Assembly (NCBI GenBank): GCA_903823025.1
Contig: CAIJRK010000044.1
Location: forward strand, 1 to 64,000
Reading direction: 5' to 3'
Source of the DNA: an uncultured beta proteobacterium
GTDB lineage: Bacteria > Pseudomonadota > Gammaproteobacteria > Burkholderiales > Burkholderiaceae_C
Length of the DNA: 64,000 nucleotides
The notes under the pieces were generated by a model. That model was not told the origin of the DNA and made no database searches. It saw nothing but the letters and a program-made list of their open reading frames with translations. Shown here piece by piece: positions 1-64,000 of the stretch; within the stretch, counting starts at the first letter, position 1; every line of letters starts with the position of its first letter. Made by a program: the position numbers and the translations under genes.

Positions 1-175
1 CGATCACGCTCGATTTTATGGGCTGATTTGAGAGCCGATCTTTGGCTGATAGAGAGAAATTTCTGCATACTCGTATTTTCACATTTGGCGGCGAGGAGAA
101 TTCATACTTCTGGCTGCATTTTGATTAGCGATTGCTATAGCAGTTGGTATCCTCGGCGCAGTTTTCGGATCATCC

Positions 176-556
176 TTGGATAAACCAGCTGTTCAACAGT
201 ATCGCTATCGATATGCACTCAGACTGCATAATGGCGAAATCAGTTACCAAGAGAGCGTGCAAAGCGACCCATTCAGGCATCCGGTGGGAATGTGCATAGA
301 TTTGAAAAATATTTCACCAGCCCCACAAATTTTATGCACCCAAACTGCCGCTGATGTCCGAAAAGCCTATATCGAAATCGTCGAAGCAAAATCTACACAT
401 GCGGCATCGTCAACTCCGCTGGAAAAGTCAAACTCAATTCAAGTACCCATCATGACACCACTAGTCATGAGCAATGTTGATTGCAAATTAGGTAATCTGG
501 CACCTATTTCAATAACGCCAGAAAAATGTAATGCTATCGGAGGAACACCACTATGA
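176..556 (+). CDS. hypothetical protein
   Basis: ORF overlapping the downstream lipoprotein ORF by 4 bp (ATGA); no family recognised; true start uncertain. Confidence 0.45.
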   Translation: MDKPAVQQYRYRYALRLHNGEISYQESVQSDPFRHPVGMCIDLKNISPAPQILCTQTAADVRKAYIEIVEAKSTHAASSTPLEKSNSIQVPIMTPLVMSNVDCKLGNLAPISITPEKCNAIGGTPL

Positions 557-1137
557 AATCTCTACTGTCTATCGTCGTCACCTGTATTGTGCTAACCGGA
601 TGCGCGGCAACCTACATCTACGATGGGAACAGATATACCGACAAAGAGACTTTCAATACGGCAGTGGACGCTAAACTGAGCCAAGCTACTTCCTCGGTGT
701 CGCCTTTACCCGCAAGCATCAGCAAAAAAACACTAGTGTTTGCCATTCCATCAGAACAGACAATTGCACAGCAGTCGATCGCGAATTTTTCTAAGCTGAA
801 TGGTCGCCCCATTGGACTTGGTGAAGAGATCATCGCACGTTCGGTGTGGACTGCAAGCTACAAGGGGCTTAAGGCTTTTCACGATGCGATCGTTCGGCGC
901 AATATTTATCAGAATGTCAAGTACATTGAACTTGACACTATGACACCAGATCTGCAGGCGACAACGAGCGAAGACATCTTGTTCCTTTCAGAGGCTCAGA
1001 TTGGCGCAGGCCAGTGGTACTACGCCAGTGCAAAGGCGGGAAAGCAAGCATTCTCATATGACCGTGGCGGCGTTGATATGGGTGCACGCACTAGAGCGTT
1101 CATCGACGCCATCCAGGTTTACGCAATCAAGGATTGA
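553..1137 (+). CDS. putative lipoprotein, unknown function
   Basis: N-terminus MKSLLSIVVTCIVLTGCAA is a lipobox-type signal peptide; translationally coupled to the preceding ORF. Confidence 0.65.
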   Translation: MKSLLSIVVTCIVLTGCAATYIYDGNRYTDKETFNTAVDAKLSQATSSVSPLPASISKKTLVFAIPSEQTIAQQSIANFSKLNGRPIGLGEEIIARSVWTASYKGLKAFHDAIVRRNIYQNVKYIELDTMTPDLQATTSEDILFLSEAQIGAGQWYYASAKAGKQAFSYDRGGVDMGARTRAFIDAIQVYAIKD

Positions 1138-1236
1138 ATGAATGAATAGCACCGAGAGCTTGACTAAAAAAGTAGAGACAATGAGCTACTAATCGCTTAT
1201 AAACTGTGAGTCGCCAATAAACCCCTGCAACACCAA

Positions 1237-1273
1237 CAAAAAACCCGCCCAAATCTTGCGAGTCAAGCGGGTT
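1237..1273 (-). terminator. Rho-independent terminator of the mmsA transcript
   Basis: Minus strand reads AACCCGC...GCGGGTT hairpin followed by TTTTTT, just downstream of the mmsA stop. Confidence 0.7.
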
Positions 1274-1296
1274 CTCAGAGTCGTTAACTTGTAGGT

Positions 1297-2802
1297 CTAG
1301 CGATTACTAGGAAAACTATAAACCGTCCCTTCACGCACACCCGCCGAAGGCCAGCGTTGCGTGATCGTTTTGCGTTTGGTATAGAAGCGAACAGCGTCCG
1401 GGCCGTAGGCTGAGAGGTCGCCAAACAGCGAGCGCTTCCAGCCGCCAAACGAGTGATAGGCCACCGGCACCGGTAGAGGAATGTTCACGCCGACCATGCC
1501 GACCAGAATGTTGTCGGTGAAGTAGCGGGCGGCTTCACCGTCGCGGGTGAAGATGCAGGTGCCGTTGCCGTATTCGTGGGCGTCAATCAAATCCATCGCT
1601 TCTTGCAAGGTGTTGACGCGCATCACGCCCAGTACCGGGCCAAAGATTTCTTCCTGATAAATAGTCATGCCGGGTTTGACGTTGTCAAACAAACATGCGC
1701 CCAAGAAGTAGCCCTCTTCATGGCCGGGCACCTGGATGCCACGCCCATCGACCACCAAGGTCGCGCCTTCCGCCACACCTTGATCGACAAAGCCTTTGAC
1801 CTTCTCAAAATGCTGCTTGGTGACCAGCGGCCCCATGTCGTTGCCTGCGTCCATACCGGGGCCAACTTTCATTTTGGCCATCTCGATTTTCAGGCCTGCA
1901 ATCACCGCATCGGCGGTGGCATCGCCCACGGCCACGAGCAACGGAATCGCCATGCAGCGCTCGCCGCACGAACCAAAAGCTGCGCCCATCAAGGCGCTCA
2001 CGGCGTTGTCCACATCCGCGTCGGGCATGATCACGGCGTGGTTTTTAGCACCGCCCAAAGCCTGCACGCGCTTGCCGTTGGCGCAGCCGGTGGCGTAGAT
2101 AGTTTCGGCAATCGGCGTGGAACCGACAAAGCTCACGGCTTGCACGCGCTTGTCGGCCAGCAACGTGTCCACGGCTTCTTTGTCGCCGTTCACGACGTTC
2201 AGCACGCCGGGCGGCAAACCGGCTTGCAAGGCCAGTTGCGCGACTAATAAGGTGCTGCTCGGGTCGCGCTCGGACGGCTTGAGGACAAAGGTGTTGCCGC
2301 AAGCAATCGCCATTGGCCACATCCACAACGGCACCATCACGGGAAAGTTGAACGGCGTGATGCCAGCGGTCACGCCCAAGGGCTGAAACTCGCTCCACGA
2401 ATCCACGCCCGTGCCTACGTTTTTGCTGTGCTCGCCTTTGAGCAACTCGGGCGCGTAGCTGGCGTATTCGACGTTTTCAATGCCGCGCTGCAACTCACCC
2501 ATGGCGTCGGTCACTACTTTGCCGTGTTCGGCGGTCAGCAAGGCGCAGATCTGGTCGGCATTTTCTTCCAGCAGCACTTTGAGTTTGCTCATGACCCGCG
2601 CCCGCTTGAGCGGCGTGGTGGCGCGCCACGCCGGGTAGGCGGCGTGCGCGCTGGCGATGGCTTGTTCTACGGTGAGTTTGTCAGCGAGTAATAAACGCTT
2701 TTCAGCTTGGCCGGTCGCGGGGTTAAAAACGTCTTGCGAACGGCTGCCGCCTGCGACCAGTTGGCCGTCAATCAGGTGTTGAATCAGAGGAAGATTTTGC
2801 AT
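1297..2802 (-). CDS. mmsA: CoA-acylating methylmalonate-semialdehyde dehydrogenase
   Basis: 501 aa; aldehyde dehydrogenase family with FVGSTPIAETIY, GGAKNHAVIMPDAD, FGSCGERCMA motifs typical of MmsA. Confidence 0.93.
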   Translation of the reverse strand: MQNLPLIQHLIDGQLVAGGSRSQDVFNPATGQAEKRLLLADKLTVEQAIASAHAAYPAWRATTPLKRARVMSKLKVLLEENADQICALLTAEHGKVVTDAMGELQRGIENVEYASYAPELLKGEHSKNVGTGVDSWSEFQPLGVTAGITPFNFPVMVPLWMWPMAIACGNTFVLKPSERDPSSTLLVAQLALQAGLPPGVLNVVNGDKEAVDTLLADKRVQAVSFVGSTPIAETIYATGCANGKRVQALGGAKNHAVIMPDADVDNAVSALMGAAFGSCGERCMAIPLLVAVGDATADAVIAGLKIEMAKMKVGPGMDAGNDMGPLVTKQHFEKVKGFVDQGVAEGATLVVDGRGIQVPGHEEGYFLGACLFDNVKPGMTIYQEEIFGPVLGVMRVNTLQEAMDLIDAHEYGNGTCIFTRDGEAARYFTDNILVGMVGVNIPLPVPVAYHSFGGWKRSLFGDLSAYGPDAVRFYTKRKTITQRWPSAGVREGTVYSFPSNR

Positions 2803-2814
2803 AGGTAAAAGGCC

Positions 2815-4164
2815 TCAAGCGGTTTGGTTGATGGTCTCGCCCAAGGCGTCGATCAGGCTGTCGATCTGGGCCGGGGTCGAGATAAAGGGAGGCGCGAGTT
2901 GGATGGTATCGCCGCCGTAGCGCACATAAAAACCTTTTTTCAGCATGGCCATGGCAATCTCATAAGGTCGGCGCGCAGGCTCGCCCGGCAAGGCGTCAAT
3001 GGTGATGCCCGCAGCCAGACCAAAGTTACGGATGTCGGTAATGTGCTTGGCGCCTTTGAGGCTGTGAACGGCGTTCTCGAAATAAGGGGCCAGCGCCTTG
3101 ACTTTTTCGACCATGTTTTCTTTGACCAGCAAGTCCAGCGCGGCCAGTCCGACGGCACAGGCCACGGGATGCGCGGAATAGGTATAACCGTGGGCAAATT
3201 CGAGCAGGTAGTCCGGGCCGCCTTGCGCCATGAAGGTGTCGTAAATCTCTTTTTTGACCAGCACCGCGCCCAACGGTTGCGCGCCATTGGTGATTTGCTT
3301 GGCGACATTCATGATGTCGGGCGTCACGCCAAAAGCTTCTGCGCCGGTGTAGGCACCCGCACGGCCAAAGCCGGTGATGACTTCGTCAAAAATCAGCAGG
3401 ATGTTGTGGGCCGTGCAAATGTCGCGCAGACGTTGCAAGTAGCCTTTGGGCGGAATCACCACGCCCGCTGAACCCGAAAACGGCTCGACGATCACGGCGG
3501 CAATGTTGCTGGCATCGTGCAGCGTGATGAGGCGCAGCAAGTCGTCGGCCAACTCGGCGCCTTTGTCGGGCATTCCGCGTGAAAAAGCGTTGCTTGCCAA
3601 CTGCGTGTGCGCGATGTGGTCGGCGGAAATTCCTTGACCAAACATCTTGCGGTTAGCCGCAATGCCTCCCACCGAGATGCCGCCAAAGTTGACGCCGTGA
3701 TAACCCTTCTCGCGCCCGATCAACAAGGTTTTGCTGGCCTGACCCTTGGTGCGCCAGTAAGCGCGGGCGATCTTGAGCGAGGTGTCGGCGGACTCGGAAC
3801 CTGAGCCGGTAAAGAACACGTAATCGAGTCCAGCGGGCGTGAGTTCTTTCAGCTTGTTGGCCAATTCAAACGACAGCGGGTGGCCGAATTGAAAGGCGGG
3901 TGAATAGTCCAGCGTGGCCATTTGCTTGGTCACGGCGTCCACCAGTTCCTGGCGACCGTGCCCTAAACCGCTGCACCACAAACCGGACAAGCCATCAAAA
4001 ATTTGTTTGCCGTGGTGGTCGGTGTAGTAGCAACCCTTGGCACTCACGATCATGCGCGGGTTGGCCTTGAAATCACGGTTGCCGGTGTAGGGCATCCAGT
4101 GCGCGTCGAGCCAGGCGGCATCGGTGCGGGGCGTGGTCAGTGGTTGGGCATCGTTCAGGTTCAT
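2815..4164 (-). CDS. class III aminotransferase (omega-amino acid:pyruvate / beta-alanine:pyruvate type)
   Basis: 449 aa; FDGLSGLWCSGLGHGR, IFDEVITGFGRAG, VAKQITNGAQPLGAV (PLP lysine); 12 bp upstream of mmsA. Confidence 0.9.
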   Translation of the reverse strand: MNLNDAQPLTTPRTDAAWLDAHWMPYTGNRDFKANPRMIVSAKGCYYTDHHGKQIFDGLSGLWCSGLGHGRQELVDAVTKQMATLDYSPAFQFGHPLSFELANKLKELTPAGLDYVFFTGSGSESADTSLKIARAYWRTKGQASKTLLIGREKGYHGVNFGGISVGGIAANRKMFGQGISADHIAHTQLASNAFSRGMPDKGAELADDLLRLITLHDASNIAAVIVEPFSGSAGVVIPPKGYLQRLRDICTAHNILLIFDEVITGFGRAGAYTGAEAFGVTPDIMNVAKQITNGAQPLGAVLVKKEIYDTFMAQGGPDYLLEFAHGYTYSAHPVACAVGLAALDLLVKENMVEKVKALAPYFENAVHSLKGAKHITDIRNFGLAAGITIDALPGEPARRPYEIAMAMLKKGFYVRYGGDTIQLAPPFISTPAQIDSLIDALGETINQTA

Positions 4165-4213
4165 GGGGCAGGCCTTGGTAAAAAACGTGAATTTCTACTT
4201 GCGCAGAAATGAC

Positions 4214-4229
4214 AGATTTATACAAATCT
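4214..4229. promoter_or_regulatory. inverted repeat AGATTT-ATAC-AAATCT in the divergent LysR/aminotransferase intergenic region
   Basis: Perfect 6-bp inverted repeat located between divergent genes; candidate LysR-type operator. Confidence 0.45.
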
Positions 4230-4296
4230 TGCTGATATTTTGAGCGACGCTGTTACGCTTATAAATGATTAAGTATCACTTTTAAGTTAACAATTT

Positions 4297-5232
4297 ATGC
4301 AAGCAAAGAGTCGGGCCGCTTTGGGCCAGTTGAGCGATATGGATTTGCGTCTGTTGCGCGTGTTCAAAAGCGTCGTGGAGTGCGGCGGCATGGCTGCGGC
4401 TGAGCTGGAACTCAACATCGGCACCTCCACGGTGAGCCGTCACATCAAGGATCTGGAAACCCGCCTCGGGTTGACGCTGTGTCGCCGGGGTCGGGCGGGT
4501 TTTGCGCTGACGACCGAAGGCCAACAAATTTACACCGAGACTTTGCGTTTGCTGGCGGGGGCGGACGCTTTTCGCAGTAGCGTGGACGAGATTCACCGGC
4601 GCATGGGCGGACAACTCAACCTTGCCGTGTTTGACAAAACCGCCAGCAATCCCGGCGCGCATCTCGGTCAAGCCATCGCCTTGTTTACAGAACTGGCCCC
4701 GGACGTGAGCCTGCATTTATTTGTCGTGCCGCTCAACGCCATTGAGCGTGGCGTCATCGACGGGCAGTTTCAGGTGGGCGTGATTCCGGGTCATCGCAGT
4801 TCAGACACGCTGGCTTATGAAGAACTGTTTACCGAAACCATGTTCTTGTATTGCGGCGCGCCCCATACGCTGTTCAAGAGCGAGCCGCCCGGGATGACGT
4901 GGGACGATATGCGCGCCTACCCGTTTGCCGGCTTGGGCTACCACTCGCCCAACATGGACATCAGCCAGCAAGTGCATCTGACGCGCAAGGCCACCGGCTA
5001 CGATCAGGAATCCATCGCCACCTTGATTTTGTCGGGTAAATTCCTGGGATTTTTGCCGGATCATTACGCGGAAGGTTTTGTGCGCAGCGGCCAGATGCGG
5101 GCGGTTCATCCGGCCTTGTTTCGCTACACCTGCAGTTTTTTCAGCATCGTGCGGCGCTCGCCGCAACCGTCCCGGGTGACGCGGGCGTTTCAGGCTTGTT
5201 TAACCAAGGCGCATCACATTGCTAACTCATGA
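4297..5232 (+). CDS. LysR family transcriptional regulator
   Basis: N-terminal HTH (MDLRLLRVFKSVVECGGMAAAELELNIGTSTVSRHIKDLE), LysR substrate-binding C-terminus; divergent from the aminotransferase. Confidence 0.9.
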   Translation: MQAKSRAALGQLSDMDLRLLRVFKSVVECGGMAAAELELNIGTSTVSRHIKDLETRLGLTLCRRGRAGFALTTEGQQIYTETLRLLAGADAFRSSVDEIHRRMGGQLNLAVFDKTASNPGAHLGQAIALFTELAPDVSLHLFVVPLNAIERGVIDGQFQVGVIPGHRSSDTLAYEELFTETMFLYCGAPHTLFKSEPPGMTWDDMRAYPFAGLGYHSPNMDISQQVHLTRKATGYDQESIATLILSGKFLGFLPDHYAEGFVRSGQMRAVHPALFRYTCSFFSIVRRSPQPSRVTRAFQACLTKAHHIANS

Positions 5233-6803
5233 TTTCACGCCAAATTTTTAAAGCTTGGCTGCCACTTGCCTTCCTCCTTATGGTCGTCCTATCCGTTTCT
5301 TTGACGGCTTGCAGCGCCTTACCTTCGTTGGCTGGCCGCACCGCCTCCACTTACATTCAAGAAACCGGGGACACTCGACTCGGGCGCGCCGCCGCCAGTG
5401 CGAACGCCGCACCGGGCACCAGCGGCGTGTTTGCACTATCAGCGCCAATGGACGCATTTGCCGTGCGGGTGTTGCTGATGCGCACGGCAGAGCGCTCACT
5501 CGATATTCAGTATTACATCTGGCACGCAGACATCACAGGACGACTTCTGCTTGATGAGGTTTTGCGTGCCGCCAATCGGGGCGTGCGCGTTCGTCTGCTG
5601 CTGGACGACAACGGCATCTCGGGTCTGGACGCTGATCTCGCTTCTTTGGGCCAACACCCCAACATAGAAGTGCGGGTCTTCAACCCTTTTGCCCAGCGCC
5701 GTTTCAAGGCCTTGGGTTATCTGACGGATTTCGGACGCGTCAACCACCGGATGCACAACAAATCCCTGACCGCCGACGCGCAAGCCACCCTTGTGGGTGG
5801 CCGAAACATAGGCGACGCTTACTTTGGCGCCGACCCGATTTTGGATTTCGCCGATGTTGATTTGCTCGCCGTCGGCCCCGTGACAAAAGAGGTCTCAACG
5901 GCTTTTGATGCGTACTGGAACAGTGAGCTGGCTTACCCTTTTGACTTATTCCCCAGCCCCGCCACCAAGCAAGCACTGGAGAGTTTGGCAGCCCGCTATG
6001 CCGAGTTGAATGGGGCCGCCGAATCGCAAAGCTACGTGGAGGCCGTGCGACAAGCGGAGGTGGTGGAACGGTTGGTCAACCAAAAGTTGCCACTGGCGTG
6101 GGTTCCGGTGCAATTGGTTTACGACCCCCCGGCCAAAGCACAACGGGCGCTGGAAAAAAACGAAGCCCTCATTGACCAGCTTGTTACGGCTTTGGGCGGC
6201 GCGCAGTCGCAGTTGGACATCGTGTCGCCGTACTTCGTGCCGGGACAAGCGGGCACAGACGTGCTGGTGCAAGAAGCCCAACGTGGTTTGAAGATTCGGG
6301 TGGTGACCAATTCGCTGGCCTCCACCGACGTGATTGCTGTCCACGCCGGTTATGCCAAGCGTCGCCAGGCCTTGCTCAAGGCCGGAGTCCGGCTTTTTGA
6401 AATAAAGCCTGATGCGCAGACAAGCAACTCGTCTGAGGAATTCAAGGTTCACAAAAAGTTGATTGGCAGTTCGGCGGCCAGTTTGCATGGCAAGACCTAC
6501 GCCGTGGATCGCCGAAGCATTTTTATTGGCTCCTTCAATCTTGATCTCCGCTCCATCGAGCTGAACACCGAAATGGGGCTGGTGGTGGAGAGTGCCACTT
6601 TGGCCGGTGGTCTGTCAGACCTGCTTGACAAGGAATTGTCAAAACACGCCTATGAAGTCCGCCTGACAAGCAGCGGGGCGCTTGAATGGATTGAACAAAC
6701 AGAGACTGGCGACATTCACTACAGCAGCGAACCCAAGGCGGGCGTTCTATCTCGGCTGGGGGTGGTGGTGATGTCGTGGCTGCCGATTGAGGGGTTGCTT
6801 TAG
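5229..6803 (+). CDS. phospholipase D / cardiolipin synthase-like lipoprotein
   Basis: Two HKD motifs (HNKSLTADAQATLVGGRN; HGKTYAVDRRSIFIGSFN) and lipobox-like signal peptide. Confidence 0.9.
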   Translation: MISRQIFKAWLPLAFLLMVVLSVSLTACSALPSLAGRTASTYIQETGDTRLGRAAASANAAPGTSGVFALSAPMDAFAVRVLLMRTAERSLDIQYYIWHADITGRLLLDEVLRAANRGVRVRLLLDDNGISGLDADLASLGQHPNIEVRVFNPFAQRRFKALGYLTDFGRVNHRMHNKSLTADAQATLVGGRNIGDAYFGADPILDFADVDLLAVGPVTKEVSTAFDAYWNSELAYPFDLFPSPATKQALESLAARYAELNGAAESQSYVEAVRQAEVVERLVNQKLPLAWVPVQLVYDPPAKAQRALEKNEALIDQLVTALGGAQSQLDIVSPYFVPGQAGTDVLVQEAQRGLKIRVVTNSLASTDVIAVHAGYAKRRQALLKAGVRLFEIKPDAQTSNSSEEFKVHKKLIGSSAASLHGKTYAVDRRSIFIGSFNLDLRSIELNTEMGLVVESATLAGGLSDLLDKELSKHAYEVRLTSSGALEWIEQTETGDIHYSSEPKAGVLSRLGVVVMSWLPIEGLL

Positions 6804-6875
6804 CTGTTAAAAACAGCGTATTTAAATACGTCGCTCAAATAGTCGCGCAAACACCCAGCAACGACAATCAGCCTC

Positions 6876-8618
6876 ATGGAAACACATAGCGCCTTCCCCT
6901 TTTTAAAAGAAATTATTCTCTTTTTAACGTTGTCGGGCGTGCTCGTGCCGCTGCTGGCACGTTTGCGCATCAACCCGGTGTTGGGCTTTTTGGCCGTGGG
7001 CACGCTGCTCGGGCCTTATGGACTGGCGAGCTTGAGCAGCGACTGGCCGTGGTTGACGTATGTCACCTTCTCACGGCTGGAGGGCGTGGAGGTGCTGGCA
7101 GAGTTGGGCGTCATCTTTTTGATGTTCATGATTGGACTGGAGATGTCAATCAACCGTTTGTGGTTGATGCGCCGACTGGTGTTTGGCATGGGCAGTTTGC
7201 AGGTGGTGCTGACCTCGCTGGTGATTGGGGCGTTGGCATGGCGCTTTGGGAACGGCCTTGAGGCCTCCGTTATTTTGGGGCTGGTGCTGGCGTTTTCTTC
7301 AACCGCCATCGTCATGCAACTCCTTAGTCAGCGCCATGAACTCGGTTCACCCATGGGTCAGGCTTCGTTCTCGATCCTGCTGTTTCAGGACTTGGCCGTG
7401 ATTCCGCTGCTGGTGCTGATCAGCATTTTGGGTGAACCTTCAACGGGGAGCAGCTTTGGCGAACTCCTCAGCGTTGCCGCTCTCAAGGGGGTGTTCACGG
7501 TGTTGGTGATTTATCTGGTGGGGCGGCGCGTGGTGCGCCCACTGTTTCACCAGATTGCCGCCAGCCATCAACCCGACACCTTTATGGCGCTCACGTTGCT
7601 GGCGACGCTGGGCGTGGCCGCGCTCACTTGGGCGGCGGGCCTGTCGATGGCGCTGGGGGCTTTGCTGGCGGGCCTGATCATTGCCGAAACCGAATTTCGC
7701 CATGAAGTCGAGGTGACGATTGAGCCGTTTCGGGGCTTGCTGATGGGCCTTTTCTTTTTATCGGTCGGCATGAACATCGACGTGCGGGCGCTGCTGGTGG
7801 CGCCGTTGTGGATGCCGCTGTCCGTGGTCGGTCTGTACTTGATCAAAGGCACGCTGATTTCAGGGCTGCTGCGCCTGTTTGGCTTGTCCTGGGGACGCGC
7901 CGTGGAGGGCGGGCTGCTGCTCAGTCAAGGCGGCGAGTTTGCTTTTATTGTGATTGGATTGGCGCTGTCCTTTAACCTGCTTCCCCGTGACGTGAGCCAG
8001 TTCATGCTGATTGTGGTGGGGCTTTCCATGCTGGTGGCGCCGCTTATCGCCCGCGTCGGGCAGCAACTGGGCGACTGGGTCGATCTGAAGCTGGGTCGGT
8101 TTGAGTTACCCGACGAGGCCGAGTTGGGCGAGCTGCACGACCACGTCATCATTGCCGGCTATGGCCGCGTGGGCCAGATGGTCGGGCAAATGCTGGCCGG
8201 GCAGGGTGTCCCGTTTGTGGCTATTGAACACAACCCCAAATTGCTAACCCGTCACCGCGCTGCCGGGATGCAGGTAATCTTTGGTGACGCCAGCCGTCCC
8301 GAGTTGCTCCACAAGCTCAAGCTGGAACGCGCCCGCGCCGTGGTGTTGACGATGGATGACACCTCGGCGGCAATTTATGCCGCTCGCGGTGTGCGCAGTC
8401 TGATGCCGAAGCTGAAAATTATTGCCCGTGCCCGTGATGAAACTCACGCACTCAAGCTGCTCAATGCCGGGGCGTCCATCGTAGTGCCCGAAACGCTGGA
8501 GTCAAGCCTGAAGCTGACCGGCTCGGTGCTGGAAACCCTGGGCGTGCCACCAGACGCTGCCGGGCGCCTGCTGGACAAGGAGCGAGAACGTTGCCTGGCG
8601 GTGTTGCGGGACGCGTAA
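6876..8618 (+). CDS. CPA2 monovalent cation:H+ antiporter with TrkA-N/RCK domain (KefB/YbaL-like)
   Basis: Multi-TM Na/H exchanger domain followed by VIIAGYGRVGQMVGQML Rossmann domain. Confidence 0.9.
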   Translation: METHSAFPFLKEIILFLTLSGVLVPLLARLRINPVLGFLAVGTLLGPYGLASLSSDWPWLTYVTFSRLEGVEVLAELGVIFLMFMIGLEMSINRLWLMRRLVFGMGSLQVVLTSLVIGALAWRFGNGLEASVILGLVLAFSSTAIVMQLLSQRHELGSPMGQASFSILLFQDLAVIPLLVLISILGEPSTGSSFGELLSVAALKGVFTVLVIYLVGRRVVRPLFHQIAASHQPDTFMALTLLATLGVAALTWAAGLSMALGALLAGLIIAETEFRHEVEVTIEPFRGLLMGLFFLSVGMNIDVRALLVAPLWMPLSVVGLYLIKGTLISGLLRLFGLSWGRAVEGGLLLSQGGEFAFIVIGLALSFNLLPRDVSQFMLIVVGLSMLVAPLIARVGQQLGDWVDLKLGRFELPDEAELGELHDHVIIAGYGRVGQMVGQMLAGQGVPFVAIEHNPKLLTRHRAAGMQVIFGDASRPELLHKLKLERARAVVLTMDDTSAAIYAARGVRSLMPKLKIIARARDETHALKLLNAGASIVVPETLESSLKLTGSVLETLGVPPDAAGRLLDKERERCLAVLRDA

Positions 8619-8639
8619 GGGTCGAAGGGTCGCTGACGC

Positions 8640-9971
8640 TTATTGGTCTCGGGCCAGCGTCATCAGAACCTGTTCAACCTCGCCAAAAAGTGGGCGCGTG
8701 TTCGTTGTTTCCTGAAAGCAGGCAGTTTTTAAATGGGTCAGTGCCGCCAGCGTTTGAGGCGCGTCAGTCGGTGCGTTACAGCGCTCAAGCAGCTCTTCAA
8801 GCAGGCAGGCAAAGGCGCGGATTTCAAGACGTTGTAACGCGTGAGCTTGTCGCTGATCTTCTGGCGCCAGAAAAGAAGCCGCCCCAAAATCTCCCAGCAA
8901 CGCCGTCGCTTGACCGTCATGCAAGATATTGTGCGCATACAAATCGCCATGCATGAGGCCTTGCGCGTGCAGATGCCGGGCCGCCGAGGCGATACCGAGC
9001 GCCAGCCGAATCGCGGTGCGCAGGTCAAAAATGGCGTCCAACGCATAGTGGTCGCGGGTGCAGGAATCCAGGCTGGGCGGATGGGCCAGATTGCGAAAAC
9101 ACGGATCAATCAAGGCCATCACCATTCCGTGCGCGCTGGCCGGATGCCCCGCCACTTGGCCGAGAACCGGGATCAGGTGCGCGTGACCGCCCGCGCTGAT
9201 GCAGGCCGCCATTTCAGAGCGCGGCAAGCCGTCGCTGGTGACATCGCCCTTGAAAAGCTTGACCGCCACGGGCTGCACGTCCTCGCTGCGCCGCCATTGC
9301 GCTTGATGAATCACGCCGGACGCGCCTTCACCCAATTGATGTTGAAGCTGCAAGTTGTCCCAATGAATAGGGGCGATAGGCGTCTCGGATAAAGCGGCGC
9401 GCTCCCGGTTCTCGCAGAACGGATTGTCGGCATAAGCCAACCAAGACAATCGCGGCAACGAGAGCAAGAATTCAGGAAGTTCAGCTAAACGGTTGGCCGA
9501 GATGCGTAGCAATTCCAGCCGGGTACAAGCCGCCATCTCGGGCGGCAAGGCCCGCAATTGGTTGCCAGCCAGCATGAGCTTTTGCAACTGGGTGCAGCGC
9601 CCGATCTCGCCGGGCAGTGCATCAATCTGGTTGTCGGTGAGCACCAGCCAACGCAACGCGGCGGGCAGCGATTCGCCGGGCACCGTCCGAATTTGGTTCG
9701 CTTTGAAGCCGATCATGGTGAGTTGCGCACACTGCCCGAGAACTTTGGGCAACTCGGTAAAAGGGTTGTCGGAACAAAACAGAATGCGCAACTTCTGCAG
9801 CCGAGGCAGGTCATCGGGCAGGGCTGAGAGCTGGTTGTGAGAGAGGTCGAGGATTTCCAGCGTGTCAGCAAGATCAAAAATCTCGCGTGGAAATTCGTGC
9901 AGACCACACGCCAAAGTCAGTCGCCGGATGCCCGCCAGTTGGCCGGAGTGGAGTTGTTCAAGTGTGTGCAT
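8640..9971 (-). CDS. leucine-rich repeat protein fused to serine/threonine protein kinase-like domain
   Basis: LRRs (LEILDLSHNQLSALPDDL...) then kinase features: GEGASGVIHQAQW loop, VAVKLF, HGDLYAHN, GDFGAA. Confidence 0.88.
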   Translation of the reverse strand: MHTLEQLHSGQLAGIRRLTLACGLHEFPREIFDLADTLEILDLSHNQLSALPDDLPRLQKLRILFCSDNPFTELPKVLGQCAQLTMIGFKANQIRTVPGESLPAALRWLVLTDNQIDALPGEIGRCTQLQKLMLAGNQLRALPPEMAACTRLELLRISANRLAELPEFLLSLPRLSWLAYADNPFCENRERAALSETPIAPIHWDNLQLQHQLGEGASGVIHQAQWRRSEDVQPVAVKLFKGDVTSDGLPRSEMAACISAGGHAHLIPVLGQVAGHPASAHGMVMALIDPCFRNLAHPPSLDSCTRDHYALDAIFDLRTAIRLALGIASAARHLHAQGLMHGDLYAHNILHDGQATALLGDFGAASFLAPEDQRQAHALQRLEIRAFACLLEELLERCNAPTDAPQTLAALTHLKTACFQETTNTRPLFGEVEQVLMTLARDQ

Positions 9972-10022
9972 TGAAAAAGCCGCTACAAATCGGCTTTGAA
10001 AAATTGACCGGTGGCTTCTACT

Positions 10023-10394
10023 TCAAACCGGCTTGGGGGGTAAGAATTTGCCGTGTGGCAGGGTCGCCAGCCGCTTGAACAGTCGGCGGCAATAGCCCGC
10101 AATGCGCAGGCATTTGTTGATCTCGTCCACTGGCAGCGGGCCGGACACCACCACAATGTCATTGGCACTGTCGAGCGCTCCTGCAGCGCGCAGGCGGCGC
10201 CGGGCCGTCGTGGCCCAGGAATAAATGCGCACGGGGTTGCCATGTTCGTGCAGCAACCCGGTGCTGAAATCAAAAGCAATGGCGACGTTATCCGTGCTCA
10301 GGCGCAAACGATATTCCCCCGTGATTTTGCTGGCAGGCGTGCTCAGATCATACAAATGGTATTTTCCTTCTTTGAGCTGGTACTGCAGTGTCAT
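10023..10394 (-). CDS. conserved hypothetical protein
   Basis: Start at MTLQYQLKEGKYHLYDL; the longer ORF-track start reaches into the upstream microprotein region. Confidence 0.6.
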   Translation of the reverse strand: MTLQYQLKEGKYHLYDLSTPASKITGEYRLRLSTDNVAIAFDFSTGLLHEHGNPVRIYSWATTARRRLRAAGALDSANDIVVVSGPLPVDEINKCLRIAGYCRRLFKRLATLPHGKFLPPKPV

Positions 10395-10477
10395 GGGGGG
10401 TCTCTCCTGCGTGAAGTGTACTGTGGTTGAAGTTGCACTTCTCATACCGCCTCGTTGGCGCCTTTGGTAACCTCTTG

Positions 10478-10564
10478 CTAGGTATAGAAAGTCAAGGCTG
10501 CCGCCGTGGCCGCAACAACCAGTCCCACCCCGACCAATAACCAGCGAATTTTTTTTCGCGTCAT
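10478..10564 (-). CDS. 28-aa single-pass membrane microprotein
   Basis: My translation: MTRKKIRWLLVGVGLVVAATAAALTFYT*; strong Shine-Dalgarno AAAGGAGGTCTGC-ATG; not in ORF track because of its size. Confidence 0.55.
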   Translation of the reverse strand: MTRKKIRWLLVGVGLVVAATAAALTFYT

Positions 10565-10710
10565 GCAGACCTCCTTTGGCAGTTTTCAACTGCCTTAAAC
10601 AAAGTTAGCACCCTCAGCGACCTAAAAACAACGCGATGATTGCCGCGCCCGATCAACGGCCAAGGCAACTGATTTGCAGCAGACATGGCAAGAGACCGCC
10701 ACCCCGTGTA

Positions 10711-11364
10711 CTAGGACTCGACCGTCATTTCATTGTTCACGCGACTCACACCGGGGGCTGACCAGGCCGCCCCCTCAGCGGCACTGCGCTCCGCCCAGGA
10801 ATGCACATGACCACGCAAGGTGACGACACTGCCATCCATTGAGATTTCGATCCGTTTGGCCTCGCGCACCGCCTGGCGCATCAAGGCCTCCTGAATTCGG
10901 CTGGACAAGTTGCTCGACACAGGCAGCGTCTTGAGCCGGACGTTGTCCGAGACGCCCACAACCCCCTTGAGGGGGCGAACTATGCGCTCAACCGCCCGCC
11001 TTTGAAAATTCCAGTCAAGCTCACCGCTCAAAGTGACCCATCCTTTTTCTACTGTCGCTTTAACCCGGCCCTGCGGCACCGAGGTGCTCCAACTCAAGGC
11101 GTGTTCTACCGCCAGCGCAATTTCAGTGTCACTACGCTGATGAACCCCGGTAGGAATCACATCGAGTTCTACGGCCAGCACCTTCACCCCCGCGACACGT
11201 TCTGCCGCCCGCTTGGTTGCAACTTTTTCAGCATAGGAATCGAGATGACCCGTCAAAGTCACCACCCCCTCATGAACCGCCACACCAATGCGTGCTTCAG
11301 GCACCAGCGGATCCCATGAAAGCTCGGTTAACACGTCATTTTTAATGTCCAAATCCGTCTTCAT
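10711..11364 (-). CDS. BON domain-containing protein (three BON repeats)
   Basis: 217 aa with three V-TLxGxVxSWAEK/RxxAExxA-VxGVxxVxN units, OsmY-like. Confidence 0.9.
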   Translation of the reverse strand: MKTDLDIKNDVLTELSWDPLVPEARIGVAVHEGVVTLTGHLDSYAEKVATKRAAERVAGVKVLAVELDVIPTGVHQRSDTEIALAVEHALSWSTSVPQGRVKATVEKGWVTLSGELDWNFQRRAVERIVRPLKGVVGVSDNVRLKTLPVSSNLSSRIQEALMRQAVREAKRIEISMDGSVVTLRGHVHSWAERSAAEGAAWSAPGVSRVNNEMTVES

Positions 11365-11570
11365 TCTGGCTCCTGTTAATTCAAAACAAGGTTTTTAGAA
11401 TAGTCGCTACTGCCTCCTGTGTTTTGAGAAAAATCAATGCGTTATAGGAGCCATGATTCAGAATTTAGTTTGTTTATACCTTGACGCCTTATTTTTCTGG
11501 ATTAGCTAAAGAGCTGATCAAAGTAGGAATCATGCAGCTTGTTGACAAGTCGATGAGGCATAGTCGCACC

Positions 11571-12028
11571 ATGTTTTGTGATCGTGCTGAAGCGGCTGAC
11601 CTGTTGGCTGAAAAACTCAAAAAATACAAAGGCAAGAATCCTTTGGTTCTGGCGATTTCGAGGGGTGCTGTGCCTATAGGGAAGATGATTGCAGATCAAC
11701 GGGGTGGTGAATTGGGTGTCGTTTTAGTGCGCAAATTGCGCGCACCCCTATCAGCCCCACGGGTCGCCTCGACATCGTGGCCGATGATGGCTTGGCAACC
11801 GGGGCCACCATGATCTCCGCGCTGCATGGTCTGCGTGCGAGTTACCCGGCCCGGTTGGTCTGTGCCGTGCCGGTTGCGCCCGCCGATACGCTGGAAAAAA
11901 TAACGCTACGGGTAGATGAAATGGTGTGCCTGAACGTACCTGACTTCTTTCAGGCCGTGGGGCAGTTCTACCCATATTTTCCGCAGATTGACGACGCTGA
12001 GGTCATCGCTATTTTGAATGCGCATTGA
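11571..12028 (+). pseudogene. phosphoribosyltransferase, internally deleted and frameshifted
   Basis: N-terminal part ...PLVLAISRGAVPIGKMIADQRGGELGVVLVRKLRAP (frame of 11481..11813) and C-terminal part VADDGLATGATMISALHGLRASYPARLVCAVPVAPADTLEK (frame of 11777..12028) are in different frames and the usual intervening segment is missing. Confidence 0.75.
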
Positions 12029-12668
12029 GGTAATAACCAAACCAGGTCGCGGCCTGGCGGGCTACTTCATCCAGGGTTCCCGGCTCCTCAAACAAGTGGG
12101 TTGCACCGGCGGCAATGCTCAGTTCTTTGCTGCATTGAAGTCGAACATAGGCCTCCCGATTCAGCGCTAAAGTGTCTTCATCACAGCTCCCCACAAGCAG
12201 CAGGGTAGGACAAGTTACCTTGCCTAAATCATGACTACCCGCCAAGTCGGGTCGCCCGCCGCGTGAGACGACAGCACAGACATCCTGCCCCAAAGCAGCG
12301 GCGGCTTGCAAGGCCGCTGCCGCGCCCGTGCTGGCACCCAAATAGCCAATAGGCAGCGTTTGTGTGACGTGATTTAACTTGGCCCAACAAGTTGCGACCA
12401 ACAGCCGATGCGTCAATAACGGAATGTCAAAGCGGGTTTGGTAGTCGAGGTCTTCTGCGAGGGAGAGCAAGTCCAGCGCCAGCGTCCCGACGCCCTTGGT
12501 GTGCAGCATCCGTGCCACCGCATTGTTGCGCGGACTATAGCGACTGCTCCCGCTGCCGTGGACAAACAGCACCAAGCCCCGGGCCTTCTCCGGCAACGCC
12601 AGCAGGCCCTCCATCGCGACGGTGTCAACGGGGATATTGACCTGTGTTTCAAATGTTGTAGTCATCAT
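12009..12668 (-). CDS. alpha/beta hydrolase (dienelactone hydrolase-like)
   Basis: LVLFVHGSGSSRYSPRN, GASTGAAAALQAAA; C-terminal GATHLFEEPGTLDEVA; 20 bp downstream of the radical SAM gene, same strand. Confidence 0.8.
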   Translation of the reverse strand: MMTTTFETQVNIPVDTVAMEGLLALPEKARGLVLFVHGSGSSRYSPRNNAVARMLHTKGVGTLALDLLSLAEDLDYQTRFDIPLLTHRLLVATCWAKLNHVTQTLPIGYLGASTGAAAALQAAAALGQDVCAVVSRGGRPDLAGSHDLGKVTCPTLLLVGSCDEDTLALNREAYVRLQCSKELSIAAGATHLFEEPGTLDEVARQAATWFGYYLNAHSK

Positions 12669-12687
12669 GCGAGGTGTGAAGATGTGC

Positions 12688-13770
12688 CTAAACCCGGCCC
12701 ATGGCAATAGGAATTCTCTTGCAGCCAAAAGTACCCGCCTGCGCATCAAACCGGCCCGCGATCACGGCGTCACAAGCTGGACAGTGGCCGCTGGCGGTCA
12801 GCCGGTATTGTTTGATCTGATACCAGTCCCGCACGATCAGAGCCGTGTGGCAAGCGGGACAAGAGGTGGTGTCACCCGCTTCGTGGTGAACGTTGCCGGT
12901 GTACACAAATTGCAGCCCCTCCTGAAGGCCTATGTGGCGCGCCCGGATGAGGGTGGCGGGCGGGGTGGCAGGCACATCGGGCATCTTATGGTCGGGGTGA
13001 AAAGCGGAGAAATGCAGCGGCACATCAGACCCGATTTCTTTCATTAACCAACGGCACATCGCGGTGATCTCCTCGTCGGTGTCGTTGTGACCCGGAATGA
13101 GCAGCGTAGTGATCTCAAACCACACGCGCGTCTCATGTTTGAGGTAGATCAGTGTGTCCAGCACAGGTTGTAGATGTGAGCCGGTCAGCTTGAAGTAGAA
13201 GTCATCGGAGAAGGCTTTTAAATCGACATTGGCCGCGTCCATTTTGGCGTAGAAATCACGCCGGGGCTGGTCATGCATATAACCCGCCGTGACCGCCACC
13301 GTTTGCACCCCGAGCGCATGACAGGCATCGGCGACATCCATGGCGTACTCGGCAAAAATAACCGGGTCGTTGTAGGTAAAAGCCACACTCTTGCAGCCGT
13401 ATTTAAGGGCTTCGGCGGCAATTGTTTCAGGGGAGGCCTGATCCATCAAACGATCCATGTCGCGTGACTTGCTGATGTCCCAGTTCTGACAAAACTTGCA
13501 GGCTAAATTGCAGCCCGCCGTGCCAAACGAGAACACGCTGCTGCCCGGGTAGAAGTGATTCAGCGGTTTCTTCTCAATCGGGTCAATACAAAAGCCCGAG
13601 GAGCGTCCATAGGTCGTGAGAACCATGTGGTCGCCTTGGCGGGCGCGCACAAAACAGGCGCCACGCTGGCCCTCATGCAGGCGGCAATCACGCGGACACA
13701 AATCGCACTGAAGGCGACCGTCTGCAAGCGCGTGCCAATAACGTGCCGGATAGCTGGATTCTTGCATCAT
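12688..13770 (-). CDS. amrS: AmmeMemoRadiSam system radical SAM enzyme
   Basis: CNLACKFCQNWDISKS (CxxxCxxC) and CDLCPRDCRLHEGQRGAC; adjacent AMMECR1 and Memo genes. Confidence 0.93.
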   Translation of the reverse strand: MMQESSYPARYWHALADGRLQCDLCPRDCRLHEGQRGACFVRARQGDHMVLTTYGRSSGFCIDPIEKKPLNHFYPGSSVFSFGTAGCNLACKFCQNWDISKSRDMDRLMDQASPETIAAEALKYGCKSVAFTYNDPVIFAEYAMDVADACHALGVQTVAVTAGYMHDQPRRDFYAKMDAANVDLKAFSDDFYFKLTGSHLQPVLDTLIYLKHETRVWFEITTLLIPGHNDTDEEITAMCRWLMKEIGSDVPLHFSAFHPDHKMPDVPATPPATLIRARHIGLQEGLQFVYTGNVHHEAGDTTSCPACHTALIVRDWYQIKQYRLTASGHCPACDAVIAGRFDAQAGTFGCKRIPIAMGRV

Positions 13771-14342
13771 GATCTCTCAGGTTCTTGCCATTTGTGCACG
13801 CTGTAGCGATACAGGCGCAGGCGGGGTGCCCAGAAGTCCGGCGGCAAACCCGCCTTCTGTTTGAGGCGGGCCATAAACGCTTTAGCCGTCGGGAGTTGCG
13901 CCCAAACCTGCGGCAAAAAAGTGCTGCGGAAATGCTCAAATTCAAGCAGTACACCATCCACGCCGGGCTGCAGTTGCGCCAAAGCCTGCGCTTCGCTTTC
14001 AAACGGCATGGGCTGCATGGCCGACAGCAGCGAGACTTCAATGCGGGTGGTGGCCAGTTCCGCCAGCGTGAGCGGCGCAAAACGTGGATCACGCAAAGCG
14101 GCAGACACCGCATTGGCCTTGACATCGGCCAGCAAGGTGCGGTGCGCCTCCAGCGTGCCAATGCAGCCGCGCAACTGCCCTTGCCGCGTCAGCGTGACAA
14201 ACGTGGCGCCCGGCTCTTGTAACCAGGCGGCGTGCTCAGGCGCGGCCTCGTCCGCCTTGGGCACACCCCCCAAAGCGGCGGTGATAGCGGCGCGGGCAAT
14301 GGACAGCAACATCGGGCCGCGTGGGCGCGTTTCAGTGCTCAT
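13767..14342 (-). CDS. amrA: AmmeMemoRadiSam system protein A (AMMECR1 domain)
   Basis: TFVTLTRQGQLRGCIGTLEA and DPRFAPLTLAEL...EVSLLS motifs; overlaps radical SAM start by 4 bp. Confidence 0.93.
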   Translation of the reverse strand: MSTETRPRGPMLLSIARAAITAALGGVPKADEAAPEHAAWLQEPGATFVTLTRQGQLRGCIGTLEAHRTLLADVKANAVSAALRDPRFAPLTLAELATTRIEVSLLSAMQPMPFESEAQALAQLQPGVDGVLLEFEHFRSTFLPQVWAQLPTAKAFMARLKQKAGLPPDFWAPRLRLYRYSVHKWQEPERS

Positions 14343-15147
14343 GCGGATGTCGCGCTGTCAACGCCAGAGAGGCATAGCCGACGACGCGTCCTTTGTCACC
14401 GGCGGTGTCGCCTGAGTTGCAAAGTTGCAGCAATTGAGGCTGCAGGTGGTGGTGTTTAGCGGCCAGCAGCAAGCCGTTAACAGGGGTACCGCCACAGGCT
14501 TGTTCGTGCGTGAGTTGGGCCTCCAGGGCCAGCATAGTTTGCACGGTCTTTTGATCAACGGCCTGTGCGGTTCGGTAGGGCAAAAAATGGGATAAGTCAG
14601 AACTGATCACGATCAGCGTTTCAGGCCCACCCCAGAGCGCCTCCAGCACCTCGGCGACTTCAGCAGGGGTGGCGTCGCCCACCGCCAACGGCAGCAATTT
14701 AAAGTCTGCCAGCACCGACTGCAAAAACGGCAACTGCACTTCCAGCGAATGCTCCATGGCATGAGCGGGCGAACTCACCACCACCTGCGGCAAGTCTGTC
14801 AGCAGGTCAATGGCCGCCTGATCTATTTCAATGTGACCCAAGGGCGTGGCAAAGAACGCCACGCCGGGCAAAGCAAGTCCGCGAACTGGCACCCGGTGCA
14901 CCGGACCCAGCAAAACCACGCGTCGAATCGTGTCGCGACCGGCGGCCAAACGGGCATAAGCCCGTGCCGCCGTCGCCCCCGAATAGACATACCCGGCATG
15001 AGGCACGATCAGCGCTTTTGGCAGCGTCGTATGTAACCCAGGGTCGGGCTTTGCCGCCGCCAGCAAGGCCATAACCTCGGCTGACAAAGCAGCACGCTGC
15101 CCTGAATAAAAGGCGCCTGCAACGGCGGGTTGACGCACGGACTGCAT
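14332..15147 (-). CDS. amrB: AmmeMemoRadiSam system protein B (Memo-like)
   Basis: RQPAVAGAFYSG, VPHAGYVYSGATAARAYARL, AMEHSLEVQLPFLQ, ISSDLSHF; overlaps AMMECR1 start by 11 bp. Confidence 0.93.
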   Translation of the reverse strand: MQSVRQPAVAGAFYSGQRAALSAEVMALLAAAKPDPGLHTTLPKALIVPHAGYVYSGATAARAYARLAAGRDTIRRVVLLGPVHRVPVRGLALPGVAFFATPLGHIEIDQAAIDLLTDLPQVVVSSPAHAMEHSLEVQLPFLQSVLADFKLLPLAVGDATPAEVAEVLEALWGGPETLIVISSDLSHFLPYRTAQAVDQKTVQTMLALEAQLTHEQACGGTPVNGLLLAAKHHHLQPQLLQLCNSGDTAGDKGRVVGYASLALTARHPHEH

Positions 15148-15223
15148 GAAGAACCTCCAGTTTTTTCGCCAGCTTATAGCGCCCTGGATTCGACTGACTT
15201 GTTGCTTATCAAAATCGCCTTCG

Positions 15224-16276
15224 CTACACGTAGCGCTCGCGGATGACCACAATGCCCGGCAGTTCCTGCAAGAACACGCGCACCAGCGCCGGGTCGAAGT
15301 GTTTGCCGCTGTTGGACTTGATCAAGTCCACCGCAGCCTCGACGGTCCAAGCCTTTTTATAGGGTCGCTCAGAGGTCAGGGCGTCAAAAACATCGGCCAG
15401 CGCAGCAATGCGCCCCGCTTGCGGAATCGCCTCGCCCACCAAAGCATTCGGATAGCCGCTGCCATCCCATTTTTCGTGGTGGGTACGGGCAATCTCGCAG
15501 GCCATGCGCATCAGATCGGAGTCGTCACCGTCAAGCAATTTCGCGCCGATAGTGGCGTGGGTTTTCATGATCTCCCACTCGGTTGGCTCAAACGGGCCGG
15601 GCTTGAGCAAAATGGCATCCGGAATACCAATTTTGCCAACGTCGTGCATCGGGCTGGCGTGCAGCATCAGCTCGCAGTGGGTCTCGTTCCAGCCTATCGC
15701 GCGGGCGAGCAGGGCCGATATATAGCTCATGCGCAAAATGTGGCTGCCGGTTTCTTCATCACGGTACTCGGCGGCCATGCCCAAGCGTTGCACCACCTGC
15801 AGCTGAGTCCGGCGCAGCTCTTCGGTGCGGGCCAGCACCATACGGTCGAGCACCTCTTTTTGGTCGTACATCAGGCGGTGTGCCAGTTGCGCTTGCAGCA
15901 AGTTACGTACGCGCATCACTAATTCGGTGTAGTCAAAAGGTTTGGTGATGAAGTCGCGCGCACCTGCCGTTAGCGCCCGCAGCAAAAAAGCCTGACCATG
16001 CTGGGCGGTAATAAAAACAACCGGCGGCATTAACGGATCGTTCAGCGCCTTGAGCTGTTCCAGAACCTCGTAGCCGTCCAGATGGGGCATGTTGATGTCG
16101 AGCAAAATCAAATCAGGCCGGTTGGCTTGATACAAGCCCACAACCTCGCGTGGGTCACTCACCAGCGTCACATGCCGATAGCCCTGCGCACGCAACAACT
16201 TGTTCATTAACTTGAGGTTGGCGGGTTCGTCATCGACGATAAAAATACGTTCATCGAGTAAAGAAGGAGTCATCAT
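15224..16276 (-). CDS. response regulator with HD-GYP domain (putative c-di-GMP phosphodiesterase)
   Basis: REC (IFIVDDEP, LILLDINMPHLDG, TKPFD) plus HDVGKIGIPD and RTHHEKWDGSGYPN. Confidence 0.93.
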   Translation of the reverse strand: MMTPSLLDERIFIVDDEPANLKLMNKLLRAQGYRHVTLVSDPREVVGLYQANRPDLILLDINMPHLDGYEVLEQLKALNDPLMPPVVFITAQHGQAFLLRALTAGARDFITKPFDYTELVMRVRNLLQAQLAHRLMYDQKEVLDRMVLARTEELRRTQLQVVQRLGMAAEYRDEETGSHILRMSYISALLARAIGWNETHCELMLHASPMHDVGKIGIPDAILLKPGPFEPTEWEIMKTHATIGAKLLDGDDSDLMRMACEIARTHHEKWDGSGYPNALVGEAIPQAGRIAALADVFDALTSERPYKKAWTVEAAVDLIKSNSGKHFDPALVRVFLQELPGIVVIRERYV

Positions 16277-16300
16277 CTTTTCTTTTGTTTATTTTGTTTT

Positions 16301-18511
16301 TCAGGTTCTCACATCGCAGCGCGGCAAGTCTATCCAGAAGATGCTGCCAACACCTGATTCACTTGAAAAATCGACCTTTCCGCTCATCCTTTCCACAACT
16401 TGTCGGGTAATAGTCAAGCCAATGCCGGTGCCCTGAATTTCACTGTGCTCGGCCTCCAGACGGTTAAAGGGCTGAAACAATTGTGCGTGATGTTCAGCCG
16501 CAATCCCCAGGCCCGTGTCCGTGACCCGAAGACGCAGCCCCTGCAAGCCCTGCAGCTGAACATCAATCGTGACGCTGCCGCCCACCCGGTTGTATTTGAT
16601 GGCGTTGGAGATCAGGTTCAGCAAGGCCTGCTTCAGGCGCAGGCGATCCGCCCACATGACAGACGCGCTCAACACCGTATGACTGAGCGTGATCTGACCT
16701 TGAGTGGCCAGCGGCGCCACCAGACTCAGGCATTCGTCCACCAAGGGCGCGACCTTCACGCGCTCCAGCACCAAGTCAATGTGACCCGATTCAACCTTGG
16801 CCAAATCGAGCACGTCGTTGATCAGTTCCAGCAGATGGTGACCGGCCTTGAGAATCTCCTGCACACTGTCCCGATGGTCTTCGGACAGTTGGGCGTCATA
16901 GGTCAGGAGCTGACCAAAGCCAAGAATGGCGTTCAGCGGCGTGCGCAGTTCATGGCTCATGTTGGCGAGAAATTCAGACTTGGCCTGGTTGGCCTGGTTG
17001 GCCGCATTGCGGGCGTCAATCAGCGCCTGATCCGCCTGGTGGCGCCGCGTGATGTTGCGCACAACGCCCGTGAAATAACGCCCGCCCTGCACCCGCATCT
17101 CGCTGACGGCCAGTTCCATGGGGAAGGTGCTGCCGTCTTGGCGCTGCCCCGTCAATTCGCGCTCCACCTTGATAAGGCGGGGTGCCGAAGTCGCCTGGTA
17201 GTTCGCCAGATACGTGTCGTGCAGGCTGTGGTCAGGCTCGGGCATCAGCATTTTGATGTTGGCCCCAATGACGGCCTGCGCGGTATAGCCAAAAATACGC
17301 TCGGCGGCCGGATTGAAACTTTCAATCCGCCCTTGGGCGTCGATGCTGATGATGCCGTCAGCGACCGTGTCCAGAATCGACTGCAGGCGGGCGGCATTTG
17401 AAATCAGGGTCGCCTCGTTGAGACGCACTTCAAGCGTCATTTTTTCGGCCAGCACCACCGCTTGCACACGCCGGTAACTCAGCAACCACACCAGCACAAA
17501 CAGCAGCACACTGCCCAAAAATCCGGCGATCAAGAGGCCACGGGCCCACAGCGTATTGAAGACGGCCTCAAACTGCGGGCGGCTTTGCAGTTCAAGCGTC
17601 CACCAGTGGCCCTTAAGTTCAAGAAACCGGGTGGTTGTAAAGGCGGCCTCGGCAAGCGCGACGTCTTTTACCCGGGGTGCATCTTCTTTGGAGTCGTACA
17701 GCAAGGTCTCAAGACGTGCCCCTACGCCATCGTAAATACGAAATCTGATCTCCTGCTTTTGCTCGCCCAGGATGCCCCGCATCAAGTCATTCATGAGAAA
17801 CGGGCTGTACACAAAGCCCTGCAAAGCCGCCCACCGCTGGGCCGGAGTGGCCAGCGTTTGATGCTTGCGATAAACCGGCATGTACATCAAAAACCCCACT
17901 TGCCCTGCCTCCTTGTTTTTTTGTATCAGTCTGACTTTGCCAGTCATCGCCACGTCACCGCTTTCGCCCGCGCGGCGCATGGCCCGTGCCCGGCTCGGCT
18001 CCGAGAACATGTCGTAGCCAAAAGCCGTGGCATTCTGATTTGAAAAAGGCTCCAGAAACATGATGGCGGTGTAGAGATCACGCCGCCCTGTCGGCCAAAC
18101 CTGGTAGTCCGGAAAACCTTCAGCTTGAACGCTGGCCGTGTGGGCAGGCAAGGCAGCGGGCAAAATGAGTGGGCTGTAGCCCATGCCCAGCAGACCCGGA
18201 AAGTTACGCGACAGACTCTGGCGCTCAACGTAGGTACGCCATTGCGCACGGTCCACCGACGCACTCGACTCAAACAAACCGACACCGCCCAACAGAATTT
18301 GGGCTTGCTGATCCAGCCGCGCCTCAATGGCGTTGGTCACGTCAGCCACATGAAACTCAAACTGCTGGCGGGCATTTTTTGTGACTTGCGAGGTAAAGCC
18401 CAACCAGCTCCCCCAAGTGAACAGCAGACCCAGGATCAACACCGCCCACGCAGCAGAGTTGCGGCGGTCAAACAGCGGCGGAAAGCGCCCGTCGCTTCGG
18501 AAAATTCTCAT
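16301..18511 (-). CDS. CHASE-PAS hybrid membrane sensor histidine kinase
   Basis: N-terminal TM + CHASE-like region, PAS (DTVADGIISIDAQGRIESFNPAAERIFGYTA), MSHELRTPLNAILGFGQLL, GTGIGLTITRQ. Confidence 0.9.
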   Translation of the reverse strand: MRIFRSDGRFPPLFDRRNSAAWAVLILGLLFTWGSWLGFTSQVTKNARQQFEFHVADVTNAIEARLDQQAQILLGGVGLFESSASVDRAQWRTYVERQSLSRNFPGLLGMGYSPLILPAALPAHTASVQAEGFPDYQVWPTGRRDLYTAIMFLEPFSNQNATAFGYDMFSEPSRARAMRRAGESGDVAMTGKVRLIQKNKEAGQVGFLMYMPVYRKHQTLATPAQRWAALQGFVYSPFLMNDLMRGILGEQKQEIRFRIYDGVGARLETLLYDSKEDAPRVKDVALAEAAFTTTRFLELKGHWWTLELQSRPQFEAVFNTLWARGLLIAGFLGSVLLFVLVWLLSYRRVQAVVLAEKMTLEVRLNEATLISNAARLQSILDTVADGIISIDAQGRIESFNPAAERIFGYTAQAVIGANIKMLMPEPDHSLHDTYLANYQATSAPRLIKVERELTGQRQDGSTFPMELAVSEMRVQGGRYFTGVVRNITRRHQADQALIDARNAANQANQAKSEFLANMSHELRTPLNAILGFGQLLTYDAQLSEDHRDSVQEILKAGHHLLELINDVLDLAKVESGHIDLVLERVKVAPLVDECLSLVAPLATQGQITLSHTVLSASVMWADRLRLKQALLNLISNAIKYNRVGGSVTIDVQLQGLQGLRLRVTDTGLGIAAEHHAQLFQPFNRLEAEHSEIQGTGIGLTITRQVVERMSGKVDFSSESGVGSIFWIDLPRCDVRT

Positions 18512-18599
18512 GTATTAAACCTGGGTTGAATCATTTCAAGACTGTCAACCACGCCTTCTTTCGGGCGGGTTGTCTGTGCCGCCCGTGTCGCCTGATGGC

Positions 18600-20372
18600 T
18601 TAGAACGTTTCCCAGTCCGAGTCGTCCCCGGCGGCGGGTTTGACAGGTTTGACTGGCTTGGCAGGCAGTTGTTTCACAGCTTGTGTGAACTTGACGGATT
18701 TAACAGGCTTGACGGGTTTGATTAGCTTGAACGGTTGGGCAGGTTTGACGGCGACACGCACAGGCGGGCGCGCCTTGGGCGGCACACGGTCACCAAACAA
18801 CTCGACACGACCTTGTTGACTCTCGGTGCCGAGTTTGAACACCGCCACCACCTGCACCAATTCATTCGATTGGGCCTTCAGACTGCTCGCAGCGGCAGCC
18901 ATTTCTTCAACCAGCGCGGCGTTTTGCTGGGTTGCCTGGTCCATTTGCGTCACCGCCTCGCCGACTTGGGAGACGCCGGAACTTTGCTCGGTGCTGGCGG
19001 CGCTGATCTCGCCCATCAGGTCATTCACGCGTTTGATGGCGTTCACTACTTCGGTCATCGTGAGACCGGCTTGATCCACCAGCAAGCTGCCCTGTTCCAC
19101 GCGTTCGACGCTGGCGTTGATGAGTTGTTTGATTTCCTTGGCGGCGTCGGCAGAGCGCCCGGCCAGACTGCGCACTTCCATGGCCACCACGGCAAAACCA
19201 CGGCCTTGTTCACCCGCACGGGCAGCCTCCACCGCAGCGTTCAAGGCCAGAATGTTGGTCTGAAAAGCGATGCCGTCAATAACCTGGATGATGTCCGATA
19301 TTTTTTTGGAGGACGCATCAATGTCTTTCATGGTGTCCACCACCTGCCCCACCACTTGACCGCCTTTGATGGCCACCGTGGAGGCGCTCAGGGCGAGTTG
19401 ATTGGCTTGGCGCGCGTTGTCCGCATTTTGTTTAACAGTGGCGCTGAGTTGCTCCATGGACGCTGCCGTCTCTTCAAGCGCGCTGGCTTGTTGCTCGGTG
19501 CGTGCCGATAAGTCGTTGTTGCCTTGCGCGATTTCGGCACTGGCGGCGGCCACCCCTTCGGCGCCTTGGCGCACATGGGTCACCACAGCGGCCAGGCGGG
19601 TTTGCATGTTGGACAAGGCGCGCATCAGCGCCGCTATTTCATCGTGACCCCCGGTTGGAATGCTTTCGGTCAAATTGCCCAAAGCCACCGCTTCGCTGAT
19701 ACGCACCGCTTGGTTCAACGCACGGGTCATGTGGCGTATCAAGGCCAGACCAAAAAGAACCGCCAACAAAATACCCGACACGATAGAGGCCAGACCCCAC
19801 CACTGCAAGGTATGCGAGCGGATGCTGGCCTCGGTAAATTCTTTTTGGGCCATCTTGATTTGCAGCGCCATCAAGGTCGTCATGGGGGCTTGGGCAGCAC
19901 TGAACAGGGGGTCAATTTGCTCCAGCACCAGTCGGCGCGCCTCGGGCAGGTTGTAGGCCTGCAGCGCCGCGACGGTAGGCAGCAAGCCTTCTTGCACAAA
20001 CTGCTGGCGTTTCTCGGCATACAGCTGGGCGAGCTGCAGCTCGTCAGGCGGCAGATCGGTACTCAAATACGCCTGCCACAGAGTCGTGATTTCGGCCGCG
20101 TTGGCCGCCACCTCCGCCGTGTAGTCACGGATGCGCTCCGGGGTCGGGTGAATCAGCGTGTTGGAGATGATCAGACGGTTGCGAGTCATCAAATACAGAA
20201 TTTTTCCTTGCTCCTCAATCGCCACGGTACGGTCCGCATAAACGCGGTTAAGCGCCTGGTCGCTTTGGCGCATTCCGTACAAACCCAGACTCCCCACCAG
20301 CACCAACAAGGCGGCAAGAAAACCTATCAACAAGGTCAGTTTGGTTGATATTTTGAGATGATTAAGAGGCAT
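18600..20372 (-). CDS. methyl-accepting chemotaxis protein with PVK-rich tail and C-terminal WETF
   Basis: 4HB-type sensor, HAMP, conserved hairpin [55 protein letters not shown]; ends DDSDWETF. Confidence 0.95.
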   Translation of the reverse strand: MPLNHLKISTKLTLLIGFLAALLVLVGSLGLYGMRQSDQALNRVYADRTVAIEEQGKILYLMTRNRLIISNTLIHPTPERIRDYTAEVAANAAEITTLWQAYLSTDLPPDELQLAQLYAEKRQQFVQEGLLPTVAALQAYNLPEARRLVLEQIDPLFSAAQAPMTTLMALQIKMAQKEFTEASIRSHTLQWWGLASIVSGILLAVLFGLALIRHMTRALNQAVRISEAVALGNLTESIPTGGHDEIAALMRALSNMQTRLAAVVTHVRQGAEGVAAASAEIAQGNNDLSARTEQQASALEETAASMEQLSATVKQNADNARQANQLALSASTVAIKGGQVVGQVVDTMKDIDASSKKISDIIQVIDGIAFQTNILALNAAVEAARAGEQGRGFAVVAMEVRSLAGRSADAAKEIKQLINASVERVEQGSLLVDQAGLTMTEVVNAIKRVNDLMGEISAASTEQSSGVSQVGEAVTQMDQATQQNAALVEEMAAAASSLKAQSNELVQVVAVFKLGTESQQGRVELFGDRVPPKARPPVRVAVKPAQPFKLIKPVKPVKSVKFTQAVKQLPAKPVKPVKPAAGDDSDWETF

Positions 20373-20536
20373 AGTGGGGGGTTCGCTGAAGAAAGAAGCC
20401 TGATTCAGGCGAGTGCTTTAAAAGCGGAGAAATTTTAGCAGTTCAACATTTTTTGTTGAAATTATTATTTTTAAACAAATAACACAAGGCGACGGCTGCC
20501 CCGGTTGTCTCACCGCCCGGCGCTTGGGCACGCCGT

Positions 20537-22597
20537 TCAGCTCATCGGCAAACTCAGACTCACGCGAGTGCCCTGGCCGGGCGTGCTGACAATCGAGAGA
20601 TCGCCCCGATGCAGTTCAATAATCTCTTTAACAATGCTCATGCCCAGGCCGGTGCCCGGAATCTTGCCGGAGGTGTCCGCCCGGTAAAAGCGTTCGCAGA
20701 CCCGGCTCAATTGCGCCGGCGTCATGCCAATGCCCTGGTCGCTAATAAGAATTTCGGCGCGCGGCGCTTGTGCGGCCTCGGTCTTGACGGCCAGCTCAAT
20801 CACCACAGGCCCGCCTGCCGGTGAATATTTGTAGGCATTGGAGAGCACATTCACAATTGCTTGCTGCAGCTTGCCCGCATCAGCGGTGACGCACAGGGGC
20901 GACGCTGGCAGCAGCAGTTGGGCGGCCTCCCGGCCCGTCGGGCGCTTGAAGGCTTTGACAATATCGCTCAACAAAGTTTGCAGGTTCACCTGGGTGTAGT
21001 TGAAGTCTTTGCTGCGACGCGCTTCAATGCGGGCCAGATTCAGCAGCTCATCCAGAATATTAGCCATCAACTTGGACTGCTCGTAGATGATGTTCAAAAA
21101 CTCTTGCTGGGTTTGCACATCCAGTTCTTGCGTGAGCAACACCTCGGCAAAGCCCAAAATACTGGCCATCGGTGTACGCAATTCATGCGCAGCAGTGGAG
21201 AGAAACTCGCTCTTCATTTGATCGACTTCGGTCTCCGCCGTGACGTCCCTGAAGTACAAAATCTGCGACACGATGCGTGACTCGCTGCAGCGCAGGCCAA
21301 CCTGCAAAATGCGTTTGCCTTCGTTGCTGATTTCAATAATTTCATGCACATCGGGCTGCGTCGGCGTGATTTTGGCCCGCAAGTGCGCGATCCCGGAAAA
21401 AGTGGGCGCGGTGATACAGCGCGCGGCCAGCCAAGCTGAAAAAGCAGTCTCATCCATCCCCTTCAGGGAAGTCAAACTCAGCGCAAACATACGCCCAAAT
21501 GCGGGGCTGACATAGTTGACACGGTGCGCCAGATCAAACGAGATGAAACCGTCCGGACTCAAGGCAAAGATGGCGTTGAGCTGCTCCGTGCGCTCCTGTG
21601 TCAACAGTTGAGCCGACTGGCTGGCTGCAATTTTTCGCTGAATGAGGCGTAAATGCCGGTGCAAGACCGCCGCCAAAGCCAACAACAGCAAACTGACCAA
21701 CGCGGCTTGCAGCCACAAAGCATGGCGGGTGCGCCAGTGGTTGACAAACACGTCCTGCGTGTCCAGCCCGGCGATTACCACCAGCGGGTAGGCCGGTATT
21801 TTGCGGTAGTGATACAGCCGCTCAACGCTATCGACGACCGAGCGATTAATGTAGGCGCCCGAAATTTCGGCGTTGGCCAGGCGCGTAAATAATTGGGATG
21901 TGAGCGCCTGGGCGCCAAACGCCTCTTGACGCCCGACCTTGCGTGCCCGCGCCACCCCGTCCAGGCCATACAAGGCGATTAACCCTTGTTGGCCGAGTTT
22001 GAGTTCCGCATAAAAACGGGTGAAATAAGCCGGATCAATCGAAACCACAATCACGCCGGCAAAGCTGCCGTCGGGCGCACTCAGACGCCGACTCAAGTGA
22101 AGCGACCACAAGCCCCCGGCACGATCAGCCTGCGGTTGGGAAATATAGAGCGTCGGGACGTTGCGCCCTGCGTGAATTTTGAAGTAGTCAAGCCCGGACA
22201 CATCCTGCGACGCCGTCATGGGCGGGTCGCTCAAGACCGTCAGGCCCTGGGCGTTCATGACACGCACCTGGGTAAAAATCGCTGCGTCCCGCACGTTCTG
22301 GGCCACCAGGGACTTAAGGTCGAGCCGGTCTGCGCGTTCCAGATAACGCGACTGAACAAACTGAATCACCTGTTCAATATGGCCCAAAGTGCGGGTAACG
22401 TGCTCTTGACTGAGGCGGGTGATGTTGGCTAAGTCACGCTCGGCCAGCGCCTGCTCCCGGGCATAACTCTCGCTGACCAGGCTAAAGACGTGCCACCACG
22501 TCAGAAAAATCAAAAGACCAGCGCCGACCCAAAGGGCAAACAAAAAAGACCAAGGCCTGCCCGCCGGACGGCTCAATTCAGCTGGCTCCTGACCCAA
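20537..22597 (-). CDS. membrane sensor histidine kinase with periplasmic PDC/dCache-like domain and PAS
   Basis: Large extracytoplasmic region between TMs, TAAHELRTPMASILGFAEVLL, GTGLGMSIVKEI. Confidence 0.88.
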   Translation of the reverse strand: MGQEPAELSRPAGRPWSFLFALWVGAGLLIFLTWWHVFSLVSESYAREQALAERDLANITRLSQEHVTRTLGHIEQVIQFVQSRYLERADRLDLKSLVAQNVRDAAIFTQVRVMNAQGLTVLSDPPMTASQDVSGLDYFKIHAGRNVPTLYISQPQADRAGGLWSLHLSRRLSAPDGSFAGVIVVSIDPAYFTRFYAELKLGQQGLIALYGLDGVARARKVGRQEAFGAQALTSQLFTRLANAEISGAYINRSVVDSVERLYHYRKIPAYPLVVIAGLDTQDVFVNHWRTRHALWLQAALVSLLLLALAAVLHRHLRLIQRKIAASQSAQLLTQERTEQLNAIFALSPDGFISFDLAHRVNYVSPAFGRMFALSLTSLKGMDETAFSAWLAARCITAPTFSGIAHLRAKITPTQPDVHEIIEISNEGKRILQVGLRCSESRIVSQILYFRDVTAETEVDQMKSEFLSTAAHELRTPMASILGFAEVLLTQELDVQTQQEFLNIIYEQSKLMANILDELLNLARIEARRSKDFNYTQVNLQTLLSDIVKAFKRPTGREAAQLLLPASPLCVTADAGKLQQAIVNVLSNAYKYSPAGGPVVIELAVKTEAAQAPRAEILISDQGIGMTPAQLSRVCERFYRADTSGKIPGTGLGMSIVKEIIELHRGDLSIVSTPGQGTRVSLSLPMS

Positions 22598-22935
22598 GCC
22601 ACCACTTGAAGCGGGCTAAAGGGTTTGATGAAATAGGCATCAGCACCGCGCTTGCGGGCCTCGTCACTGTCAGCCGTCTGGCCGCGAGCGGTCACCATGG
22701 CTACCAGAATATCGCGTGTTTTAGGATTGTTTTTGATCGCATCAAGCACCTGCAGACCATTGAGTTCGCCGGGCATCATGACATCCAGCAAAACAATCAT
22801 GGGGTGATGCTGTTGAATGACTTGCAGGGCACCAAGGCCATCTTCCGCTTCAAGAATGGTGTAGTCCTTTCCTAAAGTGACGCTGAGTAAACGACGAATA
22901 TCAGCGTGGTCGTCAACAATCAAAATAGGAAGCAT
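22573..22935 (-). CDS. single-domain response regulator receiver protein
   Basis: ILIVDDHADIR, IVLLDVMMPGELNG, FIKPFSPLQ; 25-bp overlap with the downstream kinase gene. Confidence 0.92.
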   Translation of the reverse strand: MLPILIVDDHADIRRLLSVTLGKDYTILEAEDGLGALQVIQQHHPMIVLLDVMMPGELNGLQVLDAIKNNPKTRDILVAMVTARGQTADSDEARKRGADAYFIKPFSPLQVVAWVRSQLN

Positions 22936-22943
22936 GGGGCAAC

Positions 22944-23570
22944 TCAGGCGGGTGGAAACTGAAAACTATTCTGGGTCACCAGACCCGTGGCAATGGCGAG
23001 CAGACGGTTAAAGGGAATAGGTTTGGGTAACACCTCAATGTCAGCAGGAATACCCCCATTTTTCGTCAGATCAGCGGTATCAAGCCCAGTGACCACAACG
23101 ATGGTCGTTTTAGCCATCTCGGGAATGTTGCGCAAGACCCGCAACATATTGAAGCCGTCCATGCCGGGCATGTGCAGGTCGGCAATGAGCAGATCAGGGC
23201 ATTGGCGTCCTATCATCAACAATGCTTTAACGGCGTTGTTGATAACCGTCACCTCAGGCCCCATGGGCCAGCGTGACAGGTTGGTTTGATACAGCCGTAA
23301 TAGATTGGCATCATCCTCCACCACCATCACCTTCAGGCGGCGTGGACCAGCGGCTTTGGCCGTGTTGGCCGCCAGCGCCGACGAGACTGGTTTTTTGTGC
23401 AACAGACGATCCACTGAATCACGTAACACGCGTCGATGCCCTCCCGCTGTCTTCCAGGCTTGCAGTAAGCCACTTTCAACCCACAACTGCACCGTACCTA
23501 CCGAGACGCCTAGCAAAAGACCAGCCTCCCGGGTCGTACAAAATGATTTTTCGATATTAGCTTCTTGCAT
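22944..23570 (-). CDS. excisionase-type HTH + receiver domain protein
   Basis: FCTTREAGLLLGVSVGTVQLWVESGLLQAWKTAGGHRRVLRDSVDRLL (MerR/excisionase HTH) followed by VMVVEDDANLLRLY...LLIADLHMPGMDG REC. Confidence 0.88.
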   Translation of the reverse strand: MQEANIEKSFCTTREAGLLLGVSVGTVQLWVESGLLQAWKTAGGHRRVLRDSVDRLLHKKPVSSALAANTAKAAGPRRLKVMVVEDDANLLRLYQTNLSRWPMGPEVTVINNAVKALLMIGRQCPDLLIADLHMPGMDGFNMLRVLRNIPEMAKTTIVVVTGLDTADLTKNGGIPADIEVLPKPIPFNRLLAIATGLVTQNSFQFPPA

Positions 23571-23623
23571 TTTTTATTCAGCTTATTTGATTTGCGCCAC
23601 GACTTATGAAAAGTCTTGGCGAC

Positions 23624-25360
23624 TCAAAAGGTTTCCCAATCAGAATCTTCCCTCGCAGCCGCTCCCGTTTTAGATTTTTCTTTAAGCGCTGCGGGCTTGG
23701 ATGCCAGCAGTTTAGTCGACCGGACAGGGACCAAATTCGCCCGGGGTGATACAGACGGCTTGCGTGGCGGCGCCTTGACGGGTGTGGCTGGACGCTGCAT
23801 CTTGTCACCACCCAGCTTGAAGACCGCCACGGTTTGCACTAACTCTTGGGCTTGTGATTTCAGACCCGTCGCGGCGGCGGCCATCTCTTCAACCAGGGCG
23901 GCGTTTTGCTGGGTTGTCTGGTCCATCTGCATCACGGCCTCGCCAACTTGAGAGACGCCAGCACTTTGCTCGTTGCTGGCGGCGCTGATCTCGCCCATCA
24001 GGTCATTCACGCGTTTAATGGCGCTCACCACCTCGGTCATGGTGACCCCGGCCTCATCAACCAGGGTGCTACCCAGCGTGACACGCTCCACACTGGTGTC
24101 GATGAGTTTTTTGATTTCCTTGGCCGCCTCTGCAGAACGTCCGGCCAGGCTGCGCACCTCGGTGGCGACGACAGCAAAACCACGCCCTTGCTCGCCCGCA
24201 CGGGCTGCCTCCACCGCCGCATTGAGCGCCAGGATGTTGGTCTGAAAAGCAATGCTATCAATGACACTGATGATGTCCGAGATTTTGCGTGAAGCCTCAT
24301 TAATGCCTTTCATCGTGTCCACCACCTGCGCCACCACTTCGCCGCCGTTGATCGCCATCACAGAGGCGTTCAAGGCGAGTTGGTTGGCTTGGCGCGCGCT
24401 GTCTGCATTTTGTTTGACGGTGGCGTTGAGTTCTTCCATGGCCGCTGCTGTTTCCTCCAGCGAGCTGGCCTGGCTTTCGGTGCGGACGCTCAAGTCGTTG
24501 TTGCCCTGGGCAATTTCGGCACTGGCCAAGGCGACGCCTTCAGCGCTGCCCCGCACCGAGGCCACGATGCCCGATAACGACTGCTGCATCCGGGCCATGG
24601 CGGCGATGATGCTGGTGCTGTCACCGGGGCGCACACGAATAACGGTGTCGAGATTGGCATCAGCAATCGCCCCGGCCAAGGCCGCGACCTCGCCGGGTTC
24701 GCCGCCGAGTTGCGTCACGATGCTGCGCACCACCAGCCACGCCAGCCCCAAGGCGACCAACAGGCTCACCAAAGAACTGGCTATCAACAAATTGCGGGCC
24801 GTGTTGTAGTCGGCCTCGGCCACGGCGTATTCGCGCTGATTGTTGTCTTCCTGAAAGGCGATGGTGTCAGCCAGTGCGGCCTGCCACAGGTCTGTGGCGG
24901 GTTCTGCCTGCGTCAAGAGCAGCGCGGTGGCCTCCTCCGTCAGGTTAGCGCGGCCCAACTTTAAAACCTGCGTGTCCAAAGGCATAGCTTTGACGACAGC
25001 CGCCTCAAGGGTGGCGCGTTTGATTTTTCCCGTCTCGCTGATACCGAGCTGAGACAGGGCTTCATGCGCCCTGGCATATTTGGCTCGCTCGGCCACGATT
25101 TTCTGTTCATCCTTGACCATGTCGGCTTCATTGGTGCGCAACACGATAGTGCGCAACACACGCGCCACGATGTGAACGGCGTCAGACATCTCGTTGAGGA
25201 GCGTAATCTTGACGTTATTCACATGAACAATTTTGTCCAGGTTGGATTGAATCCCCTTGAGTTGCAGCAGCGCGAGTCCGTTGGACAAAAAAGAAAGCAG
25301 CACGATGATCCCAAAGGCCAAGGTGAGCCGGGTTGAAATTTTCAAGTCTTTGAAATTCAT
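23624..25360 (-). CDS. methyl-accepting chemotaxis protein with C-terminal WETF
   Basis: Conserved MCP hairpin domain; ends [11 protein letters not shown]. Confidence 0.95.
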
Positions 25361-25635
25361 TGATGTGATTCTTAAAAGATGAATTAGTCTGAAGGAACAA
25401 GGCGTTGATAGGGGGAGGCACGCCAGCCACCAGCCTGGGGCTTAACAATTTTTCTTCAGGAGTAAGCCTAAGCCTGCTTCCTGACAAAACAGCGCGAATT
25501 TTCAGGTTTTTAAAACTTAAAGTTTATAGAAATATTTAAACATTTTTAAACATTTTTCCATAAGAGGCTCAAGAGAACACCCCCTCTAAAAAACCTTACG
25601 ACTTGAAGGCTGACACGGCTGGCTAAAATTTGCGA

Positions 25636-26265
25636 ATGAATTTTAACGTTATCACTACGCTTCCTCAAAAAACTTCGTTTAAATTGCAAATGCTCAAAGC
25701 CCGCGAGGAGGCTATCGTGCAGACCGTTAATCGATTGCTGGCTGAAAAAGGGTTTGAAGCGATGACGGTGGATGAAGTAGCCGCCCAAGTCGGCATTGCC
25801 AAGGCCAGTTTGTATAAACATTTTCCCAGCAAAGAGGCGTTGGCCGCTGCCGCCATGGTGCGGGTCATGCGTCGGGCACAAGCCTTTATTAGTGCGCTGC
25901 CTGCCCAAGGCACACCGCTGGCAAAGCTACGTGCGGTGGTGCGCTGGACGCTGGAGGTCAAACTCGCGGGCGACATGCCGTCCCTGCCCAGCCAAAACTC
26001 GACGTTGCGGGCCGCGTTGATGGCGAACACGGACTATATGGATGGCTTGATGGAGGTTAGCGACCAACTCGGGCAATGGATTGAAGCCGCTCAAGCCGCC
26101 GGTGACCTGAACCCGACGTTGCCCGCGATTGCCATTTTGTACACCTTCTTTGCCCGTGCCTGCGACCCCGTCCTGGAGTTTCTGAAAATGGGCGGCCTGT
26201 ACCAGAACGAGCAAATTGTGGATATGGTTCTCAGCACTTGTTTTGACGGGCTGAACGCCCGCTAA
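25636..26265 (+). CDS. TetR/AcrR family transcriptional regulator
   Basis: AIVQTVNRLLAEKGFEAMTVDEVAAQVGIAKASLYKHFPSKEALAAAAM HTH. Confidence 0.9.
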   Translation: MNFNVITTLPQKTSFKLQMLKAREEAIVQTVNRLLAEKGFEAMTVDEVAAQVGIAKASLYKHFPSKEALAAAAMVRVMRRAQAFISALPAQGTPLAKLRAVVRWTLEVKLAGDMPSLPSQNSTLRAALMANTDYMDGLMEVSDQLGQWIEAAQAAGDLNPTLPAIAILYTFFARACDPVLEFLKMGGLYQNEQIVDMVLSTCFDGLNAR

Positions 26266-26284
26266 CGTTAAATCGCTCGCGCGA

Positions 26285-26704
26285 TCAGCGCACCAGCAAC
26301 ACGGGCGTCTTGCAATGCGCCAACACCTCGGTGGCGACCGATCCCAACACCAGATTAACCAAGGTGCCATGACCATGCGACCCCATGATGAGCAGGTCAA
26401 AGTTTTCAGCCTCTGCAAACTTGGCGATGGACTCGCCCGCATGGCCGGTTTTCCAGCTGCTTTTGGCGTCGATACCGTGGCGCAATAAAAACTTTGTCAC
26501 CGGAGCCAGCACCTTCTCGACTTCGTCCTTGTAGTACTGATCCACAATTTGCTTGCCCACGGCCGCCCGGGCGCGAGGCGGCAAGACCGGTTGCACCGTG
26601 AACACGGTGTAATCGTTCGTTGACACGAACAACTCGTGCGTGGTCAGATAGGCCAGCATTTTCTTGGTGTAGGGGCTGCCGTCAACGGCGAGAAGAATTT
26701 TCAT
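26285..26704 (-). CDS. universal stress protein (UspA family)
   Basis: MKILLAVDGSPYTKKML... GSHGHGTLVNLVLGSVATEVLAHCKTPVLLVR. Confidence 0.92.
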   Translation of the reverse strand: MKILLAVDGSPYTKKMLAYLTTHELFVSTNDYTVFTVQPVLPPRARAAVGKQIVDQYYKDEVEKVLAPVTKFLLRHGIDAKSSWKTGHAGESIAKFAEAENFDLLIMGSHGHGTLVNLVLGSVATEVLAHCKTPVLLVR

Positions 26705-26756
26705 GAGGTTCCTTTTTTTATAAAAACTGCAGTTTAGCCAAGGCCGCGATGCCCTC

Positions 26757-27608
26757 TCAAAGCGCAATGCAAGCGGCGCTCTGAAACGCCGATTGCTCGT
26801 TTTTGCGGGCATAACCCAAAGGGTTGGCGACAACACGGCAACCGTTTTTAACGTAATTATTAGGGGCGTGCAAGTGACCGTGTAGCCACAGTTGCGCCTG
26901 TGCCAGCAACGGGTCAAGCACGTTGCAAAACCCGGCCGTGCCAGGCGCCAGCCCGTAACGCGGGTCGGCGCTCAACAGGCTGGGCGCGAAGTGAGTGACC
27001 ACGACCGTGCGCCCCTCAAAGGGTTGCGCCAAGGCCTTTGTCAACCAGTCCTGACAGACCAGCGCTTGCTCGCGTACAGCAGCGGCCAGCATGGGTGCGC
27101 CGTGGCGTGTGCTACCGGTTTTTTTGAGGTAAAAGTTAGCAGCACGAAACGCTTTGTCGCGCGCTTTGAGTTGCTGCATGAGCAGGCCGGCGGTGGCGGT
27201 TTCAATCGCCGTGGCGGGTGGGCCGAGGGCGTCAAAGTCGGACCATAACGTCGTGCCGATAAAGCGCACGGGCGGGTCTTGTGGCGCTTGCGGGCCTGAC
27301 CAAAGCACCACTTCGCGCTCCAGCCAGGTGATGCCCAGACGGGCGCAGGTTTCTTGCAGCCGGGCGTGGCCGCTGTCAAAGTCCATGGCGTCATATTCGT
27401 GGTTGCCGGGTACGAAAAAAACAGGGGTTGGCCAGCCATTTTTCGGAGAAAACCGGGTGAGACCAAAGTCGCGGTCTTGTAGCAGCGAGCCGGGTTGGTA
27501 GGAACCAATGTCGCCCGCCAGCACCAGCAAATCGGCACCCGGCGCGGGTGTAGGCGCCCAGGCCGGATGCACTTCAAGGTGCAAGTCGGAGAGAAGCTGA
27601 ATTTTCAT
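26757..27608 (-). CDS. metallophosphoesterase
   Basis: LLSDLHLE, LAGDIG, VPGNHEYD, VVTHFAPS, LWLHGHLHAP. Confidence 0.9.
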   Translation of the reverse strand: MKIQLLSDLHLEVHPAWAPTPAPGADLLVLAGDIGSYQPGSLLQDRDFGLTRFSPKNGWPTPVFFVPGNHEYDAMDFDSGHARLQETCARLGITWLEREVVLWSGPQAPQDPPVRFIGTTLWSDFDALGPPATAIETATAGLLMQQLKARDKAFRAANFYLKKTGSTRHGAPMLAAAVREQALVCQDWLTKALAQPFEGRTVVVTHFAPSLLSADPRYGLAPGTAGFCNVLDPLLAQAQLWLHGHLHAPNNYVKNGCRVVANPLGYARKNEQSAFQSAACIAL

Positions 27609-28590
27609 CCGCCGATTGTGCCGTCAGATAGCTGCGCGGGGCAAAAGCGCAATGGGCCACGTCCAGAATCGTGGCGCGTAGCCATTCGTGGGCGCTGACG
27701 CGGTGCACCTGGTGATGCCAGAGGGCGTCCACCTGAACGGTGGGCACGGCAAAAGGCAGTTCTCGCAGCACCAATTGATCAGCCATGCCGGTGGCCGTCA
27801 CAAAATGGCGCGGCAGCACGGTCAGCAGGTTGGAGTTGGCCACGACTTTGCCCGCCGTGAAAAACTGATTGACCGTCAACACAATGCGGCGCTTGCGCCC
27901 AAGCAGGCCCAGGGCGGCATCAATAAACCCAAAAGGCCGCCCGGAAAAACTGACGAGCATGTGGCGGGCTTCGCAATAGCGGTCCAGCGTAAACGGCCCT
28001 TCGGCCAGCGGGTGATCGCGACGCATCACACACATATATTCGCCGCTGTAGAGCCGCTGATGGGCATAGGCCACCGACTCGCCCGCCTGCCCGCGTGCAA
28101 TCAGGTCAGCCGTGGCGGACGGAAAGTAACCAATGGCGAGATCGACGCTCTCCTCATCGAGCAGGCGGCGCGGGTCGCGCGTGGTGAGGGGTAGCACGCG
28201 GATGGAGACGCCGGGGGCATCGCGGTCCATCACTTCGACCAGACCGGGCATCAGTTTGGCCGCCGTGGCGTCGGCCATCGCCAGCACAAAGGTGGTGTTG
28301 GCCTGGGCGGGCACAAAGCTGTTGGGCATCAGGACTTCTTGCAACTGGTGCAGCGCCTCGCGCACAGCTGGCCACAGCGCCAGGCCGCGTGGCGTTGGCG
28401 TCATGGTTTGACCGTCGCGTTTGATTAACTCGTCGCCCATGGCTTCCCGAAAGCGGCGCAAGGCATTGCTGACAGCGGGCTGCGTGAGCGACAACTTGCG
28501 CGCGGCCCGGGTCAGGCTGCGTTCGGTCATCACCTCATCAAAAACCCGGAGCAGGTTCAAGTCCAGCGTGCGAAAGTTGGTTGGATTCAT
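27574..28590 (-). CDS. LysR family transcriptional regulator
   Basis: MNPTNFRTLDLNLLRVFDEVMTERSLTRAARKLSLTQPAVSNALRRFRE; 35-bp overlap with metallophosphoesterase start. Confidence 0.9.
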   Translation of the reverse strand: MNPTNFRTLDLNLLRVFDEVMTERSLTRAARKLSLTQPAVSNALRRFREAMGDELIKRDGQTMTPTPRGLALWPAVREALHQLQEVLMPNSFVPAQANTTFVLAMADATAAKLMPGLVEVMDRDAPGVSIRVLPLTTRDPRRLLDEESVDLAIGYFPSATADLIARGQAGESVAYAHQRLYSGEYMCVMRRDHPLAEGPFTLDRYCEARHMLVSFSGRPFGFIDAALGLLGRKRRIVLTVNQFFTAGKVVANSNLLTVLPRHFVTATGMADQLVLRELPFAVPTVQVDALWHHQVHRVSAHEWLRATILDVAHCAFAPRSYLTAQSADENSASLRLAP

Positions 28591-28724
28591 GGCCATCATT
28601 AGAGCAATATCATTGATATGAATACACGGCATCACAAAGATAAACTTGCGAAATATCAGTGTAAACCCTAATAATCGCCCCCTGCCTCTACCGTTCTGGT
28701 AGAGCATTCAAGGAATAAATCATC

Positions 28725-29144
28725 ATGGCCAGCACCCCACAACCCCGCTTATCGGCACATCATTCAGCCGGACTCCGCACGGAAGCGGTGTATGGTGCCG
28801 AGCGCCCCAGAAGCCCCGGCTTTGACAGCGCACGCGGCTTGAGCGCCATGCTGCTGGCCGCCATGGTGTCGGCCTTGGTGGTGGTCGCTGATCAACTGAT
28901 TGAAACCTGGGTTGACGGGCACCTGATGCTGGCTTGGGTCGCCTTGTGGCTGGTCGGGTTTGGCGCGCTGGCTTTGTTTGCCGGTGCCGCGCGCAAGTTG
29001 GCGGGCACGTTTGTTGGCGTGCTGGATGCTTGGTCGGTGCGTGTGGCTAAAACCCGGGCAAACCAGCGTCTGTGGGCCATTGCCCGCTCTGACCCGCGCG
29101 TGATGACTGAGTTGACAGCCGCCATGGCGCGTACTGAACGCTGA
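28725..29144 (+). CDS. putative membrane protein, unknown function
   Basis: Two hydrophobic segments (LLAAMVSALVVVADQLI; WVALWLVGFGALALFAGAA); followed by terminator. Confidence 0.7.
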   Translation: MASTPQPRLSAHHSAGLRTEAVYGAERPRSPGFDSARGLSAMLLAAMVSALVVVADQLIETWVDGHLMLAWVALWLVGFGALALFAGAARKLAGTFVGVLDAWSVRVAKTRANQRLWAIARSDPRVMTELTAAMARTER

Positions 29145-29166
29145 ATAACACAACGCCGCTGACGTT

Positions 29167-29194
29167 AAAAAGCCACCCGAAGGTGGCTTTTTTT
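29167..29194. terminator. bidirectional Rho-independent terminator
   Basis: AAAA-AGCCACC-CGAA-GGTGGCT-TTTTT between convergent genes. Confidence 0.88.
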
Positions 29195-29226
29195 ATGGCC
29201 GTTCGCTACGGCCACTCGTTGACCTG

Positions 29227-31134
29227 TTAAGCCATCAAGCGCTTTTCGATCTGTGCTTTGGTGGCTTCCAGCTCTTTGGGCAGGTGGTAAGCCAGTTGCT
29301 GAAACAATTCAGTGTGCAGCTTGAGTTCTTCCGTCCAGGCGGCGGGGTCGATCCGGGTCACGGTGTCGAACTGAGCGGGCGTGAAGTCCAGCCCGGTCCA
29401 GGTGATTTCGTCATAGGTCGGGCTGATGCCAAACAACTGGTCAACGCCTTGCGGGCCTGGCGCCGCGCCTGGGGTGGCGCCTTCCAGACGGTCAATCATC
29501 CACTTGAGGACGCGCATGTTTTCGCCATAACCGGGCCAGACAAACTGACCCGCGTCGTCTTTGCGGAACCAGTTGACGCAGTAGATGCTGGGCAACGTGC
29601 CGCCGGAGGCTTCAAGCGTGTGCTCCATGTCGAGCCAATGCTGAAAGTAGTCGCTCATGTTGTAGCCGCAAAACGGCAGCATGGCGAACGGATCACGGCG
29701 CACTACGCCCATTTGGCCAACCGCTGCTGCGGTAGTTTCCGACCCCATGGTGGCGGCCATGTAAACGCCTTCCATCCAGGTGCGGGCTTCGGTGACCAGT
29801 GGCACGGTGGTGGAGCGGCGCCCCCCGAAGATGAACGCATCAATCGCCACGCCAGCCGGGTTATCCCATTCAGGGTCGAGCGCCGGGTTGTTGGCGGCGG
29901 CCACGGTAAAGCGTGAGTTGGGGTGCGCTGCCTTGGCGCCGGTGGTTTTCGCAATCTCGGGCGTCCAGTCGCGGCCTTGCCAGTCAATCAGGTGCGCGGG
30001 CAAACCGCCAGTGTCTTTCTCCATGCCTTCCCACCAGACATCGCCGTCATCGGTGAGCGCCACGTTGGTGAAAATCACGTTTTTGTCCAGACTGGCCATG
30101 CAGTTCGGATTAGTGTGGAAGTTGGTGCCGGGGGCGACGCCAAAGTAACCCGCTTCGGGGTTGATGGCGTACATCTTGCCGTCAGCGTGCGGCTTGATCC
30201 AGGCAATGTCGTCGCCAATGGTGGTGACTTTCCAGCCATCAAAACCGGCGGGCGGCACCAGCATCGAGAAGTTGGTCTTGCCGCAGGCGCTGGGGAAGGC
30301 CGCCGCGATATGGTATTTTTTGCCTTGCGGATTGGTCACGCCCAAGATCAGCATGTGCTCGGCCAGCCAGCCTTGGTCGCGGCCCATGTTGGAGGCGATA
30401 CGCAGCGCAAAGCATTTTTTGCCCAACAACGCGTTGCCACCGTAACCGGAGCCATAAGACCAGATTTCGCGGGTTTCGGGGTAATGAACAATGTATTTGG
30501 TCTTGTTGCAAGGCCAGCTCACGTCGGCCTGACCGGCTTGCAGCGGCGCCGCCACCGTGTGCATACACGGCACAAAGTCGCCGTCAGCGCCCAGCACGTC
30601 GTACACGGCTTTGCCCATGCGGGTCATGATTTTCTGGTTAACCGCGACATAGGCGCTGTCGGTCAGTTCAATGCCGATATGGGCAATGTGCGACCCCAGC
30701 GGCCCCATGGAGAACGGCACGACATACATGGTGCGACCCTTCATGCAGCCGTCAAACAGGGCTTTGGTGCCATCCGCCTGACCTTGTTGCAGGAGAAGGC
30801 GCATATCGGCGGGAGCCATCCAGTTGTTGGTGGGGCCGGCGTTTTCTTGTTGCTCGGAGCAGATGTAGGTGCGGTCTTCCACGCGGGCCACGTCACTCGG
30901 GTCAGAGCAGGCCAGAAAGCTGTTGGGGCGCTTGGCCTCGTTGAGCTTTTTGAACGTGCCGCTGGCCACCAGTTGTTGACACAGACGGGCATATTCTTCG
31001 TCCGAGCCGTCGCACCAATAGATGTCAGCGGGCTGGGTGAGGGCGGCCATGTCGGCCACCCAGGCAATCAATTTCGCGTTTTTAACAAAACTCGGGGCCT
31101 TGAAATTCAGGGCTTGCAGGACGGGTAAGTTCAT
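29227..31134 (-). CDS. pckG: phosphoenolpyruvate carboxykinase (GTP)
   Basis: 635 aa; [16 protein letters not shown] kinase-1 motif, [26 protein letters not shown]. Confidence 0.96.
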
Positions 31135-31444
31135 AGAGTCACTCCAGAATGAAAAAACAGTTTGTCAAAACGAACGAAAGCAAGGGGCTTGAGGCCTTGG
31201 CCGTTCACTTTGAGAAAGCGGTTTTTTCAGCAGAGAGGCGAACTACGCGGGTGTTGTAATTTCGCGTTGTTGCAAGGGTAGGCAACCAAAAAATCGACTC
31301 GCGTGGGTAACGCGTTGCTAAGGATTCTATGAGCTTGGCGAGTAGTTACCAACCGGTTACAGGAAAAAGTTGTGCAAAACCGGTAGGGCTTCAAGTACAA
31401 AAGTCAACGCCACAGCAGGCCGTTGACCCGAAAACAAACGCCAG

Positions 31445-31585
31445 TCAGGCCATGGTGACGGCAATAAAAGCCAGTAGAAACATCAAAACCGCGCCCACCA
31501 AAGGGAGAACAATCGGCATGACGTGAACCACGGCTTCCACCGGATCAGGCTCATGAGTTTCAACGTGCGGGGTAGGGTGCGACAT
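31445..31585 (-). CDS. 46-aa small membrane protein
   Basis: My translation: MSHPTPHVETHEPDPVEAVVHVMPIVLPLVGAVLMFLLAFIAVTMA*; AAGGAAC upstream; below ORF-track size cutoff. Confidence 0.6.
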   Translation of the reverse strand: MSHPTPHVETHEPDPVEAVVHVMPIVLPLVGAVLMFLLAFIAVTMA

Positions 31586-31713
31586 GACAGTTCCTTATGT
31601 TTGAGGTTGTGACATCTCAAATTCTACGCACGCCAGCGCCAAAAGAACACCGGCATAGGGCGGGCGGCCAGGGGCTGTTGGCGCGATGGGCTGAAACTAC
31701 GCCGGTCAATTGA

Positions 31714-32913
31714 TTAAAGCAGATGCGCCTCAAGCCCGGCGCGTTGCAACTGGGCCAGAACGTCCTGAATGTGCTGCGGCCCGCGTGTCTGAATGACCAG
31801 CTCCACCTCGACATGCTGGGCCGCCAGCGTGGTGAAGGCGCGCTGGTGATGCACCTCGTCGATGTTGGCCCCGGCCTCGGCCACAGTCGCCGTAATTTTG
31901 GCCAGCGTGCCGGGAATGTCGCGGGCACTGACGCGAATGCGGGCCAGCCGACCGGCGCGCACCATGCCGCGCTCAATGATGGCGGCCAGTAGCAGCGGGT
32001 CGATATTGCCGCCACACAGCACCAGCCCCACTTTCTTGCCTTTGAAGCGTTCCGGGTACTTGAGTAAGGCCGCCAGCCCGGCAGCGCCGGCGCCTTCGAC
32101 CAGCGTTTTTTCCACCTCAAGCAGCATGACGATAGCCTGTTCAATATCGCCCTCGTCCACCAGCACCAAGTCCAGACCCAGGCGCACAATGATGGCTTGC
32201 GAAATTTTGCCGGGCGTGCCGACCGCAATCCCTTCGGCAATGCTGCTACTGCCTTGCGGATGTTGCGTGCCTTTGATCGCGTTCACCATGGCAGGGAAGC
32301 GCGAAGTTTGTACGCCGATGATTTCAATAGCAGGCTTGAGCGCCGTGGCCGCCGTCGCCATGCCTGCGATCAGCCCGCCACCGCCGACGGCAATCACCAG
32401 CGTGTCCAGGTCGGGCACCTCGTGCAACATTTCAAGCGCCACCGTGCCTTGGCCCGCGATGATGTCGGCATCGTCATACGGATGCACAAAGACGAGTTGC
32501 TGCTGTTCTGCCAGCATCAAAGCGTGGGTTCTCGCCTCGTCCAGCGTGTCGCCGTGCAACACAATCTCGGCCCCAAAACCGCGTGTGCGCTCGATCTTGA
32601 CGCCGGGCGTAAAGCGCGGCATCACGATCACGGCCCGCAGCCCCAACCGTTGCGCGTGATAAGCCACGCCTTGCGCGTGGTTGCCCGCGCTCATCGCAAT
32701 CACGCCGCGTTGCTGCTCCTGCGGCGTGAGTTGCGCCAGCTTGTTGCAGGCACCGCGTTCTTTGAACGAGGCGGTGAATTGCAAATTCTCAAATTTGAGA
32801 AACACCTGCGCGCCGGTGATGTCCGACAGCGTGCGGGACGCCACGCAAGGCGTGCGCAACAGTTGGCCTTGTAGGCGAACGGCGGCGGCTTGAATATCAG
32901 TGAGTTGAATCAT
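31714..32913 (-). CDS. threonine ammonia-lyase with C-terminal ACT domain
   Basis: FENLQFTASFKERGACNKL PLP motif, AVGGGGLIAGMATA; C-terminal ACT-like (RIRVSARDIPGTLAKITATVAEAGANIDEVHH). Confidence 0.92.
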   Translation of the reverse strand: MIQLTDIQAAAVRLQGQLLRTPCVASRTLSDITGAQVFLKFENLQFTASFKERGACNKLAQLTPQEQQRGVIAMSAGNHAQGVAYHAQRLGLRAVIVMPRFTPGVKIERTRGFGAEIVLHGDTLDEARTHALMLAEQQQLVFVHPYDDADIIAGQGTVALEMLHEVPDLDTLVIAVGGGGLIAGMATAATALKPAIEIIGVQTSRFPAMVNAIKGTQHPQGSSSIAEGIAVGTPGKISQAIIVRLGLDLVLVDEGDIEQAIVMLLEVEKTLVEGAGAAGLAALLKYPERFKGKKVGLVLCGGNIDPLLLAAIIERGMVRAGRLARIRVSARDIPGTLAKITATVAEAGANIDEVHHQRAFTTLAAQHVEVELVIQTRGPQHIQDVLAQLQRAGLEAHLL

Positions 32914-33000
32914 GTTTCAATCCACGCCCCTACGGGGGCCGAATTTGGAAGTTTTAGATGACCGGATTGTCCACTCGAAATCGACGCCCCTACCGGCCAC
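32914..33000 (-). CRISPR. CRISPR-repeat-like unit plus degenerate second copy (possible relic mini-array)
   Basis: Plus strand GTTTCAATCCACGCCCCTACGGGGGCCGA (32914..32942); minus strand ends GTGGATTGAAAC. A degenerate copy TCGACGCCCCTACCGG lies exactly 60 bp further (32981 vs 32921). Confidence 0.35.
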
Positions 33001-33868
33001 GCGCACCCAACAAGGCCGCACCAATAATCATGACGGCGGCCAGCGTAATCGGCCAGGTCAACGGGCGTCCGCTGGTGAGTACCAGCAAGGCGGTTGACGC
33101 CAGCGGTGTGAGATAACTGAGAATGCCGATCTGACGCGCATCGCCCAATTTAAGCGCCTTATCCCACAGAAAAAAAGCCGCGCCCATCGGCCCCAGTCCC
33201 ATCGCCAGAATCAACAAACCGTCGCGCCCGCTCAGGTGCGCCGCAGGTTCCAGCAGCGCGTGACACAACAAAGACAGCAAACCCGAGACCAAGGCGAAGC
33301 CGCCAATCGCCGACGTTGGAAAAGGTGCCACGCGGGTGGTGAGTAGCGAATAACTGGCCCAAATAAAAGCAGACGCTAACGCGGGCAAGTAACCCCACGC
33401 CCAACCCCAGTCGTTGCTGCCCACAGACCCGGCATCCGCACCGCCCAAAATCACCACGGCGGCACCCGCAAAGCCCAGCAGTGCCGCTGCAATATGAACC
33501 GGGCGCAACGCCATGTTGGGTAAGAAAACGGGGGCCAGCACCACCATCAACAAAGGCCACAAATAGTTCACCAGATTGGCTTGCACCGGCGGCGCGTGGC
33601 GCAACGCCACAAACAGCAAAAAGTGAAACCCAAACAGACCGCCAACCCCCAGCGCCAAAGTCGGCAGTGGCACCTTCCAGCGCGACAACTGAAAGCCTGA
33701 AAGTGGCAACGCCATCACGCTACACACCAGCAGCGCCAAACCGGTCAAGAGAAAAGGCGGCACATGGTTCAGCGCAACGCCCAAAGCGGCCAAGGTTCCC
33801 CACAGCGCAATGGCGGCCAAGGCCAGTAGTTTTGAAGCGAGATCAGGTCGGAATCGTGGGGTTGTCAT
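32990..33868 (-). CDS. DMT/EamA family transporter
   Basis: About 10 hydrophobic segments; EamA-like LVNYLWPLLMVVLAPVFL, ASAFIWASYSLLT. Confidence 0.88.
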   Translation of the reverse strand: MTTPRFRPDLASKLLALAAIALWGTLAALGVALNHVPPFLLTGLALLVCSVMALPLSGFQLSRWKVPLPTLALGVGGLFGFHFLLFVALRHAPPVQANLVNYLWPLLMVVLAPVFLPNMALRPVHIAAALLGFAGAAVVILGGADAGSVGSNDWGWAWGYLPALASAFIWASYSLLTTRVAPFPTSAIGGFALVSGLLSLLCHALLEPAAHLSGRDGLLILAMGLGPMGAAFFLWDKALKLGDARQIGILSYLTPLASTALLVLTSGRPLTWPITLAAVMIIGAALLGARGR

Positions 33869-33962
33869 CTCGGCTATTGTCCGTGACGCACCTATAGATT
33901 TCGGATCTCCCCTTGATGCTTAAAACTTCAGTGGGAAGGGGTGCCGGTGTTCGTCAGACGAG

Positions 33963-35027
33963 TCATGGAATGATGCGCTGGGCACGCAGGGTGGTGAAGA
34001 GTTCAAGGAAAGAAGCGCGGCTGTCGTAGTAGCCTGAAAAGCCCAAATCACGGCTCTTGGTCATGTCGTTCAGACATTCCAGTTCGCGGCCCAGATCAGC
34101 GTCGGAATGCCACCACGAGGCGAGCTTATTCACGTCTGATTCCACCAAGTTATATTTTTCGGCAATGCGGGTCCATTGCGCCGGTGCCACGTCTTGCAAG
34201 CGGGCGTTGAGCGGCGCGGCTTGTGCGGGATAAGGCGCGGCTTCCAGACCAAAGAAAGCGGCGATTTCGCCCCACATCCAGCGCCAGCGAAAGACGTCGC
34301 CATTGGCGGCATTGAACGCCTGATTGCGTGCGGCTGGCGCTTGGGCGGCCCAGGCCATTTGGCGGCCTAACAGGCCGGCATCGGTCAAGTCGGTGAGGCC
34401 GTCCCACTGCACCCGGGAACCGGGAAAAACAAAGGGTTGCGAGGTTTCTTTGCACAGCGTGGCATACACCGCCAGCGTGAGGCCCATGTTCATGGCGTTG
34501 CTGCCTTTGGCTTGACCAATCATGGTGTGCGAGCGATGCACGCTCCAGGTGAAATGGTACTTCTTGGCGGCGGCAAAAAGAATATCTTCCAGTGTGTAGT
34601 AGAAGTTCTCGCCGGGCTGGCGCGGCTCACTTTCACGAAAGGGCGTCTCGGCTTTGCCGCTGCCGTAGTTCTCGAAAGAACCCAGGTAATGTTTGGTGCC
34701 GGTAACCAACGCGACGTGCTGCAAAGGCGCGCCCGCGAGACCGTCATACAGGTTGCGCATCATGGCGCCATTGGCCTCGACGTTCTCTTTTTCAGTCGCC
34801 CGACGGGTCCACGTACAAAAGAAAACGTGAGTGATTGGCAAGCCGTGCAAGGCCGTGTGGACCGAGTCCGAATCGAGCAAATCTGCGGTGACCGGAATCA
34901 CGCCTTCTTGCGCGCCGGGTTGACGCGCCAAACCGTAAACCGTCCAACCTTCGGCGACGAGAACACGGGCCAGATTGTGGCCGGAAATACCGGTCACACC
35001 AACGATTAAAGCCGTTCCTTTTTGCAT
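33963..35027 (-). CDS. PRISE/atypical SDR family oxidoreductase
   Basis: MQKGTALIVGVTGISGHNLARVLVAEGWTVYGLAR, HVALVTGTKHYLGSFENYG; progesterone 5-beta-reductase-like family. Confidence 0.85.
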   Translation of the reverse strand: MQKGTALIVGVTGISGHNLARVLVAEGWTVYGLARQPGAQEGVIPVTADLLDSDSVHTALHGLPITHVFFCTWTRRATEKENVEANGAMMRNLYDGLAGAPLQHVALVTGTKHYLGSFENYGSGKAETPFRESEPRQPGENFYYTLEDILFAAAKKYHFTWSVHRSHTMIGQAKGSNAMNMGLTLAVYATLCKETSQPFVFPGSRVQWDGLTDLTDAGLLGRQMAWAAQAPAARNQAFNAANGDVFRWRWMWGEIAAFFGLEAAPYPAQAAPLNARLQDVAPAQWTRIAEKYNLVESDVNKLASWWHSDADLGRELECLNDMTKSRDLGFSGYYDSRASFLELFTTLRAQRIIP

Positions 35028-35234
35028 GAAAAATCCTTTGATTGAATTGAAAATGAACACGCAGGTCGTGTCCGAAATAGGGTGTAGTTTGAGAGCCAAC
35101 AACGAGGCGTGTTGTCGATCAACGCGCACGCTGAACCAGCTCAACCTTTGGACATTAACACTGCCAGCGCTATAAAAAATTAGAGAGAAGTTAGGCCTTG
35201 TTTCAATTGAGTGTACTGAAATCTATTGAGATAA

Positions 35235-35253
35235 ATTAATAGTTAATTAATAG
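35235..35253. repeat. direct repeat ATTAATAG x2, 11-bp period, upstream of SSADH
   Basis: ATTAATAG at 35235 and 35246 in the AT-rich region upstream of the 35323 start. Confidence 0.4.
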
Positions 35254-35322
35254 AATGAAAAGTCATCACGGGCTTTTGGCCCGCGTCTATTCTGGTTTTT
35301 ACGATTGAAAGAAGACGAAGAC

Positions 35323-36705
35323 ATGGCCTATCAAAGCATCAATCCATTCAATGGAAAACTCCTGCAGTCCTTTGACGAACTGACCGACCCGCAGCTTGAA
35401 ACCTCCCTCGAAACGGCCGCCACCTGCTTCAAAACCTGGCGTCACTTGAGCTACGCCGAGCGCGCCGTGGTGGTGCACAAAGCCGCCACAATCATGCGTG
35501 CCAATGTGGACGAATTCGCCCGTCCTGTGACGCTGGAAATGGGCAAACGTATCGACGAAGCCCGGGCCGAAGTCCTGTTAAGCGCCAACATTCTGGCCTA
35601 CTACGCGGACAACGCCGAACAGTTTCTGGCACCGCAAACCCTGACTCCCAGCACCGGTGAAGCGGTGGTGGAAAGCGCCCCATTCGGCGTGCTCTTTGGC
35701 GTTCAACCCTGGAATTTTCCCTACTATCAACTCGCCCGTTTTGTTGCGCCTAATCTGATGGCGGGCAACGTGGCGATGGTCAAGCACGCGGGCTGTGTGC
35801 CGCAATCCGCGTTGGCGTTCGAGAAGTTGTGGCGCGATGCCGGGGCACCCGAGGGCACCTACACCAATTTGTTCATCTCGCATGACCAAGTCAAACGCGT
35901 GATTGACGACCCGCGCATCAAAGGCGTGGCCCTGACCGGAAGCGTCGCCGCTGGCAAAATCGTGGCGGCCCAAGCGGGGGCTAATCTCAAAAAGTCAACG
36001 ATGGAGTTGGGCGGTAGTGATGCCTTCATCGTGCTCGAAGATGCCGATCTGGATAAGACCGTGCAGTGGGCCGTTTGGGGCAAGATGAACAACATGGGGC
36101 AGTGCTGCGTGGCGGCCAAACGCTTCATCATTGTGGAGGCCTTGGCTGATCGTTTTCTCGAAAAGTTCCAATCGGCGCTGGCGGCCTTGCAACCCGGCGA
36201 CCCGATGGATGAAGCGACCACACTCGCCCCGCTGTCCACCGAAGGCGCTTTGCTGCAACTGCTGGGTCAGGTCGAACAAGCCGTGAGCAAGGGCGCAACG
36301 TTGGTGATGGGCGGGCAACGTCTTGACCGTTTGGGCGCGTTCATGCAGCCGACCATTCTGACTAATATCACGCCCGAGAATCCCGCCTTCCGCGAAGAGT
36401 TCTTTGGCCCGGTGGCGCTTATTTTCCGGGTCAAGAATGAAGACGAAGCAATTGCCTTGGCGAACGATTCAGAATTTGGTTTGGGTGGCGCAGTCTTTAC
36501 GCAAGACGTGGCACGCGGCAAACGGGTGGCGAGTCGCATCGACACCGGCATGGTGTTCATCAACCACCCGACTTGGACGACGGCTGACCTGCCCTTTGGC
36601 GGCATCCAGAATTCAGGCTACGGACGTGAACTCTCCAGCATGGGCATTCAGGAGTTTGTGAACAAGAAGCTGGTTCGCGTCGCCGCGCTCGACGACCCGG
36701 CTTAA
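35323..36705 (+). CDS. NAD(P)-dependent succinate-semialdehyde dehydrogenase
   Basis: Aldehyde dehydrogenase: PWNFPYYQLARF, MELGGSDAFIVLEDADL, NNMGQCCVAAKRFI; SSADH-like C-terminus. Confidence 0.88.
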   Translation: MAYQSINPFNGKLLQSFDELTDPQLETSLETAATCFKTWRHLSYAERAVVVHKAATIMRANVDEFARPVTLEMGKRIDEARAEVLLSANILAYYADNAEQFLAPQTLTPSTGEAVVESAPFGVLFGVQPWNFPYYQLARFVAPNLMAGNVAMVKHAGCVPQSALAFEKLWRDAGAPEGTYTNLFISHDQVKRVIDDPRIKGVALTGSVAAGKIVAAQAGANLKKSTMELGGSDAFIVLEDADLDKTVQWAVWGKMNNMGQCCVAAKRFIIVEALADRFLEKFQSALAALQPGDPMDEATTLAPLSTEGALLQLLGQVEQAVSKGATLVMGGQRLDRLGAFMQPTILTNITPENPAFREEFFGPVALIFRVKNEDEAIALANDSEFGLGGAVFTQDVARGKRVASRIDTGMVFINHPTWTTADLPFGGIQNSGYGRELSSMGIQEFVNKKLVRVAALDDPA

Positions 36706-36730
36706 CAGCGCACAGCCTCCCGGCCCACGA

Positions 36731-39466
36731 CTACAAGTTAGGAGCCAGCAAGCGTTGCAAGGCTTGCTGATCCATGTGCCGCCGGGCAGCCAAGTCTTTC
36801 ACCTGGTCGTCACTGATTTTCCCAACACTGAAGTAGGTGCTATCAGGATGGCCCAGATAAAAACCGCTGACGCTCGCCGCTGGCGTCATCGCCAAACTCT
36901 CGGTCACGCCCATGCCGATGTCCTCGCATTGCAGTAGTTCAAACATCTCTTTCTTGACGCTGTGATCCGGGCAAGCCGGGTAGCCAGGGGCCGGGCGAAT
37001 GCCTTTGTATTTTTCGGCAATCAGCTCATCCGGGGCCAGCATCTCTTGCGCCGCATAACCCCACAAATCGGTGCGAACGCGGTGGTGCAAGTACTCGGCA
37101 AAGGCTTCGGCCAGCCGGTCGGCCAGCGACTTGAACAGGATGGCGGAGTAGTCATCGAGTTCATCGGCAAAGATTTTTTCCCGTTTCTCAACGCCCAAGC
37201 CTGCCGTCACCGCGAACACGCCCGCGTAGTCTGCGGCCACGCCTTTGGGCGCGACAAAGTCGGCCAGACAGCGGCTTGGGCGCATCACGCCGTCGATGAC
37301 TTGTTTCTCGGTTTGCTGGCGCAGGCCGTGCCAGGTGAGTGCGACTTCGGTGCGGGTTTCGTCCGTATAAAACTCGATGTCGTCATCGTTCACGGTGTTG
37401 GCTGGATACAAACCAATCACAGCATTGGCGGTGAGCCAGCGGCCTTCAATCAGTTTTTTAAGCATCTGCTGGCCATCCGCAAACACCCGTGAGGCCTCGA
37501 CGCCCACCACCTCATCTTTCAGAATAGCGGGGTACGGCCCAGCCAAGTCCCACGTTTGAAAGAACGGACCCCAGTCGATGAAACGGGCCAACTCGGTCAG
37601 GTCAAAGTTCTTGAAAACGCGACGGCCTAAAAACTTTGGCGGCGTGGGCGTGTAGTGCGTCCAGTCCACCGGCGTTTTATTGGCGCGGGCTTTGGCTAAC
37701 GGCCACATCGGTGTCTGCTTTTTGTTGGCGTGCTGGTGGCGCACGCGCTCGTAGTCGGCGTTGAGTTCGTCAATGTAGGCAGACGCTTGATCGCCCAACA
37801 GGCTTTGCGCCACGCCTACGCTGCGCGAGGCATCGGGCACATAAACCACCGGGCCGTCGTAGTGGTGCGCAATCTTGACGGCCGTGTGGACGCGCGAGGT
37901 GGTGGCGCCGCCAATGAGCAGCGGAATTTTTTTGAGGCGAAAGTGGTCGTCCTTTTGCATCTCGGCGGCCACGTATTGCATCTCTTCAAGACTGGGCGTG
38001 ATCAGGCCGGACAGGCCCACAATGTCGGCACCCTCGGCTTTGGCGCGAGCCAAAATTTCGTGCGCGGGCACCATCACGCCCATGTTGATGACGTCAAAGT
38101 TATTGCATTGCAGCACCACGGTGACGATGTTTTTACCGATGTCATGCACATCGCCTTTGACGGTGGCAATGATGATCTTGCCCTTGGTGCGCACATCGCG
38201 CCCGGCGGCTTCATCCAACCGTTTTTCTTCTTCAATGTAGGGAATCAAATGCGCCACGGCCTGCTTCATGACCCGGGCGCTTTTCACCACTTGTGGCAAA
38301 AACATTTTGCCCTGACCAAACAAATCGCCGACGATGCTCATGCCCGCCATCAACGGGCCTTCAATCACGTGCAACGGACGACCGCCCTTGGCGAGAATGC
38401 CTTGGTAAGCCTCTTCGGTGTCCGCCACGATGAAGTCGGTGACGCCGTGAACCATGGCGTGACTCAGGCGTTGATCGACGGTGGCGGGATGTTCCGCCGT
38501 GCCGCGCCATTCCAGCTTTTTGCTCTCGTCTTTGGCCGCGCCTTTGGCGTTTTCGGCAATCTCGACCAAGCGTTCTCCGGCATCAGGTCGGCGGTTCAGC
38601 ACCACGTCTTCGACCCGCTCGCGCAACTCGGGTTCCAGGTCGTCATAGACGCCCATCATGCCGGCGTTGACGATGCCCATGTCCATGCCCGCTTGAATGG
38701 CGTGGTACAAAAACACGGTGTGAATCGCCTCGCGCACCGGGTCGTTGCCCCGGAACGAAAAGCTCACGTTCGACACGCCGCCCGACACCTTGGCGCCCGG
38801 CAGGTTTTGCTTGATCCAGCGCGTGGCGTTGATGAAATCGACGGCGTAGTTGTTGTGCTCTTCAATGCCGGTGGCAATGGCAAAAATGTTGGGGTCAAAG
38901 ATGATGTCTTCGGGCGGAAAGTCCACCTCGTCCACCAGAATGCGATAGGCCCGCTCGCAAATCCCGATCTTGCGTTCGTAGGTGTCGGCCTGACCTTGTT
39001 CGTCAAACGCCATCACCACCGCTGCCGCGCCATAACGGCGAACCAGTTTGGCTTGCTGCTTGAATTGCGCCAAGCCTTCTTTCATGCTGATGGAGTTCAC
39101 GATGCCCTTGCCCTGCACACAGCGCAGCCCGGCTTCGATGACGCTCCATTTGCTCGAATCAATCATGATGGGCACGCGGGAAATATCAGGCTCGGACGCG
39201 ATCAGGTTCAAAAATCGCACCATGGCGGCTTGGCTGTCGAGCATCGCCTCGTCCATGTTGATGTCGATAATTTGCGCGCCGTTTTCGACTTGCTGACGCG
39301 CCACAGCCAGCGCTTTTTCAAACTCGCCGTTCAAGATCATGCGGGCAAACGCTTTGGAACCCGTCACGTTGGTGCGTTCACCAATATTGACGAACAACGA
39401 CTTAGCGTCGATATTGACCGGCTCCAGGCCGGATAACTTCAAGGGGGGAACAATAATTTCAGACAT
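36731..39466 (-). CDS. metH: methionine synthase, C-terminal half (pterin-binding, cobalamin-binding, activation domains)
   Basis: [41 protein letters not shown] (DxHxxG cobalamin), [19 protein letters not shown] activation domain; lacks N-terminal Hcy methyltransferase domain. Confidence 0.95.
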
Positions 39467-39631
39467 GCATCTCACCTGTAGATTTGAAAAAAAGCAGGTG
39501 AGCGTCGTTGGGAAATCCAAGCCTGACAGGTCGTGTGACCCGCTGCAACGCTCCTTGGAAGGGTTGGATTTTAAAGGCTATGCCATTAGCCCGCTTTGGC
39601 TGTGCCAATTTGCAGAAATATTTTCAAAGTA

Positions 39632-39650
39632 CGTACAATAAACCGTACAA
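39632..39650. promoter_or_regulatory. candidate YefM operator: CGTACAA x2, 12-bp spacing
   Basis: CGTACAATAAACCGTACAA just upstream of the yefM start at 39667. Confidence 0.5.
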
Positions 39651-39666
39651 CAAATGGAGCGATTTT

Positions 39667-39918
39667 ATGGATGCCATCACCTACTCTAGCGCCCGTGCCA
39701 ATCTCGCCAGCACGATGAATCGTGTTTGCAATGACCACGAAGCGTTGATCATTACCCGCAATGGCGATCAGTCCGTGGTGATGCTCTCGTTGGATGACTA
39801 CAACGCGCTGGCGGAGTCCGCCTACTTGCTTCGCAACCCCAGCAACGCCAAACGTCTTCTATCGGCTATCGGGCAACTGAACGCAGGTCAAGGCGTTCAG
39901 CGAGAGCTTGCCCCGTGA
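39667..39918 (+). CDS. yefM: Phd/YefM family antitoxin
   Basis: MDAITYSSARANLASTMNRVCNDHEALIITRNGDQSVVMLSLDDYNALAESAYLL. Confidence 0.94.
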   Translation: MDAITYSSARANLASTMNRVCNDHEALIITRNGDQSVVMLSLDDYNALAESAYLLRNPSNAKRLLSAIGQLNAGQGVQRELAP

Positions 39919-40169
39919 GGCTGGTCTTTGCCGACGAAGCTTGGGAAGACTATCTCTACTGGCAAAAGCAGGACAAGCGCATGGTGGAGCGCATCAACAA
40001 GTTGATTCAGGAAACGCAGCGAGAACCCTTTGCCGGGGTAGGAAAACCTGAGCCTTTAAGACACGCGCTATCGGGGTTTTGGTCACGGCGCATCACCGAG
40101 GAACACCGGATGGTTTACAGGATAGAAAGCGACGCGCTGCTGATTGCGCAGTTGCGGTATCACTACTGA
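39915..40169 (+). CDS. yoeB: YoeB family mRNA interferase toxin
   Basis: ADEAWEDYLYWQKQDKRMVERINKLIQET...GKPEPLRHALSGFWSRRITEEHRMVYRI; 4-bp overlap with antitoxin. Confidence 0.95.
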   Translation: MRLVFADEAWEDYLYWQKQDKRMVERINKLIQETQREPFAGVGKPEPLRHALSGFWSRRITEEHRMVYRIESDALLIAQLRYHY

Positions 40170-40293
40170 GCCGCGAAGGTCGCTTGTGCGAGAACTATTG
40201 TGGCTTGGCGATCCCGCTTATTTTGTTGAATAAACTGGGAACTCTGAATAGCCGACAATCTACATCACGTTAAACCTTCGAGCTAGATCACAA

Positions 40294-40872
40294 ATGAATA
40301 TTTCCATTGCCAAGTACAAAAAAACTTTCTCGGGTCACACCATTCCCGCCGCATTAGAAAGTTTACTAAAATTTCAAAACCGTGTGGGCTATGAGAACTA
40401 CTCACAGGCGATCACGCTACAAGACGATGATAAGTCTGGTCTCGTTCAAGGATGGTCTGACGATCCGTTGTTCTTAGCCGCGCTAGTGCCCTTCGCCAGA
40501 GCAAATGGATCGGGGTCTTTTTACGCTCTCTGGAATAACAATGAAAGTTCTAATCTTGCGAGTTGGCCTGTTGTCGTTTTCGGAGATGAAGGTGGTGAGT
40601 GGATCGTTGCAGAAAACGTAATCTCACTTCTACAAATCTGTGCTTGCGATACAGAGCCTATGGTTGACCATGATTCTGCCATCTTCTACAAAAGTGAAGA
40701 TGACTATGAAGCTAGCGAATACATCACTGAATACAAAGCGTGGCTGAAAAGCTCGCTTCAAGTTGAACCTATCGAAACGCCAGACCAAATCGTCGAGTCA
40801 GCACAAGCAAATTTACAAGAGTCATTCAACGAATGGAAGCAACCGTTTCTTGCTCATTGGTCTAATTCTTAA
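40294..40872 (+). CDS. SMI1/KNR4 (SUKH)-like protein, putative orphan immunity protein
   Basis: PVVVFGDEGGEWIVAENVISLLQ and overall acidic SUKH-like pattern; family assignment tentative. Confidence 0.5.
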   Translation: MNISIAKYKKTFSGHTIPAALESLLKFQNRVGYENYSQAITLQDDDKSGLVQGWSDDPLFLAALVPFARANGSGSFYALWNNNESSNLASWPVVVFGDEGGEWIVAENVISLLQICACDTEPMVDHDSAIFYKSEDDYEASEYITEYKAWLKSSLQVEPIETPDQIVESAQANLQESFNEWKQPFLAHWSNS

Positions 40873-40932
40873 CTAAACTCGTCACGCTGATTTTTATAGG
40901 AGCAGGCTCAAATTAACCCTAGCCGCAGTGAC

Positions 40933-40990
40933 CTAAACCAACTCAATCGGTCCCGAATATTTAGCCATAGTGCTATCTGCCGTGAGGCAA
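40933..40990 (-). pseudogene. PIN-domain (VapC-like) toxin C-terminal remnant
   Basis: Frame reading ...LHCLTADSTMAKYSGPIELV*, characteristic of PIN-toxin C-termini; no intact N-terminal portion. Confidence 0.5.
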
Positions 40991-41110
40991 TGCAGCGTTC
41001 ATGTCATCTGGCGACACTACGAGCACAGAGCGCGTCTTTTGTATTTCGCTGCCAAGCGTGAGGTCGAGGTTGACCCAATAAACTTCTCTGCGAGAGATGG
41101 CCCGATTCAC
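40973..41110 (-). pseudogene. MazF/PemK-family toxin, N-terminal remnant
   Basis: GTG-initiated translation VNRAISRREVYWVNLDLTLGSEIQKTRSVLVVSPDDMNAALPHGR*, matching the MazF N-terminus and then truncated; overlaps upstream frame by TGA/GTG. Confidence 0.75.
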
Positions 41111-41248
41111 CAAACCCACTCACTGTCATCAGCAATGGACACTTCACGCCAGTCCTGCGCCTCGACCCACTCTTGAGCCAAGACCGCATCAGACGCTTGC
41201 GTTGTTGACTCACAAACCAAGCGGGCCGAAGTGTGCGTTCGATGGGCT

Positions 41249-42295
<1,047 letters not shown>

Positions 42296-42402
42296 AGCCG
42301 TAACATTGTAGAAAAGATCGTGAGTCCCCGCGCCCGCGTTGTGTTTGGGCTGGATTTGGGACAGCCCTGTCAACGCGGCGAGGATTTGAAAGAAAAACCA
42401 AA

Positions 42403-43377
42403 ATGATTTACTTCAAAACGTATGGCGCCCTGATATTGGCCGCGCTGCTGCTGTTGGTGGGCTGTCAGCCCAAGGCGGCACCGGGTTGGTCAGGTTATGT
42501 GGAGGGCGACTACGTGTATGTGTCTTCGGCCCTCGGCGGAACGCTGTCGCAGTTGAACGTGCGAACTGGCGATCAGGCCACGCAAGATATGCCTCTGTTT
42601 GCGCTGGAGTCCGAGAACGAACAGGCTGCACGACGGGAAGCCGACGCCCGACTGGCGCGCGCCAATGCGCAACTCGCCAACGTCGCCAAAGGCAAGCAGC
42701 GTGACGAAATCGCGGTGATTCAGGCGCAACAGCGACAAGCCAGCGCGCAAGCCCGGTTGGCAGCGACCGCACTGGCCCGCGAAGAGCAGTTGGTGAAACA
42801 AGGTTTTGTTTCTGCCGCACGCCGCGATGATCTGCGCGCTACGCAGGCCCAAAGCACGGCGCGTCTGGAGGAATTGGCGGCGCAGTTACGGGTGGCGCAA
42901 CTGCCCGCACGGGTCGATGAACGCGCCGCCGCCGTGGCGGATACCGAAGCCGCCCAGCAATCTTTGCAGCAATCGGCTTGGCGCGAGGCGCAAAAATCAC
43001 GAACGGCCCCGGTCAGCGGGTTGGTGACGGACACTTTTTTTCGCGTGGGTGAGTGGGTGCAACCGGGTCAGCCGGTGGTGGCTTTGTTGCCGCCCGGTAA
43101 TGTGAAAGCGCGCTTTTTTGTGCCTGAAAGCGTGGTCGGCCATTTGCAGATGGGCGCAGCCGTCCATATCATTTGCGACGGTTGTGCTGCACCGGTTTCG
43201 GCCCGAATCTCCTTCATCTCTAACCGGGCCGAATACACGCCGCCCGTGATTTACTCCAACGCACAACGCGTCAAACTGGTGTTCATGGTGGAGGCGCGGC
43301 CCAGCCCCGACGACGGTGCCCGGCTCAAACCTGGTCAGCCGGTGGATGTTGTCCCTGTCGCCGGAGTGGCACCGTGA
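42403..43377 (+). CDS. HlyD family secretion protein (YbhG-like)
   Basis: Lipobox-like N-terminus, biotinyl-lipoyl [26 protein letters not shown], coiled coil, [28 protein letters not shown]. Confidence 0.92.
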
Positions 43378-44306
43378 CGCTGAGCATTGACGTCACCGGC
43401 TTGACCAAGCGCTACGGCGGACGGGCCGTGGTGAATAACTTGTCGATCCAGCTGGAATCCGGGCGCATTTGCGGGTTTTTAGGCCCCAACGGCAGCGGCA
43501 AAACCACCACCATTCGTATGTTGTGCGGGTTGTTGACGCCTGACAGCGGCGCTGGCACCTGCCTCGGGCTGGACATCATCCGGGAAGCCATGCAGATCAA
43601 ACGGCAGGTCGGTTACATGACGCAGCGTTTTGGCCTGTATGAAGATTTGACGATTCGTGAAAACCTTGATTTTGTAGCGCGCATGTTTGAACTCCCGCAA
43701 CGCAAACAGGCGGTGGACGTGACGCTGGAGAGGCTGGAACTGACGGCCCGGCAACACCAACTGGCCGGCGCTTTGTCCGGCGGCTGGAAACAACGGTTGG
43801 CGCTGGCCGCCTGCCTGTTGCACGAGCCGCGCCTGTTGCTGCTTGATGAGCCGACCGCCGGGGTGGACCCGAAAGCGCGTCGCGATTTTTGGGATGAAAT
43901 TCACCGACTCGCCGCGCAAGGCATCACCGTGCTGGTGTCCACGCATTACATGGACGAAGCCGCTCGCTGCCATGAGCTGATGTACATCGCCAACGGCCAA
44001 GTGCTGACCCGAGGCACGCAGGCCGAAATCATCAAACAAGCGGGGTTGGCCGTGTGGTCTATCGCCGGGGTTCATTTGGAGGCGCTGGTGGCTCCGATCA
44101 AGGCGCTGCCCGGCGTACACAGCGTGTCCGCTTTTGGCAATACCTTGCACGTCGCGGGCGAAGATCAGGCGTTGCTGGCGCAGTCGCTGGCCCCTTACCA
44201 GGCGCGGGCTGACTTGCAACTGTCCCCGGCACAAGCGGATCTGGAAGATGTTTTTATCAGCCTGATGGATAAAGCCAAAATCACTTCGACGGGAACCGCC
44301 GCATGA
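43374..44306 (+). CDS. ABC transporter ATP-binding protein (YbhF-like, single NBD)
   Basis: GPNGSGKTTTIRMLCGLL, LSGGWKQRLALAACLLHEPRLLLLDEPTAG. Confidence 0.94.
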   Translation: MTLSIDVTGLTKRYGGRAVVNNLSIQLESGRICGFLGPNGSGKTTTIRMLCGLLTPDSGAGTCLGLDIIREAMQIKRQVGYMTQRFGLYEDLTIRENLDFVARMFELPQRKQAVDVTLERLELTARQHQLAGALSGGWKQRLALAACLLHEPRLLLLDEPTAGVDPKARRDFWDEIHRLAAQGITVLVSTHYMDEAARCHELMYIANGQVLTRGTQAEIIKQAGLAVWSIAGVHLEALVAPIKALPGVHSVSAFGNTLHVAGEDQALLAQSLAPYQARADLQLSPAQADLEDVFISLMDKAKITSTGTAA

Positions 44307-45439
44307 GCGCTTCATTCTCTTTGGCCCGGGTGGCGGCCATCATCATCAAAGAATTTCAGCAAATGTTGCGCGAGCGCCTGACGTTTGCCATGGCCATCGG
44401 GGTGCCGGTGATGCAGCTGATCTTGTTTGGTTACGCCATCAACAACGATCCCAAAGGGCTGCCCACGGCGTTGGTGGCGTATGACAACGGCCCGCTGGCG
44501 CGCAGTCTGGTCGCGTCCGTGCAAAACACCGGCTACTTCCACATCGTCGCCCAACCTGCCACCGAAGCGCAGGCGGAGCGCTTGCTGGAAACCGGCGACG
44601 TTCAGTTTGTGATCGCGATTCCGCCCGATTTTTCAAAGCGCGTTGTGCGCGGAGAAAAACCCGCCGTGTTGGTCGCCGTGGATGCCACCGATCCGTCGGC
44701 TGCCAGCAACGCGATTGCGGCGTTGGGGCAAGTCACGCCGCTGGCCTTGGCGCACGACCTCAAAGGCGCGCTGGCTGGGTTGCAGCCGCGTGATCCGCCC
44801 TTTGAATTGCGCATTCACCGCCGCTACAACCCCGAAGGACTGACGCGCTACAACATCGTGCCCGGCCTGATCGGCACCATTCTCACCATGACCATGGTGA
44901 TGCTCACCTCGCTGGCCATGACGCGGGAACGTGAACGCGGCACCATGGAAAACCTGCTCGCCACGCCGGTGCGGCCATTTGAGGTGATGGTCGGCAAAAT
45001 CACGCCCTACATCATCATTGGTTATGTGCAATTGGGCGTCATTATTCTGGCCGCGCTGCTGTTGTTTGAGGTGCCGATTCTGGGTAGTTTTACTTTGCTG
45101 ATGTTCGTCATTGGCTTGTTCATGCTGGCGAATCTGGGCGTGGGGTTTACCTTCTCAACGCTGGCCAGCAACCAGTTACAAGCCATGCAAATGACGTTTT
45201 TCTTCTTTTTGCCGTCGATGTTGTTGTCCGGCTTCATGTTTCCGTTTCGGGGGATGCCGCTGTGGGCGCAATGGCTGGGCGAAATACTGCCGCTGACGCA
45301 TTTTTTGCGAGCCGTGCGCGCCATCATGCTCAAGGGCGCAGGCATGGGCGACATCGCCGCCAACCTCTGGCCGATGGCGCTGTTTTTGGGCGTGGTGGGT
45401 GCCATCGCCCTCAAACGCTATCGCCAGACGCTGGATTGA
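44303..45439 (+). CDS. ABC-2 type transporter permease (YbhS/YhhJ-like)
   Basis: ABC2 membrane family, TRERERGTMENLLATPVRPFEVMVGKI, MLLSGFMFPFRGMPLWAQWLGEILPLTHFLRAVR. Confidence 0.93.
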   Translation: MSASFSLARVAAIIIKEFQQMLRERLTFAMAIGVPVMQLILFGYAINNDPKGLPTALVAYDNGPLARSLVASVQNTGYFHIVAQPATEAQAERLLETGDVQFVIAIPPDFSKRVVRGEKPAVLVAVDATDPSAASNAIAALGQVTPLALAHDLKGALAGLQPRDPPFELRIHRRYNPEGLTRYNIVPGLIGTILTMTMVMLTSLAMTRERERGTMENLLATPVRPFEVMVGKITPYIIIGYVQLGVIILAALLLFEVPILGSFTLLMFVIGLFMLANLGVGFTFSTLASNQLQAMQMTFFFFLPSMLLSGFMFPFRGMPLWAQWLGEILPLTHFLRAVRAIMLKGAGMGDIAANLWPMALFLGVVGAIALKRYRQTLD

Positions 45440-45633
45440 AACGGGGTCGTGCGACAAGGCTGACCGGTGGCCATATCAAAAATCGCTAGACAATAGGGGC
45501 GTTAAAAGTCTTTCCTGAAAGCAACCGGCCTCGCCGAGGTGATCCACCGCGTCTGAACCAGACGACAAGATGAATCGGTCTCTATCCCTTAAGTAGTCTG
45601 CGTAATCAGCGGCTAAATTAGTAGCAAAATATT

Positions 45634-47481
45634 TTGTCTATCCACCTTATCCTTCAAGAAGCCTTCGGCTACGGCGCGTTCCGTGGGCCACAACAAGCCA
45701 TCATCGAACACGTCGTAGGCGGCGGCGACGCGCTGGTGTTGATGCCCACCGGCGGCGGCAAATCGCTGTGTTATCAAATTCCGGCGATTGCGCGTGAGCA
45801 GGCCGGGCAAGGCATCACGGTCGTGATCTCGCCGCTGATTGCGTTGATGCACGACCAGGTCGGCGCGCTGCATGAGGCGGGGGTGAACGCCGAATTTTTG
45901 AACTCCACCTTGAGCGCCGAGGAAGCCTCCCAGATTGAAAAACGCTTGTTGCGCGGCGACATCACGCTGCTTTATTGCGCGCCCGAACGTGTCACAACCC
46001 CGCGCTTTCTGGCGCAACTGGATTCGTTGTACGAGCGCGGCAAACTAAGCCTGTTTGCCATTGACGAGGCGCACTGCGTGAGTCAGTGGGGCCACGACTT
46101 CCGGCCCGAATACCGGGCTTTGACCGTGTTGCATGAGCGCTACGCCAGCGTGCCGCGCATCGCGCTCACCGCCACGGCCGACACGCTGACCCGCGCCGAC
46201 ATCGTGACGCATTTGCAGTTGCAAGACGCCCGCTTGTTCCTGAGCAGTTTTGACCGGCCCAACATCAGTTACACCATTGTTGAAAAGCGCGAGGCGACGC
46301 AACAATTGCTGCGCTTTATTGCCAGCGAACACATGGGCGACGCGGGCATTGTGTATTGCCAATCGCGCAAACGGGTGGAAGACATGGCCAACCTGCTGTG
46401 CGACGAAGGCATTGCCGCGCTGCCCTACCACGCGGGGCTGGACGTGAAGATCAGGCGGGCTAATCAGGATCAGTTTTTGCGCAATGAAGGCATTGTGATG
46501 GTCGCTACGGTCGCCTTTGGCATGGGCATTGATAAGCCCGATGTGCGTTTTGTGGCGCATCTGGATATGCCTAAAAACATCGAAGGCTACTACCAGGAAA
46601 CAGGCCGCGCCGGACGCGATGGCGCACCCGCTGACGCATGGATGTGCTACGGCCTGCAAGACGTGGTGAACCAGCGCCGCATGATCGACGAAAGCCCGGC
46701 GGGTGAAGAATTCAAGCAAGGGCTGCGCGGCAAGTTGGATGCGCTGCTGGGTTTGGCCGAAGCCACCGATTGCCGGCGCGTGCGCTTGCTGCACTACTTT
46801 GGCGAAGAAAGTCAGCCGTGTGGCAATTGCGATAACTGCCTGCATCCGCCCGCCGTATGGGACGGCACCGAGGCCGCCCGCAAGCTCCTGAGCACCATTT
46901 ATCGCGTGCAACAGATGAGCGGCATCAGCTTTGGCACGGGTCACATCATGGACATCTTGCGCGGCAAAACGACTGAGAAAGTCACACAACGCGGGCATGA
47001 AACCTTGAGCACCTTTGGCATTGGGTCAGAATTTAGCGAGCAGCAATTGCGCGGTGTGTTACGCCAGTTAATCGCCATTGGTGCCGTCACGGTGGATGCG
47101 CAAGCCTTCAACACCTTGCAACTCACCGACGCGTCGCGTGCCGTGCTGAAGGGCGAAGTGCCGGTGCAACTGCGCGTCTCCGTCTTAACACCCGCCGAGC
47201 GGAAAACCAGACGCAGCAGTGCCAGTTCGGGCACCACCGTTAAGGCACCCGTCGCGCTGAACGCGGAGAGTGAGGCGCGTTACCTCGCGCTGAAAGCCTG
47301 GCGCGCCGAGGTCGCCAAAGAACACAACCTGCCCGCCTACGTCATTTTTCACGATGCCACGCTGGTCATGCTGGCCGAACGCGCCCCGCAGACGCTGGAT
47401 GATCTGCAAGGCATCACCGGCATTGGGGCGAAGAAGCTGGAAGCCTATGGACAAGATGTGCTGCGCGTCGTGGCCAATTGA
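45634..47481 (+). CDS. recQ: ATP-dependent DNA helicase RecQ
   Basis: LMPTGGGKSLCYQIPA, DEAHCVSQWGHDFRPEY, QETGRAGRDG, zinc-binding CGNCDNC, C-terminal HRDC; apparent TTG start. Confidence 0.96.
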   Translation: MSIHLILQEAFGYGAFRGPQQAIIEHVVGGGDALVLMPTGGGKSLCYQIPAIAREQAGQGITVVISPLIALMHDQVGALHEAGVNAEFLNSTLSAEEASQIEKRLLRGDITLLYCAPERVTTPRFLAQLDSLYERGKLSLFAIDEAHCVSQWGHDFRPEYRALTVLHERYASVPRIALTATADTLTRADIVTHLQLQDARLFLSSFDRPNISYTIVEKREATQQLLRFIASEHMGDAGIVYCQSRKRVEDMANLLCDEGIAALPYHAGLDVKIRRANQDQFLRNEGIVMVATVAFGMGIDKPDVRFVAHLDMPKNIEGYYQETGRAGRDGAPADAWMCYGLQDVVNQRRMIDESPAGEEFKQGLRGKLDALLGLAEATDCRRVRLLHYFGEESQPCGNCDNCLHPPAVWDGTEAARKLLSTIYRVQQMSGISFGTGHIMDILRGKTTEKVTQRGHETLSTFGIGSEFSEQQLRGVLRQLIAIGAVTVDAQAFNTLQLTDASRAVLKGEVPVQLRVSVLTPAERKTRRSSASSGTTVKAPVALNAESEARYLALKAWRAEVAKEHNLPAYVIFHDATLVMLAERAPQTLDDLQGITGIGAKKLEAYGQDVLRVVAN

Positions 47482-47508
47482 TGAGAGCGCGCTTAGGCAA
47501 CCGGTGCC

Positions 47509-48009
47509 TTACTTTTTCTTGGCAACTGTGACTTCAATTTCTACCAACCAACCCGGATTGACCAGCCCGGCAACGGCCATCGTAGAGCGTGCCGCCAGGG
47601 TCGGCTGAGACCCGCCAAAGAATTCGGCATAGCCTTCAGAAAACCCGGCAAAGTCCATCTTGCCCAGCTTGGGGTCTGCCACCAGAAAGACCTGAACCTT
47701 GACGACATCCTTGAAGTCAAGACTCATACCGTCCAGGGTAGTTTTGATCTGCTTAAGCACGCCTATTGTCTGGGTTTTGGTGTCGCCATAGGCCTCGATG
47801 CTGGTTTTGGCAACACTCGTATTGACGACGGGTGGCACATGACCACTCAAGTAGAACGTCGTCAGGCCGGGGGCAACTTCTACACCTGCGGCAATGGGAG
47901 AGGCTGCATTGGCAGACTTGTGACGCACGATGTCGCTGGCGTGTGCCGACAAGGCACTCGCAGAGAAAAGCAACGTCGCCATAGTGATAGAGAGTAGATT
48001 TTTTTTCAT
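47509..48009 (-). CDS. RidA/YjgF family protein with N-terminal Sec signal peptide
   Basis: MKKNLLSITMATLLFSASALSAHA signal + RidA domain (KQIKTTLDGMSLDFKDVVKVQVFL ... ARSTMAVAGLVNPGWLVEIEVTV). Confidence 0.88.
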   Translation of the reverse strand: MKKNLLSITMATLLFSASALSAHASDIVRHKSANAASPIAAGVEVAPGLTTFYLSGHVPPVVNTSVAKTSIEAYGDTKTQTIGVLKQIKTTLDGMSLDFKDVVKVQVFLVADPKLGKMDFAGFSEGYAEFFGGSQPTLAARSTMAVAGLVNPGWLVEIEVTVAKKK

Positions 48010-48057
48010 CTTGATTATTTCAGTGAGTCGGTGGACTAAGTGATGGCGAATTTGCCG

Positions 48058-48480
48058 TTAATACTGGGTACTGCTCTGAGCGCGATCCACATTTTCTTTA
48101 GCTGCCACACTCAAGCGCAGGTTGGCAATCTCGGCAGAGGCCACGGAATCCGCCTGATTGCCCCAGTGTGAGCGGATAAAAGTCAGAATGGACGCGACTT
48201 CAACATCATTCAACGAGGCCTGAAACGAAGGCATTCCGCCACGCCCTCGAAGCACAACACCGGCTAGCGCCATCGTGTCACCTTGCACCAGCTTATTGTT
48301 GCTCAGGGCTGGGAAAGCACCGTCAATACCTTGGCCTTGCGCTTGGTGGCAGGCCGCGCATTTTCCTTGAAAAAGAGTGCCTCCTACAGATTCGGATTGA
48401 GCGAAGGCCGCCGTAGAGACAAGTCCTGTGACCAGCAAAGAAGTCACCAGTGCACGATGATAGAAGTTACTCGCGTTCAT
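48058..48480 (-). CDS. class I cytochrome c, periplasmic
   Basis: Signal peptide (FYHRALVTSLLVTGLVSTAAFA), CAACH heme-binding motif, distal Met region GGMPSFQ. Confidence 0.92.
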   Translation of the reverse strand: MNASNFYHRALVTSLLVTGLVSTAAFAQSESVGGTLFQGKCAACHQAQGQGIDGAFPALSNNKLVQGDTMALAGVVLRGRGGMPSFQASLNDVEVASILTFIRSHWGNQADSVASAEIANLRLSVAAKENVDRAQSSTQY

Positions 48481-48490
48481 CGTGACTTTC

Positions 48491-50098
48491 TTAAGCGACC
48501 AATGCGCGAGCGTGCAACTTGGCCATCTGCTGCCATGACGATTCAATAGCACCCGCCATCCAGCCTGTGAGGTAACTCATGTGCTCACCCGCCAGATAAA
48601 CACGGCCCTCTGCCTCCAGTAGAACCGGGTAAGCATTTTTGCGCGACTCAACACTCCAGTCAGCCCATCCACCCATGTTGTATTTCACGCGGTGCCAAGC
48701 GACTGAGAATGTTTTCTCTACATTCTCACGGTATTGAGGAAATATTTTTTCACCAGCAGCAGTAGCAAACTCAGCGCGTTGGGCCGGACTCATGGCACTG
48801 ACTTCTACCGCATCCGCCATAAAGTTATAGTAACCCAGCAAAGTTCCTTTTTGACCTTGCCAGTGGTTTGAAGGCAGTGAAATGCTGCCGATACCTTTAA
48901 AGTTGGTTCGAATGTGCCCCCCGTAGATGGCATCATCTTCTTCCCAGAATCGACGCTTCATCTGAATCCCTATTTTTCCTGTTGGCTCGTAAGCCACTGC
49001 GGCAATAGCTTCCTTGAAGGGCGCTGAAAAATCAGTATCAATGTTCCTCAAAACAGACAGCGGTATGGTGCACAGGCAAAAGTCTGCTTCAACAAGGCTG
49101 ATCTTGCCCGTGGCACTGTCTTTAATCTGAGCGCTAACAACTTGTTTGTTTTGGCGAATCGCCAGCACTTCCGTGTTGTAGCGGATAGATTTTCCTACCC
49201 GCTTGGCAAAAGCCTTGGCAATCTGATCCATGCCGCCTACGGGTTGGAACATAGTCGCTTGCTGCGTGAAACTGTTCACAGACTTGTAAATCTTGCCTAG
49301 TTTGGAGCCTAGTAAGGCCTTGAATCCCAAGGGGTCGGAAGGCGTGCCGGGTCCTGGATTCACACCCGCGCCAGGATTGACTTTGTAGCCGCGCCCACCG
49401 GTTCCCAGATATTTCAGGTCGCCTTTGGAAAGATAGCCTTCATTAGCCAGATAGTCCAGCAACAGTACCTTGTCTTCTTCGGTTAGCTGCTCATCGAGTT
49501 TGCCGGTTTGTACGCCCTTAGCGAGAAGTTCAGCCACATGCCCACGCATATCAGCCTTGATTTCTCCTTGCCGCAAACGTTTTCCTGACAGGGCACCCGC
49601 AGTCTTTTCATGATAGACATAAGCGGCATCGTTGTCGTTAATAAATACTTCTAGTGGCACCCCAAATTCACGGGTGTAGTGCAAGGTAGAGCGGTGGTTA
49701 TACGGAATTCGCCAAGGACCATGGTTGATGTATTCGCCTTCATCAAACTGGCAAACCTGTTTTTCTCCGCCAAGTTCAGTGAGTTCAAAACCACGACGCG
49801 CGGTCTGGCAACGTCCGCCGGCAAAAGATCGGGCTTCAATTAATTGACATTCATAACCTAATTTTCCTAACTCATAAGCCGCCGTCATACCGGCTAGACC
49901 AGCACCTAGGATAAGAACTTTTTTTCCTTTTCCGCTACCGGTTAGTTCAGGTGGCCTGTCGGCTCTGGAAGGCTCACTCATACCCCATGCGTTCATGGTA
50001 GCCATGGTGAGTCCTAGTCCCCCAATAGCGGCTGTTCTATAAAGAAATTCACGGCGGGTTCGGATACCGCCAAAACTGTTGGCTTGAACTTTTGACAT
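48491..50098 (-). CDS. Tat-exported flavin monoamine oxidase family protein
   Basis: TRREFLYRTAAIGGLGLTMAT twin-arginine signal; KVLILGAGLAGMTAAYEL FAD site; C-terminal GRVYLAGEHMSYLTGWMAGAIESSW. Confidence 0.92.
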   Translation of the reverse strand: MSKVQANSFGGIRTRREFLYRTAAIGGLGLTMATMNAWGMSEPSRADRPPELTGSGKGKKVLILGAGLAGMTAAYELGKLGYECQLIEARSFAGGRCQTARRGFELTELGGEKQVCQFDEGEYINHGPWRIPYNHRSTLHYTREFGVPLEVFINDNDAAYVYHEKTAGALSGKRLRQGEIKADMRGHVAELLAKGVQTGKLDEQLTEEDKVLLLDYLANEGYLSKGDLKYLGTGGRGYKVNPGAGVNPGPGTPSDPLGFKALLGSKLGKIYKSVNSFTQQATMFQPVGGMDQIAKAFAKRVGKSIRYNTEVLAIRQNKQVVSAQIKDSATGKISLVEADFCLCTIPLSVLRNIDTDFSAPFKEAIAAVAYEPTGKIGIQMKRRFWEEDDAIYGGHIRTNFKGIGSISLPSNHWQGQKGTLLGYYNFMADAVEVSAMSPAQRAEFATAAGEKIFPQYRENVEKTFSVAWHRVKYNMGGWADWSVESRKNAYPVLLEAEGRVYLAGEHMSYLTGWMAGAIESSWQQMAKLHARALVA

Positions 50099-50660
50099 GC
50101 GTAAATACCTATTGAAAAAAGAAGACAACAGGGCTAACGCATGTTCTGTGCCTAAAGAAAATTTTTAGGCGATGTTTCTCTTTTTTACCTGTTACGTTGC
50201 GCTAGAAAAAACCTTGCAATAAGTTGCGTCCATGGCCCGGCTAAAAGACGCCAACTCCATGTGAACGCTAAGTTTTTAGGCCAAACGTGTTCCGGTATTC
50301 ATTCAAGAATAGGTGTGAAATCATGGCCTCATGAAGCCGTCAGTTTCACTAAAAAATTAATTTTTCAGGCTCGGATAAGTGGGTCATCAATTTATAAATC
50401 CATGGTTTTCACAGAAAAAACATGAACCCGATACCAATTAAAGTGATGCCTGCACAACAATCTAAGCACCATATTTGTGCAAATCAAGCTTAATAAAACA
50501 GAATTTTGTTAAATTGTTTTGTTTTGGTAGCCTGATTTCTCGTGGATGAATAAACCTGTGACCTGACAGCGTCAACGCCGAAAAAATAGCCGCCGGGCTT
50601 CTTCACCACTTGTTGCAGAAATTATTTCTTGCAACGGTGGCAAAACCCATGCGAGCCGTC

Positions 50661-52619
50661 CTAATCGTTGATCGTAAAAACGGCCATGGTTTTGACAAGC
50701 GCCTCCGCCTGACTTTGCAAGCTGCTGGCCGCAGCGGCCATTTGTTCGACAAGGGCGGCGTTTTGCTGCGTCACCTGATCCATCTGCGTGACCGCTTCGC
50801 CCACTTGCGAGACGCCTAGCGCCTGCTCACGGCTGGCAGCGCTAATTTCGCCCATGAGATCGCTCACACGCTTGATGGCGCTCACCACCTCTGCCATGGT
50901 GCGCCCCGCCTGATCAACCAGCGCCGAGCCTTGCTCAACCCGCGCCACGCTGATGCCAATCAGACTCTTGATCTCTTTGGCCGCCTGCGCTGAACGCCCA
51001 GCCAAGCTACGCACTTCAACGGCCACGACAGCAAAGCCACGGCCCTGTTCGCCCGCGTGGGCCGCTTCTACCGCCGCATTCAGGGCCAGAATATTGGTTT
51101 GAAAGGCGATGCTGTCAATGACGCCAATAATGTCGCCTATCTTGCGCGAGGCCTCGTTAATGCCCTTCATGGTGTGGACCACCTGACTGACGACATCACC
51201 GCCTTGAACGGCTACCGCAGAGGCATTCAGGGCCAGTTGATTGGCTTGGTGCGCGCTATCAGCATTTTGTTTGACCGTGGCACTCAGTTCTTCCATGGAA
51301 GCCGCAGTTTGTTCCAGCGCACTGGCCTGACTTTCGGTGCGCGCTGACAAGTCATGGTTGCCCTGCACAATTTCAGCACTGGCCGCCGCGACGCCATCAG
51401 AACCCAGGCGCACAGCAGCGACCACCCGGGCAAGGTTGTCCTGCATCCGCTTGAGTTGTGCCATCAAGCTGCGCTCGTCATGGGGGGCGACGTGGATCGA
51501 ACCCTCCAGATGACCCTGCGCCACCCGTACAGCAATGGCGGCAGCCTCTGACGGTTCACCCCCGAGGGGACGCAAGACCAAACGCGTGATCAAAAAGTTT
51601 AGCCCCCATGACACGGCAATCACACTCAGCAGACCCAGGATGACGGCCACATAGCGCAGGCGATTAACCCCTGCCAGCGCTTTGTCATCGGGTACGGTGG
51701 TGGCAAACGACCAGGCAGTTGGGGTGGCACCCATTTGTACCGGCACGTAAATACGCGTCACCTCGGTTTGCAGTTGTTCATTGAAATACCGGGTCTCGTG
51801 CTTGAGTCCCGCTTTGATGGCAGTTTTGGCGGCCATCATCTGTTCAGAGGTGCCCAAGTCCTGACCGATATTTTTGGCATCGCCATCGCCCACATACAAA
51901 CCCCCGTTGGAGATCAGACTGGCAAAGCCGGTTTCATACAGACGCAGCGCGCCGACTTCTTTCTGAAAACTCTCCAGCGACAAGTCAATTCCAACCACGC
52001 CAACAAACTTGCCATTGACCTGAATGGGCACGACCACCGAGGTAATCAACACATCTTTGCCCGCGACTTTGTAGAGATAGGGTTCAAGCAGCGTCTCGGT
52101 GCCCGATTGTTTGGCCAGCAGGTAGTAGTCGCCCGCGCCCGGTTTGTCGTAATCGGTCAGCGGCTCGACCACAATGCTGGCCCCGCCGCGGTTCCAGTAG
52201 GGCACGTAACGCCCGGTGGCATCGTGGCCGGGTTGACCCACGTTGTCAGCGTCCAAACCATCAAACGCGTTGGGCTCCCACCCCGTCCAGACCGCCAGAA
52301 AGCTGGTGTCGCCTTCCAGCACGCTTTTGAGCATGACATCGGTGGCGGCACGGCTGTTCATCTCAGCCGACTTAAGACCCCCCAAAGCATGGGCCAGCGT
52401 GCGCACCGCGTCCAGCGCGACCTCCACACGCGCTGAAGTCTGGCTGGCGTGGGTTCGGGCCAGCTGCTCGGCGTATTGATGGATAACCTTTTTTTGCTGC
52501 GTGGTGGCCTGGTAGGTCAACCAGCCAATTGTCAAGGTAAAACTTGCCAGAACAAGCGCCGCAATCAACGGCAAGACTCTCATTTGAAGCGTGGTCGTGG
52601 TCGTTTTTTTGGCTGGCAT
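50661..52619 (-). CDS. methyl-accepting chemotaxis protein with dCache-type sensor, no WETF tail
   Basis: Periplasmic dCache (VVGIDLSLESFQKEV), HAMP, MCP hairpin; ends ALVKTMAVFTIND. Confidence 0.95.
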   Translation of the reverse strand: MPAKKTTTTTLQMRVLPLIAALVLASFTLTIGWLTYQATTQQKKVIHQYAEQLARTHASQTSARVEVALDAVRTLAHALGGLKSAEMNSRAATDVMLKSVLEGDTSFLAVWTGWEPNAFDGLDADNVGQPGHDATGRYVPYWNRGGASIVVEPLTDYDKPGAGDYYLLAKQSGTETLLEPYLYKVAGKDVLITSVVVPIQVNGKFVGVVGIDLSLESFQKEVGALRLYETGFASLISNGGLYVGDGDAKNIGQDLGTSEQMMAAKTAIKAGLKHETRYFNEQLQTEVTRIYVPVQMGATPTAWSFATTVPDDKALAGVNRLRYVAVILGLLSVIAVSWGLNFLITRLVLRPLGGEPSEAAAIAVRVAQGHLEGSIHVAPHDERSLMAQLKRMQDNLARVVAAVRLGSDGVAAASAEIVQGNHDLSARTESQASALEQTAASMEELSATVKQNADSAHQANQLALNASAVAVQGGDVVSQVVHTMKGINEASRKIGDIIGVIDSIAFQTNILALNAAVEAAHAGEQGRGFAVVAVEVRSLAGRSAQAAKEIKSLIGISVARVEQGSALVDQAGRTMAEVVSAIKRVSDLMGEISAASREQALGVSQVGEAVTQMDQVTQQNAALVEQMAAAASSLQSQAEALVKTMAVFTIND

Positions 52620-52924
52620 GACTGAGTTTTTAGAGTGGGAAATGTTTTTAACGCTAGGCAATAATTGTGCCGCAGACAGCCACCCTTTGACTGGGTTGTC
52701 AATGAAATAGGCATTAATTTGGTGCACGATTCTTTGTCGTGAAAGCGCTCATTCGGCTTAAAGCCTGGTCGCCGTAAAACCCAGAGGGTCGCCACGTTTA
52801 AAGTGCGCACCTCCAACCCTTGCCACACTGTTTTTTTGAAGGTACACAAAGTGTTTCTAAAATTGGCCCACCTCATTTTTGGGGCAGATGGGTGGGACCC
52901 TTGGCCGAAAGCAAAGAAACATCG

Positions 52925-54487
52925 ATGAGTCACAAGACGCCTTTTGAAATCGCACGCGAAACACTCAAACAATTGGTGGCGCGCCAGCTGGCGCCCACGC
53001 CGCTTAATTACCAACTGATTTACAGCGAAGTGTCGGGGCTGCACATGGCGCCTCCTTTTCCAAGCGAGCAGTTGCGAGACATCGCACAGGCCTTGCCCAC
53101 CAAAACACCCGGCCAGCAAAGGCAGCGTGGAATGCTGGATTTCGCCATCGGACAACGCAACTGGGAAGGGGTTAAAAATGCCCTGATGGCTTATGGCGGC
53201 TTCAGCCCGCCCGCCCCGACGCAGGCGAACGCCAGAACGCTTGAAACTCCGACCAATTGGGGATCGTCGGACGCACCCGCCGCTGACGCGCCCGCGTTAA
53301 CCGCTGATTTTTTTGAACAGATTGCCCGTCTCATTGAGTACGCGCTGCCCGCCATGGGGTCTGATGACGCCCGGTTTATTGATCAAACACAGAACTTGCT
53401 GACCGCCATGCGCCAGCCGGGAGTCGATGCCTTGACGGTCAAAACCCTGTTGAACAGCTTTGGTAACCGGTTGTCGTTTGCCGCCGAAGAGCAGGCTGAA
53501 ATCAAGCTCACGCTGCTCAAGTTATTGCACTTGATTGTTGAAAATATTGGTGACATCAGCCCGGAGGATCAATGGCTCACCGGGCAGGTCGAGGCGTTGA
53601 TGACGGCCTGCGAGCCGCCCCTGACCCTGCGCCGACTCGATGACATCGGGCACCGCCTGCACGATGTCATCCACAAACAAAAGGAGGCCAAAGGTCAGGC
53701 GCTGGAGATGCAGGAGGAAATGCGCCAGTTGCTCGCCACATTCATCGAGCGCTTGTCCTTCATGAGCGACTCCACCAGCATTTATTACGGCCAGATAGAA
53801 AGAAATGCGCGTCTGATGGAAGACGCTAAAACCATGGCCGACATTACCCCCGTGCTCAAGGAAATGGTCAACGCCACGCGCACGCTGGCGCAAGACAGCC
53901 AGTTGACGCGGGACGAACTCCAGGGTCTGCGTGAAAAAGCGTTAGCCACCGAAACCGAATTAAGCCGCCTGCATCAGGAGCTGGATCGGGCCAGCGCCCT
54001 GGCCCGACACGACCCGCTGACCGGCGCCCTCAACCGAAAAGGGCTGGACGAGGCCTTAACCCGTGAAGTCGCGCTGGTTCAGTACAAAGCAAGTTCCTTA
54101 TGCATGGCCATGCTGGATATTGATAATTTCAAAAAAATAAACGACGAGTTAGGTGTGGAAATAGGCGATGCAGCGTTGGCCCATTTGGCGACAGTCGCGC
54201 GTGAAGCCATGCGCCCGCAGGATATTCTGGCCCGTTATGGCGGCGAAGAATTTGTGATTCTTTTGCCCGACACAACACTGGTCAACGCGCTGCAAGCCAT
54301 GACACGTTTACAACGCGAACTGACCACCCGATTTTTTTTAACAGGAACCGAAAAAAGGTTGATAACCTTCAGTGCCGGCGTGGCCGAAATAGGTGATAAA
54401 GAGACCGGCCCGGAGGCCATTCGCCGCGCTGATCAGGCGATGTATTTAGCCAAGCGGGCGGGTAAAAACCGCGTGCTGGGCGCATGA
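52925..54487 (+). CDS. GGDEF domain diguanylate cyclase
   Basis: RHDPLTGALNRKGLDEAL ... LARYGGEEFVILLPDT; long helical N-terminal region. Confidence 0.93.
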   Translation: MSHKTPFEIARETLKQLVARQLAPTPLNYQLIYSEVSGLHMAPPFPSEQLRDIAQALPTKTPGQQRQRGMLDFAIGQRNWEGVKNALMAYGGFSPPAPTQANARTLETPTNWGSSDAPAADAPALTADFFEQIARLIEYALPAMGSDDARFIDQTQNLLTAMRQPGVDALTVKTLLNSFGNRLSFAAEEQAEIKLTLLKLLHLIVENIGDISPEDQWLTGQVEALMTACEPPLTLRRLDDIGHRLHDVIHKQKEAKGQALEMQEEMRQLLATFIERLSFMSDSTSIYYGQIERNARLMEDAKTMADITPVLKEMVNATRTLAQDSQLTRDELQGLREKALATETELSRLHQELDRASALARHDPLTGALNRKGLDEALTREVALVQYKASSLCMAMLDIDNFKKINDELGVEIGDAALAHLATVAREAMRPQDILARYGGEEFVILLPDTTLVNALQAMTRLQRELTTRFFLTGTEKRLITFSAGVAEIGDKETGPEAIRRADQAMYLAKRAGKNRVLGA

Positions 54488-54505
54488 TTAAAAGAGAAAG
54501 TTGAA

Positions 54506-55084
54506 ATGACCTATTTGATAGCCGGCTTGTTTGTTTTTTTGGGTGTGCATTCGGTGCGAATCGTCTGCGATGACTGGCGCACACAGACGCGCACGCGGTT
54601 GGGCGCGTTGCCCTGGAAAGGCTTGTATTCAATGGCGTCCCTGATTGGCTTTGGGCTGATCGTTTGGGGCTTTAGTCTGGCACGGGAGCAACCCATTCAG
54701 TTATGGAATCCGCCCGCAGGAATGCGCCACCTGGCCTTGCTGTTGACTTTGATTTCTTTTGTGTTGCTGGTGGCCGCTTATGTGCCGGGCAACGGCATCA
54801 AAACGCGCATTCGTCACCCGATGGTGCTGGGCATCAAGCTGTGGGCGGTGGCGCATTTGTTAGCCAACGGCAGCCTCGCGCATGTGGTGTTATTTGGCTC
54901 GTTATTGGTGTGGGCCATTTTTGATTTCAGCGCGGCCCGCCAGCGTGACCGAGTCACCGACGCGCACTATCCCCACGGCACGGCGGGGCGCACCGGCGTG
55001 ACTGTGGCGGTCGGCGTAGGCGCGTGGATTGCGTTCACGTTATGGCTGCACGGCTTATTGATTGGCGTGCGGCCTTTGGGTTAA
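54506..55084 (+). CDS. NnrU family membrane protein
   Basis: Multi-TM; GNGIKTRIRHPMVLGIKLWAVAHLLANG motif typical of NnrU. Confidence 0.9.
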   Translation: MTYLIAGLFVFLGVHSVRIVCDDWRTQTRTRLGALPWKGLYSMASLIGFGLIVWGFSLAREQPIQLWNPPAGMRHLALLLTLISFVLLVAAYVPGNGIKTRIRHPMVLGIKLWAVAHLLANGSLAHVVLFGSLLVWAIFDFSAARQRDRVTDAHYPHGTAGRTGVTVAVGVGAWIAFTLWLHGLLIGVRPLG

Positions 55085-55114
55085 AAGTTGCGCTAATGAC
55101 CAGGAGCTTGAAAC

Positions 55115-57787
55115 ATGAGTATTCGTCACCTTGATTCACTGTTTGACCCGGCCTCCATTGCCGTTTTTGGCGCCTCGCAGCGGGCCGGCAGTGTGGGGGC
55201 TACCGTCTGGCGCAACCTGAGTTCGGGCCGCTATGCGGGCCTGCTGTACGCCGTCAATCCCAAGTACCGTGAACTCGACGGCCACCCGGTCGTGGCCCGC
55301 GTGGCTGACCTGCCCGCCGTGCCCGACCTGGCCATCATCTGCACGCCACCGGCCACGGTGCCCAAGCTGATTGAAGCGCTGGGACGCTTGGGCACCCGCG
55401 CTGCTGTGGTGATGACAGCGGGCATGACACCCAAGCAAAAGCAGGCCATGTTGTTGGCCGCACGGCGTCATTTGTTGCGCTTGTTGGGACCCAACTGCAT
55501 CGGACTGCTGGCGCCCCACAAGGGCTTGAACGCCAGCTTTTCTCACATTGACGCGCTGCCGGGCGAACTGGCCTTTGTGTCGCAGTCAGGCGCGCTGGTG
55601 ACGGCCATGCTGGACTGGGCGCAAGGGCAGGGCATTGGTTTTTCACACTTCGTGTCGCTGGGCGAACACGCCGATGTGGACTTTGGCGACATGCTGGACT
55701 ACCTCGCCAGCGACCCCCAAACGCGCGCTGTTTTGTTGTATGTCGAGTCCATCGAGTCACCCCGCAAGTTCATGTCGGCGGCGCGGGCAGCCGCACGTAA
55801 CAAGCCGGTCATTGTGGTCAAGGCTGGGCGCTCACTGCAGGGTCAGTTAGCGGCGGCCTCACACACTGGCGCGCTGGCTGGCTCGGACTTGGTGTTTGAC
55901 GCAGCGCTGGCCCGGGCGGGCATGTTGCGGGTCAACACCTTGCAAGAGCTATTTTTGGCCGCTGAGACCTTGTCGCGGTTTCGCACCAACACCAGCGACA
56001 ACCTCACGATTCTGACCAACGGCGGCGGCGCCGGTGTCATGGCCGCTGACGCTGCCGCCCATGCTGGCGTCAAGCTGACCGAACTCAGTGCGACCACCCT
56101 CAAAAAGCTCGATGCGGTGTTGCCGCCCAACTGGTCACACGGCAACCCGGTGGACATCATTGGCGATGCGCCAGTGACGCGCTATGAACAAGCCTTGAAA
56201 GTGCTCAACGACGACCCTGCCATTGGCGCCGTGTTGTTCATCCATGCGCCAACCGCCATCGTGCCGAGCGCCGACATTGCGCGAGCACTGGTGCCACTGG
56301 CACAACACCCCACTCATGAGCCGCCGCACCTGATGAGCTGCTGGCTGGGGGACCAAGCCGTCGCGCAGGCACGTCAGTGTTTTCAGACGGCAGGCATTGC
56401 CAACTTTGATACGCCAGAGCAGGCGGTGAGCGCGTTTTCCATGTTGCAGCGCTATCGCCACAACCAGGCCGAACTCACCGAGGCACCGCCCGCGTGGCTG
56501 CCCAACTGGCGCACCGACACCGCCAAAATCAAAACTTTGGTACAAGCCGCCTTGGCACAAGGCCGCGAGATGCTGACCGAGCCTGAAGCCAAAGCCGTGC
56601 TGGAGGCCTGCCACATTCCGGTGGTGCCGACACAGCGCGTGGACGCCCAGCCCGACAGCGCCGCACACGCCGCACAGGCACTGGGTTTCCCGGTAGTGCT
56701 CAAAATTTTGTCAGACGATATTTCGCACAAGTCGGATGTCGGCGGCGTCGCCCTGAATTTGCAGGACGAGGCCGAAGTCCGCGCAGCCGCGCAAACCATG
56801 TTGACGCGCATCCAGCGCCAACACCCGCAAGCGCGCCTTCAAGGCTTTACCGTGCAGACCATGGTGCGCCGCGCCCATGCCCAGGAACTGATTGTGGGCA
56901 GCACGATTGACAACGTGTTTGGCCCCATCATTTTGTTTGGTCAAGGTGGCACCGCTGTTGAAGTCATGGCTGACCGGGCCGTCGCGCTGCCCCCGTTGAA
57001 TGTGCCGCTGGCGAAAGCGCTGGTGTCGCGCACCCGCGTGGCCCGCCTGCTCGCCGGGTGGCGTGATGCGCCCGCAGTGGACGAGGCCGCGTTACATGGC
57101 GTGTTGGTCGCGGTGTCGCAACTGCTGGCCGAAGTGCCCGAGATTGCCGAACTGGACATTAACCCCTTGATCGTCAACTTTGAAGGGGCGATAGCGCTGG
57201 ATGCCCGCATCCGTCTGAGCGCCAAAGCCCCTGCCGGGGCCAACAACTTTGCCATTCAGCCCTACCCGGTGCAACTGGAAGAAACTTTGACCTGGCAAGG
57301 TCGCCCGCTGTTGCTGCGCCCAATTCGCCCTGAAGATGAGGCGCTGCACATGGAATTTTTGCAGCATCTGGACCCTGAAGATGTCCGGCTGCGGGTGTTC
57401 TACAGCAAGCGCGCCATGGCCCGCAGTGAACTGGCCCGGCTGGTGCAAATTGACTACTCGCGTGAAATGGCTTTTGTGGCGCTGGCCCCCGGCCCGGACG
57501 GGCAGCTGCAAACGCTGGGCGTGGTGCGCGCCCTGGCCGACCCGGACAATATCGAAGCAGAATTTGGCGTGATTGTTCGCTCTGAACTCAAGGGCAGCGG
57601 TTTAGGACGTTTGTTAATGGAAAAGATGATCGCCTATTTGCGTGCCCAAGGCACGCAACGGCTGGTCGCCACGGTGCTCGACTACAACGACCGGATGCTC
57701 AAACTGGCCAAAGAACTCGGTTTCAAGCAAGACCCGGCGCCCCGGGATGGCGAGGGCACCAAGGCCATTTTTCTGGCGCTCACTTAA
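55115..57787 (+). CDS. bifunctional acyl-CoA synthetase (ADP-forming type)/GNAT N-acetyltransferase (Pat-like)
   Basis: CoA-binding domain, GPNCIGLLAPHKGLNA, ATP-grasp region, C-terminal GNAT (FGVIVRSELKGSGLGRLLMEKMIAYLR). Confidence 0.94.
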   Translation: MSIRHLDSLFDPASIAVFGASQRAGSVGATVWRNLSSGRYAGLLYAVNPKYRELDGHPVVARVADLPAVPDLAIICTPPATVPKLIEALGRLGTRAAVVMTAGMTPKQKQAMLLAARRHLLRLLGPNCIGLLAPHKGLNASFSHIDALPGELAFVSQSGALVTAMLDWAQGQGIGFSHFVSLGEHADVDFGDMLDYLASDPQTRAVLLYVESIESPRKFMSAARAAARNKPVIVVKAGRSLQGQLAAASHTGALAGSDLVFDAALARAGMLRVNTLQELFLAAETLSRFRTNTSDNLTILTNGGGAGVMAADAAAHAGVKLTELSATTLKKLDAVLPPNWSHGNPVDIIGDAPVTRYEQALKVLNDDPAIGAVLFIHAPTAIVPSADIARALVPLAQHPTHEPPHLMSCWLGDQAVAQARQCFQTAGIANFDTPEQAVSAFSMLQRYRHNQAELTEAPPAWLPNWRTDTAKIKTLVQAALAQGREMLTEPEAKAVLEACHIPVVPTQRVDAQPDSAAHAAQALGFPVVLKILSDDISHKSDVGGVALNLQDEAEVRAAAQTMLTRIQRQHPQARLQGFTVQTMVRRAHAQELIVGSTIDNVFGPIILFGQGGTAVEVMADRAVALPPLNVPLAKALVSRTRVARLLAGWRDAPAVDEAALHGVLVAVSQLLAEVPEIAELDINPLIVNFEGAIALDARIRLSAKAPAGANNFAIQPYPVQLEETLTWQGRPLLLRPIRPEDEALHMEFLQHLDPEDVRLRVFYSKRAMARSELARLVQIDYSREMAFVALAPGPDGQLQTLGVVRALADPDNIEAEFGVIVRSELKGSGLGRLLMEKMIAYLRAQGTQRLVATVLDYNDRMLKLAKELGFKQDPAPRDGEGTKAIFLALT

Positions 57788-57992
57788 TGCCCATCGTCCA
57801 CTGAATCAGGTATTTGGCGACGAAGCCAACCATGCCAAAGCCAAGGCCCAGAAAAATGATGAAGGTGCCAAATTTGCCAGCCTTGGATGACCACGCCAGT
57901 TGACCAATGATGAACAACATATAGAGCATGAAGGCGCCTACGCCAAAGGTCAGCCCGAAGGCGGAGATTTGTTCTTCTGAATAGCCAAACAT
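57780..57992 (-). CDS. DUF2788 family small membrane protein
   Basis: MFGYSEEQISAFGLTFGVGAFMLYMLFIIGQLAWSSKAGKFGTFIIF. Confidence 0.8.
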   Translation of the reverse strand: MFGYSEEQISAFGLTFGVGAFMLYMLFIIGQLAWSSKAGKFGTFIIFLGLGFGMVGFVAKYLIQWTMGIK

Positions 57993-58825
57993 TAGCGGAC
58001 CTCCCGTTCAGGTAAAGAGGCGGTCTCGACCAGATCGCGGTAAGCGTGCCAACTGGCATGGCCTAACAAGGGCACCGTCACAACCAGACCCAACAAGGCC
58101 AGACCCAAACCCAGCAGCGTCAGGCCCATGATGAGCGCCGCCCACAAGGCCATCGGCACAGGGTTGGTGAGCACGGCGTGCCAACTGGTCAACACCGCTT
58201 GCAACAGCGTGACTTGACGGTCCAGCAACAAGGGAATGGCAATGGCCGTTGAAGCAAAAATGGGCGCCGCCAGCACCCCCCCCAAAGCCAGCCAGAGTTC
58301 AAACAAATAACCCTCTTTGGCGAACATCACATGCTGAATAAAGTCCGTTGGTGTCGCAATAGGCACTGGCGCCAGCAAGGTGATGAGGGCCGCCGAGGTG
58401 ATGACCCAACCCGTACTCGCCAACGCCAACAACACGCCAAACTGCACCAGACACCAATAATCGCTGTCGCGTTGGTTGAAACGCTTGTTTTGCCAATTCA
58501 ACCAGGTTTTCAGCACCACACTGACATCGGCTTTTTCACCCCGCTCCAGCGCACGACTCAAGGCGTACAAGCTGGTAGCCAACACAGGCGCAATGACCAA
58601 AAAGCCGGACAAAGCACCCGCCAGCAACCAAAATCGCTCACGAGCCATAAAGAAGATAGCGGCCCCCACCAAGGCCAGCACCACCCCATGCGCCCAACTG
58701 ATCCAGCCGCAGCGGGCCATATCGCGCCACGCCAGTACCAGCCAGCGCAGGGGCTGCGTCAGGGCGATAGTTCGGATGCCGGGCAAGGCGTCATCGGGAG
58801 GAATGGGGGGAGTTTGTGTGTGCAT
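57992..58825 (-). CDS. DUF2189-type multi-pass membrane protein
   Basis: Hydrophobic segments; RTIALTQPLRWLVLAWRDMARCG, LLGHASWHAYRDLV. Confidence 0.8.
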   Translation of the reverse strand: MHTQTPPIPPDDALPGIRTIALTQPLRWLVLAWRDMARCGWISWAHGVVLALVGAAIFFMARERFWLLAGALSGFLVIAPVLATSLYALSRALERGEKADVSVVLKTWLNWQNKRFNQRDSDYWCLVQFGVLLALASTGWVITSAALITLLAPVPIATPTDFIQHVMFAKEGYLFELWLALGGVLAAPIFASTAIAIPLLLDRQVTLLQAVLTSWHAVLTNPVPMALWAALIMGLTLLGLGLALLGLVVTVPLLGHASWHAYRDLVETASLPEREVR

Positions 58826-58909
58826 AAGGCAGGCGAGTTGACGTGAGTGCGGCTAGTTTAAGCCTTACCCGCAACGCATAATCTTAGACTTTGCCGCCAG
58901 GAGATTGCC

Positions 58910-59275
58910 ATGACACGCCCCATTCTTGATGAATCACACCTTCACCCCGCCATTCGGGAAAGGGTAGCCAATCACGAGCAAGCCATCGTGCGCGAGGTAC
59001 AAACGGCGGTGGCAACGCACCCCGTTGTCGTCATCGGCATGGGGATGAACCCGTTCCCTAAAAAAGCATGCAAGGCGCTCGATGCGGCGGGTGTGGCGCA
59101 TCACTATCTGGAATATGGCAATTATTTCAACACCTGGCGCCAACGCAACGCACTCAAACTGTGGACCGGCTGGCCCAGTTTTCCGATGGTGTTTGTAAAA
59201 GGCATGTTGATCGGCGGCGCGGACGACCTAGCCAAACTGATTGCCAGCGGTGAGCTTAAAAAACTGCTGAACTGA
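58910..59275 (+). CDS. glutaredoxin-fold protein lacking the CxxC active site
   Basis: Glutaredoxin-like YLEYGNYFNTWRQRNALKLWTGWPSFPMVFVKGMLIGGADDLAKLIASGEL but active-site position reads GMNPFPKKACKAL. Confidence 0.85.
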   Translation: MTRPILDESHLHPAIRERVANHEQAIVREVQTAVATHPVVVIGMGMNPFPKKACKALDAAGVAHHYLEYGNYFNTWRQRNALKLWTGWPSFPMVFVKGMLIGGADDLAKLIASGELKKLLN

Positions 59276-59280
59276 ACGAC

Positions 59281-59315
59281 AAAAAGCCGGACATCGCTGA
59301 CTGCGATGTCCGGCT
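59281..59315 (-). terminator. Rho-independent terminator for the Spy/CpxP-like gene
   Basis: 13-bp perfect stem AGCCGGACATCGC-TGACT-GCGATGTCCGGCT; T-run on the minus strand. Confidence 0.82.
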
Positions 59316-59350
59316 CAGGGACTCAAGCCAAGGCCGGTTAAAGCCTGTGC

Positions 59351-59881
59351 TTAAGGCTTTGCGCTGTAACCCTTGTGGTGGTAATCGCCCTTGCGGCCTT
59401 GCATGGCGCTGGTGTCAAATACTGTCTTTTGTTCGGGTGTCAACACGGCATAAAAAGCCTTGACGGCTTCACCGCGTTTGTCCATCAGCGCTTGCATTTC
59501 GTTCATGTGCTGCGTGCGCAGAGTCTTCATTTGGTCAATGCGCTCGGGCGTGGTCAACTTGTCCATTGCGGCGCGGTCGGGGCGTTGTTTGCTCATCAAA
59601 TCAACCGGGGGGTGCATGGCAGCCAGATAATTCGTCCAGGCCGCTTCTTGTGCGCTGGTGATTTTCAGCTTTGCCTTGAGGTCAGCCTGGCGTTGTGCCA
59701 TGCGTTCCTGCATTTTGGCCGGGTCCATTTTGTCCATGCGGTCATGGCGCATCCCTTGCTGCATGGCGCCGTCTGAACCCATCATGGGACAGTCGTCGCC
59801 ATTCATCGGTTGCGCAAAAGCCGTAAAACCAGCGGTAGCCAACAAGCCTGCGAGTAAAAGGGGTTTGAAAAATGATTTCAT
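59351..59881 (-). CDS. Spy/CpxP family periplasmic protein
   Basis: Signal peptide; LTTPERIDQMKTLRTQHMNEMQALMDKRGEAVKAFYAVLTPEQKTVFD (LTxxQ-type). Confidence 0.82.
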   Translation of the reverse strand: MKSFFKPLLLAGLLATAGFTAFAQPMNGDDCPMMGSDGAMQQGMRHDRMDKMDPAKMQERMAQRQADLKAKLKITSAQEAAWTNYLAAMHPPVDLMSKQRPDRAAMDKLTTPERIDQMKTLRTQHMNEMQALMDKRGEAVKAFYAVLTPEQKTVFDTSAMQGRKGDYHHKGYSAKP

Positions 59882-60071
59882 GTGAACGTCCTTTGAAGTG
59901 GTCTAACGCACAGAACTTGGCGTCAGGTTGGATACAAGTTTGCACGACTTATGTAACGGCGAGGTGATGTGGGGATAAGCATTTGTAAAGTTGCGTTAAA
60001 AAATACAGCTGGAATTTGATGGGATGATGACGTCCATTAAATTTTATTAATCTTCAGAAAAAAGGCCCGCC

Positions 60072-60968
60072 GTGTTTAAGAACGTAATCCTGTATCGAAT
60101 TGGGGCCGGCTGGTCTGCTAGCGTCGCGGAGATCGAAGCCAGCCTGGATAGTGCCCGCTTTGTGGCGTGCGGCGCCAGCCAGGAAAAATCAATCGGCTGG
60201 TGTGAGCCTCGCGGTGAGGCCCATGGCCCACTGGTAGAGTCGGTCGGCGGGCAGATCATGCTCAAGCTGATGATCGAAACACGGGCCTTGCCCGGCTCGG
60301 TCATCACCAAAAAAGCCGAAGAACAGGTGGCCCACATTGAGGCCACGACCGGACGCAAGCCCGGCAGAAAAGAAATTCGTGAAATCAAGGACAGCCTCAA
60401 GCTTGAGCTGTTGCCGATGGCTTTTAGCAAGGAGTCATCGGTCGGCGTCTGGCTTGACCCGGCGGCCATGCTGCTGGTGATTGATGCTGGCAGTCAGGCG
60501 CGCGCCGACGAAGTGGTGACGATGCTGATCAAATCTTTGGCCGGTTTGGCCGTGACCTTAATCAACACCCAGGTGTCGCCCACCGCCGCCATGTCCGAGT
60601 GGCTGATCACGCAAGTGCCACCCTCGGGTTTTACGGTGGACCGCGAGTGTGAACTCAAAGCCGCCGATGAGTCCAAAGCCGTCGTGCGCTATACGCGCCA
60701 TCCGCTCGATACCGATGAAGTGCGTGGTTACGTTGAAAGCGGCAAGCTCCCCACCCGATTGGCACTCACTTGGGACAGTCGCGTCTCGTTTGTGCTGACC
60801 GAGGGGATGCAGCTCAAAAAGCTGGCTTTTCTGGACGTGGTGTTTGAAGGCAGCACCGCCGGAAAAGATGACGGTTTTGATGCCGACACCGCCATTGCAA
60901 CCGGCGAACTGCGCCAACTCATTCCCGATTTGTTGGCCGCCCTGGGCGGCGAAGTAGCGCTGGCTTGA
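60072..60968 (+). CDS. rdgC: recombination-associated protein RdgC
   Basis: MFKNVILYRIGAGW..., EEQVAHIEATTGRKPGRKEIREIKDSLKLELLPMAF, characteristic RdgC. Confidence 0.96.
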   Translation: MFKNVILYRIGAGWSASVAEIEASLDSARFVACGASQEKSIGWCEPRGEAHGPLVESVGGQIMLKLMIETRALPGSVITKKAEEQVAHIEATTGRKPGRKEIREIKDSLKLELLPMAFSKESSVGVWLDPAAMLLVIDAGSQARADEVVTMLIKSLAGLAVTLINTQVSPTAAMSEWLITQVPPSGFTVDRECELKAADESKAVVRYTRHPLDTDEVRGYVESGKLPTRLALTWDSRVSFVLTEGMQLKKLAFLDVVFEGSTAGKDDGFDADTAIATGELRQLIPDLLAALGGEVALA

Positions 60969-61057
60969 CGTTTTTCTACTAAAAATTGCACCGAACTGCA
61001 CCGGGGTGAACAAGCGCTAAGACCCGGTGCACACCAAGGTTTTAACGGGCACTTTAC

Positions 61058-61072
61058 TAGACGACCGGTCTA
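61058..61072. promoter_or_regulatory. TAGAC-N5-GTCTA inverted repeat (NemR-type operator)
   Basis: TAGACGACCGGTCTA located 19 bp upstream of the TetR start codon. Confidence 0.75.
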
Positions 61073-61090
61073 TTTCGACATAATCAAGGC

Positions 61091-61696
61091 ATGTCTATTG
61101 AACTCTGCAACGCCAAAACCCACCTCCTCGATTGCGGAGAAAAACTGATTGCCAGCAAAGGCTTTGTCGGCGTCGGGTTGGCAGAAATTCTGCTAACGGC
61201 AGGTGTTCCCAAGGGTTCGTTTTATCATTACTTCAGCTCTAAAGAACGGTTTGGTGAAGCCCTGCTGGTTCGCTATCTGGATCAATATTTGTGTCAGCTG
61301 GACGCCTTGCTCAAAGCCGATGGCACACCGGCGCGGGCGCGTTTGATGCGGTATTGGGCAGGCTGGAACTACATGGCGTGTGGCATTTCTGCAGAAGAAG
61401 GCGGCGCCAAATGCCTGATTGTCAAACTCAGCGCTGAAGTCGCCGACATCTCCGAGACCATGCGCCTGACGTTGCGCGACGGCACCGACCGCGTCGTGCA
61501 GCGCCTGGCCCAATGTCTTGAAGAGGCCCGCCAAGACGGTTCCGTCCCGTCCGCTTTGTCAGCACAACCTACCGCCCTGACCTTGTACGAACTCTGGTTG
61601 GGCGCCAGTTTGCTGGCCAAGCTGCACCGCGATGGCAGCCCCTTTGAAAACGCCGCCCGCAGCACCGAATGGCTGCTCGGCCCGCCCATGAATTAG
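61091..61696 (+). CDS. TetR/AcrR family regulator (NemR/AcuR-like)
   Basis: LLDCGEKLIASKGFVGVGLAEILLTAGVPKGSFYHYFSSKERFGEALL; contains Cys residues (GISAEEGGAKCLIVKLSAEV). Confidence 0.9.
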   Translation: MSIELCNAKTHLLDCGEKLIASKGFVGVGLAEILLTAGVPKGSFYHYFSSKERFGEALLVRYLDQYLCQLDALLKADGTPARARLMRYWAGWNYMACGISAEEGGAKCLIVKLSAEVADISETMRLTLRDGTDRVVQRLAQCLEEARQDGSVPSALSAQPTALTLYELWLGASLLAKLHRDGSPFENAARSTEWLLGPPMN

Positions 61697-61812
61697 GTGG
61701 CGCATGAATCACTTTTATCCCGATTCAATCCACCCGCCGACCGGGCCGCGTTGACCCGTTAGCGTCTTCACTAACCCCACTGCAACCTTAATTTCAAACC
61801 CAAGGAAAAAAC

Positions 61813-62973
61813 ATGAACAACTTTGATTTTCACAACCCAACCCACATTGTTTTCGGCAAAGACCGCATCGCCGACATTGCCACGTTAGTGCCCGCCGAGG
61901 CGCGTGTTCTGATTCTGGTCGGCGGCTCAAGTGCTGAAAAAACAGGCACCCTGGCCGAGGTACGTCAAGCCTTGGGCGCCCGTCAGCACGACACCTTCAA
62001 CGGCATTGAACCCAATCCAGGATTTGATACCGCGATGAAAGCCGTGCAAAAAGTGCGCGAAGGCGGCTTTGACTTTTTGCTCGCCGTCGGCGGTGGTTCG
62101 GTCATTGATGCCACTAAATTTATCGCCGCTGCCGCCCTGTTTGAAGGCGACGCCTGGAACATCTTGCTGCAAGGCGGCAAAAACATCACCCAAGCCTTGC
62201 CTTTTGGCTCGGTGCTGACCTTGCCCGCCACGGGTTCAGAAATGAACAAGGGCAGCGTGATTACGCGCCACGATATTGATGCCAAACTGCCGTTTCAGAG
62301 TGCCTATGTGTACCCGCAGTTCTCGGTGCTGGACCCCACCAAAACCTACACCTTGCCAAAGAAGCAGCTCGCCAATGGCGTGGTCGATGCGTTTGTTCAC
62401 ACCGTAGAGCAATACCTGACCTATCCCGTGAATGCGCCTGTGCATGATCGTTTTGCCGAAAGCTTGTTGCAAACGCTGGTTGAAATCGGCCCACGCCTGT
62501 TGACCGCCACCGAACCCAACTACGACGACCGCGCCACCCTAATGTGGTCCGCCACACTGGCCCTGAACGGTTTGATTGGCGCGGGCGTGCCGCAAGATTG
62601 GGCCACGCACATGATTGGCCACGAGTTGACCGCGCAGCACAACATCGACCACGCCCGCACGCTGGCCATCGTGCTGCCAGCGCTCTTGAACGAACGCCGC
62701 GTGCAAAAGCACGACAAGCTGTTGCAATACGGCGAACGTGTCTGGGGCATTCGCACCGGCACGGACGACGAGCGCATCACAGCGGCCATTGAGAAAACCC
62801 GTGACTTCTTTGAAAGCCTGGGCATTCCAACCCGCTTGAGCGCTTACGGACTGGGCGCCGAGGCCATCGACGTGGTGGTTCGCCAACTGAAAGAACACGG
62901 CATGACCCAACTCAGTGAACACGGAGATCTGACGCCAGAGATCAGCCGCCGGATTCTTGAAGCGGCACTTTGA
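61813..62973 (+). CDS. iron-containing alcohol dehydrogenase (YqhD-like aldehyde reductase)
   Basis: NFDFHNPTHIVFGKDRIADIATL, AVGGGSVIDATKFIAAA, DWATHMIGHELTAQHNIDHARTLAIVLPALL. Confidence 0.94.
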   Translation: MNNFDFHNPTHIVFGKDRIADIATLVPAEARVLILVGGSSAEKTGTLAEVRQALGARQHDTFNGIEPNPGFDTAMKAVQKVREGGFDFLLAVGGGSVIDATKFIAAAALFEGDAWNILLQGGKNITQALPFGSVLTLPATGSEMNKGSVITRHDIDAKLPFQSAYVYPQFSVLDPTKTYTLPKKQLANGVVDAFVHTVEQYLTYPVNAPVHDRFAESLLQTLVEIGPRLLTATEPNYDDRATLMWSATLALNGLIGAGVPQDWATHMIGHELTAQHNIDHARTLAIVLPALLNERRVQKHDKLLQYGERVWGIRTGTDDERITAAIEKTRDFFESLGIPTRLSAYGLGAEAIDVVVRQLKEHGMTQLSEHGDLTPEISRRILEAAL

Positions 62974-62984
62974 AAGGACGCTTG

Positions 62985-64000
62985 ATGACGCAAACCAACA
63001 CTGTTAACCGCCAGCTCCAACTGGCCTCACGCCCGATCGGCGCGCCAACAGCGGCCAACTTCAACCTCGCCACCCATCCCGTGCCGACGGCGGGTGCCGG
63101 TCAGGTGTTGTTGCGAACCGTGTATTTGTCGCTGGATCCCTACATGCGGGGCCGCATGAGCGATGCCCCGAGCTATGCCGCCTCGGTAGATGTAGGGGCC
63201 ACGATGGTGGGGGCAACTGTTTGCCGTGTGCAAACCAGCCAACTGGACGGCTTTGCAGAAGGCGAATGGGTGCTGGCCTACACCGGCTGGCAAGACTATG
63301 CCGTCTCCGATGGCACGGGGCTGACCAAGCTTGATCCGGCCATGACACACCCCTCCTACGCCTTGGGCGTGTTGGGCATGACCGGCTTCACCGCCTACAT
63401 GGGACTGCTGGACATTGGCGCCCCCAAACCCGAAGAAACCGTGGTCGTTGCAGCGGCCACTGGTGCCGTGGGGTCGGTGGTTGGCCAAATCGCCAAACTC
63501 AAAGGCTGCCGCGTTGTGGGCATTGCGGGTGGCCCTGAAAAGTGTCGGACTGCCGTTGAAGAACTGGGCTTTGACGCCTGTATTGATCATCACAACCCCG
63601 ACTTGGCAGTGCAGCTAGCGGCGGCTTGCCCCCAAGGCATTGACGTATATTTTGAAAACGTGGGCGGTCAAGTCTTTAACGCGGTGCTGGCGCTGCTCAA
63701 CACCTCAGCCCGGGTGCCGGTTTGCGGTTTGATTGCCGACTACAACAGCACCTCGCTACCGACTGGCCCGGATTGCACACCACTGCTCATGCGCACGCTG
63801 CTGACCAAGCGCATTCGGATGCAAGGTTTCATTATTTTTGAAGACTACGGCCACCGCTATCCCGAATTTGCCAAAGACATGGGCGAGTGGTTGACCCGTG
63901 GCCAGATCAAATTCCGGGAAGACGTGGTGGACGGTCTTGAGAATGCGCCGCAAGCGTTTATTGGTTTGCTTGAAGGCAAGAACTTTGGGAAATTGATCAT
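62985..64000 (+). CDS. NADP-dependent MDR-family oxidoreductase (CurA/YncB-like), truncated by window end
   Basis: My translation from ATG 62985: MTQTNTVNRQLQLASRPIGAPTAANFNLATHPVPTAGAGQVLLRTVYLSLDPYMRGRMSDAPSYA...; no stop before 64000 (absent from ORF track for this reason). Confidence 0.92.
   Translation, partial: MTQTNTVNRQLQLASRPIGAPTAANFNLATHPVPTAGAGQVLLRTVYLSLDPYMRGRMSDAPSYAASVDVGATMVGATVCRVQTSQLDGFAEGEWVLAYTGWQDYAVSDGTGLTKLDPAMTHPSYALGVLGMTGFTAYMGLLDIGAPKPEETVVVAAATGAVGSVVGQIAKLKGCRVVGIAGGPEKCRTAVEELGFDACIDHHNPDLAVQLAAACPQGIDVYFENVGGQVFNAVLALLNTSARVPVCGLIADYNSTSLPTGPDCTPLLMRTLLTKRIRMQGFIIFEDYGHRYPEFAKDMGEWLTRGQIKFREDVVDGLENAPQAFIGLLEGKNFGKLI

Follow-up and report, generated by a model that had tools for sequence, protein, structure and literature searches.

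A conserved flavoprotein-cytochrome c-RidA gene set, probably for L-amino acid oxidation outside the inner membrane, in an uncultured beta proteobacterium

Background

What is oxidized, and where do the electrons and the reactive product go, when a flavoprotein, a cytochrome c and a RidA-family protein are encoded side by side and all three appear to be exported? Such a set lies at positions 47509-50098 of the window, the 64,000-nucleotide stretch of contig CAIJRK010000044.1 (uncultured beta proteobacterium, Burkholderiaceae_C) that was analysed here. We find that it is very probably a set of proteins acting outside the inner membrane, where they oxidize amino acids and hydrolyse the reactive imine by-product.

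Related arrangements have been published. The lao-cccA-ridA cluster (GDI2456-GDI2455-GDI2454) of Gluconacetobacter diazotrophicus PAL5 was described in 2016, with a Tat signal on the L-amino acid oxidase (LAAO). According to the excerpts of that source (PMC5053998), the cluster is needed for the production of auxin (IAA) from tryptophan and is conserved in Caulobacter and Xanthomonas; a Tn5 insertion in lao abolishes IAA and also lowers the cccA and ridA transcripts. In the same excerpts the authors already suggest that cytochrome c accepts electrons and that RidA deals with the imine. A periplasmic LAO1 with LAO2/RIDA was reported from Chlamydomonas in 2023, citing the bacterial cluster (PMC10805672), and RidA and Rid3 genes are known to cluster with FAD amine oxidase genes (PMC4433059). 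An exported, flavoenzyme-linked RidA is therefore a known arrangement, little examined in bacteria, and the novelty claimed for it in a preliminary description of this locus falls to the published lao-cccA-ridA cluster and to the periplasmic LAAO-RidA pair. The additions made here are the Rid3 assignment, the uniformity of the export signals, the correction of the substrate from amine to L-amino acid, a strict co-occurrence within the family and the division into members with and without a linked cytochrome.

Results

Layout and export signals

The three open reading frames are codirectional on the minus strand. The flavoprotein gene (48491-50098; ATG at 50098, stop at 48491) encodes 535 residues with the N-terminus MSKVQANSFGGIRTRREFLYRTAAIGG. 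Its stop is separated by 10 bp (48481-48490, minus strand) from the start of the cytochrome c gene (48058-48480, minus strand; ATG at 48480, stop at 48058), which encodes a mono-haem protein of 140 residues with a single CAACH. A further 48 bp (48010-48057, minus strand) lead from the cytochrome c stop to the RidA gene (47509-48009, minus strand; ATG at 48009, stop at 47509), encoding 166 residues with the N-terminus MKKNLLSITMATLLFSASALSAHA. Gene order and both gaps, read from the sequence, agree with the preliminary description, which had left out the strand. Pfam assigns the products to Amino_oxidase (2.5e-50), Cytochrome_CBB3 (4e-10) and Ribonuc_L-PSP (4.5e-15), respectively. The 2.6-kb operon sits between recQ and a chemoreceptor (MCP) gene at 50661-52640; recQ (47481) is convergent and lies 28 bp from the end of the RidA gene. 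Promoter and terminator scans gave sites no more numerous than in shuffled sequence.

The flavoprotein carries the Tat motif RTRREFLYR, and a twin-arginine motif (RR.F/L-L; KR.FL in loci of the Woeseiaceae type) stands at the N-terminus of essentially all of its relatives. The source genome contains tatC. A signal peptide of about 24 residues is predicted for the RidA protein of the window. Sec-type N-termini were called by a crude rule. Because 14 of 46 control ORFs satisfied it as well, the rule is weak for single cases and informative through its consistency across loci: it is passed by 57/57 linked RidAs and 48/50 linked cytochromes. The sole other Rid-family protein of the genome (contig C30) begins at the domain and fails it. 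The predicted N-termini are thus of the Tat, Sec and Sec types originally claimed, and they recur across relatives. Near the LAO-RidA pair of Paenibacillus lies a tatC gene (Pfam 3.5e-53; L033, 4713-5501, minus strand, and seven further loci), and the pair looks as if it were accompanied by its own Tat translocase.

Synteny and co-conservation

Flavoprotein loci were compared in 80 genomes and the window (81 loci). The order flavoprotein-cytochrome-RidA was found in 28 loci, RidA-flavoprotein-cytochrome in eight and RidA-cytochrome-flavoprotein in one; 16 loci had flavoprotein and RidA, nine had flavoprotein and cytochrome, and in 19 the flavoprotein stood alone. RidA adjoins the flavoprotein in 53/81 loci and cytochrome c does so in 46/81. 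Since RidA is missing within 2.5 kb at the other 28, it is not strictly required. The trio can be seen in annotated form on a plasmid of Comamonas odontotermitis, where a flavin monoamine oxidase family protein, a cytochrome c and a RidA family protein follow one another.

A survey of 151 genomes from the family to which the window belongs (cut-offs E <= 1e-60 for the flavoprotein and E <= 1e-15 for RidA) located the flavoprotein in six genomes and RidA in the same six, adjacent in 6/6, with a space between the two that fits a cytochrome gene in every case. Independent draws would pick the same six of 151 about once in 1.5e10, odds that are made milder by shared ancestry. The trio arrangement is far beyond chance. 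Co-conservation of RidA, on which the preliminary description had staked its proposal, is therefore borne out by the six family genomes and by the 53 loci, and synteny supports its view that the exported flavoprotein, the cytochrome c and the exported RidA form a single conserved functional unit. On the flavoprotein tree, linked cytochrome requires three state changes and RidA eight. Mantel tests correlated flavoprotein distances with those of the cytochrome (rho 0.81, 0/999 shuffles) and, more weakly, with those of RidA (rho 0.29, 0/999 shuffles).

Beyond the trio, no further partner gene family common to so many lineages was found. The top extra cluster near the loci was rejected as a partner, consisting mostly of antisense ORFs. 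The neighbouring chemoreceptor was likewise rejected as part of the module; it has no homologue near other loci, and a genome of the same genus has an MCP with a different sensor beside recQ.

Flavoprotein identity and substrate

A PDB search returned the LAAO of Rhodococcus opacus (2JAE) as the closest solved relative (E = 3.5e-87, residues 52-532), followed by snake-venom LAAOs at about 1e-29. In the R. opacus enzyme the active-site residues are R84, Q228, Y371, W426 and W467, as reportedly named in its 2007 structure paper, and its active-site Arg, Tyr, Trp and Gln positions agree with the window flavoprotein. LAAOs have in common that the carboxylate of the substrate is bound by an Arg and a Tyr, and that a catalytic water is held by a Lys (PMC9331233). 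The printed alignments place these three at Arg130, Tyr424 and Lys375, and Trp513 is also aligned with the active site. Across 85 flavoprotein relatives, Arg130 is kept in 85, Tyr424 in 81 (with Phe in three), Trp513 in 84 and Lys375 in at least 95%. The features of the R. opacus and snake-venom enzymes, namely full-length homology, carboxylate Arg and Tyr and catalytic Lys, are therefore present. Because 2JAE is the best match and these residues are kept, the substrate is likely an L-amino acid rather than an amine, and the protein, a flavoprotein of the LAAO/Lao type, is likely an FAD-dependent L-amino acid oxidoreductase. A literature search found no biochemistry on this flavoprotein or its near kin.

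Electron acceptor

The closest solved chains to the cytochrome c are cytochrome domains or subunits of nitrite reductase and of glucose, alcohol and fructose dehydrogenases. Three lines of evidence indicate that this cytochrome, and not O2, is most probably the acceptor of the flavoprotein. Cytochrome c is linked in 46/81 loci and its divergence tracks that of the flavoprotein (rho 0.81). In measured relatives of the superfamily, a Tat signal together with an adjacent cytochrome c predicts a dehydrogenase (PMC12224317). Finally, ccm mutants of G. diazotrophicus retain 5% of their IAA, a loss of 95%, as quoted in the excerpts of PMC5053998. The second line may not transfer to the present family, because the dehydrogenases of PMC12224317 were retrieved by NicA2 queries and may lie at a large distance from the window flavoprotein clade.

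The same three lines speak against a true periplasmic oxidase, which would pass electrons to O2 and release H2O2 in the style of antimicrobial or ammonium-scavenging LAAOs and leave the cytochrome to handle H2O2 or another step. We consider this unlikely, with two observations in its favour: the closest characterized enzymes, the R. opacus LAAO (unlike the protein proposed here, itself classed as an O2-using oxidase) and snake-venom LAAO, are oxidases, and 16 relatives linked to RidA have no linked cytochrome c. Because of these 16, the acceptor can vary across the family or the cytochrome can be encoded elsewhere. The LAO1 system of Chlamydomonas resembles the window set, by its description, in pairing an extracellular or periplasmic LAAO with a periplasmic RidA encoded in the same cluster and in yielding 2-oxo acid and ammonium, with IAA from tryptophan (PMC10805672). 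It differs in being eukaryotic and H2O2-producing (O2 as acceptor), with no linked cytochrome c described.

RidA family and catalytic residues

The top two PDB matches of the RidA protein are PFL1385 (9BKC, 2.7e-26) and PSPTO3006 (9BKA, 3.1e-21), with the third at 1.8e-8. Both are Rid3 proteins that hydrolyse imino acids generated by an LAAO (PMC5619798). Like the window protein they have the catalytic residues, and the start of PFL1385 is also signal-like; unlike it, they were studied as isolated deaminases, and the words 'periplasm' and 'signal' are absent from PMC5619798. Catalytic Arg141 and Glu157 are present in all 56 of the 56 linked homologues having those columns. In Rid3 an Ile replaces the Tyr of RidA (PMC4433059), and Ile39 of the window protein is at least 95% conserved, its position being matched by eye (PIAAGV to RidA PYVQGV) while the HMMER alignment to 2DYY puts the gap elsewhere. 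By its top PDB matches the protein appears to be of the Rid3 type, and periplasmic imine hydrolysis, the role first proposed for it, would fit intact catalytic residues and closest relatives that are proven imino-acid deaminases.

It is rather improbable that the operon RidA is instead a non-hydrolase with another periplasmic role, for instance as a chaperone for the flavoprotein or as one of its structural subunits. A RidA-like, non-catalytic beta subunit of a Chlamydomonas LAAO complex, cited in the excerpts of PMC5053998, and the 19 loci that carry the flavoprotein with neither partner would suit such a role; the complete retention of Arg and Glu and the imine deaminase activity of the characterized Rid3 relatives (PMC5619798) argue for hydrolysis.

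Discussion

The preliminary description had proposed an amine dehydrogenase of the NicA2/Pnao type, acting on amines or polyamines such as putrescine, phenethylamine or pseudooxynicotine and served by a dedicated periplasmic RidA, a reading that shares superfamily and layout (Tat flavoprotein beside Sec cytochrome c) with the window and is scarcely credible, since NicA2 (5TTJ) matches the flavoprotein at 2.5e-8 over residues 15-111 only, about 95 N-terminal residues, against 3.5e-87 over nearly the full length for the R. opacus LAAO, which places it outside the NicA2 clade, and since the LAAO residues for carboxylate binding, an invariant Arg and a nearly invariant Tyr, speak for an alpha-amino acid. 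The NicA2-CycN group and kindred Tat amine dehydrogenases further differ in their amine substrates, and Rid proteins go unmentioned in PMC12224317 (term count 0).

The published cluster closest to the window set is that of G. diazotrophicus, which, in the excerpts of PMC5053998, has the same three genes, adjacent, codirectional and in identical order, with a Tat signal on the LAAO. Export of RidA is not stated in those excerpts. Their Table 1 gives RT-qPCR primers for ridA which, translated at the positions stated there, place ASTIYL at codon 48 and KLGKID at 113; the window counterparts are TTFYLS at 50 and KLGKMD at 114, so the G. diazotrophicus RidA has an N-terminal extension of similar, signal-like length. 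A primer published there encodes YPSHG, as found in a Luteibacter-type branch, and the window flavoprotein belongs to another branch.

We regard the window operon as probably a horizontally acquired copy of lao-cccA-ridA that carries out periplasmic L-amino acid oxidation with cytochrome c as acceptor and imine hydrolysis by RidA. Gene content, order, co-conservation, export-type N-termini and kept catalytic residues were obtained directly; from them we infer the L-amino acid substrate, the cytochrome c acceptor and the periplasmic hydrolysis. The flavoprotein would be folded and loaded with FAD before Tat export, and would then oxidize an L-amino acid in the periplasm (tryptophan in the published relative) to a 2-imino acid. 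The Sec-exported cytochrome c would most probably take the electrons of FADH2 and hand them to a terminal oxidase, and the Sec-exported, Rid3-type RidA would convert the imino acid to 2-oxo acid and ammonium before other reactions occur. The trio is real and well conserved, and the mechanism is plausible. The operon may serve nitrogen scavenging, oxo-acid production or auxin production; auxin as the end product is unsupported in the source genome, because no indolepyruvate decarboxylase (IpdC-like) was found above the cut-off there. Imine clean-up seems to be independent of the acceptor, since members from Paenibacillus and cyanobacteria without a linked cytochrome keep RidA.

Horizontal acquisition is the simplest reading of the comparisons. 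In another genome of the same genus, flavoprotein and RidA genes are both absent at the profile cut-offs of the family survey, and recQ faces an MCP gene over about 90 bp with nothing between. The flanking genes have a GC content of 59-60%, compared with 50% for the flavoprotein gene, 54% for cytochrome c and 53% for RidA. Massilia-type bacteria, Pigmentiphaga and Lampropedia supply the closest sequences (67-70%), against at most 44% for those members of the window's family that were sampled. Lampropedia hyalina is the partner of the window on the flavoprotein tree and again on the RidA tree, which fits joint inheritance of the two genes. The MCP of the window and that of the same-genus genome (L092, 8342-10144) share only the signalling half (69% identical) and differ in the sensor half; they need not be one gene, as only the signalling half is common, and the chemoreceptor beside recQ possibly underwent a sensor swap between the two genomes.

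If the mechanism is true, bacteria possess a dedicated extra-cytoplasmic route by which amino acids feed the respiratory chain without release of H2O2 and with imine removal built in; the published auxin cluster would then be an instance of this route. Tentatively, we think it quite possible that this is a widespread, horizontally moving module for periplasmic L-amino-acid respiration, combining an LAAO-type cytochrome-c dehydrogenase outside the NicA2 set with a dedicated clade of exported Rid3 proteins, in which the acceptor type switches within the flavoprotein family, with a linked cytochrome in Proteobacteria and none in Paenibacillus and cyanobacteria, and both groups retain the exported RidA. 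The comparative set of cytochrome-linked and unlinked loci, with and without RidA, is a test bed for what controls oxidase versus dehydrogenase behaviour, and it bears equally on the need for a periplasmic RidA.

Several loci differ in their surroundings. TonB-dependent receptor genes lie near the operon in some lineages only, among them several Massilia-type bacteria, Caulobacter and Nitrospirillum (L006, 8469-11042; L005, 5896-8394; L003, 8101-10761), perhaps for substrate uptake. In Bacteroidota (L038, 7620-8618, and ten further loci) the flavoprotein occurs without cytochrome c or RidA and is directly followed by a gene for a Hint-domain (self-splicing-type) protein, with an aminotransferase upstream in most. 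Plasmid 3 of Deinococcus radiodurans (L098) carries cytochrome c first and then an adjacent LAO-type flavoprotein, without RidA. In two Bradyrhizobium loci (L063 and L064) neither cytochrome c nor RidA is linked to the flavoprotein, although both partners are present in the closest relatives (L052 and L057); we read their absence from the two loci as recent loss or relocation.
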